DNA from: a virus
DNA: 37,198 bases
IMG/VR virus record: IMGVR_UViG_3300018067_000090
Location: 1-37,198 of that record
Reading direction: 5' to 3' (one strand)
Shown: piece after piece, positions 1-37,198 of the stretch
Layout: each line of letters begins with the position of its first letter
Numbering within the stretch: the first letter of the stretch is position 1
Made by a program: the position numbers and the translations under genes
The notes under the pieces: generated by a model
The model's input: the letters and a program-made list of their open reading frames with translations, nothing else
What the model was told of the DNA's origin: nothing
Database searches by the model: none

Positions 1-1
1 A

Positions 2-145
2 ACTGCAAAGCATGAACAGCGTCAGCGTGATTTGACAAAGGAGCAGGAAGAAAAGTTAGAGAAGGCAAAGGAAAACAAGCCGACTCAGCAGCCTGCGGCC
101 GTTGTTATTAAGGATTCAGGTTCGGATAAGTCCGATAAGAAGTAG
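2..145 (+). CDS. C-terminal end of an unknown gene upstream of the portal (partial)
   Basis: The frame is open from the window edge to a TAG at 143-145 and gives 47 residues. They are rich in Lys, Glu and Gln and look like a charged helix (EQEEKLEKAKENK) followed by a low-complexity Ser/Asp/Lys tail. The portal start follows 15 nt later, so this gene is in the same operon. Upstream of a podoviral portal one expects terminase or a small packaging or structural protein, but this tail carries no diagnostic motif and I do not assign it. The 5' end lies outside the window. Confidence 0.7.
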   Translation, partial: TAKHEQRQRDLTKEQEEKLEKAKENKPTQQPAAVVIKDSGSDKSDKK

Positions 146-160
146 TAGGGGATTAAACTC

Positions 161-2356
161 ATGGCCGAAGATTCTCGGGACGATGTGAAGGATGAAGTCG
201 AAGAGGAACTCGGGAAGAACATCCTGAACATCGCCCGAGGATTCGAGCGGGAACATGAACTAATTCGCGATGACCACTTACTTATCAAGAAGAAGGGCGA
301 ATACTTCTTCCGTGGGCATCAGAGACTCTATTACGATTATGAAGCTCGGGATTACCGTGCCTTCCACGAATCCCCTGACTACGAACACTCTGAAGACGAA
401 CAGAATCGCGTTTTTAATGTATATCGAGCGCATGGTGAAGCCGTTATTGCTGCACTCACCATCGAAGTTCCCGGAGTAAATTTCCTACCTGACGATACAA
501 AGAACGCAAACGACATTGATACTGCTAAAAACTATTCAGCAGCGGCTCTCTTAATCCAAAGACATAACGACGTAGAGCTTCTTTATTCGTATGCGGTGTA
601 CTTAGCATGGGTTAGTCCGCTAGTAGCGGCCTATCACTATTTGGACACTGACAAAGAATACGGTACTGTTGACATTCCAAAGTACAAGGATAAGATTGAA
701 AAGAATGTTCGATGGGTATGTCAGCGATGCGAAGCTAAACTCTATGAAGAAGTTGTCGTATGCCCTGAGTGTGCCAGCGAGAACGTAAAGAAAGAAGAAC
801 TTGAGGAAAAGGTTTCTGTCTTTGACAAGATGGAGCCGACACCAAAGAGTCGAATCAACATCAAGATTTATGGTGTGGACCATGTGAAGGTTTCACCATA
901 TGCTCGGGTCCAGAAGGACACGCCTTATCTCATCTTAGAATTCGATGAGCACGTTACGGAAGCGAGAGCGCGGACGGGCCGAAACATCTCAGGTCATTCC
1001 GATATTAACTCGTACGAAAGATTCTCTCGCGACCCGCAGGGTTTTGAAAACGACGACGCTAATAGAGTCACTACTCAGTGCGTTTGGCTTCGACCATGTG
1101 CTTATTATTACGAGTCGGTCGAAATCGGGAAGGAACTTGAGAAAGAGTTTCCTGACGGTTTATTCGCTGAGATAGTTGATGGTGAGGTCATCGAAGTTCG
1201 AAACGAAAAGCTCGATGATGTGTGGACGATTTGGCAGAGTCCTGTTAGTTCACATATCCACATGAATCCTATCGGTCAGCCGTTGTTTGACCCACAGGAA
1301 GTTCAGAACGATATCGTGAACTTGACCGTCGATACGATGGGTCAAGCGATTCCTGAAACGTTTGCTGACCCTCAGGTCTTAGACTTCGATCAATATTCAA
1401 AGACTCGACGTAAGCCAGGCATGGTTACGCAGGCCAAAGCATTAGCTGGCCGAGCGATGGGTGAAGGCTTTTTCACCACTCGCACCGCTACAATGAGTCA
1501 GGAAATTGATAAGTTTGACTCGAAAGTTCAGCAGTATTCGCAGCTCTTAGTCGGCGCGTTCCCTAGTATCTACGGCGGTACGATTCAGGGCGGCTCGAAA
1601 ACTTACGCTGAATACTCGGCGAGCAGGCAGCAAGCGTTACAGAGGCTTTCACTAATTCATAAAGCGGCTACGCGATGGTGGTCAAAGGTTATTGAAAAGT
1701 GTGTACCGATTTACGTTGATTCCTTAATGGAAGACGAACGGTATACAGCACAGATTGGACCGGGTGAATTCTTAAACCTCACCATTCAAGCGGATGCAGC
1801 ACAAGGAAAGATTGGTCATGTTGAGCCAAGTGCAGGCAATACATTACCAATGAGTTGGGGCCAGCAGCGTGATATCATTATGGAGCTTTTGAAAATGGGC
1901 TCCGATGAAATCAACGCTGTGCTCTTTAGTCCCGAAAACACGCATATGTTGGTAAGGCTTTCAGGCCTGCCTGATTTGAAAATCCCAGGCGACGAGTCAA
2001 GAACCAAGCAGTTCCGAGAAATCCTGCAGATTATGGCATTAGCGCAGGATTCAGAAGATATGCCACCAACTAATGGTGAAGCTATTTCGCCCGTTCAGGT
2101 AGACCCTGTTATTGACGACCATCCGGTCGAAGCGCAAATCTGCAAGGCTTTCCTTCAGGGTAAGGAAGGCCAGATGCTGAAGCTCAATCAGCCAAAGATT
2201 TACTCGTTAATCCTTGCACACCATAATGAGCATGTGCAAGCTATGAATTCCGGAGCGCGTACTCCAGCGTTAGGTAATGCGCAAAGTGGCCAGCCATCAG
2301 AAGGACCGCCAACACCGCCGCCTAATGTAAATACGCCTGCTCCGATGGAGCCGTAA
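161..2356 (+). CDS. Portal protein (podovirus type) with inserted zinc ribbon
   Basis: The 731-residue protein is the putative dodecameric portal at the capsid vertex, through which DNA is packaged and ejected. The assignment rests on its position directly before an acidic scaffold and the capsid gene, its length (close to P22 gp1, 725 aa), and a portal-like central and C-terminal region. That region includes SIYGGTIQGGSKTYAEYSAS and the following helix ending in TRWWSKVIEKC. Residues 187-204 hold two CxxC pairs (C187/C190 and C201/C204) with ten residues between them, a zinc-ribbon insertion not typical of portals. The C-terminus is Pro-rich. The ATG has a usable AGGGG upstream and the scaffold gene begins 3 nt after the stop. 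Confidence 0.85.
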   Translation: MAEDSRDDVKDEVEEELGKNILNIARGFEREHELIRDDHLLIKKKGEYFFRGHQRLYYDYEARDYRAFHESPDYEHSEDEQNRVFNVYRAHGEAVIAALTIEVPGVNFLPDDTKNANDIDTAKNYSAAALLIQRHNDVELLYSYAVYLAWVSPLVAAYHYLDTDKEYGTVDIPKYKDKIEKNVRWVCQRCEAKLYEEVVVCPECASENVKKEELEEKVSVFDKMEPTPKSRINIKIYGVDHVKVSPYARVQKDTPYLILEFDEHVTEARARTGRNISGHSDINSYERFSRDPQGFENDDANRVTTQCVWLRPCAYYYESVEIGKELEKEFPDGLFAEIVDGEVIEVRNEKLDDVWTIWQSPVSSHIHMNPIGQPLFDPQEVQNDIVNLTVDTMGQAIPETFADPQVLDFDQYSKTRRKPGMVTQAKALAGRAMGEGFFTTRTATMSQEIDKFDSKVQQYSQLLVGAFPSIYGGTIQGGSKTYAEYSASRQQALQRLSLIHKAATRWWSKVIEKCVPIYVDSLMEDERYTAQIGPGEFLNLTIQADAAQGKIGHVEPSAGNTLPMSWGQQRDIIMELLKMGSDEINAVLFSPENTHMLVRLSGLPDLKIPGDESRTKQFREILQIMALAQDSEDMPPTNGEAISPVQVDPVIDDHPVEAQICKAFLQGKEGQMLKLNQPKIYSLILAHHNEHVQAMNSGARTPALGNAQSGQPSEGPPTPPPNVNTPAPMEP

Positions 2357-2359
2357 GAA

Positions 2360-3628
2360 ATGGCACAGCCGCCAATTGAAGAAACTCGGGCAAACGATTT
2401 AGCTATTCTTCGTGGTGATGATGAGGAACCGGCTCAGGCACCTAAAGCCGAAGAAGAATCAGAACCTGAAGAAGAAGCTGAATCAGAAGATAATGACGAC
2501 ATCGTATTAGATGACGATGACGTTAAGGATGACGAGGATGAGGACGGGGAGTCAGAAGAAGATGACTCGGAGAAGGAATCAGAGGAAGACGAGGAAGACG
2601 AAGAATCGGACGAGAAGATTGGCACTGGCTACGGTAAACCAACCTATCGACAGCTTGTTGCTAAATATCCCAAAATCTTCAAAGACTTCCCCGGACTCCG
2701 AAATACTTTCTTCCGTGAACGAGACTATAGTAAACTATTTCCTACAGTCGAAGACGCCCGAGAGTCCTACGAACACCTGAATAAGTTAAAGGCCGGGGAA
2801 CAGCGTATTTCGCAAGCGGACCCCGGCGATTTCTTAGATTTGCTGGGCGAGTACGATGTTAATAAGCAGCGGAGATTCATAAATGATTTCCTCCCTGCAT
2901 TGTTAGCAAAGAATCGCCCAGCCTTCCAAGCGGTAACGGAGCCTGTTATTCGTCATATGATTAAGAGTGCATATGGCGATGGCAAGCGGAATGGAAACAA
3001 CAATCTTATGAACTCCGCACTTAACGTTCACGAATGGATGTTTGGTGATGATAAGATTGATGCTCCAAGCCGACCGTTACATCAGCGTGAAGAAAGAACA
3101 AATGAAACTGACCCTGAAAAGGAAGAATTAAGGCGTCAGAATCAGGAAATTCTTCGGGGGCAGCATCAGAACTTCGTTGATACGATTCTGACAAACTCCT
3201 CGAAGACCATTACTAACATTGTTCAGAAGAATCTTCCTGAAGATGTTAGTCCGTTCTTGGGTCGTTCGATTACGCGAGATGTTATGGACGAACTCGCAAG
3301 CGTCCTTCGAGATGACCCCGCTCATCGTTCCAATATGGAACGTTTGTTAAAGCAAGCAGCAGCAAATAGGTATTCGCAGGAGTGGAAGGACAGGGTAAGT
3401 TCCGCGTATCTGTCGCGCGCTAAGTTAGCACTCCCCACTATCATTAAGAAAGTTCGGTCTCAAGCTCTTAAAGGTTCTAACGGTTCAAATAAACCTCGTC
3501 CTTCTGCACATAAGCGTGCGACGGGTAGCGATTCGAAAGTCTCGGGTCGCAACGTAGCAGTGAATAAGGATAAGGAATCTGCCGTTAAAACTGGAAAGAT
3601 GAAGGAGATTGACTTTCTTTCTTCTTAA
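2360..3628 (+). CDS. Scaffolding protein (acidic)
   Basis: This 422-residue protein is probably the internal scaffold that guides procapsid assembly and then leaves. Residues about 15-95 are almost entirely Glu, Asp and Ser, followed by a helical, charged middle (residues about 150-350) and a basic tail (KRATGSDSKVSGRNVAVNKDKE). A basic C-terminus that binds the coat protein is typical of phage scaffolds. It lies between portal and capsid genes, the usual place in P22- and T7-like phages. No protease motif is visible. The start is 3 nt after the portal stop, so translation is probably coupled. The assignment depends on position and composition rather than on a conserved motif. Confidence 0.75.
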   Translation: MAQPPIEETRANDLAILRGDDEEPAQAPKAEEESEPEEEAESEDNDDIVLDDDDVKDDEDEDGESEEDDSEKESEEDEEDEESDEKIGTGYGKPTYRQLVAKYPKIFKDFPGLRNTFFRERDYSKLFPTVEDARESYEHLNKLKAGEQRISQADPGDFLDLLGEYDVNKQRRFINDFLPALLAKNRPAFQAVTEPVIRHMIKSAYGDGKRNGNNNLMNSALNVHEWMFGDDKIDAPSRPLHQREERTNETDPEKEELRRQNQEILRGQHQNFVDTILTNSSKTITNIVQKNLPEDVSPFLGRSITRDVMDELASVLRDDPAHRSNMERLLKQAAANRYSQEWKDRVSSAYLSRAKLALPTIIKKVRSQALKGSNGSNKPRPSAHKRATGSDSKVSGRNVAVNKDKESAVKTGKMKEIDFLSS

Positions 3629-3658
3629 CATGTTAACAGTTAAGTAGGGAGAAACCGC

Positions 3659-4954
3659 GTGGCAGCTCAGCCTCTCAATCCTCAGAACGTAGCCGATACA
3701 CTTGCAGTACAGCTGGAGCGTATCGAGAAGAAGATTTCGGTCCTGTACGAAGTAGAAGACACCTTCTATTCTCAGGTTGAAAAGTCAACCGATGCCGTAC
3801 AGGTTAACACTCGGGATATGAAGATTCCCGTCCAGTTCGCACCGGGCGGATACTTTGGTCAGTACAATCCCGACGGTGGAAACCTTGGACGCGGTTCAGG
3901 TCCTCGGTACGAAAACGCCGTGATTCCCATTGTAGATTTCCGGTACGCTTTAGAGTGGACCAAGAAATCGGAATGGGCAACCTCAGGAAGTACGCAGTCG
4001 ATTATCAACACGTTCAACAAGAACATGGCCGCGGCAATGCCGCACTTCCGGGCGCATATGGATTCCATGTGCATGACCGGAGGTAACGGTGTACTCGGAA
4101 CCATTACTGCGTATTCGACCGCAGGTGGTTACGATACGGTTGTTCTCGACGTAGACTTCGGTGTTAAGCTCCTGATGGAAGGTCAGAAGATTAACATTTA
4201 TAATTCTGCGTTAGCATTACAGAAGACAGTCCTTGGTGAAGAACCTGAGATTGTTTTCCGTGATGTGCCGACAAAGACGATTCGATTCGCGGCGGTATCC
4301 GGTGCTAATGGTGTTCCGGCTATCGGCGATAAGATTGTGATTGAAGGCGTATCGGGTCCAACGCCTATTAGTCTGTTAGGTGTGCCATATCACGTTAACA
4401 ATTCGTCAACTGGTACGTGGCTTGGTTTCACCAGAAGTTCTACCCCTGCTATTCGCGCTAGTCGTGTGGATGCTGGTGGCAGTGGATTGTCTCTTCCATT
4501 CCCACGCTTGGCTTTGAACTTGTTAGGCGATCGTTCTAACAACACCATGAAGATGCCGAACGTGAAGGCATGGATGCATCCTGCACAGGCGGCAGCATAC
4601 GAATCGCTCGGCATGCTTGTCACCACGATTGATAAGGATTCCGGTTCGTCTCAGGGAATGGATTTGTATTTCGGTGGTAAGATGACGATGGCTGGTGTGC
4701 CTATCCAGCAGTCGTACAAGTGGGATAAGCGCCGAATCGATTTCCTGAATATGGATTCTTGGGGACGCGCTGAACTCAAGAAACCGGGATTCTACACCTC
4801 TGACGGCCGTAAGCTGTTTGAAGTGCGTGGTGCAGACGGCGGCGTTGTAACCTCAACGTTGCTGTATCTTGTGAGTTCGTGGAATTTGTTCACCTCGAAT
4901 CCACAGGAGAACGCGTACATCGACAACTTGGCTATTCCGGCAGGATACGCCTAA
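3659..4954 (+). CDS. Major capsid protein
   Basis: The 431-residue product is the likely major capsid protein, expected to have the HK97 fold and to form the icosahedral shell. It opens with a GTG preceded by GTAGGGAG at good spacing; no better ATG is near. The helical N-terminus (LERIEKKISVLYEVEDTF) and the mixed alpha/beta body with many aromatic and Gly residues fit a coat protein, as do its place after the scaffold and the strong terminator right behind it. The gene uses more C-ending codons (TTC, AAC, TAC) than its neighbours, which agrees with high expression. The family is inferred from context; no exact relative is recalled. Confidence 0.85.
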   Translation: MAAQPLNPQNVADTLAVQLERIEKKISVLYEVEDTFYSQVEKSTDAVQVNTRDMKIPVQFAPGGYFGQYNPDGGNLGRGSGPRYENAVIPIVDFRYALEWTKKSEWATSGSTQSIINTFNKNMAAAMPHFRAHMDSMCMTGGNGVLGTITAYSTAGGYDTVVLDVDFGVKLLMEGQKINIYNSALALQKTVLGEEPEIVFRDVPTKTIRFAAVSGANGVPAIGDKIVIEGVSGPTPISLLGVPYHVNNSSTGTWLGFTRSSTPAIRASRVDAGGSGLSLPFPRLALNLLGDRSNNTMKMPNVKAWMHPAQAAAYESLGMLVTTIDKDSGSSQGMDLYFGGKMTMAGVPIQQSYKWDKRRIDFLNMDSWGRAELKKPGFYTSDGRKLFEVRGADGGVVTSTLLYLVSSWNLFTSNPQENAYIDNLAIPAGYA

Positions 4955-4967
4955 GCTTGAGTTTAAT

Positions 4968-4998
4968 GGGGGAGGGCTAATAACTCTCCCCCGTTTTT
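4968..4998 (+). terminator. Intrinsic terminator after the capsid gene
   Basis: A perfect 7-bp stem GGGGGAG (4968-4974) and CTCCCCC (4986-4992) encloses an 11-nt loop and is followed by GTTTTT. It starts 13 nt after the capsid stop. The next gene starts only 6 nt after the T-run and no new promoter fits between them, so the terminator is probably leaky. It would set the high capsid to low tail-protein ratio, as the terminator after T7 gene 10 does. Confidence 0.9.
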
Positions 4999-5004
4999 CA
5001 TATC

Positions 5005-5625
5005 ATGAACGATGTTTATCTCAACCGAAAACTCAAGCAATTATTCGGTGAGTTAGATGGAAAGCAAATCTTTCGAGTAGCTCGTACCAACCAAACTGAA
5101 TATCGAAAAGGTACGTTCACTGACTTCTCTGTTGATGGCCTATACTTGAGAACAGTGACCGAGGTTAGATTAACTCGGAAGTATAACTATCTTAAGTCTC
5201 ATTATTGGGTACTTGAGAAGTTAATGCCCGTCAGCGGCCCCAACGCTGAGATATTACCGGGGTGCAATACCTCGTATGAACCTATCTTCGTATTTCGTAA
5301 ACCAGACGATACGCCCATGTCGGTTTCAGAAGATGCGGTTCTTTCATTCGTATACGTACAGTTATTCGGTGAACGTAAGAAGCGCGACCTCGTACAAGAA
5401 GAATTAGATGAGTACGAGCGTGCAGTTGATAAAGTTCACCAGTTCCTGTCCGACGAATGCTCACCTATTTCGATGCAGCTTCATCTCGGTGAAGCGGTCG
5501 TGAATTCAAAGGACAATTCAAATGGCAGAAGCGACGTTAGTGTCGTTAGTTCCCCGAGAAATTCGGGAGTTCAAGCCGGGCCTGATTCACCCGCATGTAA
5601 CAATTCCAGCCGCACCACTGAATGA
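5005..5625 (+). CDS. Unknown structural-region protein, 206 aa
   Basis: I do not recognise this family. The first 170 residues look genuinely coding (a beta-rich N-terminal part with FRVARTNQTEYRKGTFTDFS, then a Glu/Lys-rich helix around 130-155). The last 35 residues are Ser/Asn-rich low complexity, and that tail is the part that overlaps the next gene by 104 nt in another frame. The ATG follows the capsid terminator by only 6 nt and has no Shine-Dalgarno sequence nearby. The frame has a stop at 4981-4983 and offers no upstream start. By position it could be a connector or head-completion protein. Confidence 0.65.
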   Translation: MNDVYLNRKLKQLFGELDGKQIFRVARTNQTEYRKGTFTDFSVDGLYLRTVTEVRLTRKYNYLKSHYWVLEKLMPVSGPNAEILPGCNTSYEPIFVFRKPDDTPMSVSEDAVLSFVYVQLFGERKKRDLVQEELDEYERAVDKVHQFLSDECSPISMQLHLGEAVVNSKDNSNGRSDVSVVSSPRNSGVQAGPDSPACNNSSRTTE

Positions 5626-6139
5626 TTTTGTTACATTACAGATTGAAGATAATGCTTACGCTCTTTATTTAGATGACGAAAGAGGTTCGCGAATCATTCC
5701 GGAGCCAGTAGGCATCTTTGCAGATGCTATTGTGAACGACTTTATTGTCGCACAGATTGAAATTAGTGCGGAAGAGCAAGCGTTACCTGGGTTGTTTTGG
5801 GTATATAACAGGCATTCGCGTGATGACATCAAGAAGAATCACGCACCGAAGCTCGCCCAAGCAATTCAGAATCAAACACGATGGTTCCAGAGATTAGTAC
5901 GTCGGGCGGATACCGATTGGCAGATGTTCCATCAGCATAACGTGATTGCCGATGTGCAGCGTTTAGCCGCTCGGTATCTAAATCTTGAACGTGATTGGGT
6001 ACACGCAACAGTTGACATCGGAAATGACCGTTGCCCCGCATGTTCAACAGTTTTACTCAAGCCAATACCAGTTATTTGTCCAAACTGCCAGTGCATTCTG
6101 GACAAGGAACGGTACGAGAAGTTAGCTTTCGCCAAGTGA
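5522..6139 (+). CDS. Unknown phage protein with C-terminal zinc ribbon, 205 aa
   Basis: This protein begins with a compact domain (PREIREFKPGLIHPHVTIPA) that resembles a recurring but unnamed phage family found near capsid genes; I recall the pattern but no function. A basic helical middle (NQTRWFQRLVRRADTDWQMF) is followed by a zinc ribbon with CxxC at 171-174 and CxxC at 186-189. The ATG at 5522 has AAAGGA upstream and lies inside the preceding gene. Because the conserved-looking N-terminus starts inside that overlap, the early start is preferred over later ones. A role in head completion or in the virion is inferred only from location. Confidence 0.7.
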   Translation: MAEATLVSLVPREIREFKPGLIHPHVTIPAAPLNDFVTLQIEDNAYALYLDDERGSRIIPEPVGIFADAIVNDFIVAQIEISAEEQALPGLFWVYNRHSRDDIKKNHAPKLAQAIQNQTRWFQRLVRRADTDWQMFHQHNVIADVQRLAARYLNLERDWVHATVDIGNDRCPACSTVLLKPIPVICPNCQCILDKERYEKLAFAK

Positions 6140-6146
6140 GATTTTT

Positions 6147-8279
6147 ATGGCATCCAATCTAATCGTCACGCCGACCGAATTAAACCTAAAGGTCGGAGAA
6201 TCAGCGCAGCTTGAAGCCAATCCATCAGGCGGTGTCAAGTGGAGTTCAACGAATGTTGACATTGCGCTTGTATCTGTCTCAGGTTTGGTAAAAGCTATTG
6301 GTGAAGGGCAAGCGCAGATTCAAGCGAAGAAAGGATGCAGCGATAATCACCCTGCGGTGAATGTTCCGATTACTGTCGTTGCAGCGGATACTGTAATACC
6401 ACCCATTGAACCTCCGGGACCAATTGATAGAACGGCGCTCACGTTTGCGGACGTAACGTTTAAAGGTCAGAACTTCGTTGACCTAAACTACGCTAATCTC
6501 GCATTTACGTTTCGATATGTGAATGATGAGCGCCGTCATTTGTTCTATCAGTATGATGGTTGGCAGCCAAACTCCGTTGGGGATTTGATTGAATACCGAA
6601 TAAATCCAGCGGGCCTCAAGAACGGCGAAGCGCATTGGGAGTATGGCAATGTTCCCGAAATGCAGGAAGTTCGCCGCTGGAAGAATTGGCACACACGACA
6701 GCGCATGCTTGATTTAGGTATGCCGAATGCCGCGGGTATTTTCAACGGCAATGGAGCGTGGCCAGCCAGCTTTTTCTTTGATGAAGCAAACCAACGTTTG
6801 TGGTACACATGGCAGCCGCAGTATCCAGGCGGTCCAATCGTTTGGGCAGCGTATTCAGCAGTAACATTATTAGATGAAGAAGCGGTTGTTAAAGGAGATG
6901 ACACAACATTAGACAGAAAAGTAACAGACGCAAACATTCATGGACCGTACTACTTTAATAATCCTGCGGAAGCGGATGATTGGGCACAGGCTGCGTGTCA
7001 GCTAATTCCAATTCCATCGGAACGTCACGTTGGTATGGGCGCAAGCTATCTCGCATGCGGTCATCATAAAGCAAACGTTGGAAGTAAAGGTCCACGAGGC
7101 ATTGGTTTTTGGTCAGTGAGTGCTTTACCACAAACACTGCCCGAACCCGGTGCAACATTGTGGCCGATTGGGAAAGCAACACTCTTATATGATACGTCTC
7201 CCGCAACTGGTGCGCAGCCTATATGCAACATGAAACTTCCGAATGTACAGTTTCAGGCGTGTGCGCATGCATCACAAGGCACCTCGATTGCGTTTGGTAA
7301 TGAGAGTAATTTAGCCCCAGTAGGATGCCCAACTTCTACGGGAATTGCTGTAAACGATGCGATCTATCAGCATGACTACGGTACTTTAGATTGCATCACG
7401 ATTTACATGGAAACGCCAGCGTCGGGCGGTTCTTTCGTCCCTGAAGTATTCAATGGCGCGGCTTGGGTACAGCCAAGCGGTTGGGAAGCGATTGGACCTA
7501 CAGATTTATCCGGTTCTGAAACTGCATTTTGGTGGCCGTCAGTTGGTATAGCGAATTCGGACCCTGATGGCGGGGGTCCAATGGAATACGGTACGTGGAT
7601 TCGAGTTCGTCGGAATGTTGCAGGCACGACCGCTGGCACAATTAAAGCGGTAGTCACGACAACTTCATTAGTGACGGGCCACGAATACCCTGATAGACCG
7701 TTAGGTACTGGTGGATTCGATCAGTTAGCTACAGCAAAGTACGATGCGGACCACTTCTGTTATGCGTATGAGGAAATCGCATTCGGTGGTGCATGGGTCC
7801 GAACTGCAAACGTTGAGGGCATTCTATACTTTATGCCCGTACAAACTGGTGGCCTATGGTATGGTGGAGCACCGGCATACATGCAGCCCGTAGGCGGCGG
7901 AACACCAATCAAACGGCACTATTACGATTCGGGCGAGAGTTACTCAAACGGTGGTAAATCAGAAGGGCCACGTTACCCGTACGCATTCACGTTATCTGTG
8001 CAGGAAGTATTAGAATTAGCCGCTGACGTACGTGAGCGTAATGGTAATGGTTTGCAGCCAGAGAACTACGCGCAGTTGCCTACTCAGTGGCCAGGAATCA
8101 TTTACTGCGGTGGCGTATACAATCCTGAATCACCCTATTATGGCGAGCCGGGATTCAACGTATACGGCTACGGTTCAACGGTACAGTTCGACCCGAGAGC
8201 TAACGAAGTATTAATTCTGTTTTCTAATGCTTCGGTGTGGAGTAACAAACCTATCTTCGGTGTCTTTGGGGTACGTTAG
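6147..8279 (+). CDS. Large Ig-like (Big_2) virion protein, 710 aa
   Basis: Residues about 4-78 form a bacterial Ig-like Big_2 domain: it has LIVTPTELNLKVGESAQLEA, the GVKWSSTN strand, and a VSVSGLVKAIGEGQAQI core. A Pro-rich linker (about 82-92) leads into a Trp/Tyr/Gly-rich region of about 610 residues with many beta-strand signatures, which I cannot assign to a family. In phages, Big_2 domains sit on capsid decoration and tail proteins and bind carbohydrate or cell surfaces. The gene lies between the connector region and the adaptor, so a capsid-surface or neck appendage that binds the host is plausible. No catalytic motif was found. The Shine-Dalgarno site is weak. Confidence 0.65.
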   Translation: MASNLIVTPTELNLKVGESAQLEANPSGGVKWSSTNVDIALVSVSGLVKAIGEGQAQIQAKKGCSDNHPAVNVPITVVAADTVIPPIEPPGPIDRTALTFADVTFKGQNFVDLNYANLAFTFRYVNDERRHLFYQYDGWQPNSVGDLIEYRINPAGLKNGEAHWEYGNVPEMQEVRRWKNWHTRQRMLDLGMPNAAGIFNGNGAWPASFFFDEANQRLWYTWQPQYPGGPIVWAAYSAVTLLDEEAVVKGDDTTLDRKVTDANIHGPYYFNNPAEADDWAQAACQLIPIPSERHVGMGASYLACGHHKANVGSKGPRGIGFWSVSALPQTLPEPGATLWPIGKATLLYDTSPATGAQPICNMKLPNVQFQACAHASQGTSIAFGNESNLAPVGCPTSTGIAVNDAIYQHDYGTLDCITIYMETPASGGSFVPEVFNGAAWVQPSGWEAIGPTDLSGSETAFWWPSVGIANSDPDGGGPMEYGTWIRVRRNVAGTTAGTIKAVVTTTSLVTGHEYPDRPLGTGGFDQLATAKYDADHFCYAYEEIAFGGAWVRTANVEGILYFMPVQTGGLWYGGAPAYMQPVGGGTPIKRHYYDSGESYSNGGKSEGPRYPYAFTLSVQEVLELAADVRERNGNGLQPENYAQLPTQWPGIIYCGGVYNPESPYYGEPGFNVYGYGSTVQFDPRANEVLILFSNASVWSNKPIFGVFGVR

Positions 8280-8289
8280 GATATAAATT

Positions 8290-8967
8290 ATGTTAGCATT
8301 CGAAGTTATGGATAGGGCGCGTGTTCACCTGAATGACGCAGGTGCAGACGTGTTTACCAATTCGGTGCTATTACCATTCCTCACGTCTGCGTGGGAAGAA
8401 CTTCAAAGCACTATGCAGGCGCATGGGCTTCCAATCATGACGGAAACCTCATGCCCTGTTGAATTACCTACGGGTACGTCGTCTCTTTCTAACGTTACGA
8501 CGCCACCGTTACCACCTGATTTCCTTGAGCCTAAGGCAATCTATGAACGCGCACCGGGCACGATACGATGGGATGAAATGGGTGAGGCGCATGGCATTAT
8601 AGACTCGACGCCGCGTAACTCGTTAGGCGTATGGGAATGGACTGGTGATGAAATTAAATTCATCGGTGCCACTGCGCCGAGGGAGATATTGATTCGTTAC
8701 CTTAAAGGCTTACCACAGATTACATCAGAAAATACAAACCTACCTATTACCGGCGCCAAAAGATATTTAGCATTAAAGACCGCAGCAGAAGCCGCAGATG
8801 ATATTGGTCAGAATCGTTCACGTTCGGATCGTTTGGAAACGAAAGCTGAATTCGAGATGAATCGTTTCCTTGCGATAAGAGTGAAATTGCAGCAAGATGT
8901 GTCCGTTCGACGTAGAGGTTACACCGCAAAGGGGAGGTCAGGATGGCCGTCACTGTTACCGTATTAA
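8290..8967 (+). CDS. Head-tail adaptor (connector) protein
   Basis: The 225-residue protein resembles the adaptors that dock under the portal (the gp4 class of P22 and gp11 class of T7). It has the typical start VMDRARVHLNDAG, a helical first segment (LPFLTSAWEELQSTMQAHGL), a beta middle (IRWDEMGEAHGIID, VWEWTGDEIKFIGA) and a basic helical C-terminus that would contact the portal. It comes just before the nozzle gene, as in other podoviruses. AGGA lies 9 nt upstream of the ATG. Its last 25 nt overlap the next gene. Confidence 0.6.
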   Translation: MLAFEVMDRARVHLNDAGADVFTNSVLLPFLTSAWEELQSTMQAHGLPIMTETSCPVELPTGTSSLSNVTTPPLPPDFLEPKAIYERAPGTIRWDEMGEAHGIIDSTPRNSLGVWEWTGDEIKFIGATAPREILIRYLKGLPQITSENTNLPITGAKRYLALKTAAEAADDIGQNRSRSDRLETKAEFEMNRFLAIRVKLQQDVSVRRRGYTAKGRSGWPSLLPY

Positions 8968-9242
8968 CTCAGAAGCGTGTTCCGGGTGTGGGATTGATGA
9001 CAACGGGTACGTTTAATCTGTCGGGAAGCTATGCTGCTGGTGGAGATTTAGCGAATTTAGCATTGCCCGGTGGTGCGAATCCATCGTTTGTTTCAACTGG
9101 ATTGGCTGGTGAGTATTCTGCTCATTACGACCAGTCCACGAAGAAGTTAAGAATCTTTAAGGTCACAGCAGGCGTACCTACGGAAGCCGCTGCGGGACCG
9201 TATACGGGTACTCCAAAGATTCCTTTCTTTGCTGTAGCTTAA
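8943..9242 (+). CDS. Small beta-rich structural protein, 99 aa
   Basis: The 99-residue protein is Gly-, Ala- and Thr-rich, predicted to be mostly beta strand, and has no Cys. Its GGDLANLALPGG segment and C-terminal FFAVA resemble small decoration or tail-accessory proteins found between adaptor and nozzle genes in environmental podoviruses. It has one of the best ribosome-binding sites in the window (GGGGAGG at 8931-8937, 5 nt before ATG), which suggests high copy number. Function is inferred: capsid cement or tail-associated protein. Confidence 0.55.
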   Translation: MAVTVTVLTQKRVPGVGLMTTGTFNLSGSYAAGGDLANLALPGGANPSFVSTGLAGEYSAHYDQSTKKLRIFKVTAGVPTEAAAGPYTGTPKIPFFAVA

Positions 9243-9246
9243 GACT

Positions 9247-11106
9247 ATGAACCGAGACCACGCTCCCATCGTTATCTCAGAAACTCAGGGCCTATTCTAT
9301 AGGTCCGACCTTCAGGATTCTGTTCCAGTAGATCACCTGATTGTTGCGGATAACGTTTACTATCAGGAGCGTGGTTTTCGTACACGTCCCGGTTCAGCAA
9401 AGTTACATGAAGTCGTGGGCGGTGTGCGGAGGTTCTATTCCTATAAACGTTTAGATGAAGTGGCGAGGTTGCTCATTCTAAACGAGAACGGGCAGTTGTA
9501 CGATTCAACAGACTTAGGCGCACCGATCTTAAATATTCCCGAGATGGTTGATTTTAGCGCCGCTCAGTATTTCAATCGAATCTACATCACGCCACATGAT
9601 AGAAACAGGGGATTAGAGAACCAGTCAGTATGGGTATACGATGGAACGACATGTCGTGTTGCTGGCGGTTCTGCTCCTGCTGGTAGCATTACGTGTATTA
9701 ACTCTCCATTATCCGGACACGTTGAACAGGGTACGCATTTATTTGCTGTCTCATTTGAAACGGAATCTGGATACATTACGAAGCCAGGACCAGCTATTTA
9801 TGGCAGCGTTGTTGCAGATGGCACTCATGCTGTTGACATTAGCGGTATTCCTATTGGTCCTGTGGGGACTATTGCGCGTAGGATACTGGCTACTCGTCGA
9901 ATAGCCGACTACAATTTAGGCCAAGACGGTTATGTCTTCTATTTCGTACCGACAGGCCGTATTACAAATAATACTGATTCTACTGTCACTGTGGATTTTT
10001 ATGATGCTGACTTGGTATTAGAAGCAGACTATCTGTTTGACCAACTTAATGTAATTCCCGCAGGCGTAGGCATTGGTATTTATCAGGATTCTTTGATTGT
10101 ATGGGGTGAATTCAAAGAGCCGAGCGTTGTGCGGATTAGCAAACAAGGCGATCCCGAAGGTCATGATGGCGTAGCAGGATACCTTACCATTGCACCGAAC
10201 GAAGCTGGCGGCGTGAAGAATTGTGTGCAGTTTCGTGATTCTTTGTATATTCTCAAGTCGCAACGAACTTTTAGTACCTCAAGAGATTTAGTTAACACCG
10301 ATGCAGCAATCTTTTGGAGAGTAATCTCGATTGATGAAGGTATTGGTACTGAATGCTTCGGTGCGGCAACCGTATTAGACACCGCAGGTCCGAATACTGA
10401 CAACTTCATTATCGTAGCTAGAACGGGTGCGTTTACCTTTAATGGTATATATGTCCAGCCCGAATTCTCGTGGAAGATTGATAGACTTTGGACATTACTC
10501 GACCAAACGCGCTTTAATGAGACGCAGATCATTAATGATGTGGTCGGTGGACGAATCTTTATTTTGTTGCCTGATGGTAATATACTTCTTGGTGACTACC
10601 GAAATGGGTTGGGATACAGTTCAATCCGCTGGTCGCGTTGGACATTCCCTTGGCCAATTACTGCGATAGGCATTGACGTAGACTCAGACCAAGTTGTAAA
10701 CGTTTTACTCGGTGCTAATAGCGTCATTTGGAAGCTCGACTTAGAATTTAGATTCGACGATATGAATGATGGTGATTATGGCATCAACACTGTCGTCGAA
10801 TATGCAGCGCAAGCCGTTGGTAACTACGGTTCTATTGCTCATTATCATGGTGTGCGGATGCGCGCGCTCGGTAAGGGTAATCTCAATACAACCGTCAAAG
10901 GTATCGACAGTGCGAGTCCATCGGTGTTACGTCCTTTGGCGCTTTCAGCGCTTCCAGGAAAATATCTCTATCGCGGTTGTAATCTGCGCAACGAGAAGTG
11001 CGTTGTCAGGTTAGAGCTTGCGAATGCTGGTGAGTGGATACACTTGTTAGAACTTACTCTATTCGCATCTGAGATGTGGCTGGAGCGTCCAAGTGACACA
11101 GCTTAA
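9247..11106 (+). CDS. Tail nozzle / tubular protein B-like (beta-propeller)
   Basis: The 619-residue protein fits the P22 gp10 / T7 gp12 class that closes the short tail. The N-terminal region carries the family signature ADNVYYQERGFRTRPGSAKL (residues about 33-52). It is followed by propeller-like blades, such as FYSYKRLDEVARLLILNENG and ILKSQRTFSTS, and by hub domains. No catalytic residues are expected. It follows the adaptor gene and leads into the fibronectin-III protein with a 14-nt overlap. The Shine-Dalgarno site before its ATG is poor, so it may depend on coupling to the preceding gene, whose stop is 4 nt upstream. Confidence 0.75.
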   Translation: MNRDHAPIVISETQGLFYRSDLQDSVPVDHLIVADNVYYQERGFRTRPGSAKLHEVVGGVRRFYSYKRLDEVARLLILNENGQLYDSTDLGAPILNIPEMVDFSAAQYFNRIYITPHDRNRGLENQSVWVYDGTTCRVAGGSAPAGSITCINSPLSGHVEQGTHLFAVSFETESGYITKPGPAIYGSVVADGTHAVDISGIPIGPVGTIARRILATRRIADYNLGQDGYVFYFVPTGRITNNTDSTVTVDFYDADLVLEADYLFDQLNVIPAGVGIGIYQDSLIVWGEFKEPSVVRISKQGDPEGHDGVAGYLTIAPNEAGGVKNCVQFRDSLYILKSQRTFSTSRDLVNTDAAIFWRVISIDEGIGTECFGAATVLDTAGPNTDNFIIVARTGAFTFNGIYVQPEFSWKIDRLWTLLDQTRFNETQIINDVVGGRIFILLPDGNILLGDYRNGLGYSSIRWSRWTFPWPITAIGIDVDSDQVVNVLLGANSVIWKLDLEFRFDDMNDGDYGINTVVEYAAQAVGNYGSIAHYHGVRMRALGKGNLNTTVKGIDSASPSVLRPLALSALPGKYLYRGCNLRNEKCVVRLELANAGEWIHLLELTLFASEMWLERPSDTA

Positions 11107-12211
11107 TGAATCTCAGCTATTCGAATTGATTCAGTCAGTTCAGCTTGAAGACCCTGTTCTCAAGGATTTACTACGGGAGTTCGTCAAGCGGTTTCAGGTT
11201 GTTAACTTAGAGCTGTTTCCACCTGAAGAACGACCTGTTTATGAAGACATTGTTGAAGAAATAACCGTTCCGAATGTTCAAGTCTTCACGTACACATTAG
11301 TTCCATTAGGCATTAAGTTCGTATGGGAACGTCCTTCCGCTGACGCTGTTTCGTTTGAGATTCGTAAGGGCGATACGTGGGAGACGGCATCTAGACAAAT
11401 CGTTACGACAACGCTCAGTGCCGTATTAGAAGGCCAAGCGATTGGCACACATAAGTACTGGATACGTGCCTTTGGTTTAGATGGAACACCTTCAGAATCA
11501 GCAACGCCGCTCGATGTTGTTATTCCGCCCTTAGGTGAAATTGACCTGAACGGGTATGTAGTTGACAACTTTGTGATGTTGCAGTGGACCAAACCTACTT
11601 CATCGTTCCAAGTTGAATACTACATCGTTACGAAGAATGGTTCACAAGTTGGCGAACAACAAGGCACGTTCATCACTCTATTCGAGGACACTGGAGGTAC
11701 TTATACCTACGGAGTGCGTGCGGTAGATATCTTTGGTAACGTATCGAACGACGCGACTCTTGATTTGTTAGTAAGTCAGCCGGCAGATTACGTTCTCTAC
11801 GATATCTATACCGACGACTTTACGGGTACGCGAGTCAATACATATCGTGACCCAACCTTACCAAGCCTCTTTGCTAGTTTAAATCTAAACGAAACGTGGC
11901 AACAGTATGCGGATAACGGTTATGCCACGATGCAAGATGAGATTGACGATGGCTTGCCGTATTGGTTACAGCCTACGTCTCCGGGCATTGGAAGTTATAC
12001 GCGAGTTGCAGACTTCGGCACGATATTAGAAGGTATCATTTGTAATGTAACATGGGCATACCATGAAATCGTACCATTCACTTCGGTGCGATGCTTCATG
12101 TCAACCTCATTAGACAACGTAACGTACGAACCTGAGGTAGAAACGAAGACATTGTTTCTTCCACAGTTTCGATACATCAAAGTTCGGTTTGAGTTTCTCG
12201 CAATGAACTAG
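11093..12211 (+). CDS. Tail protein with two fibronectin-III domains
   Basis: After a helical N-terminus (residues 1-45) come two FnIII-like repeats, at about 60-145 (ending GTHKYWIRAFGLDGTPSES) and about 148-230 (ending TYTYGVRAVDIFGNVSNDA). The C-terminal 140 residues look like a discoidin-type or jelly-roll beta domain (FTSVRCFMSTSLDNVTYEP). Such arrangements occur in phage receptor-binding tail proteins. It starts with GTG inside the nozzle gene, with GGAG 7 nt upstream, and is followed by a run of small genes. It may be a fibre anchor or receptor-binding protein; this is inference from domains and order. Confidence 0.6.
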   Translation: MTQLNESQLFELIQSVQLEDPVLKDLLREFVKRFQVVNLELFPPEERPVYEDIVEEITVPNVQVFTYTLVPLGIKFVWERPSADAVSFEIRKGDTWETASRQIVTTTLSAVLEGQAIGTHKYWIRAFGLDGTPSESATPLDVVIPPLGEIDLNGYVVDNFVMLQWTKPTSSFQVEYYIVTKNGSQVGEQQGTFITLFEDTGGTYTYGVRAVDIFGNVSNDATLDLLVSQPADYVLYDIYTDDFTGTRVNTYRDPTLPSLFASLNLNETWQQYADNGYATMQDEIDDGLPYWLQPTSPGIGSYTRVADFGTILEGIICNVTWAYHEIVPFTSVRCFMSTSLDNVTYEPEVETKTLFLPQFRYIKVRFEFLAMN

Positions 12212-12219
12212 GAGTTCAC

Positions 12220-12513
12220 ATGCTCAAATGCTTTGGTCATCAATCCATTACCGCAGGGCCGGAAGCTGGTGCATTGGATTCCGGTATTTACGGGGGTAAG
12301 AACATACAGGAAGCATTGATTACTGTTGAAGATGCGCCTGTACGTATTACCGTTCATGCTGGTTCTGCACCAGACGATGCTACAAAGCTTGGTCATTTGC
12401 TTGGCCCCGGTGCGGTATTCCGTGTTGAGGGACCGAGCGTTGACAACTTACGTTACATTCAATCAGGTGCCACGGCTGGACATATTAACGTTTCCTATTT
12501 CAACAACGCGTGA
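12220..12513 (+). CDS. Small unknown structural protein, 97 aa
   Basis: I do not recognise the family. The 97 residues are beta-rich and Gly/Ala-rich, with no membrane segment and one Cys near the start. The pattern resembles small decoration or tail-accessory proteins (GHLLGPGAVFRVEGPSVDN). A clear AGGAG lies 8 nt before the ATG. It is the first of four closely packed small genes between the FnIII tail protein and the glycosidase-like protein, so a virion or tail-tip role is likely. Confidence 0.5.
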   Translation: MLKCFGHQSITAGPEAGALDSGIYGGKNIQEALITVEDAPVRITVHAGSAPDDATKLGHLLGPGAVFRVEGPSVDNLRYIQSGATAGHINVSYFNNA

Positions 12514-12516
12514 TGT

Positions 12517-12879
12517 ATGAGCCTTAACATTCAAACTTCAGGTGAGTTTAATCGCTTAAGGCAAGTCATGCCCGAGTTGACTCTTTACGATAGGAGTCCT
12601 GAACTTGGAATCGTCAGACTCATTAGTAAAGCTAGGACCCCTCGTAAATTTAATGGTCTTGTGCATAGTCTTGATTTCGGTTCTGTTACTCTCACTATAC
12701 GGATTAACGGTAGTCCCGTTCCAGGTCTCACTCTTTTAGTACCGGGTACGACACCGTTTCGTGCAGAACCAAGCGGCGGGAATATCCTACCTGTCGATGG
12801 CACATTAGATATTGTCATGTCGAGAGTAAGTATTCCCAAAGGCTTGACCTTACAGTTTGATTACGAGTGGGTTATCTAA
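12517..12879 (+). CDS. Small unknown tail-region protein, 120 aa
   Basis: A short helical N-terminus is followed by a beta-rich body with alternating hydrophobic strands (FGSVTLTIRINGSPVPGLTL, GLTLQFDYEWVI). The pattern suggests a small beta-sandwich. The ATG is 3 nt after the stop of the previous gene and is probably coupled to it. No known family is recognised. Beta-sandwich proteins of this size near tail-fibre genes can act as adaptors, but nothing here proves that. Confidence 0.5.
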   Translation: MSLNIQTSGEFNRLRQVMPELTLYDRSPELGIVRLISKARTPRKFNGLVHSLDFGSVTLTIRINGSPVPGLTLLVPGTTPFRAEPSGGNILPVDGTLDIVMSRVSIPKGLTLQFDYEWVI

Positions 12880-12881
12880 TC

Positions 12882-13181
12882 ATGGCCGAAGCACTTTATC
12901 AGATGTACAACTTGCAGTTAAGGTTGGACATCAAACATACCGTAGACGGTGGAAAGGTACAAGCTAACGCAGCAGACGTAGATGGCACTGTTGTATTCTT
13001 CAACAAACCATTTAAGGATGTCGATTCCATTACCGTAACCGCGGAAGGGCCAATCAGTTTGAATGCTATCTATATCTTTAATGACGTACCAAACCCGGTG
13101 TCATTCAAAGTGATGGTGTTCAACACTTCTGGTGCTCGGACAAATGGAGTCGTTTCATGGAAGGCCAGAGGCAAACTCTGA
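12882..13181 (+). CDS. Small unknown tail-region protein, 99 aa
   Basis: The ATG at 12882 is chosen over an in-frame GTG at 12867 because it follows the upstream stop directly and avoids an unneeded overlap. The protein is beta-rich (VDSITVTAEGPISLNAIYIF, VSFKVMVFNTSG) and has no Cys or membrane segment. It resembles its two neighbours in size and composition, so the three may be related virion accessory proteins. The stop overlaps the next start (TGATG). Function unknown. Confidence 0.55.
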   Translation: MAEALYQMYNLQLRLDIKHTVDGGKVQANAADVDGTVVFFNKPFKDVDSITVTAEGPISLNAIYIFNDVPNPVSFKVMVFNTSGARTNGVVSWKARGKL

Positions 13182-13351
13182 TGAATGCAATGAATGAACC
13201 ACAGCAGGTTCAGTTGACAATCGACGACATCAAAGGTGTTGTCGGTTCTATGGTGATTGAATCAATCATCAAGGAAAAGCGAATCGCGGAATTGACCGCG
13301 CAGGTGGAACAACTCAAGAAGGAGTTGGAGAATGCACACACTCAAAAGTGA
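13181..13351 (+). CDS. Small coiled-coil protein, 56 aa
   Basis: The ATG at 13181 overlaps the previous stop as TGATG and fits better than an in-frame ATG at 13157. After a short N-terminal part, residues about 23-52 form an unbroken Glu/Lys/Leu-rich helix with heptad spacing (AELTAQVEQLKKELENA), so it is probably an oligomeric coiled coil. Its last 20 nt overlap the start of the glycosidase-like gene and contain that gene's Shine-Dalgarno sequence. It may be a trimerisation or assembly partner of the adjacent virion enzyme or fibre. No family is recognised. Confidence 0.55.
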   Translation: MNAMNEPQQVQLTIDDIKGVVGSMVIESIIKEKRIAELTAQVEQLKKELENAHTQK

Positions 13352-15020
13352 CCACGGTAAATTCGTATCCGCTGAAGATGGTGGAGCGCCACAGGGAACT
13401 ATTCATGGGCGACCTGCTGGATGGATGACGGCGAATCGAGATACCGCTGGTGCGTGGGAAGACTTTGAGATTGTCGAATCAGACGAACCGAACATATACG
13501 GAATCAAGTCTACGCATGGATTCTTTGCATGTTGTGAGGATGAAGGTAAGGCTGGATACATAGCCTTTAATCGTGAAGGCTTGACCGCGTGGGAAAAATT
13601 CAAGATTCAAACACAAGAGAATGGCTCGAAAATCTCATTTGAGTCTGTCTGCCGGCCAGGGTACTTCATTAAGGTATGGGGTGATGGCAAGGTTGTTTTA
13701 GAACAGCCCATGTGGGAAGGCCAACCATCTACAAACCCCGGTGGATACGAAACCTTTACGATTGACCCACCGCTGAGGATTGGCGTAACGCCGGGCGAAT
13801 CACTTATTCAAGGTCAGTTACGTATAGACTCAGATGGATTCGTTGATGACTCTGGCGCACGTATCCTTCCGATTGGGCTTCACGTTGGTGATTTGTTTTC
13901 CAAATTCACCCGCGACCCTGCGCACTCTGAACGTATTATTCAGCAGGCACGGGATGCGGGTTATTCGTTCATTCATTTCTGGATGAACTTGGGAACCTTA
14001 GGTGATTACTGGTCTGGTAGAGAATGTGGGCCAGGATTCAATCACGACTTCTGGGATCAGTTGAGTAGACTTGGTGATTTGTTAGATAAGTACGGGATGA
14101 AAGGTGGATATAACCTTGGCGATTATGAGTTGTGGCCGGGTCAAGACCATCCTTCATTCTTTAGTGAACTTGGTCGTCAGTTAGCCGCTAGGCCAAACAA
14201 GACTGCTGCGTATGTATTCGGTGGGAATGAAGCATGGCAAACAGGTGCGGATAACAAACATGAGATTGAGGTAGCATTACAGTGCTTCCAACAGGAGTGT
14301 TCTCATGTTATCTGTACTACGACCGCGCCGCCTGATGAGCATGAAGATTCAATTGCGGAATGGTGTGCTGGTAACTTCTTCGCGATTCATGGGTATCGTG
14401 GAGGTGAAGACCACGACCGAATCCGACATATCTTCAGTGTTCAGTGGGAAGGCCACCCGCCAGCGGAATACGGAATTCAGGATGAGCCAACAGGACCAGG
14501 GGATAAAGTTTCAGTAAAGCCGAGCCACTGTTATGAGGGCCGCGATGTTGATGCAAACCACATGGTTGCATTAGCTGTTCAATCGCTAAACTCGAATCAG
14601 GGATTCAATTACTTCTGTTCCGATGGCGTAAAGTCTGATGGTGACATTACTCGGTGGCCGGGATACTATGAAGTTGCAAGAGTTGCCTCATGGATGCCGA
14701 AAGATATCATGTCATGGCCTAGCGCAATTCACTTCGGTAGCTCACAGCCTGATAGAATCTTTGAACCAACGAGCGAAGACACGTTACGTTTTGACCATCG
14801 AATTCGAGGAAATGAATTCTTTGGGGTCTTCTACGGTGATGAAGGTAACTTACGAGCACGATGCAAACGCGCGTGCTTTATGACTATCATCGGGTTTGAT
14901 GGTTCAAGGCAACCAGAACAGCAGTTTGATTCCGGACAAGAAGCTGTCTTTCACTTTGTTCGGTCGCAAAACGGTCAGCCCGGACATACGGCAGCGTTTG
15001 TAATTGGACGATTGAGGTAA
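13332..15020 (+). CDS. Virion glycoside-hydrolase-like protein with beta-trefoil domain
   Basis: Residues 1-148 look like a fascin/actin-crosslinking-type beta-trefoil, a sugar-binding fold, with three similar units (LKSDHGKFVSAEDGG, IKSTHGFFACCEDEG, SVCRPGYFIKVWGDG). Residues about 150-460 look like a TIM-barrel glycoside hydrolase of clan GH-A. The GGNEAW motif places a likely acid/base Glu at residue 300; Glu385 in QDEPTGPG or Glu379 may be the nucleophile. The last 100 residues are beta-rich. There is no signal peptide, and the gene sits among tail genes, so it is probably a virion-associated depolymerase. Substrate and family number cannot be told by eye. Confidence 0.65.
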   Translation: MHTLKSDHGKFVSAEDGGAPQGTIHGRPAGWMTANRDTAGAWEDFEIVESDEPNIYGIKSTHGFFACCEDEGKAGYIAFNREGLTAWEKFKIQTQENGSKISFESVCRPGYFIKVWGDGKVVLEQPMWEGQPSTNPGGYETFTIDPPLRIGVTPGESLIQGQLRIDSDGFVDDSGARILPIGLHVGDLFSKFTRDPAHSERIIQQARDAGYSFIHFWMNLGTLGDYWSGRECGPGFNHDFWDQLSRLGDLLDKYGMKGGYNLGDYELWPGQDHPSFFSELGRQLAARPNKTAAYVFGGNEAWQTGADNKHEIEVALQCFQQECSHVICTTTAPPDEHEDSIAEWCAGNFFAIHGYRGGEDHDRIRHIFSVQWEGHPPAEYGIQDEPTGPGDKVSVKPSHCYEGRDVDANHMVALAVQSLNSNQGFNYFCSDGVKSDGDITRWPGYYEVARVASWMPKDIMSWPSAIHFGSSQPDRIFEPTSEDTLRFDHRIRGNEFFGVFYGDEGNLRARCKRACFMTIIGFDGSRQPEQQFDSGQEAVFHFVRSQNGQPGHTAAFVIGRLR

Positions 15021-15026
15021 TAAACC

Positions 15027-17090
15027 ATGGCGGATTGGTCACTCCCGACATTATCAGATTTAAAAGTCGATGTCATGGCGATGTTCAAAGGCCGTGAAGT
15101 CGATGCGTATACTCTTGCCGAGAATCCGACCAATCCGCCTGTTGGCGCAAAGCGATGGAATGCATCACTCAATAAATTCCAATCGTGGAATGGTACTGCT
15201 TGGGTTGATTTAGTTATTTCCATCGCTGGTGGTGGTACGGGTGCTAGTGACATCAATGGATTCCTAGATAACTTTAATCTAGGCTCGATGGCTCTGCAGA
15301 ATTCTAATGCTGTTACCATCACCGGTGGAACGATTGCTGGATTAACCTCGCTTCACGTTGCGGGTAATACGCATCTTGCTGGTATCGTTTCTACTGGTTC
15401 TGCACCGACTACGCTTACAAATTCCGCTGGCCAAATTCTTGAGACTGCTATTGCTGACGGAACGATTTATGCTCGTAATGCAGCGAACGAAATTATTACT
15501 GGCTTATGGACCTTTAGTAGTGAAATTCACGCTGGCCTGAATATCCGTATCCTGCCCAATGGTACGAGTGCAGGATTAAACCGAATCTCATTTTCAGATG
15601 CCGTTAACTCTGAACTTCCCGCATACATTCAAGCATATGAACCTGGCCTATCTGGAAACCATCTTATCATTAGTAATAACTACTATGGTATTGATGGTGG
15701 AAGTAGTGGGCGACGAAATCTTTCAATCGGTGGCTCATTCCTTCGCCTAGGACGTACTACCGTAAACCTTGTGGGTATTGATGCAGCTGGAAACTACCTA
15801 GCCTTTCTAGGTGCTCAGCCTGGGTACGTTACAGCGAGTCAGCCTAATTTTCAAGTTGGTACTTCAACTGGAACAGTTGTTCTACAGCTATTGAGTAATA
15901 ATCTTTCGTATTTTCAGTTCATGACAAATGGAACTCAAACAGCTGCTATTGGACATGGTGGTGGTGTAACATATTATGATTCAAATTCTCATACGTGGCG
16001 AAATAACAGTGGTGCTACACTCTATGCTAGTTTAGACACTACTGGTAAATTTTCTGCATATGGTATCCAAACGAATAACGGATATTATTATGGAAGCGGC
16101 GGGTCCACAGGTGTTAAGATTTTTGTAACCGGCGACATGATACAGAAGTTTGCCGACCGTCATTACATGACAAATGCAAATGGTAATACGCACCTTGCTT
16201 ATTTGAATACAGCTAGATACGATATTTATGTAGAAAGAGTTCACGTAACGTCGCCGACGAGTAGGTTAATTGTAGGCGGAGAAGACGGCATTGGAATGTC
16301 CATGTGGAAAGCGGGTACGAGTGCCGTGTTCGCATGTCATCAAGGGAGTGGAACTGCAGGTGAAACCAATTGGCATAACGCAGCTAATACTGAGCAGTTG
16401 ATGATCCTGAAGGGTAATTCTCTTACTGCTCATGGTGGTTTCTCAGGTAATGCTGGTACTCCGCAGGCTGCATCATTTCGATTTGTTCAGTCTCCTAATT
16501 CAGGAATGTACTACAATTTGGCAAATGGTACAATTGAATTTGGCTCCCAACTTGACACAGACGCTCATCGCGCCGTGATACGTTGCCGTGTCAATGTTGG
16601 TGGACAAATCGATTTCTTGATTGGTAATTCTGTCATGTACACGATGGGGCCATTTCCTAATCATAGAATAGCAGGGCATTTTTCGCCGAATTCAACTCCT
16701 TCGTACTATTGTGGTGAGCCAACGTTAGCGTGGTATCAAGTACATTCGTATCATGGATATGTCACAATTTCAGACATCAGGTCCAAGGATGCACATGGAC
16801 CTATTCGTGATGACATCCTTGATTTGATTGAATCAGTAGAACCATTTATCGCATCGTCAAAAGAGAGTGATTACGATGAAGAGCATAAGCTCATTCCTAA
16901 GGAAGATTTCCTGAGAAAGTTTCCAACACTTTCTGCACAGGATATTCGTGAAAAGATTGATGGGCCGTTGGGCGTGAAGACTGTGTTTGGTGAGGAAAAA
17001 TTAGGGATTGAATACGGCCGCTTGACTCCTTTGTTGTGGGCGGCGATTCGTAGATTAAATGCTCGTCTCAAGGCATTGGAGGAGAACTAA
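15027..17090 (+). CDS. Tail fibre/spike with S74 intramolecular chaperone
   Basis: The 687-residue protein has a tail-fibre N-terminus (PPVGAKRWNASLNKFQSWNG, then GGGTGASDINGFLDNFNLG), a long low-complexity beta-rich shaft, and a C-terminal peptidase S74 (ICA) domain. The S74 signature SDIRSK places the catalytic Ser at 582 and Lys at 587. In this family the C-terminal domain promotes trimer folding and is then cut off just before this Ser, here removing about 106 residues. The helical end (LLWAAIRRLNARLKALEEN) is also typical. The shaft probably contains the receptor-binding part. It has GAGGT upstream of the ATG, and its stop overlaps the next start (TAATG). Confidence 0.85.
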   Translation: MADWSLPTLSDLKVDVMAMFKGREVDAYTLAENPTNPPVGAKRWNASLNKFQSWNGTAWVDLVISIAGGGTGASDINGFLDNFNLGSMALQNSNAVTITGGTIAGLTSLHVAGNTHLAGIVSTGSAPTTLTNSAGQILETAIADGTIYARNAANEIITGLWTFSSEIHAGLNIRILPNGTSAGLNRISFSDAVNSELPAYIQAYEPGLSGNHLIISNNYYGIDGGSSGRRNLSIGGSFLRLGRTTVNLVGIDAAGNYLAFLGAQPGYVTASQPNFQVGTSTGTVVLQLLSNNLSYFQFMTNGTQTAAIGHGGGVTYYDSNSHTWRNNSGATLYASLDTTGKFSAYGIQTNNGYYYGSGGSTGVKIFVTGDMIQKFADRHYMTNANGNTHLAYLNTARYDIYVERVHVTSPTSRLIVGGEDGIGMSMWKAGTSAVFACHQGSGTAGETNWHNAANTEQLMILKGNSLTAHGGFSGNAGTPQAASFRFVQSPNSGMYYNLANGTIEFGSQLDTDAHRAVIRCRVNVGGQIDFLIGNSVMYTMGPFPNHRIAGHFSPNSTPSYYCGEPTLAWYQVHSYHGYVTISDIRSKDAHGPIRDDILDLIESVEPFIASSKESDYDEEHKLIPKEDFLRKFPTLSAQDIREKIDGPLGVKTVFGEEKLGIEYGRLTPLLWAAIRRLNARLKALEEN

Positions 17091-17443
17091 TGGCCGTAGA
17101 AGTTACAACAAAGCAGATGGCATTGCTTCGTGATACTGGTCCGGGTGGATTCATGGAGCGTGTTCAAGCAATGATGGGACGCGTGGCGGGCGTGGTTTTG
17201 AATGAATCCGGTGGCACACCGTACCATAATGACCGCGCACGTTACGCTCAGACTGTTGTACAGAATCCACAGGGTACAACTTATCAGGCGGGAACGCAGG
17301 TTGTCATGGGCGTGAATGTTATCGCTGGTACGACCTATGATGAGGAAACGAAGACAGCTACGAACACGATGGCTGATATTGATTTAGAATCACAGATAAC
17401 GTCACTGTGGAATTCACTTGCTGGAATCAATACGTCAAGCTAG
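17090..17443 (+). CDS. Small unknown protein after tail fibre, 117 aa
   Basis: Its start overlaps the fibre stop (TAATG). The N-terminal half is helical, with GGFMERVQAMMGRVAGVVLN, followed by a stretch (TPYHNDRARYAQTVVQNPQG) that resembles a small unnamed phage family. The second half is polar. No Cys, no membrane segment. It could be a tail or fibre assembly protein, or a small internal virion protein, since it precedes the ejection-protein block. Function not assigned. Confidence 0.6.
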   Translation: MAVEVTTKQMALLRDTGPGGFMERVQAMMGRVAGVVLNESGGTPYHNDRARYAQTVVQNPQGTTYQAGTQVVMGVNVIAGTTYDEETKTATNTMADIDLESQITSLWNSLAGINTSS

Positions 17444-17452
17444 GAGTTGATA

Positions 17453-17533
17453 ATGTCAATTGAACGGGCAGTTGTGATTGTCATTCTTGTCGTCCTGTTG
17501 CTCGTTGTGTTGAGAGCCTTTCATTTGATTTGA
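17453..17533 (+). CDS. Single-membrane-segment micro-protein, 26 aa
   Basis: This ORF codes for a 26-residue peptide with a short polar start (MSIER), an unbroken run of about 16 Val/Ile/Leu/Ala residues, then Arg and a short end (RAFHLI). It has a good ribosome-binding site (AGGAG at 17442-17446, 6 nt before ATG) and fits tightly between neighbours 9 and 6 nt away, which supports real translation. It is probably an inner-membrane peptide. Candidate roles are a small holin-like or lysis-timing peptide or an ejection accessory; no classical holin is present here. The role is inference. Confidence 0.65.
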   Translation: MSIERAVVIVILVVLLLVVLRAFHLI

Positions 17534-17539
17534 TGCGCC

Positions 17540-17944
17540 ATGAAGATAAACGGTAAAGAGCTACCGGACGGTGGTTTAAGTACCGCAAGAATTAGACCGG
17601 AAGACATCCCTGAAATGCGCGCTATCTATGATAAGCGTGATTTCGATTGGGTTGAACCAAGGCTCGATTTCGGTACTATTGTAGTCCGCCAAAACGGCGT
17701 TATGTTAGGTGCGGGTCACTTGCATCCTATTGTAGAATCGATTATGTTGCTCGACCCTGACATATCGGTTCTTAATAAGATAATGGCTACGGACCTAATG
17801 ATGAAGCAAGCCATTCTCGATTCAAAGGGCTTGGGTTTATCCGAGATTCACGCGTGGGTAAAGGAACCTGAATTCCTCAAGTATCTCAAAAAGAGATACG
17901 GTCACGAAGAACCAAGAGGAACATCCTTAGTCCTGAGGATTTGA
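17540..17944 (+). CDS. GNAT-like N-acetyltransferase fold protein
   Basis: The 134-residue protein resembles short phage GNAT-family proteins. It has a beta-alpha start (IRPEDIPEMRAIYDKRDFDW), a central strand pair with a GAGHLHP turn, a long helix, and a C-terminal GLSEIHAWV strand followed by LKYLKKRYG and TSLVLRI. The canonical acetyl-CoA pyrophosphate loop (Q/R-x-x-G-x-G/A) is not clear, so binding may be weak or divergent. Similar proteins lie in structural operons of podoviruses with unknown substrate. The ATG has a weak Shine-Dalgarno site. It is followed by the ejection-protein block. Confidence 0.5.
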   Translation: MKINGKELPDGGLSTARIRPEDIPEMRAIYDKRDFDWVEPRLDFGTIVVRQNGVMLGAGHLHPIVESIMLLDPDISVLNKIMATDLMMKQAILDSKGLGLSEIHAWVKEPEFLKYLKKRYGHEEPRGTSLVLRI

Positions 17945-17947
17945 GCT

Positions 17948-19792
17948 ATGGCAAAAGGCGATAAGGAATCATCAAAGGAAGCAATTGGTACGGAGGCTGG
18001 ACGTTCTAATGAACAGTACAGTCAACTTACCATTGAGATGGACCAGAAGCGTAGAGAAAAGGATGAACAGTCCAAGCGAGATAGAGCTGCGCTTAGTGGT
18101 ACGCTCGAAGGAATGTCTGGAACTTCAGGTGGATTAGATCCAACTGTCGTTAACAATATTCGTGGGCTTTATGGCAGCGTTCAGGGCGGGAGTGCAAATG
18201 ATCCGAATGCTGGTGGTTCAAGTGGTGGGGGTGGTGGCGGTGGTGGTGAATCTGGCGGTACGCAAACACCTGCTGCGCCAGTAGAAGATAAGTGGAAAGC
18301 GCCGAGCGATATCTTTTCCGAGGCTGGTAAAACTGGCCTTGTAGATATGGAAAAGATGCGTGCTCAGATTGGTGGCCTTGAGGAAATGGCCAAGTCTGGT
18401 GCGATTGACCCGGCGAACAAAGCTTCTATTGATGGAATCATTCAGAAGCTGAAGGATTTCCAGTTTGATCCAGAAGCTCAGCGAGCTATTCAGGGACAGA
18501 TTAATCAGCTTACCGAGATGGGTCGGACAGGTGGATATGATCCTGGCCGATTAGCACAGATTAATGCTGATATTGACTCGTTAAGAACATGGAGTCAAAC
18601 GGGTGGTGTAGATCCTGAACGCGCAGCAGCATTACGTAGGTCGCATGACTTTATGATGGGCGGTGGAATATCCGCTGAAGATTTAGAGAAGTGGCGTGGT
18701 ACAGGCTATTCTGAATTCGCTAAAACAGGTGGTTGGAGCGATAGCGATAGGGCAGACTTTAGGGATAGGGCTACTTCAGGAATCCCCGCTGCGTATCAGC
18801 AGCAAATGGCTGAAGCAACACGTCGCGCTAACATTCAAGGTGGCGGTGGTGCAGGATTCTTAGCTGCGGCTGGTCAGGCAAATCGTAGAGGCATGCAGGA
18901 TTTAGCAACTGCACGTCGCGATGCTGAAGTTGATTTAGGTTCGCAAGTTCGTACAGGTAGACAGTGGGGAATCAAGGGCGTAGCGGATACTGAAGGTGCA
19001 ATTCAGACTCAGCTAGGATTGAATCGTAAAGCTGGTACGGATGCTGGTGGAATATTTGAGCTTGGTATTGGTCAGAACCGTATCACTGGCTTAGCTGAAA
19101 CTGCAAAGGCGCAGGCTGCACTCGAAAAGGATATTTCAGGCAATCGAATTACTGCTACGGAGCTTGCTGGTCGATTAAACGTCGACATGCAGAATTCGAT
19201 TAACGATGCGTTCATTCGATCGAAGCAAGGTGCGGGTACATTAGAAACCAATCTTGCTGATGCAATTGGACGTAATAGAGTAGCGGCTCAGAGTGCTGCG
19301 GCCCAAGCTGAGAATGCCGCACAGAGATTAGAACAAGAAGGTAAGATTGCTGGTGCGAAAGGTTTAACTGAGATTGCTGCACAGAAAGCTTTAGAGGCTG
19401 CGAGAGCTGCTTCAAATGCTACGGCTGCACGCGCGAATGATGATGCGAATGCTCGATGGTATGCAAATTTCGTTTCTTCAAACGAACGTTGGATTGGTGA
19501 ACAGCAGCAGCAGGGCCAGCAGTTTGCAACCAATCAGCAGCGACAGCTACTCGGAATGGATGAAACGTTGGATCGTGATAGATTCGGTATGGACCTCGCG
19601 AATTCTTGGTCGCGTAACAATCAGGGTAATCTGGCATTGGAACAGGGTACGAATGATGGGGGGACCAATTGGGCTAATTGGGCGGCTCTTGGCTTAAGCG
19701 GCGCTGGTGAATACCGTAGGTATACTGACGCTGATAATAAGGAAGACGAGAAGAGTCGTTCCGAATACTATGACCCCAAGCACCCTGATTAA
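17948..19792 (+). CDS. Internal virion / ejection protein candidate, 614 aa
   Basis: The gene is the first of three large genes in the place where podoviruses keep ejection proteins. The product has a charged helical N-terminus and a Gly/Ser linker at about 88-105. Two or three imperfect helical repeats of about 30-35 residues follow (about 125-235; units share a G-x-x-D-P turn and an I-x-x-L core). A long Ala/Gln-rich helical region extends to about 580, and the end is acidic. Ala/Gln-rich helices and Gly-rich linkers are common in proteins that cross the cell envelope after ejection. No enzymatic motif is seen. GAGGA lies before the ATG. Confidence 0.6.
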   Translation: MAKGDKESSKEAIGTEAGRSNEQYSQLTIEMDQKRREKDEQSKRDRAALSGTLEGMSGTSGGLDPTVVNNIRGLYGSVQGGSANDPNAGGSSGGGGGGGGESGGTQTPAAPVEDKWKAPSDIFSEAGKTGLVDMEKMRAQIGGLEEMAKSGAIDPANKASIDGIIQKLKDFQFDPEAQRAIQGQINQLTEMGRTGGYDPGRLAQINADIDSLRTWSQTGGVDPERAAALRRSHDFMMGGGISAEDLEKWRGTGYSEFAKTGGWSDSDRADFRDRATSGIPAAYQQQMAEATRRANIQGGGGAGFLAAAGQANRRGMQDLATARRDAEVDLGSQVRTGRQWGIKGVADTEGAIQTQLGLNRKAGTDAGGIFELGIGQNRITGLAETAKAQAALEKDISGNRITATELAGRLNVDMQNSINDAFIRSKQGAGTLETNLADAIGRNRVAAQSAAAQAENAAQRLEQEGKIAGAKGLTEIAAQKALEAARAASNATAARANDDANARWYANFVSSNERWIGEQQQQGQQFATNQQRQLLGMDETLDRDRFGMDLANSWSRNNQGNLALEQGTNDGGTNWANWAALGLSGAGEYRRYTDADNKEDEKSRSEYYDPKHPD

Positions 19793-19803
19793 GGAGTTAG
19801 CCA

Positions 19804-20994
19804 ATGGCATGGGATGATTACGATGATTATGATTTAGGCCAGGATATTTGGGGTTCTGCGAATCGAAACGCGAGTCCGAATTGGAACTTTACGGGCACCG
19901 ATGCGTGGAGTCCACGTACTCCTGTTCCTGAGCCACAACAACAGCGACCTGATTGGCTTGGCTCATTAGGTAACTTTGGCTTAGGTCGAGGCATGCAAAG
20001 TGCTACGCCTGAAGCTATTGCACCACAGCGTAGACAATTAGCTCCACCTCAGTATGATTACGGGCCAATGACTCGTTATCAGGAATACTTAAAGAGTGAG
20101 CCTGAAAGAGCAGACTATCAGCCGCGTGGGATTGATAGGTTAATAAACGCTGCTGCCGCTGGTGTGCGTGGTTTCCAAACTGGCGATGTTGGTGCAGGTT
20201 TGAAACTTGGCAATGAGTTACGTGAGCAGCCCTATAATGAAGCATTCAAGCGTTGGCAGAGTAAAGGTGGACGCTATCAGGCTGACGCTACGATGGCTGA
20301 AACTCGTAACAAGAATCAGGAAGCTGCCTATCAGCGTGATGTAACGAATGCTCGGGAAGATAGGCGAACTGCTATCGATGAACAGCGTTTGCAGATGCAG
20401 CTGAGTGAAGCTAGGGATAGAGGATTCCAGTTCCGGCCAGGCGATGATGGCAAGATGGTTGCGTATCGCATTAAGGATGGCAAGCCTGAAGTTATACCAA
20501 CTGCTATCACTAATGACGAATACACCTTGCTAGAGAAGACGCGGATGCGTGAAGAAGATAGACAGGACGCATTGACTCGTCACTCTACACCAAGCGGTTC
20601 ATCGTTACTTGCGGCACGTACGGCTACTGCTAATACGGCTGCGAATATTAAGTCTCGCGAAGGTGCGTATTCGTATTCGCATGGTAGCGGGAATGATGTG
20701 ATTGACCCACGTTTGCCAGGCGATACGAATACTCCTGCGAAGTTGTTACAGGCGTATGGTGAATTTAACGACCCGAATATGATATCTGTATCGGGTGGAC
20801 GTGCGCAGCTTACTCCAGGATTTAGGAAAATGTTGGATGATAAGACTGTTGGGCCTGATGGGAAGACGAAGGCAGAGAAATTCTTCCAGGAAAAGGCTGC
20901 ACGAACAGGTGTTCCATACGATAGACTCTTAGACCGTTGGCGTGAGTTTAAGACACGTGTTAATCCGATGCTCTTGCCAGAGGAAGAAGATTAG
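19804..20994 (+). CDS. Internal virion / ejection protein candidate, 396 aa
   Basis: The second of the three ejection candidates. Its N-terminus is acidic, aromatic and Pro-rich (DDYDDYDLGQDIWGSANRNA). A long charged helix follows (about 140-215; Arg, Glu and Gln-rich), and the C-terminal part is soluble (VSGGRAQLTPGFRKMLDDK). AAGGAG lies 7 nt before the ATG, and the gene packs closely against both neighbours. No signal peptide, membrane segment or catalytic motif is visible. I do not recognise the family; the role is inferred from order and composition. Confidence 0.55.
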   Translation: MAWDDYDDYDLGQDIWGSANRNASPNWNFTGTDAWSPRTPVPEPQQQRPDWLGSLGNFGLGRGMQSATPEAIAPQRRQLAPPQYDYGPMTRYQEYLKSEPERADYQPRGIDRLINAAAAGVRGFQTGDVGAGLKLGNELREQPYNEAFKRWQSKGGRYQADATMAETRNKNQEAAYQRDVTNAREDRRTAIDEQRLQMQLSEARDRGFQFRPGDDGKMVAYRIKDGKPEVIPTAITNDEYTLLEKTRMREEDRQDALTRHSTPSGSSLLAARTATANTAANIKSREGAYSYSHGSGNDVIDPRLPGDTNTPAKLLQAYGEFNDPNMISVSGGRAQLTPGFRKMLDDKTVGPDGKTKAEKFFQEKAARTGVPYDRLLDRWREFKTRVNPMLLPEEED

Positions 20995-21003
20995 GAGTAA
21001 TCG

Positions 21004-24000
21004 ATGCCTAAAGATTCAATGTGGGATTTGTTTGGGTTTAGTAACAATCCCGAAGACACGTATAGTCAGCAGGCATCGGATGTCTATGATGACATTACTT
21101 CGGGCTTGCGCAGAGGTAAGAAAGCGACTGAAGGTATCCTTGACCGTGGGAAGAATTGGTTCGATACCAATTTAGATTACCCATTACTTCCTGAGTACAA
21201 GGATACCTACCTTAAAGGGCAGGAAGACGAGGCTTGGAAAGTTGGGCCGTTATTTGGCATTCCAGTCTCAGCGGTGAATCGTGGCGGATATGCATTGGGG
21301 AATATGTTCTTTGGCTCTCCAATCAATGCCGCCACGACTCTCGCTGGTGGAGCTACAATTCCATTAGCTAGGGCTGCATTCAAGGGGCCAGAGCTTGCGT
21401 TAAAGTATGGGCCAAAGGTCGCTGAAGCCTTACCTAAAGTCTATCAGGGAATGAAGAACGTATCGCGTGGCTTGGAAGGTGTACAAGCTACGCGTATGGG
21501 TGCTGAGACTTTAGAAGACTTAAAGCAGGGTCGATATGGTAAAGCTTTATTCGATGCCGGGTTGACGGCATTAGGCGCATTCGGTGCATCGAACAAGCCA
21601 TATAAGTACGTTGAAGATTTCAAGCGTGCTGATGTTGAACGGCAAATTGGTGAGGCTGCGGATAAGGAATTGTTAGCAAAGGGCATCGACCCGAATGCGC
21701 AATTGCCTGTGACTCAGCGGCCACAGAATATGCCAGCGCCAACAAGAGCAGTTGACGCAACAGGTATTGAACCAACAGCGCGAGAAGTTAAGCCACCGAG
21801 AGGTGCGAATGCAAACGACCCATTCTGGAGTCCATTCATTGAATCGAATGCGAAGTTTGCACCGAATACGGGTGGCGATGTTGAGTTAATGATTCAGGCT
21901 CGTGGCGGTAAGAAAGGTGTTGATACCGAATCGTTAACAAGATTGCAGGGCGCGGTCGATAGAGTAAGAGAAACATTAGGTACGTTACCTGAGGATGCAC
22001 GGAATACTGCCAAGGCAAAAGCTTCAGCATATGCAATGCAGTTAGATGAGCGTGATTTGAGCTTAGCTCAATCATTAGGAATTATTGACCCTGATGTTGG
22101 TACGGCTGCGCGTGAAATTCGTAAGGGCTTACCTCCGTTACTTACAACAGGCAATACGCCTAATGTTGCAACTACGCCCGGTGCATTAGCAAGCCGGCCA
22201 GTTGATAGGGGAATTGGTAAGTCAATTGCTGAGGAAGCATTACTTCCAGAAGCGCCGATTACAGGTGGAGATAAATCAACCTTAGCTAATATCGATACGC
22301 CTAGGTTAGCAGCAACTGAACGTGGTACTGAAGTCACTCGATTCAAGGGTATTGTTGATAGCATCGAGAATGAAACGAAAGCTATCAAAGACCCGGTTGA
22401 ACGTAACGCTGCGAAGCTTAAATTGTATGGGGATAGGTTCGCATACGATAACACAACGGGAACAGATGAACTGCGCGATGCATTCAAGCTCGGTGTTATT
22501 GATGAGGATGAGTATAATCGAGTTAGCGATGCATTGAGCGTTCTTCACGACCAAGAACGTAGGGCTGCGAGAACTACAGGCGCTAATGTAGCAACTGAAG
22601 CTATCGAAACGCCTAGCGGTGCGCCAAATGTAGAAGCTCCATTAACGGGCGTTCGTGAACTCTCGCGTAAGATTGAAGCTGGCGAACCGCTCGCTCCAGA
22701 GGAATTAGCTCAGGCTCGACAGCTTGGATTGAATCCGCCTGAGTTGCCTAATGAAGCGCCAAGAGTGGATTCACTTCCGCATAGGGTTGAAAGAGAAGGG
22801 CACCCCGATGCGATAGCATTACAAGAGAGAGTATTACAGCAGCAGCGTGAAGCTGGACGCTCATTTGGCGATGAGCCTGTTACGGCAATTGAAAAGAAAC
22901 AGAGCGCGATTCTTAAGCAACTTGCTGGAGACGTAACGCCCGAAGAAAGATTAAGATTAAAGGAAGAATACCGAGCGCTTACTGAGCAGGGCAAAGCTGA
23001 ATACGCTGCACGTCAAGTTGCGCCAACAAATCGGCCAGTTGTTCAAGGTGTAGACCCTAATGCTTTGCCACCGGGAGTAGCTTCAGTAGGTAATCAAGTA
23101 CCGGGGAATAGGCCAGTTGATTTGCCAACGGGTTCGGCAGGTGGGGCAGGTATTCCACCGCCAGGTAATCGACCTGTGATGCCAAGTGGAGATTTACCTC
23201 CAGGCCCAAATCAATTTGACGAGAATGCGCATAAGGCATGGATGGAGCAGATTCTCGGTGACATGAGTAAGCAAACTAACATGTCTCCTGAATTCGCTAT
23301 CAATAGGGCGAATCGACAGCTTGGGCCTGATACTGTGCGCTCATTACGCAAAACGTTCATGGACCCGAATACGCCACAAGAAATGCGGCGTGCGATTGTC
23401 GATAGATTGCGGCAAGAGGCAGGGCTTGTCGAACAGCCGAAAGGTCCGATTCGAAATTCAATTCGCTCGCTCACGATGGCATCGGGTGAGGAACTGAAAC
23501 GAATTGGTCCGAAGTCTGAGGAAATTATTCAGATGGTACGGCGTGCGCGCACGGACGGTGCACGAAACTTCAATCGTTTCATCAACCCTGTTATCGACGA
23601 TCTTAACAGGCTCAAGAAAGAGCCGAAGATATTCGAGCAGGTTGTTGATTACGTTGAAGGGAACTTAAAGAATCCGAGCGATGAAGTTCGCGAGGTCGGC
23701 GACAAAATCACTGCTATCAATAACATGATTGGCGATGAGATGGTCGCTGCTGGATTGATTAAGAAAAAACGAGCGGATTATTGGACGCATCGTTACGAAG
23801 GTATTCCCGATGGTAAGCTCAAGGAGAATCTTGAGAAGATGGGATTATCGGGCGACCGAATCGATGCGATGCTGAAGAAGATTCGTGAGTCGCGTGAACG
23901 AAAGACGAGTGCGGAGTTTCAGCGTAACGATTTGAACGTGCCTGGGTATCGAAAGGATATCGACGTATTCGTTGACCACGTACGTAACTCGTCGCGGCGT

Positions 24001-25365
24001 TTAGCAGAAGTAGAACATTGGGGTAAGGGCGATGTGATTGATGCGGACTCGCCAATCTCTCGCGCTATCAAAGCCTCAGAAGACCCAATTCGTGCGCGTA
24101 ACCTGACTGAACGTATCATTCGCGGAGGGCGTGAAGGTGAACCGTGGGAACAGAAACTTGTTCAAAGACATAGAACATTAGCCACGGCTACGCAGTTAGG
24201 ACTCGCAGGTATTTCAAATATGAGCGGTGTATTACCTGCGACCGTTAAGATGCGAATGAGCGATGTGGGTAAGGGTTTACGTAAAGCATTCAATCGCGAT
24301 GACCCTGATTTCAAGTTCATGAACAACGTCAATACGTTTCGTGAGTTTAGCGGTGGGTTTGCTGAGTCACTTGGAGATAACAATCTTATCTACAAGGTCT
24401 TCGGTATTGAGCAGGGTCAGAACTATTTGAATCGTATGTCTGGCGCTGCTGCTCATTCGTATGCTAAAATGCTTTTTAGCGAATTAAAAAAGAATCCGAA
24501 CAACAAAGGCGTTAGAAGAGAACTCGCTGACTTGACGAATACGAATCCTGATGAGTTGCTTAAGCAGCCAAGTTTAAGTCAAGGCCAGATTGAACGGTCG
24601 ATGATTAACATGACCGATATGATCCAGAGTTCGATGGCAGGTGAACAGCTACCGCATGGATGGAATCGTAACGATATCTTACGAATTCCACAGGTGTTTC
24701 AGCGTACCGCTTTTCAAATCACAAAGGCGATGAAGGACGCGATTAAGGAAAAACCAACGAGAGCATTGAAGATTGCTGCGGTTGGATTGCCTTTAGGTGA
24801 GTTGATTGGCGATGCAAAGGAAGTAGTGAAGACAGGCGCTCAGGTAGGGTTTAGAGAAGCGCAAGAGTTAACAGGCTACGCACAAGAGAACGATAAGAAT
24901 TTCTTTGAAGAGTTTGGTGAAGAATATCCAAAGAACATTGGCCTAGGTGACAAGGTTAGTCCAACGGATAGATTCGCATTCACTCGCAAATGGCTCGGTG
25001 CTATCGACCCTGACTTTGCAAAGAATGAAGGAATCGTTCGTGGGATTGGAAACCTTGAACAAGTGTTCGCATTTGGTATGCCATCTGACCAAATGACAAA
25101 CCTTGCTGAACATTGGGATAGTCCAGACGAATGGAAAGCTGCTGTGAGTACTGGCTTGGGTACGAATTACGCAACGAGTTCTGCTGCGGATATTCTCACG
25201 CAAGCATGGAAAGGTGCTCACGGTAACTTTAGAGATGTCGGTCGATGGGGCTTACAGCAAGTTCCTGTAGTTGGCCGCGGTATGGCTAGGGAAGTTGAAA
25301 CGACTGCGCAACAGAAACGTCGCGACAAAAAGGGAAAGCGAAGCGTTCCAGATTTTCCTGAGTAA
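21004..25365 (+). CDS. Giant internal virion / ejection protein candidate, 1453 aa
   Basis: By size and last place in the late operon, this is the likely counterpart of large podovirus ejection proteins such as T7 gp16 (1318 aa). No lytic-transglycosylase motif is seen, unlike T7 gp16. Residues about 80-200 have hydrophobic Ala/Gly stretches (GGYALGNMFFGSPINAATTL) that could insert into membrane. Residues about 220-780 are low-complexity and helical, with three NRPV-type Pro-rich repeats at about 676-725. Residues about 800-1400 look globular and helical, like domains of large phage and mobile-element proteins. AGGAG precedes the ATG. The stop is just before the bidirectional terminator. Confidence 0.65.
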   Translation: MPKDSMWDLFGFSNNPEDTYSQQASDVYDDITSGLRRGKKATEGILDRGKNWFDTNLDYPLLPEYKDTYLKGQEDEAWKVGPLFGIPVSAVNRGGYALGNMFFGSPINAATTLAGGATIPLARAAFKGPELALKYGPKVAEALPKVYQGMKNVSRGLEGVQATRMGAETLEDLKQGRYGKALFDAGLTALGAFGASNKPYKYVEDFKRADVERQIGEAADKELLAKGIDPNAQLPVTQRPQNMPAPTRAVDATGIEPTAREVKPPRGANANDPFWSPFIESNAKFAPNTGGDVELMIQARGGKKGVDTESLTRLQGAVDRVRETLGTLPEDARNTAKAKASAYAMQLDERDLSLAQSLGIIDPDVGTAAREIRKGLPPLLTTGNTPNVATTPGALASRPVDRGIGKSIAEEALLPEAPITGGDKSTLANIDTPRLAATERGTEVTRFKGIVDSIENETKAIKDPVERNAAKLKLYGDRFAYDNTTGTDELRDAFKLGVIDEDEYNRVSDALSVLHDQERRAARTTGANVATEAIETPSGAPNVEAPLTGVRELSRKIEAGEPLAPEELAQARQLGLNPPELPNEAPRVDSLPHRVEREGHPDAIALQERVLQQQREAGRSFGDEPVTAIEKKQSAILKQLAGDVTPEERLRLKEEYRALTEQGKAEYAARQVAPTNRPVVQGVDPNALPPGVASVGNQVPGNRPVDLPTGSAGGAGIPPPGNRPVMPSGDLPPGPNQFDENAHKAWMEQILGDMSKQTNMSPEFAINRANRQLGPDTVRSLRKTFMDPNTPQEMRRAIVDRLRQEAGLVEQPKGPIRNSIRSLTMASGEELKRIGPKSEEIIQMVRRARTDGARNFNRFINPVIDDLNRLKKEPKIFEQVVDYVEGNLKNPSDEVREVGDKITAINNMIGDEMVAAGLIKKKRADYWTHRYEGIPDGKLKENLEKMGLSGDRIDAMLKKIRESRERKTSAEFQRNDLNVPGYRKDIDVFVDHVRNSSRRLAEVEHWGKGDVIDADSPISRAIKASEDPIRARNLTERIIRGGREGEPWEQKLVQRHRTLATATQLGLAGISNMSGVLPATVKMRMSDVGKGLRKAFNRDDPDFKFMNNVNTFREFSGGFAESLGDNNLIYKVFGIEQGQNYLNRMSGAAAHSYAKMLFSELKKNPNNKGVRRELADLTNTNPDELLKQPSLSQGQIERSMINMTDMIQSSMAGEQLPHGWNRNDILRIPQVFQRTAFQITKAMKDAIKEKPTRALKIAAVGLPLGELIGDAKEVVKTGAQVGFREAQELTGYAQENDKNFFEEFGEEYPKNIGLGDKVSPTDRFAFTRKWLGAIDPDFAKNEGIVRGIGNLEQVFAFGMPSDQMTNLAEHWDSPDEWKAAVSTGLGTNYATSSAADILTQAWKGAHGNFRDVGRWGLQQVPVVGRGMAREVETTAQQKRRDKKGKRSVPDFPE

Positions 25366-25366
25366 C

Positions 25367-25414
25367 AAAACTAAAGGGTGCTTAGCTAATCAAAGCTAGG
25401 CACCCTTTAGTTTT
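25367..25414. terminator. Bidirectional terminator between convergent operons
   Basis: A 21-bp stem (25367-25387 with 25394-25414, one G-U pair) encloses a 6-nt loop AATCAA. It is flanked by A-run and T-run ends, so it works as an intrinsic terminator on both strands. It begins 2 nt after the last plus-strand gene and ends 14 nt from the last minus-strand stop, and would separate late from early transcription. Confidence 0.95.
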
Positions 25415-25428
25415 TTCATTAGAAACAT

Positions 25429-26637
25429 TTAGTTGTATTTGAGTATTCGAGTTTCGGTTGCTGTGTGCTTACGGTACTCTGCAATCACGTGGTCTTGTAG
25501 CGTGTAGTACGTCTCTCTTGAGTCAATCTCTTCCCGTACCACATTCGCTTCCTTCAGAGTATCCATAACACGCGTCAACTCAAACGCATCGAGATGTCTC
25601 CATAGTTTCCTGAGAATCGCTACTCTTGTTAAGGAGTAGCTTTCCGACTTAACTAACGCCTCAAGCACGATGGACGTTTGCTTGGCGATGGGCGTTGTCG
25701 TATTACCTGGGGAGTTATTCGTTACTGTCTGCGCGTTTGTCATGCACGACCCGCAAACAGAAATTGCTTCTTGAATATCCTCAGGTGTTAGTAACAAATC
25801 AATTCCCCTTGCCATCGATATAAGCATGGCAACCTTGAGCACGGTATCAGGGAATCGCATAGCCGTACCCGTTGTATCATCTTCGTTTGGTTCGTATTCT
25901 TCATACCATGATTCGTAAAAATCAGCGGCGTCTGGCGTATATTGAAACTCTCCTTTTAAACTAGCTACTGTCTTGAGATGTTCAGATAATGCTTCGTAGT
26001 CTATGGTATTGCCGGTGCGATGTACGAGCGCGTTCTTTTTATTTCGCTTGCTCTCTGATACCATGAGTGTGCGAGCGATAAACCCACCCATAATATCACG
26101 TTGCCCAATGACAGCGTGTAAATGAGTTTCGTTGGATGCACCAAGCATACTGAGGTACACATTGCGGAGAATAGACTTGCCAGATTTAAGAAGATTTGTA
26201 TGCGTGTCTTTGTACTGTGAGTCATATAAGTCCGTTAATATGGTCAAAGCCTGCTGGTCTTCTAGAATTGATTGTGAAAATTCACCTGAAACAATGAACG
26301 CGGTCGCATCTTTACTAGCGGTCCCGTCCTTATTCATTGTTTGGTGACCTAAATTCTCAATGATTGCTTGGATTGACGAGCGTCCAGCAATCACCTTGGT
26401 AACGTTCAAGTCTGTCACCAACTTCTCTGCTACCTTAATGGGCAAACCTTTCTTGATGCCCGATGGCCCGATGAGCATGATGTATACGTTAGGATACAGC
26501 TTGTATGCACCTGCCCTATCGAGCCATACGTTGCGCTTGACTATAGCCGACAAAACTCCTAAGCCCGCGAAATAGAAATATCTTCGTGGAGATTCAAGGT
26601 CTTGCGTTTGCGACATGAGCAAGTCCAACCAACTCAT
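25429..26637 (-). CDS. DUF3987-like replication ATPase (primase/helicase-associated)
   Basis: The 402-residue protein resembles DUF3987-type P-loop ATPases found with phage replication genes and probably acts as a helicase or loader. The P-loop region is GPSGIKKG (57-64), where the usual GK[ST] ending is KKG, so the Thr/Ser that binds magnesium is missing or shifted. Residues about 100-220 hold further ATPase strands (FIVSGEFSQSI, LSMLGASNETH), and residues about 320-390 look like a winged-helix domain (LTRVAILRKLW, FELTRVMDTLKEANVV). The ATG overlaps the polymerase stop as ATGA, so the two are coupled and probably work together. The exact activity is not proven. Confidence 0.6.
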   Translation of the reverse strand: MSWLDLLMSQTQDLESPRRYFYFAGLGVLSAIVKRNVWLDRAGAYKLYPNVYIMLIGPSGIKKGLPIKVAEKLVTDLNVTKVIAGRSSIQAIIENLGHQTMNKDGTASKDATAFIVSGEFSQSILEDQQALTILTDLYDSQYKDTHTNLLKSGKSILRNVYLSMLGASNETHLHAVIGQRDIMGGFIARTLMVSESKRNKKNALVHRTGNTIDYEALSEHLKTVASLKGEFQYTPDAADFYESWYEEYEPNEDDTTGTAMRFPDTVLKVAMLISMARGIDLLLTPEDIQEAISVCGSCMTNAQTVTNNSPGNTTTPIAKQTSIVLEALVKSESYSLTRVAILRKLWRHLDAFELTRVMDTLKEANVVREEIDSRETYYTLQDHVIAEYRKHTATETRILKYN

Positions 26638-29036
26638 GATATCTTATAGTCTACTAAGTCATGCAAGTTACGCTCGCCAAGTTCAAACTCGGCTGGAATG
26701 ATTAGAGTTCCCCGAGGGATAGAACATCCGGAAAAGTCGATGGGCATTTCCAATCCCTTCTTGAATACCTTAGCATAGGCATTAACCTCGCTGATAGGTA
26801 CGAGAGCACCTATTGCGTCATGCTTTTCCATCACGATGCGACAATCTGGAATCTCATGTTTAATGTACAGCATCGCCCGTTTAACCGCATCGCCCACGGT
26901 GGACTGCGGAATCATGGCGTATGCTTCCTTAAACAACTGGTCGCCCCATCGCCCGGCAAACGTACGCTTACGGCCGAACGGTGTAGTTAACGTTCGTTCG
27001 TTTGCTGCTAATGCATCTTGAACTGCGACGTGAAAGACTGAACGAATCTTCGGATACGCTGCATGGAATCGTTCAAGAATCTGTCCAGCTTTCCACTCGG
27101 ATACGTTGAGCGCGATGCCATACTTCTTCGCATCGGTATTAAACGTAATCATCGCACGATGCTTCCCCATGTCGTACGACCCTGCATGCCTTGAAGTTTT
27201 GCCAAGGAAACGTTCGGGCGAACCTTTCTTCACGACAAACATTTCGCCTAATGATAACACGATTCGTGCGGTCTTAGCGTGCTTGTCTATCTTACCGTAT
27301 TCTTCGAGTCCTTCATAATCTTCGCACAATAAATCAACAACTCTTGCTTCGGCTTGCGATAGGTCAGCTTCTAAGTATACGTAGCCTTCATCAACAATCA
27401 TCATTGTTAAGATGTCGGCGCCCATCTCGGAATGCTTTGTTATGGTTTGGAAGGCGAGTCCAATTGGCTCAGGTCTTGTAGGTGGCTTAAGAGTTTGAGT
27501 CGAAGTTCTTCCTGTCTCGGTTCCAACAATTTGATAAGAAGTTCTGTACCGTCCGTCATAGTCTGGACAAGCCTCGATGTAAGTGCCAATGGTCTTTCGG
27601 ATAGTACGGCCTCTAAGTATTCGATCAATAATCGGAACGACCTTGGGCTTGCGTTCACCATGATTAGCCTGTAAAGAGACAAGAACCTCCTCTCCAGTTC
27701 CGTCTCTGGCTGGCAACTTAAGTTCATTGTATATAAGTTCTCCAATTTGCTTTGGGCTTGCGACGTTGATTGAATGTCCAATGAGCTTCTCCAGTTCCTC
27801 TTGGTTTTCTTCGTTGAGCTTACGATACTTTATCTCAAGCGATGCACGCTTTTCAAAATCGCATGCGATGCCTTGTCGCTCGATGTCTAAGTACAAGTCA
27901 TGCAAATGATGTACGAAGTTGTAATAGAACTCACGTACACCAAACGTTTCGAGTTCTCTATCTAGCGTCTCAAAGATTTCAAAGTCTACCGCGCAGTCTT
28001 TCGCATTATATAAATAAAGTCTGTCTGCGGAGTCCTTTTTCGGATTGAACTCTTTACCTTCAAGCTTGTAATACGGCTCGCGGGTGTGGATACTTGCCAA
28101 GAATGCCAAACCCTTTGGTAGCTCGGGATATCGAGTGTGCGCCATGAGCATCGTATCCGCATGGAAGTTTGGAATCCTGAATCCTAGCTGGTGGAGTTTT
28201 CCTTCGTCGAATTTCCAGTTCTGCCCGATAATTCGCTTATTTCGCAGAAGTATGTCGGCACACTTCCAGAACTCTGCAAGTTCACGCTTGGAATAATCGC
28301 CAAACTTAACTCCCCATAATTCGTTAAAGAGAGGTATTGAGATAGCTTCGTGACTACTTGTTGCAAATCCGATACAATTTGGAATGGACTTATATGTCTC
28401 GATGTCAGAGGCAGCGTAAACTTTATCACGCCATCGGTCAAGGTAACGGTATAGTTGTGCGGAATCTCGAATGACAACAAGGTTTCTTTGTGGTATTGGG
28501 GTTCCATTTATTTCCTGTACCAGTCTGCGGACATCAAACTCTGCGACGGACTTGTCGATAACGGAATCGCTACGGAGTATGTACGCGGGGTGATAGGTGG
28601 GGATGACTCGTTTCTTGACTCTATCACTATAGAGAATTGAACCTCTCCACTGAGTGATTCCACTATTTCCAGTGAGAGCCTGTAAGGAGACATTTCCAAG
28701 GGCAAGGATAATTTTAGGATTAATCGTCTTGATTTCTTCGTAGAGGAATTCTTTATATCCATCGAAGTTCCTTACTTTATGAATGTCGTAAACTGTCTTG
28801 CCTGCTTTAGTTACTTTCGGTGGCTCAGTTTTAACAACGTTTGTTACCCAACATTCTGAGCGTGTGATGCCGGCTTGTTGAAGAAGTTGATTTAACAAAT
28901 GGCCTGATGGCCCAATGAAAGGTTTGCCCGAGCGCTGTTCTTGTTCGCCTGGCGCTTCGCCAACAATCATGATGTCAGCGTTGGCATTACCCTCTCCGAG
29001 TACATCGAGTTGTAAATTTAAGGCAGATGTTTCCAT
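26634..29036 (-). CDS. DNA polymerase A fused to family-4-like uracil-DNA glycosylase
   Basis: Three domains in 800 residues. First, a UDG family-4-like domain (1-180): GEAPGEQE at 26-33, GKPFIGPSG at 37-45 and HPAY at 149-152. Second, a DEDDy 3'-5' exonuclease: DIE at 211-213, Asn273/Asp277, and Tyr343-x3-Asp347. Third, a family A polymerase: motif A DLSQAEAR from 558, motif B Arg609/Lys613/Tyr621, and motif C His739-Asp740. The UDG part lacks the cysteines that hold the 4Fe-4S cluster in family 4 (KTEPP where KCxPP is usual). At the E. coli Phe762 position there is His617. It is the replicative polymerase candidate. SPO1-type polymerases also carry an N-terminal UDG-like domain. AAGGA lies about 10 nt before the ATG. 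Confidence 0.9.
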   Translation of the reverse strand: METSALNLQLDVLGEGNANADIMIVGEAPGEQEQRSGKPFIGPSGHLLNQLLQQAGITRSECWVTNVVKTEPPKVTKAGKTVYDIHKVRNFDGYKEFLYEEIKTINPKIILALGNVSLQALTGNSGITQWRGSILYSDRVKKRVIPTYHPAYILRSDSVIDKSVAEFDVRRLVQEINGTPIPQRNLVVIRDSAQLYRYLDRWRDKVYAASDIETYKSIPNCIGFATSSHEAISIPLFNELWGVKFGDYSKRELAEFWKCADILLRNKRIIGQNWKFDEGKLHQLGFRIPNFHADTMLMAHTRYPELPKGLAFLASIHTREPYYKLEGKEFNPKKDSADRLYLYNAKDCAVDFEIFETLDRELETFGVREFYYNFVHHLHDLYLDIERQGIACDFEKRASLEIKYRKLNEENQEELEKLIGHSINVASPKQIGELIYNELKLPARDGTGEEVLVSLQANHGERKPKVVPIIDRILRGRTIRKTIGTYIEACPDYDGRYRTSYQIVGTETGRTSTQTLKPPTRPEPIGLAFQTITKHSEMGADILTMMIVDEGYVYLEADLSQAEARVVDLLCEDYEGLEEYGKIDKHAKTARIVLSLGEMFVVKKGSPERFLGKTSRHAGSYDMGKHRAMITFNTDAKKYGIALNVSEWKAGQILERFHAAYPKIRSVFHVAVQDALAANERTLTTPFGRKRTFAGRWGDQLFKEAYAMIPQSTVGDAVKRAMLYIKHEIPDCRIVMEKHDAIGALVPISEVNAYAKVFKKGLEMPIDFSGCSIPRGTLIIPAEFELGERNLHDLVDYKIS

Positions 29037-29467
29037 GTTTCATAATTCCTTATAGCATGGATTGTGTGGACACTTATGTTATATTCTTTGGCTAACATAA
29101 CAAGCGTCTTGTTAGCTACCTTATCCTGCCGAATTGATAACACTTGCTCAGGCGTGAGCTTAGCACGCCCATGTTGGGTACCCTTAGCTTGTCTGCCCTT
29201 TAATACTTTATCTAATTGATTTCCTCTTTGCGTAGTTAGTTTTAAATGTTCAGGTTGTATGCATTGTGTAACATCGCATGTGTGCATTACTACCATGCCC
29301 TTGGGAATAGGCCCGTTGCAAATCATATACATTTCACGATGTATAGCCAAACATATACTATCTTCCCACGCTCTTGGATAGCCCCAATTATTTATTGAGC
29401 CCATCCAAATAAGGCAACCTTGCTCATTCAGCGGTGCGCAATTAGCGAGAATTCGCTTGATGTTCAT
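29018..29467 (-). CDS. HNH homing-type endonuclease with C-terminal HTH
   Basis: The 149-residue protein has an HNH core, MHTCDVTQCIQPEHL (61-75), with His62, Cys64, Cys69 and His74. The Asn usual in CxNPxHL is Gln71, which may lower activity. The C-terminal part (KLTPEQVLSIRQ, then KTLVMLAKEYNISVHTIHAI) is a helix-turn-helix that would read the target site. It is a free-standing homing-type enzyme wedged between the Dam-like gene (26-nt overlap) and the polymerase gene (19-nt overlap). Its base composition is more A/T-rich than that of its neighbours, which suggests later arrival. It has no clear Shine-Dalgarno site. Confidence 0.85.
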   Translation of the reverse strand: MNIKRILANCAPLNEQGCLIWMGSINNWGYPRAWEDSICLAIHREMYMICNGPIPKGMVVMHTCDVTQCIQPEHLKLTTQRGNQLDKVLKGRQAKGTQHGRAKLTPEQVLSIRQDKVANKTLVMLAKEYNISVHTIHAIRNYETWKHLP

Positions 29468-29876
29468 AAATCTGTGCTTGCTTTTCAGTTGTTATTCTTT
29501 CAAGCTCTGCATCACTCCTAAAAACTATTAGGCATGCAGGCACGCGCTTGATTTGATTATCTTCAGTCGTGAACTTTACGCGACCTTGAATGGGCCGTAA
29601 AGTAACACGGCCATTGCCCGCTGTTGATTTATTGAATACATTTGAAAACCACTCGGTCGATGTATCGGAAGGGATGACTAAGACAACGAGGTCAGCTTTA
29701 GCTTTGAGAGATTTGTTAATGATGAGTTCGGGTATGCCTTGCTTAATTGGTGGGACGATGGAGATTAAGAAACGGCCGTGGTCGAGCGGATGGAATATGC
29801 AATGTGGCGTGATGAGTTCGGTATCGAATCTGAACTCACGCTGGAGTTCACTCCTTAACTTTTCGGGTAGAGTCAT
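29442..29876 (-). CDS. Dam-like adenine methyltransferase relative, truncated or degenerate
   Basis: The 144 residues resemble the C-terminal half of phage N6-adenine methyltransferases (PF05869 Dam family). Those enzymes have a catalytic NPPY followed by a helix, a strand, an IPxDTSTxWF block and a GRxKF block. Here the catalytic motif reads VPPI (41-44), then LVVLVIPSDTSTEWF (63-77) and GRVKF (98-102). The SAM-binding N-terminal part is absent and Asn/Asp and Tyr are missing from motif IV, so it is probably not an active methyltransferase by itself. AAGGA precedes the ATG. It could be a remnant, a DNA-binding derivative, or a split enzyme. Confidence 0.55.
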   Translation of the reverse strand: MTLPEKLRSELQREFRFDTELITPHCIFHPLDHGRFLISIVPPIKQGIPELIINKSLKAKADLVVLVIPSDTSTEWFSNVFNKSTAGNGRVTLRPIQGRVKFTTEDNQIKRVPACLIVFRSDAELERITTEKQAQIYEHQANSR

Positions 29877-29898
29877 ATTGGTTCCTTAACGTACGAAT

Positions 29899-29929
29899 AG
29901 GCAAAGGAGATATAGAGTCTCCCCTGCCT
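29899..29929 (-). other. Stem-loop upstream of the Dam-like gene
   Basis: On the minus strand AGGCAGGGGAGA and TCTCCTTTGCCT pair over 12 bp with two G-U pairs around a 7-nt loop. It lies between the acidic-protein stop and the Dam-like gene's Shine-Dalgarno site. There is no T-run after it, so it is more likely an attenuator or mRNA-processing structure than a full terminator. The G-U pairs make it specific to the minus-strand RNA. Confidence 0.6.
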
Positions 29930-29937
29930 AGTAAACT

Positions 29938-30300
29938 TTAGAAACCCTGGGTCTTCAGATAATCCGCAAGGCTCATTTCATCCTTGTGATTCTTCAGCCA
30001 CTCGTCAGTCGCAGCCTGAACTTTGATTCCTAAATCTTGTTCTTCTGCGTCCGAGTCCTCATCATCTTCCTCATCATCTTCATCGATTTCTTCTGACTCA
30101 TCATCTTCGTCGTCATCAGAATCAATTTCTTCGTCCTCGTCCTCATCCTCATCTTCGGCGAGGATTTCGTCTGAGTCATCCTCATCCTCGTCGTCTTCGA
30201 TATCCTCTAATTCAATTTCATTTGGAAGAGCGGAAACATCAAGACCGAGCATAGCTGCTACTTGTTCCTTCTCGCCCGGTTTAAACACATGCTTTGTCAT
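29938..30300 (-). CDS. Hyperacidic small protein, 120 aa
   Basis: The ATG at 30300 is chosen because AAGGGAG lies about 9 nt upstream; the longer frame to 30387 lacks a site and would swallow another ORF. The product has a short basic start (MTKHVFKPGEKEQVAAMLG), then about 60 residues that are almost only Asp, Glu and Ser, then a helical C-terminus ending in SLADYLKTQGF. Very acidic phage proteins include DNA mimics and transcription or assembly factors, but nothing here selects one. It follows the small helical ORF with a 20-nt overlap. Confidence 0.65.
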   Translation of the reverse strand: MTKHVFKPGEKEQVAAMLGLDVSALPNEIELEDIEDDEDEDDSDEILAEDEDEDEDEEIDSDDDEDDESEEIDEDDEEDDEDSDAEEQDLGIKVQAATDEWLKNHKDEMSLADYLKTQGF

Positions 30301-30454
30301 TCGGCTGCTCCCTTTCCCGTAGTAAACGGTAACGGTGTTCAAGTTTGGATGCGGCAGACTGCAATCGGATTGTAAAATCTTCCGCATCCTTTGCGAGTTC
30401 GCGAAGCTTTGAAATGTGCTCCGCTATTTCTAACTTCAATCCGAGTTCGTCCAT
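30281..30454 (-). CDS. Small helical ORF after the tRNA, 57 aa
   Basis: The ATG at 30454 opens a 57-residue frame that ends inside the acidic-protein gene. The product (MDELGLKLEIAEHISKLREL at its start) looks like one long amphipathic helix with regular Leu/Ile spacing and Lys/Glu pairs, so it is probably a coiled coil. It fills the space between the tRNA (ending 15 nt upstream) and the acidic-protein gene. No clear Shine-Dalgarno site is seen, which lowers confidence. No family recognised. Confidence 0.45.
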   Translation of the reverse strand: MDELGLKLEIAEHISKLRELAKDAEDFTIRLQSAASKLEHRYRLLREREQPNDKACV

Positions 30455-30469
30455 TGGCGTATGAGTTAA

Positions 30470-30555
30470 TGGTGCAGGCGAAGGGACTCGAACCCTTATG
30501 GTTTTTCAACCTGTGGATTTTAAGTCCACTGCGTATGCCATTCCGCCACGCCTGC
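30470..30555 (-). tRNA. tRNA-Leu (anticodon UAA)
   Basis: On the minus strand it forms a perfect 7-bp acceptor stem (GCAGGCG with CGCCTGC), a D-arm, an anticodon arm GTGGA-CTTAAAA-TCCAC with anticodon TAA at 30522-30520, a long variable arm (GGTT-GAAA-AACC) and a T-arm with GGGTTCGAGTCCC. The long variable arm is diagnostic for class II (Leu/Ser). The CCA end is encoded. UAA reads TTA codons, which are frequent in many of the phage genes here. It lies within the early operon, 60 nt downstream of the SSB-like gene. Confidence 0.95.
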
Positions 30556-30565
30556 GAAAGAGAAT

Positions 30566-30598
30566 GGATGCATAGGTCCGGGGGGAACCTATGCATCC
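30566..30598 (-). terminator. Strong stem-loop between SSB-like gene and tRNA
   Basis: A perfect 12-bp inverted repeat GGATGCATAGGT / ACCTATGCATCC with a 9-nt loop lies between the SSB-like gene stop (30616) and the tRNA 5' end. On the minus strand the stem is followed by ATTCTCTTT, a weak T-rich stretch. It may terminate partly, or protect or process the mRNA just before the tRNA. Confidence 0.7.
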
Positions 30599-30615
30599 GG
30601 TGGATTTACTGCAAC

Positions 30616-31017
30616 TTACTGGTTGTCCGGCGTCCAATCAATCGGGCGCCAACCGAGAACCTGATTGTTCGGCTTGTTGTTATACGTTCCAGGGCCGAGG
30701 CAAACGAAAACCTCCTTGCCCTTGAACTCCTCGAAATGAACAACGCCACCGTCCTTTTCGAGATCGACTCGCATCGCCTTCAGGAAATCAAACGCGAGGC
30801 CAGGATATTCCTCCGGGAATGTCTGGTCGTACGTGAGACCCTGATACTCATTACCGGGTTCCTCAACCTTGATGGTAATGACGTGGTTAATCGCTCCCGA
30901 GCGCTTCTCCGACTTCGCCACACGCTCCTGATAATTCGTGATGCGAACCGGAAGCCACGTCGGTGCTTCAACCAAACGTGTACGAGCGATATCGTCCTTC
31001 GAATACGTGAATGCCAT
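30616..31017 (-). CDS. SSB-like OB-fold protein candidate, 133 aa
   Basis: The 133 residues look like an OB-fold, DUF669-type ssDNA-binding protein: a basic beta start (TWLPVRITNYQERVAKSEKR), a strand pair (INHVITIKVEEPGNEYQGLT), a helix (AFDFLKAMRVDL) and a final sheet (KGKEVFVCLGPGTYNNKPNN). It comes directly after the Sak4-like ATPase gene, a pairing seen in phage recombination modules, which supports an SSB role. The tail lacks the acidic DDDIPF-type end of bacterial SSB. AAGGA lies upstream of the ATG behind an 84-nt leader. Not proven by motif. Confidence 0.55.
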   Translation of the reverse strand: MAFTYSKDDIARTRLVEAPTWLPVRITNYQERVAKSEKRSGAINHVITIKVEEPGNEYQGLTYDQTFPEEYPGLAFDFLKAMRVDLEKDGGVVHFEEFKGKEVFVCLGPGTYNNKPNNQVLGWRPIDWTPDNQ

Positions 31018-31048
31018 GATTCTTTTTTCCTTGTGTGTAGAGGGTGAA

Positions 31049-31064
31049 GTGTACTGCTTTACAC
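31049..31064. promoter_or_regulatory. Operator-like dyad, site A
   Basis: The sequence GTGTACTGCTTTACAC (16 bp) is a dyad GTGTA-N4-TTTACAC in the 84-nt gap before the SSB-like gene, 32 nt from its start. The same pattern occurs twice in the control region near 35.4 kb with N3. The flanking AAGTGTA is shared with site C. It may bind a dimeric regulator; no repressor gene was identified for it. Confidence 0.45.
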
Positions 31065-31101
31065 GCTTACTTGAGTTCCTAATGTAATTACCCCTTGGTG
31101 C

Positions 31102-31905
31102 TTACTTAGGATTAACGAAAGGTGCGACGTTTGATTTGCCTAGTTCCATTACCTCCATGATTGATGGTTGAATGATTTCAAAGAAGTTGCGATTCGTAAA
31201 GTCAATCTCCTTAGGTAACTTTAACGTTGTTCTCGCAAAATCTTCTCCAGAATTGACCGTGCGTGCGATGAACTGTTGCTTTCCACCAACCGGCTTTTGC
31301 TCGAAGTGATAAATCTCGTCGAAGTAGCCCGGTATTTTGGCAGCGACTTTCTTTCCCCCGGTCAATAAACTTCTCGTAACGACGACTGTATCATCATTGA
31401 GATTCGTTTTCTCAGTCTTGATGACGTGGGCTACGAGAATCTTGTACTTGCATCGAAGCTGTTGAAGAAACATTACTAGTTCAGTCAACATTGCATTCTC
31501 TGCATTGTAATCTTCAATCGAGTTAACTGCGACGCCGCTGATTTTCTTACCCTTACCTTCAAGACCTTTGAGCCTAATGACGTTTTGCAATAGTAAATCA
31601 GCAGTCGAGGTGAGTGAATCAACAATCACGGTGTCGAATGGAAAGCGTTTCATCTTGCTTAATTCGATGAACTCGTCCCATTTCTTGTCGAACTTCGCGT
31701 AATCTTCTCGCGTGTACGTGTCGTACGATAAATCACGTTTACCACGCGGGTAATGATACGCTGCGACCGAACGTATTCTACTCTCCATATCGAATACGTA
31801 GGGATTGGGAAAGCTTGCTGCCGCAATACTCTTGCCACTGCTCACTTCCCCTTTGAACAGCATGAGGAATTCTTCTTTCGCGAGCGCTTCCTCGATGCTT
31901 GGCAT
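31102..31905 (-). CDS. Sak4-like RecA-fold ATPase (recombination)
   Basis: The 267-residue protein has Walker A GEVSSGKS (19-26) and Walker B DTVIVDSL (91-98, Asp96), with a RecA-like core and a strand around ILVAHVIKTEK that fits the sensor region. Length and neighbours suit Sak4-type single-strand annealing proteins, small RecA-like ATPases usually beside an SSB. It follows the small gene at 31906 without a gap and is separated from the SSB-like gene by a leader containing a putative operator. An AAA-type replication ATPase is the alternative. Confidence 0.75.
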   Translation of the reverse strand: MPSIEEALAKEEFLMLFKGEVSSGKSIAAASFPNPYVFDMESRIRSVAAYHYPRGKRDLSYDTYTREDYAKFDKKWDEFIELSKMKRFPFDTVIVDSLTSTADLLLQNVIRLKGLEGKGKKISGVAVNSIEDYNAENAMLTELVMFLQQLRCKYKILVAHVIKTEKTNLNDDTVVVTRSLLTGGKKVAAKIPGYFDEIYHFEQKPVGGKQQFIARTVNSGEDFARTTLKLPKEIDFTNRNFFEIIQPSIMEVMELGKSNVAPFVNPK

Positions 31906-32214
31906 TTAGTTGCTCTCATCAATGACCGGAATCAATTCGGATTCCTCGTCGGTCGGTTCTGGAATGGAAGGGTTCGGTTCGTATTCCTTCCGCCGTTCCT
32001 CACGATACGTTTCGAGTTGCGCCTTCAAATCGTGATGCGGATAGAAAGTAAACAACGTGTTGTACTTTGAATCGCGCAACGAATAGTTCTCAAGCGTCTC
32101 AATGTTCGTGAGATTCAAGAGTTCACGAAGAATTCGTTGCGTGATGTGCAATGCCGATTCGATGTTGTCAACGAGTTCGATTTCGATGCGAAAGCTCTTG
32201 TCTTTGTCAGCCAT
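31906..32214 (-). CDS. Small unknown protein, 102 aa
   Basis: The N-terminal two thirds are alpha/beta (KSFRIEIELVDNIESALHIT) and the tail is Pro/Glu-rich (PNPSIPEPTDEESELIP), probably disordered. No Cys or membrane segment. The ATG is followed by MADKDKS and has the repeated GAATCGAGAT element 5-14 nt upstream. The stop is immediately before the Sak4-like ATG, so it is translated together with recombination genes. No known family. Confidence 0.6.
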   Translation of the reverse strand: MADKDKSFRIEIELVDNIESALHITQRILRELLNLTNIETLENYSLRDSKYNTLFTFYPHHDLKAQLETYREERRKEYEPNPSIPEPTDEESELIPVIDESN

Positions 32215-32230
32215 TTTAAATCTCGATTCC
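32215..32230 (-). repeat. Repeated gene-junction element GAATCGAGAT, copy 1
   Basis: On the minus strand GGAATCGAGAT is followed by TTAAA and the ATG at 32214. It forms the end of the 79-aa zinc ORF (…IEI stop) and the leader of the next gene. Further copies lie at 33148-33161 and 34040-34054. Confidence 0.6.
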
Positions 32231-32455
32231 TTTTGATTGATGCCCGCATTGCAAGCATTCGATGTACAGTCTGCCGTTTAGTGTACGCCGTGCCGTTTCA
32301 GGATGTCTGCAACAATGTTCGATACAGGCGCGGACAATTCCGTTGGCGAATTTGACGAGTGGTTTGGATGCTCCCTGCGACAATCGATGCAAACGGGATT
32401 CGCTCGGAGCGATGCGTACTTGTCGATTACGAATTCCCGATTGCACGATGGACAT
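32216..32455 (-). CDS. Overlapping zinc-ribbon ORF, up to 79 aa
   Basis: This ORF overlaps the 105-aa zinc protein for 178 nt in a different frame. Its C-terminal 36 residues look truly coding: HCC-R-H (47-51) and YIECLQCG (64-71) form a zinc ribbon, ending QSKGIEI. The N-terminal 40 residues look arbitrary, and the ATG at 32455 has no good Shine-Dalgarno site, so the true start may be a TTG inside the frame or the segment may be reached by a frameshift from the upstream zinc protein. Its stop lies in the GAATCGAGAT element. Confidence 0.4.
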   Translation of the reverse strand: MSIVQSGIRNRQVRIAPSESRLHRLSQGASKPLVKFANGIVRACIEHCCRHPETARRTLNGRLYIECLQCGHQSKGIEI

Positions 32456-32595
32456 ACTGATTCCTTGCCTAAGATAAATTCAGGCATGATGTAATGGTTG
32501 CAGTTGGTTAACATGCAACGATACACATGCGCTTTCTTTAGCTTAACTCGGCGGTATTGATGCGTGTGATTCGAGTTCGCCCGACGCTTGGGCAT
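32278..32595 (-). CDS. Small zinc-finger protein, 105 aa
   Basis: The basic N-terminus (MPKRRANSNHTHQYRRVKLKK) is followed by three Cys pairs: C27/C32 with His34, C48/C51 and C69/C72. They could bind two zinc ions, as in small phage zinc-ribbon proteins that bind nucleic acid. The start is well supported by AAGGAG 8 nt upstream. It overlaps the preceding gene by 53 nt, and its Ser/Pro-rich tail overlaps the next zinc ORF in another frame. Function unknown. Confidence 0.7.
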   Translation of the reverse strand: MPKRRANSNHTHQYRRVKLKKAHVYRCMLTNCNHYIMPEFILGKESVCPSCNREFVIDKYASLRANPVCIDCRREHPNHSSNSPTELSAPVSNIVADILKRHGVH

Positions 32596-32830
32596 TTACA
32601 TTCTCCTTACCTTGCTTTGCTAGCTCGGTGATAATCTTCGATATCACGTTCGCTGCACGTTGCTTTACGTGCTCAGGAACTGGAATGTTCATGATTGCGA
32701 GCGTTTGAAAGTATGCTTCAAACGTTGCTCCTATCGTCTCAGCGTCGATAGGATCGAGCGTAACGGTGATTGGCTTTGCTAGTTCATCGAAGCCCGGTCG
32801 CTCGCTTTCTTTTTTCAGGTCGTATAGCAT
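32543..32830 (-). CDS. Small helical unknown protein, 95 aa
   Basis: The ATG at 32830 is preferred to the upstream ATG at 32860 because AAAGGA lies 8-9 nt before it and it avoids overlap with the previous gene. The product is helical and acidic-basic mixed (MLYDLKKESERPGFDELAKP; HVKQRAANVISKIITELAKQ), without Cys or membrane segment. Its last 53 nt overlap the zinc-finger gene. No family is recognised; it lies among small early genes. Confidence 0.6.
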   Translation of the reverse strand: MLYDLKKESERPGFDELAKPITVTLDPIDAETIGATFEAYFQTLAIMNIPVPEHVKQRAANVISKIITELAKQGKENVNAQASGELESHASIPPS

Positions 32831-32835
32831 TTTAG

Positions 32836-33147
32836 TTATCCTTTGAGTCGCTTGAACCATTCATCCCGAAGGTGCTGATACTCGGGAAACATATCAAACA
32901 CGCTAGCGAAGTAGAAGTCTTCCTCACCAACGAAACAATCCGCGTGAGCTTTCTTTGCGTCACTAAACTTACGTTCACAAAACATGAGCGAGTTCATGAT
33001 ATGGTCGCTCTCCATATGCTGAACTGGCTTACCATTCCACGTCTTGTGAACCTTGCGCTCCGGGGTATTGAAGATTGAATGCCGCTTGGGTGTTAGCTTT
33101 TCTTGCTCGTCGTATTCATCCCATTCGCGGTCGCGGTCGAAGTTCAT
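32836..33147 (-). CDS. Small unknown protein, 103 aa
   Basis: The product is highly charged and aromatic (MNFDRDREWDEYDEQEK; DEWFKRLKG at the end). It contains two isolated Cys, so no zinc site, and no membrane segment. The ATG is preceded by the repeated GAATCGAGAT element. It follows the Cas4/AddB-like nuclease gene by 1 nt and may be its partner or a small regulator. Not recognised. Confidence 0.6.
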   Translation of the reverse strand: MNFDRDREWDEYDEQEKLTPKRHSIFNTPERKVHKTWNGKPVQHMESDHIMNSLMFCERKFSDAKKAHADCFVGEEDFYFASVFDMFPEYQHLRDEWFKRLKG

Positions 33148-33161
33148 TTTAATCTCGATTC
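33148..33161 (-). repeat. Repeated gene-junction element GAATCGAGAT, copy 2
   Basis: On the minus strand TTTGAATCGAGATTAAA precedes the ATG at 33147. Here it encodes the last residues of the nuclease (NRD, stop). The frame differs from copy 1, so protein coding does not explain the conservation. Confidence 0.6.
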
Positions 33162-34036
33162 AAAGGGTTCCAAATTGGAACGACGGTGTAGTTCGTTTCC
33201 TTCAGATACTTACGGTGGCTCGGTTGCGCGGAACATAACGTAATGTATCTACATCCACCGTACATACCGCATGCTTCTCGATTGCGCCTAAACTTTCCTT
33301 CGTGCATCATATCCAAGTGTCTGAGGATATCACGAACGGCGTCCTCTTTCCATTCGTCGATTACTTCTTGGCTCTTTGTAACGACGATGCGTTCGAACTT
33401 TCCAGTGTTACCTTTCACGCCGATGCGATTGATAATCAAGTTCTTCGAATTCAATGCCCACATGTATCCGTGGAATTGATTGCTCATAATCGCTGGCTTG
33501 AAGTATGAACCCCACGATTTGTGGTCTACCGGGCACAAATAAGGTTGAGCTAATACAAGGTCCGTGATGCCCGTATAGAGAATATGAATCTCATCATCCT
33601 CATACAAAGTTTTCGCGAACGTACTTTCCACCAGTGGATTGTTATTCGTATCTCTTGCAACAACCCAATTGTCGGTGATGTACTTCGCGGTGTATGCGGA
33701 ATAAATGTCGATGCAAGCGTTGATTTGCGAACGTGTGAGTTGGGTTTTCGCAGCCGCATACGCTTCCATCCTTGCTGCAACTTGGCCGCGCAATATATTC
33801 TGCGGTGTATTATGAAAGTGCGCGTAGTGCTCAGCTAAGCCTTCGTGAATAATGAGTCCGAGTTCCAAAGACTCCATTCCATAATCACGCGGCTCAATCG
33901 AATCGATGAAACGATACGCGGCTTGCTGATTGCACGTTTGAATACCCGCAAGGACTTGCGAGTCGATGCTGATAACGAGCTTATCCGTTTGCTTCGGTGC
34001 GTCGTTATCAAGTTTTGAGGTATCGGTGAGAGTCAT
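33149..34036 (-). CDS. Cas4/AddB-like PD-(D/E)XK nuclease with Fe-S cysteines
   Basis: The 295-residue protein is a RecB-type exonuclease. The active site is Asp159 (GITDLV), Asp171 and Lys173 (VDHKSW), and the QxxxY motif is Gln187/Tyr191. Cys35 near the N-terminus and Cys256, Cys262 and Cys268 at the C-terminus match the one-plus-three pattern that binds a 4Fe-4S cluster in Cas4 and AddB. In phages such nucleases process DNA ends in recombination with annealing proteins, and a Sak4-like ATPase and SSB candidate lie downstream in the same operon. No CRISPR array is near, so a recombination role is preferred. Confidence 0.85.
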   Translation of the reverse strand: MTLTDTSKLDNDAPKQTDKLVISIDSQVLAGIQTCNQQAAYRFIDSIEPRDYGMESLELGLIIHEGLAEHYAHFHNTPQNILRGQVAARMEAYAAAKTQLTRSQINACIDIYSAYTAKYITDNWVVARDTNNNPLVESTFAKTLYEDDEIHILYTGITDLVLAQPYLCPVDHKSWGSYFKPAIMSNQFHGYMWALNSKNLIINRIGVKGNTGKFERIVVTKSQEVIDEWKEDAVRDILRHLDMMHEGKFRRNREACGMYGGCRYITLCSAQPSHRKYLKETNYTVVPIWNPLNRD

Positions 34037-34037
34037 G

Positions 34038-34406
34038 CTATTTTATCTCGATTCCTAACGTTTGCTCAAGCGTGTCCTTAGCGTTCAAGTATCGCAAGCG
34101 TTCGACGCCTTGCATTATTTTCCAGAGTCCGTTGCTTAACTGTAGAAGGTAAAGTAAGGATTGAATTTGAAAACCTTGCTTAACCAACGAGTTAAACATG
34201 ATATGAAACTCTCTTGGACGCTCCGTTTGAAACGTGTGGAGATATAAAACTTCGATGGGGTCATATATCTTCACGCCTTTCTCAAACTTGAACGACCAAG
34301 GAACTGAGTTAGCATAGCGATGAATGACTTTATACTTTCCATCGCGCACCGCGTCTGCTAACTCAAAGCACGCACGTTCAAACGTTATTTGATTTGGCGT
34401 CGGCAT
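34038..34406 (-). CDS. Small unknown protein, 122 aa
   Basis: A mainly helical protein (FERACFELADAVRDGKYKVI; FNSLVKQGFQIQSLLYLLQL) without metal-site or membrane signature. It overlaps the upstream zinc protein by 29 nt and ends in the repeated GAATCGAGAT element (residues GIEIK, stop), 1 nt before the nuclease start. The position suggests a link to the recombination genes. No family recognised. Confidence 0.6.
   Translation of the reverse strand: MPTPNQITFERACFELADAVRDGKYKVIHRYANSVPWSFKFEKGVKIYDPIEVLYLHTFQTERPREFHIMFNSLVKQGFQIQSLLYLLQLSNGLWKIMQGVERLRYLNAKDTLEQTLGIEIK
34040..34054 (-). repeat. Repeated gene-junction element GAATCGAGAT, copy 3
   Basis: On the minus strand AGGAATCGAGATAAAATAG precedes the nuclease ATG at 34036. 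It codes for the last residues of the upstream gene (GIEIK) in a frame not shared with copy 2. The AGGA part can act as a ribosome-binding site. Confidence 0.6.
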
Positions 34407-34611
34407 CTTTCTTTGCGAGCACTTTGAACCACAACTCTATCGCAGGGATTGGGCATTCCTTGATGTGTGAATCCCATTCGCCACATAGCATGCACTCTTG
34501 AAACGTTTCGCCCGATTGAGAATCGTGATGATTTTGAATCGCATCTTCAAGCGCTTCGGTGAGTGTATTGAGAACGAGTTCGGTGCGGTCGTTGTTTGGT
34601 ATGGCTTTCAT
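34378..34611 (-). CDS. Small zinc-knuckle protein, 77 aa
   Basis: A helical N-terminus is followed by Cys40-x2-Cys43-x5-His49-x3-Cys53 (ECMLCGEWDSHIKECP), the spacing of a CCHC-type zinc site, and a short helical tail. The ATG overlaps the previous stop as TAATG. Such small zinc proteins may bind nucleic acid or a host protein. No exact family recognised. The last 29 nt overlap the next gene. Confidence 0.65.
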   Translation of the reverse strand: MKAIPNNDRTELVLNTLTEALEDAIQNHHDSQSGETFQECMLCGEWDSHIKECPIPAIELWFKVLAKKDADAKSNNV

Positions 34612-34847
34612 TATTCTTCAGGCTCCGCGAACATCTTATCGAAACACTTGCCACAAATTCCGCTGACGAGAAATTCCCGCTCGTCTTTAGAGAGATTGGG
34701 AAACGCATTTTGCACAAACATACCGTGGTCCCAATTGTAATAGGCTTGAGCTGTTACTGTAACAACCTGCGGAATGTTGCAATAAGTACAATTCCCTGAT
34801 AGAGTGTATTGTCCATCGGGTGTCTTATAGATTTTGAGTTCGGGCAT
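34611..34847 (-). CDS. Small zinc-ribbon protein, 78 aa
   Basis: Two CxxC pairs (Cys20/Cys23 and Cys65/Cys68) frame a beta/alpha core. The signature YNWDHGMFVQNAFPNLSKDE followed by REFLVSGICGKC is that of a widespread, unnamed small phage protein that I recall from many phages; its function is not known. The ATG overlaps the upstream stop and its own stop overlaps the next ATG, both as TAATG, so the genes are strictly coupled. Probably early and nucleic-acid related. Confidence 0.75.
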   Translation of the reverse strand: MPELKIYKTPDGQYTLSGNCTYCNIPQVVTVTAQAYYNWDHGMFVQNAFPNLSKDEREFLVSGICGKCFDKMFAEPEE

Positions 34848-35095
34848 TAGCTTACCGCGCGCTTCCTTAGCTTGAGAATTGTTGCGGACTTCTTTGGTTT
34901 AAGTTTGAGTCGTTTGTCGTCCTTATAAGATTCAATGTCGATGTCGAACGTGAATGCAAGAGCGTTGGCAATTACGAAGCTTCGCGATACCCCGTATCGG
35001 TTGCATTCCTTTTCGATTGCTCGCTCGATTGCTGATTCAACGGCGGTGGATAATCTCGCACGACGCTGACCGATGTATCGACGTTGAATAATCAC
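34847..35095 (-). CDS. Ribbon-helix-helix-like basic protein, 82 aa
   Basis: The protein is strongly basic. It has a beta strand (RRARLSTAVE), a helix and a turn-helix (ESAIERAIEKECNRYGVSRS, FVIANALAF) like small CopG/Arc-type DNA-binding proteins, then a Lys/Arg-rich tail. It starts with GTG overlapping the previous stop (GTGA). It lies close to the promoter region and could be the regulator that binds the operator-like sites, but that is a guess from position. Confidence 0.5.
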   Translation of the reverse strand: MIIQRRYIGQRRARLSTAVESAIERAIEKECNRYGVSRSFVIANALAFTFDIDIESYKDDKRLKLKPKKSATILKLRKRAVS

Positions 35096-35349
35096 TGGCC
35101 CGTTTCCTTGAGCTTAGCGCGTGCGTCCCACAGAATCTTCGCGATGTTTCGCAAGGTATCGATTCGAGTGAGACGATATGCTTTGAATTGTTCGTCGTCT
35201 GCCATCTTTTCCGTGACGGCCTGGAGTTCACCAATCATGGAGATTAACGATACTCGCAAGGTGGTGATTTGCTGCGATGTCAATTCAACGGGAATGGTTG
35301 GGATGGTTTCTTCAGGCAGGGATTCGACTTGATTGATTTGCTTTTTCAT
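35092..35349 (-). CDS. Small helical unknown protein, 85 aa
   Basis: This is the first gene after the large control region. The sequence is helical (TSQQITTLRVSLISMIGELQ; FKAYRLTRIDTLRNIAKILW) with a Pro/Glu start, no Cys and no membrane segment. It overlaps the ribbon-helix-helix-like gene by 4 nt. Its ATG (MKKQINQ) has only a weak ribosome-binding site. Role unknown; location suggests an early protein. Confidence 0.6.
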   Translation of the reverse strand: MKKQINQVESLPEETIPTIPVELTSQQITTLRVSLISMIGELQAVTEKMADDEQFKAYRLTRIDTLRNIAKILWDARAKLKETGQ

Positions 35350-35400
35350 TTGCTTTGCTCGCTTTCTTTTGGCGCTGCGGTTACTGAGCGGATAAGTAAT

Positions 35401-35492
35401 CGAGGTGTGTACTTTTTACATGGTGCCGCTGGCGCTGTCTGGATTTTATCATGGTTGCCATGCTACCACAAGTGTATAATTTACACACCTCG
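35401..35492. repeat. Inverted repeat with operator-like sites B and C
   Basis: CGAGGTGTGTA (35401-35411) returns inverted as TACACACCTCG (35482-35492). Within it, GTGTA-CTT-TTTACA (site B, 35407-35420) and GTGTA-TAA-TTTACAC (site C, 35472-35486) match site A at 31049. Site C contains a perfect TATAAT on the plus strand. Two inverted sites about 65 bp apart suggest cooperative or looping binding by a regulator near the minus promoter. Confidence 0.6.
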
Positions 35493-35673
35493 GGTTGCAG
35501 AGGTGCAAGGATGCGAGCGCTCCAAGGTGCCGAACCTGCTAGAGCGCAGCGCGAGCGCGTCTGAGACACGTTCGGCAGGTTGTCGCGCTCAGCATACGGG
35601 CCAGGTTGCGAGCGCTCCACAACGGCCGACGATGCGCGCTAGGCTACCACGCGATAATCTATCGTAAATAGCA

Positions 35674-35714
35674 AAAGGCCCGACCAATTCCATACGGGAA
35701 TCAATCGGGCCTTT
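35674..35714 (-). terminator. Terminator upstream of the control region
   Basis: AAAGGCCCGA (35674-35683) pairs with TCGGGCCTTT (35705-35714), with an inner ATTCC/GGAAT stem, and the minus strand continues with TTTT. It begins 25 nt after the stop of the last gene of the right-hand group and would end that transcript before the control region. It may also stop plus-strand transcripts weakly. Confidence 0.8.
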
Positions 35715-35738
35715 ATGCTTTGAGTTGCGTTGAGCGTG

Positions 35739-35957
35739 CTATTTTCCTATGCCTCGGCGAATACATGCTCCATATTTCTTTTCTAGCCAAAGGCAATCAT
35801 CGACGAAGGAGCAATCGTAATCTTCAAGCGTCCAGATAGCGATGCGTCCGTAGAATCTAGACGCGCCCATCATATCGCTTTTGTGTATGATGATAACGTC
35901 TTTATCCTCGTCAGCGATGCGAATGTTGTACTTGATTTTGAACTCTGCGAATGTCAT
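35739..35957 (-). CDS. Small unknown protein, 72 aa
   Basis: An alpha/beta protein (FAEFKIKYNIRIADEDKDVI; WTLEDYDCSFVDDCLWLEKK) with three scattered Cys and no clear zinc spacing. It lies 4 nt downstream of the next gene's stop and is the last gene before the terminator, so it is part of the right-hand operon. The start is not strongly marked. No family recognised. Confidence 0.6.
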   Translation of the reverse strand: MTFAEFKIKYNIRIADEDKDVIIIHKSDMMGASRFYGRIAIWTLEDYDCSFVDDCLWLEKKYGACIRRGIGK

Positions 35958-35961
35958 AAGC

Positions 35962-36171
35962 TTAGCGACGTGACTTCAAATAACCAATCGAATCGCCACG
36001 ATATCGAACGACGATGCCCTTATCAGAATCAAGCGAACGAATCTCAATCGTGGCGAGCGGACGGTAAAGACTCCAGAAACGCATGAAATCGTTTACTTTC
36101 TTTTCTGGCCCTGCATAGAGCAATGCTTTACCTTCGGGCGTGTCAATGTAGATTGTGAGATTGTTAATCAT
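35962..36171 (-). CDS. Small unknown protein, 69 aa
   Basis: The ATG at 36171 overlaps the previous stop (TAATG); the longer frame to 36234 only adds residues that overlap that gene. The product is a small alpha/beta domain (NLTIYIDTPEGKALLYAGPE; ATIEIRSLDSDKGIVVRYRG) with a basic end (YLKSRR). No Cys or membrane segment. Not recognised, but the compact sequence looks coding. Confidence 0.6.
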   Translation of the reverse strand: MINNLTIYIDTPEGKALLYAGPEKKVNDFMRFWSLYRPLATIEIRSLDSDKGIVVRYRGDSIGYLKSRR

Positions 36172-36464
36172 TACGAATTCTCGAGCCGCTTTGCTTCGCG
36201 AGCTTCGTATTCTTTGGCAGTGAGCACGACGCAATAACCTGGCCGAACGCTGTAAACGTTCTTAGCGTAATTCAATGCGCCTTCCTTGGACGATGCGAGC
36301 ACTTGAATGATTCCCGTTGGAGCAATCACGACAAAGGATTCGTAATCCTTCAAGTCCCTGCCGGAATTGTTAAACGCGGCACGGAAGTCAGCACGCGATG
36401 ATTCACACGTCGCGCAAAGGCAATCGCAGAACTGAGGTTGAATGCAAACTTTGCAGGGTTTCAT
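36171..36464 (-). CDS. Small Cys-cluster protein, 97 aa
   Basis: The ATG at 36464 is chosen because AAAGGA lies about 6-11 nt upstream; the longer frame to 36623 runs over the helicase end and has no site. Residues 4-20 hold six Cys (PCKVCIQPQFCDCLCATC), likely binding one or two zinc ions, and a mixed alpha/beta part follows (YESFVVIAPTGIIQVLASSK). Similar short Cys-rich N-termini occur in phage and plasmid proteins. Function unknown. Its start follows the 2-TM micro-ORF by 11 nt. Confidence 0.65.
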   Translation of the reverse strand: MKPCKVCIQPQFCDCLCATCESSRADFRAAFNNSGRDLKDYESFVVIAPTGIIQVLASSKEGALNYAKNVYSVRPGYCVVLTAKEYEAREAKRLENS

Positions 36465-36475
36465 TTGCTTTTCCT

Positions 36476-36613
36476 TTAGAGCGTGTTGAGCGCGTAAACG
36501 AGCAGGGCCAGGAGCAAGGTTAACGGAATGGTCAACTCGTATTCTCGCGTGCGCAATGACGCGCACGCGAGAATAAAGGTTGGCACGATGGCGATGCGAA
36601 TTAGTATGTCCAA
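36476..36613 (-). CDS. Two-membrane-segment micro-protein, 45 aa (TTG start)
   Basis: A 45-residue frame begins with TTG at 36613, 3 codons inside the helicase end, and stops at 36476. Two hydrophobic segments (ILIRIAIVPTFILACASL, then LTIPLTLLLALLVYAL) flank a basic/acidic turn (RTREYE). No ATG start is present; GTG at the tenth codon is another option. It fills the helicase-to-next-gene gap exactly, which supports it, but the 14-bp hairpin inside may be the real reason for sequence constraint. It may be an inner-membrane or lysis-related peptide. Confidence 0.4.
   Translation of the reverse strand: MDILIRIAIVPTFILACASLRTREYELTIPLTLLLALLVYALNTL
36541..36574. repeat. Perfect 14-bp inverted repeat
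   Basis: ATTCTCGCGTGCGC (36541-36554) and GCGCACGCGAGAAT (36561-36574) enclose a 6-nt loop. It lies 27 nt after the helicase stop in minus-strand orientation and has no T-run, so it is not a simple terminator. It may be an RNase III site, a protein-binding site or an mRNA stability structure, and it lies within the micro-ORF. Confidence 0.85.
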
Positions 36614-37198
36614 CGCTTGCCACCGTTTGCGTAGATTGCGCTAGCCAATTCTTTCATGAGAGAAGACTCCTCCCAATTGTTCTCGTTACGGTCGATGATG
36701 TTGCTAATCAATGAGCGCTTCTTCTCGACGAGTTCGGTCAGCCATTCGTCAATCGTGCCGACCGAAATCATATACGTGATGTTCACGTGTTCCGCTGTTG
36801 AGCCAAACCTCGTGAATCGGGTTTCCGCTTGCTCCTCGTTTGCAGGATTCCATTGACGCTCAAGCATGATAGCGTCAGAGCAAAACTGCAAGTTCAAACC
36901 TTCGCCCGATGCAAGGGTACTCGCAATTAAGATGCGATGCCCGTCGTCATTCTTAAATGCTTCGACAACGCTTTGCCGTTGGTCTGCGTCTAACTCAGAC
37001 TTCAAGTGCAAGCATTCTTTCCATCCACCTTGAATGGCCCAGGTATCGAGCACTTCCTTGAGCGCGAGCAACGTTTCTTTGTGGTGTCCGAAAATAACAA
37101 TCTTTCGGTCCGTGCTCAAGAGAAAATCCGTAACGTGTTCAACCGTTGGGCCAATCTTTGCCATGCCGGTGATGCGTCGCATGCGTGCAAAGAAACCA
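36601..37198 (-). CDS. SNF2-type helicase, C-terminal part (cut by window edge)
   Basis: The frame is open to the window edge; residues upstream of the first in-window ATG (GFFAR) continue without a stop, so the true start lies outside. The visible part is the second RecA-like domain of an SF2/SNF2 helicase: motif IV-like KIVIFGHHKETLLALKE, motif V STLASGEGLNLQFCSDA followed by RQWNPA, and motif VI EQAETRFTRFGS. SNF2-type proteins are common in phage replication modules and move on duplex DNA using ATP. The N-terminal Walker A/B half is not visible. It begins the right-hand minus group seen here. Confidence 0.85.
   Translation of the reverse strand, partial: GFFARMRRITGMAKIGPTVEHVTDFLLSTDRKIVIFGHHKETLLALKEVLDTWAIQGGWKECLHLKSELDADQRQSVVEAFKNDDGHRILIASTLASGEGLNLQFCSDAIMLERQWNPANEEQAETRFTRFGSTAEHVNITYMISVGTIDEWLTELVEKKRSLISNIIDRNENNWEESSLMKELASAIYANGGKRWTY

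Follow-up and report, generated by a model that had tools for sequence, protein, structure and literature searches.

The DNA polymerase of the Bacillus phage SPO1 (gp31) carries a UDG-like N-terminal domain on an exonuclease-polymerase, and this domain is devoid of the cluster cysteines. UDG-exonuclease-polymerase fusions have also been described for 11 jumbo phages, namely the Pseudomonas phage PaBG and those related to it, and the DNA polymerase I of this PaBG/Lupandier group has the same order of UDG, exonuclease and polymerase as the protein studied here (PMC7412058). The family-A polymerase of the Thermus phage phiLo, whose structure is solved (PDB 9QHS), has a UDG-like part at its N-terminus; our literature search found no paper on this structure. 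The phiLo polymerase is about 1175 aa long and keeps cluster-type cysteines. The UDG-polymerase of the Methanomicrobiales virus vir526 retains all four cluster-type cysteines and lies in the gene order exonuclease, Sak4, UDG-polymerase and primase.

The link of such UDGs to SPO1 is old, since entries in PDB and NCBI are already labelled, for example, ‘Phage SPO1 DNA polymerase-related protein’, and a cluster-free UDG domain on a phage polymerase is thus already known in its basic form from SPO1. No paper discussing the cysteine loss was found in a partial search of the literature, so it may have been noticed earlier. What is new here is a family-wide state in which the cluster is absent while the uracil pocket is conserved, together with the finding, across phages, that either of the two has been lost without the other.

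We analyzed a 37,198-base virus record (the window), in which a long run of plus-strand genes at the left is followed by minus-strand replication genes at the right, in a gene order comparable to that of vir526. Its polymerase, from a soil phage, is with 800 aa shorter than that of phiLo and, in contrast to both phiLo and vir526, keeps none of the cluster cysteines. It also differs from SPO1 gp31, where motif A reads QENPF and a serine occupies the position of Asn66, whereas the window has GEAPG and the asparagine.

Domain layout and genomic setting of the polymerase gene

In line with the first-pass annotation, which had placed a UDG domain at the head of the replicative polymerase (28500-29036), residues 1-178 (29036-28503 on the minus strand) form such a domain. 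Pfam searches returned a PF03167 (UDG) match at residues 14-159 (E 6.9e-29) and a DNA_pol_A match at residues 403-762 (E 2.5e-30). The catalytic residues of the exonuclease and the polymerase are all conserved, as in a family-A polymerase with a proofreading exonuclease, and the UDG fold lies N-terminal to both, which is the arrangement of the SPO1-type fusion. An AlphaFold2 (AF2) model of the whole fusion, built on 69 relatives, reached a mean pLDDT of 92.4 and a pTM of 0.89.

Table 1. Features of the polymerase gene and its UDG domain (positions in the window; family counts refer to 81 aligned members, from the best 80 of 321 relatives)
Feature	Position	Strand	Details
UDG-like / 3'-5' exonuclease / family-A DNA polymerase fusion	26634..29036	-	800 aa; Pfam UDG + DNA_pol_A; PHROG 17 DNA polymerase
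Family-4-type UDG domain without cluster cysteines	28503..29036	-	residues 1-178
3'-5' exonuclease domain	27957..28424	-	residues about 205-360; catalytic D211, E213, D277, D347 invariant across family
Polymerase domain	26637..27905	-	residues about 378-800; D558, K613, H739-D740 invariant across family
DUF3987 / primase-like gene	25429..26637	-	adjoins polymerase gene downstream
Motif A, G26-E-A-P-G30	28947..28961	-	alignment; Glu27 = UdgX E52
Phe40, pocket phenylalanine	28917..28919	-	80/81 of family
Cys62, only cysteine of UDG domain, not a cluster ligand	28851..28853	-	alignment
Asn66	28839..28841	-	= UdgX N91; 74/81 of family
Thr70, third cluster-ligand position	28827..28829	-	family alignment
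Loop 70-90	28767..28829	-	few residues longer than in most of family
Gly93, fourth cluster-ligand position	28758..28760	-	alignment to Tth
Motif B, H149-PAYIL-R155	28572..28592	-	His149 = UdgX H178; Arg155 = R184

At an O-helix site with an influence on the sugar discrimination of family-A polymerases, where Taq has Phe (F667) and T7 polymerase has Tyr, the present protein carries a histidine (H617, 27186-27188, minus strand), which is kept in 68/69 family members.

The succession of the polymerase gene and a DUF3987/primase-like gene was found in comparable order in MW202489, Mel-JY34 and vir526. At the other end, an HNH endonuclease gene (29018-29467, minus strand) overlaps the polymerase start by 19 bases; it is probably a mobile insertion, as it is missing from that place in the close relative L002. 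The possibility that this neighbour had shortened the polymerase gene was ruled out, given that the polymerase of L002 starts alike without it. A short minus-strand ORF (29442-29876) is similar to a Dam-type adenine methyltransferase along one portion of that enzyme only, with a PF05869 score below the cut-off; such a partial gene is also present in L002, L003 and L006, and MW202489 and Mel-JY34 have longer methyltransferase genes at a comparable place. Another minus-strand ORF (29938-30387), kept near the polymerase in L002-L004, encodes a very acidic protein of 149 aa (57 D/E, 11 K/R) for which no family match was found and which is possibly a DNA mimic. Between it and a 133-aa ORF lies a tRNA-Leu gene (anticodon taa; 30470-30555, minus strand). 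Relatives in GTDB were confined to four genome contigs and were distant (30% identity at best), so no host is named.

The gene content of the family bears on the suggestion, made in the first-pass annotation, that the domain is tied to an unusual DNA base; hydroxymethyluracil or another uracil derivative would be a candidate. Several other UDG-polymerase fusions do lie near thymidylate-synthase-like or queuosine genes, and SPO1 has a dUMP hydroxymethylase. However, neither PF00303 (the thymidylate-synthase-type family that holds dUMP/dCMP hydroxymethylases) nor dUTPase nor QueC was found in 26 records of the window's family, some of them incomplete. The suggested link was therefore not borne out, and we regard it as very improbable.

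Cluster ligands and uracil pocket of the UDG domain

When the model of all 800 aa was compared with PDB folds, polymerases filled the matches and nothing was learned on the UDG part, and a separate model of the UDG domain was therefore made (pLDDT 94.9). The best solved relatives of residues 1-178 were family-4 UDGs from Thermus and Thermotoga. The domain model matched UDGa of Thermus thermophilus (Tth; 1UI0) with a Z of 23.8 (165 aligned residues, rmsd 2.3) and 1VK2 with a Z of 23.5, compared to 16.1 for 9QHS and about 14 for MUG/TDG. The α/β fold of UDGa is, as modelled, retained without the cluster. Tth UDGa, the best match of the domain in both structure and sequence, shares with it motifs A and B and an Asn80-type residue; in contrast, the Thermus enzyme is free-standing, with four cluster cysteines and Asn89. 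Further, the isolated domain scored 129.5 bits on TIGR00758 (cut-off 125.3), and 124.8 bits within the full protein, and the UDGa motifs are present as motif A of the GE(A/G)PG type, the conserved Asn66 and an HPA motif B starting at His149. The initial assignment to a family-4-like UDG is thus upheld by the TIGR00758 score, the structural match and both motifs.

None of the four ligands of the UDGa [4Fe-4S] cluster was found, in agreement with the loss of Fe-S cysteines that had been proposed initially. The third-ligand cysteine of Thermus UDGa, in ‘VKCRPP’, is replaced by threonine in ‘VKTEPP’, a glycine stands at the fourth position, and the N-terminal CxxC region is missing, so that the pair would fall at or before the protein start. 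The initial wording, by which Cys62 alone remains in place of four expected ligands, could suggest that it is one of them. It is indeed the sole cysteine of the domain, but not a leftover ligand, as it aligns with the valine column in ‘REEVYITN’ of Thermus UDGa. No ligands are hidden upstream, since the frame ahead of the polymerase start is closed by many stops and relatives begin the protein at the same point, among them L002, where the HNH neighbour is missing; a missed N-terminus with further cysteines was ruled out on these grounds. Because SPO1 gp31 is also without the four cysteines, the feature is a property of the prototype too and not peculiar to this phage.

An IMG/VR scan yielded 321 relatives; the best 80, on contigs of up to about 50 kb, were taken further and gave 81 aligned members. 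Neither the N-terminal cysteine pair nor the third-ligand cysteine was present in any of the 81 (best 80 of 321 relatives); the column of Thr70 holds cysteine in 0/81 and tyrosine in 50. By comparison, the pocket is well kept within this set, with Glu27 conserved in 71/81 members, Glu33 in 74/81 and His149 in 78/81, alongside Phe40 and Asn66 (Table 1). Within the UDG domain, Asn66 and His149 rank with the better conserved positions, and Arg155 of motif B is variable. Phe40 is presumably the residue that stacks on uracil. In UdgX, the counterpart of Glu27 serves in the activation of water or His, and those of Asn66 and His149 in uracil binding, the former through a hydrogen bond (PMC10359453).

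A match to the UDG domain was found in 26/26 family records searched, one per record. For close pairs with unsaturated synonymous change, the dN/dS of the UDG part was 0.05-0.17, similar to or somewhat above that of the polymerase part; the domain is under purifying selection. Taken together, the absence of the cysteines from all 81 members, the preserved pocket, the occurrence in 26/26 records and the low dN/dS indicate that the cluster was lost in an ancestor of this phage family and that the UDG domain has been maintained rather than left to decay.

One catalytic residue departs from this pattern. Loop 70-90, modelled as a β hairpin, lacks the PPxN asparagine of UDGa (Tth N89) in the window's clade of 8 sequences, several of them near-identical, in which Val75 takes its place; in the wider family the asparagine is kept in 62/81 members (best 80 of 321). 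A retained pocket without the catalytic asparagine would fit a sensor that reads ahead without excision, in which template uracil caught in the cluster-free pocket would bring the polymerase to a stall. Archaeal family-B polymerases capture template uracil and stall in this way. The pTM of the whole-fusion model would also agree with a UDG domain that is held in a set position against the exonuclease and polymerase. Nevertheless, retention of the asparagine in most of the wider family, as in an active enzyme, argues against such a sensor, which we hold to be unlikely. If true, it would be a phage family-A counterpart of the archaeal uracil stall, halting synthesis without cutting.

The same loop contains His86, which raised the question of a covalent trap like that of UdgX, with its R-loop KRRIH, covalent His109 and, in motif A, Gln53. 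phmmer pairs ‘ydIHK’ of the window with ‘rrIHK’ of the UdgX R-loop, and a score of 130 bits was obtained for the domain with the UdgX model. However, the curated cut-off of that model is 190 bits, family members without the loop score similarly, and multiple alignment moves His86 off H109. Moreover, His86 is restricted to the window and its closest relatives (L003, L004 and L006 have K, G or T there), the loop lacks KRR, motif A has A28 and not Q, and the UDG tree groups UdgX with free-standing enzymes. A trap of this kind is hardly credible here.

Cluster and active site across phage polymerases

Among fused UDG domains from many phages, all four combinations of cluster and site were present. 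Both are intact in ctfzr933, vir526, phiLo and ctLwi270, the four cysteines are kept with a broken site in PMBT14, Serbin, LysYB1 and BSTP5, and the cysteines are lost with an intact site in the window's family, Mel-JY34 and its relatives, and the L100 lineage. In SPO1, the L062 clade, L092 and L023 both are lost or damaged. Across phages, cluster and active site were lost independently of each other.

On a tree of 105 rows built from the exonuclease-polymerase part, about 3 changes were counted for the cluster versus 14 for the site, figures that are approximate since the tree is deep, several branches are long and the cysteine calls of L025 and L135 were corrected by eye. Glu, Asn and His of the site were all intact in 71/93 rows without the cysteines and in 5/12 rows bearing them. 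Loss of Asn66 tended to accompany that of Glu27 or His149, with independent pairs too few for significance, and independent-pair tests of cluster loss against site loss likewise had too few informative pairs.

These data bear on a purely architectural reading, in which the UDG fold binds DNA and clamps the polymerase on its template as a processivity module, by analogy with vaccinia D4, and the uracil pocket is a decaying relic. In keeping with it, none of the 26 family records searched is without the domain, yet the wider set shows about 14 losses of site residues, and in L023, L092, L110 and L125 hardly any usable pocket is left. By contrast, the intact Glu, Asn and His in most cysteine-less rows and the good conservation of Asn66 and His149 would not be needed by a pure clamp. 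We therefore view this reading as a possible but rather doubtful one.

Two further arrangements were observed. In a subclade comprising L048, L062, L065, L066, L072, L073 and L083, motif A reads GDFPN or GDYPD and the position of Asn66 is mostly Tyr, so that the pocket seems to have been reshaped and not just abolished. In the Caulobacter phage Kuura, the UDG-like part is encoded by a gene separate from that of the polymerase (L130:6950-8059 and 8672-10354), apparently a natural split form of the UDG-polymerase.

A proposed uracil-recognition module tethered to the replisome

We favour, with about an even chance of its being right, the reading that the domain is a replisome-tethered, uracil-recognising and DNA-binding module that works without Fe-S, as judged from sequence and structural models. 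A family-4-type UDG fold would have been joined long ago to the N-terminus of a replicative exonuclease-polymerase, with loss of the [4Fe-4S] cluster in an ancestor of the phage family. The domain would scan the DNA on which the polymerase works, and uracil is probably still flipped and bound by it. In the window's own clade, which has no equivalent of Tth N89, any excision may be slow or may not take place. Free-standing enzymes are stabilised by the cluster; in the fusion, this part is presumably taken over by the attached exonuclease-polymerase.

Several considerations lead to this preference for a tethered uracil-recognising module, the first being the conserved pocket. Secondly, cysteine loss alone is no argument for a non-enzymatic role, given that cluster-breaking Cys-to-Ser mutants of two family-4 UDGs lose only about 40% of activity (PMC5295032), and the window's domain may still have ordinary glycosylase activity. 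Thirdly, retention of the domain while the site was lost about 14 times points to a role beyond excision. The nearest working example of such a role is, by analogy, the UNG of vaccinia, which acts in the viral replisome as a processivity factor (PMC10253040). Against the favoured reading stand the missing PPxN asparagine in the window's clade and the variability of Arg155 in the family. The repeated loss of pocket residues elsewhere also hints that the domain does more than uracil chemistry, which may even be secondary to it, and excision would do damage unless repair were coupled to it, as it would leave an abasic site ahead of the polymerase.

The first-pass annotation had considered a structural or uracil-sensing module. 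Its structural or DNA-binding part gains support from the presence of the domain in every family record searched in spite of the repeated loss of catalytic residues, and the sensing part is compatible with a mostly conserved pocket.

The cluster and the uracil pocket, which usually occur together in family-4 UDGs, are separated in phage polymerases. Because these polymerases offer all four natural combinations, the debated question of whether the cluster serves structure, redox or nothing essential becomes testable by comparing a few expressed proteins, as does the so far unexplained role of UDG folds in replisomes such as those of SPO1 and the poxviruses.
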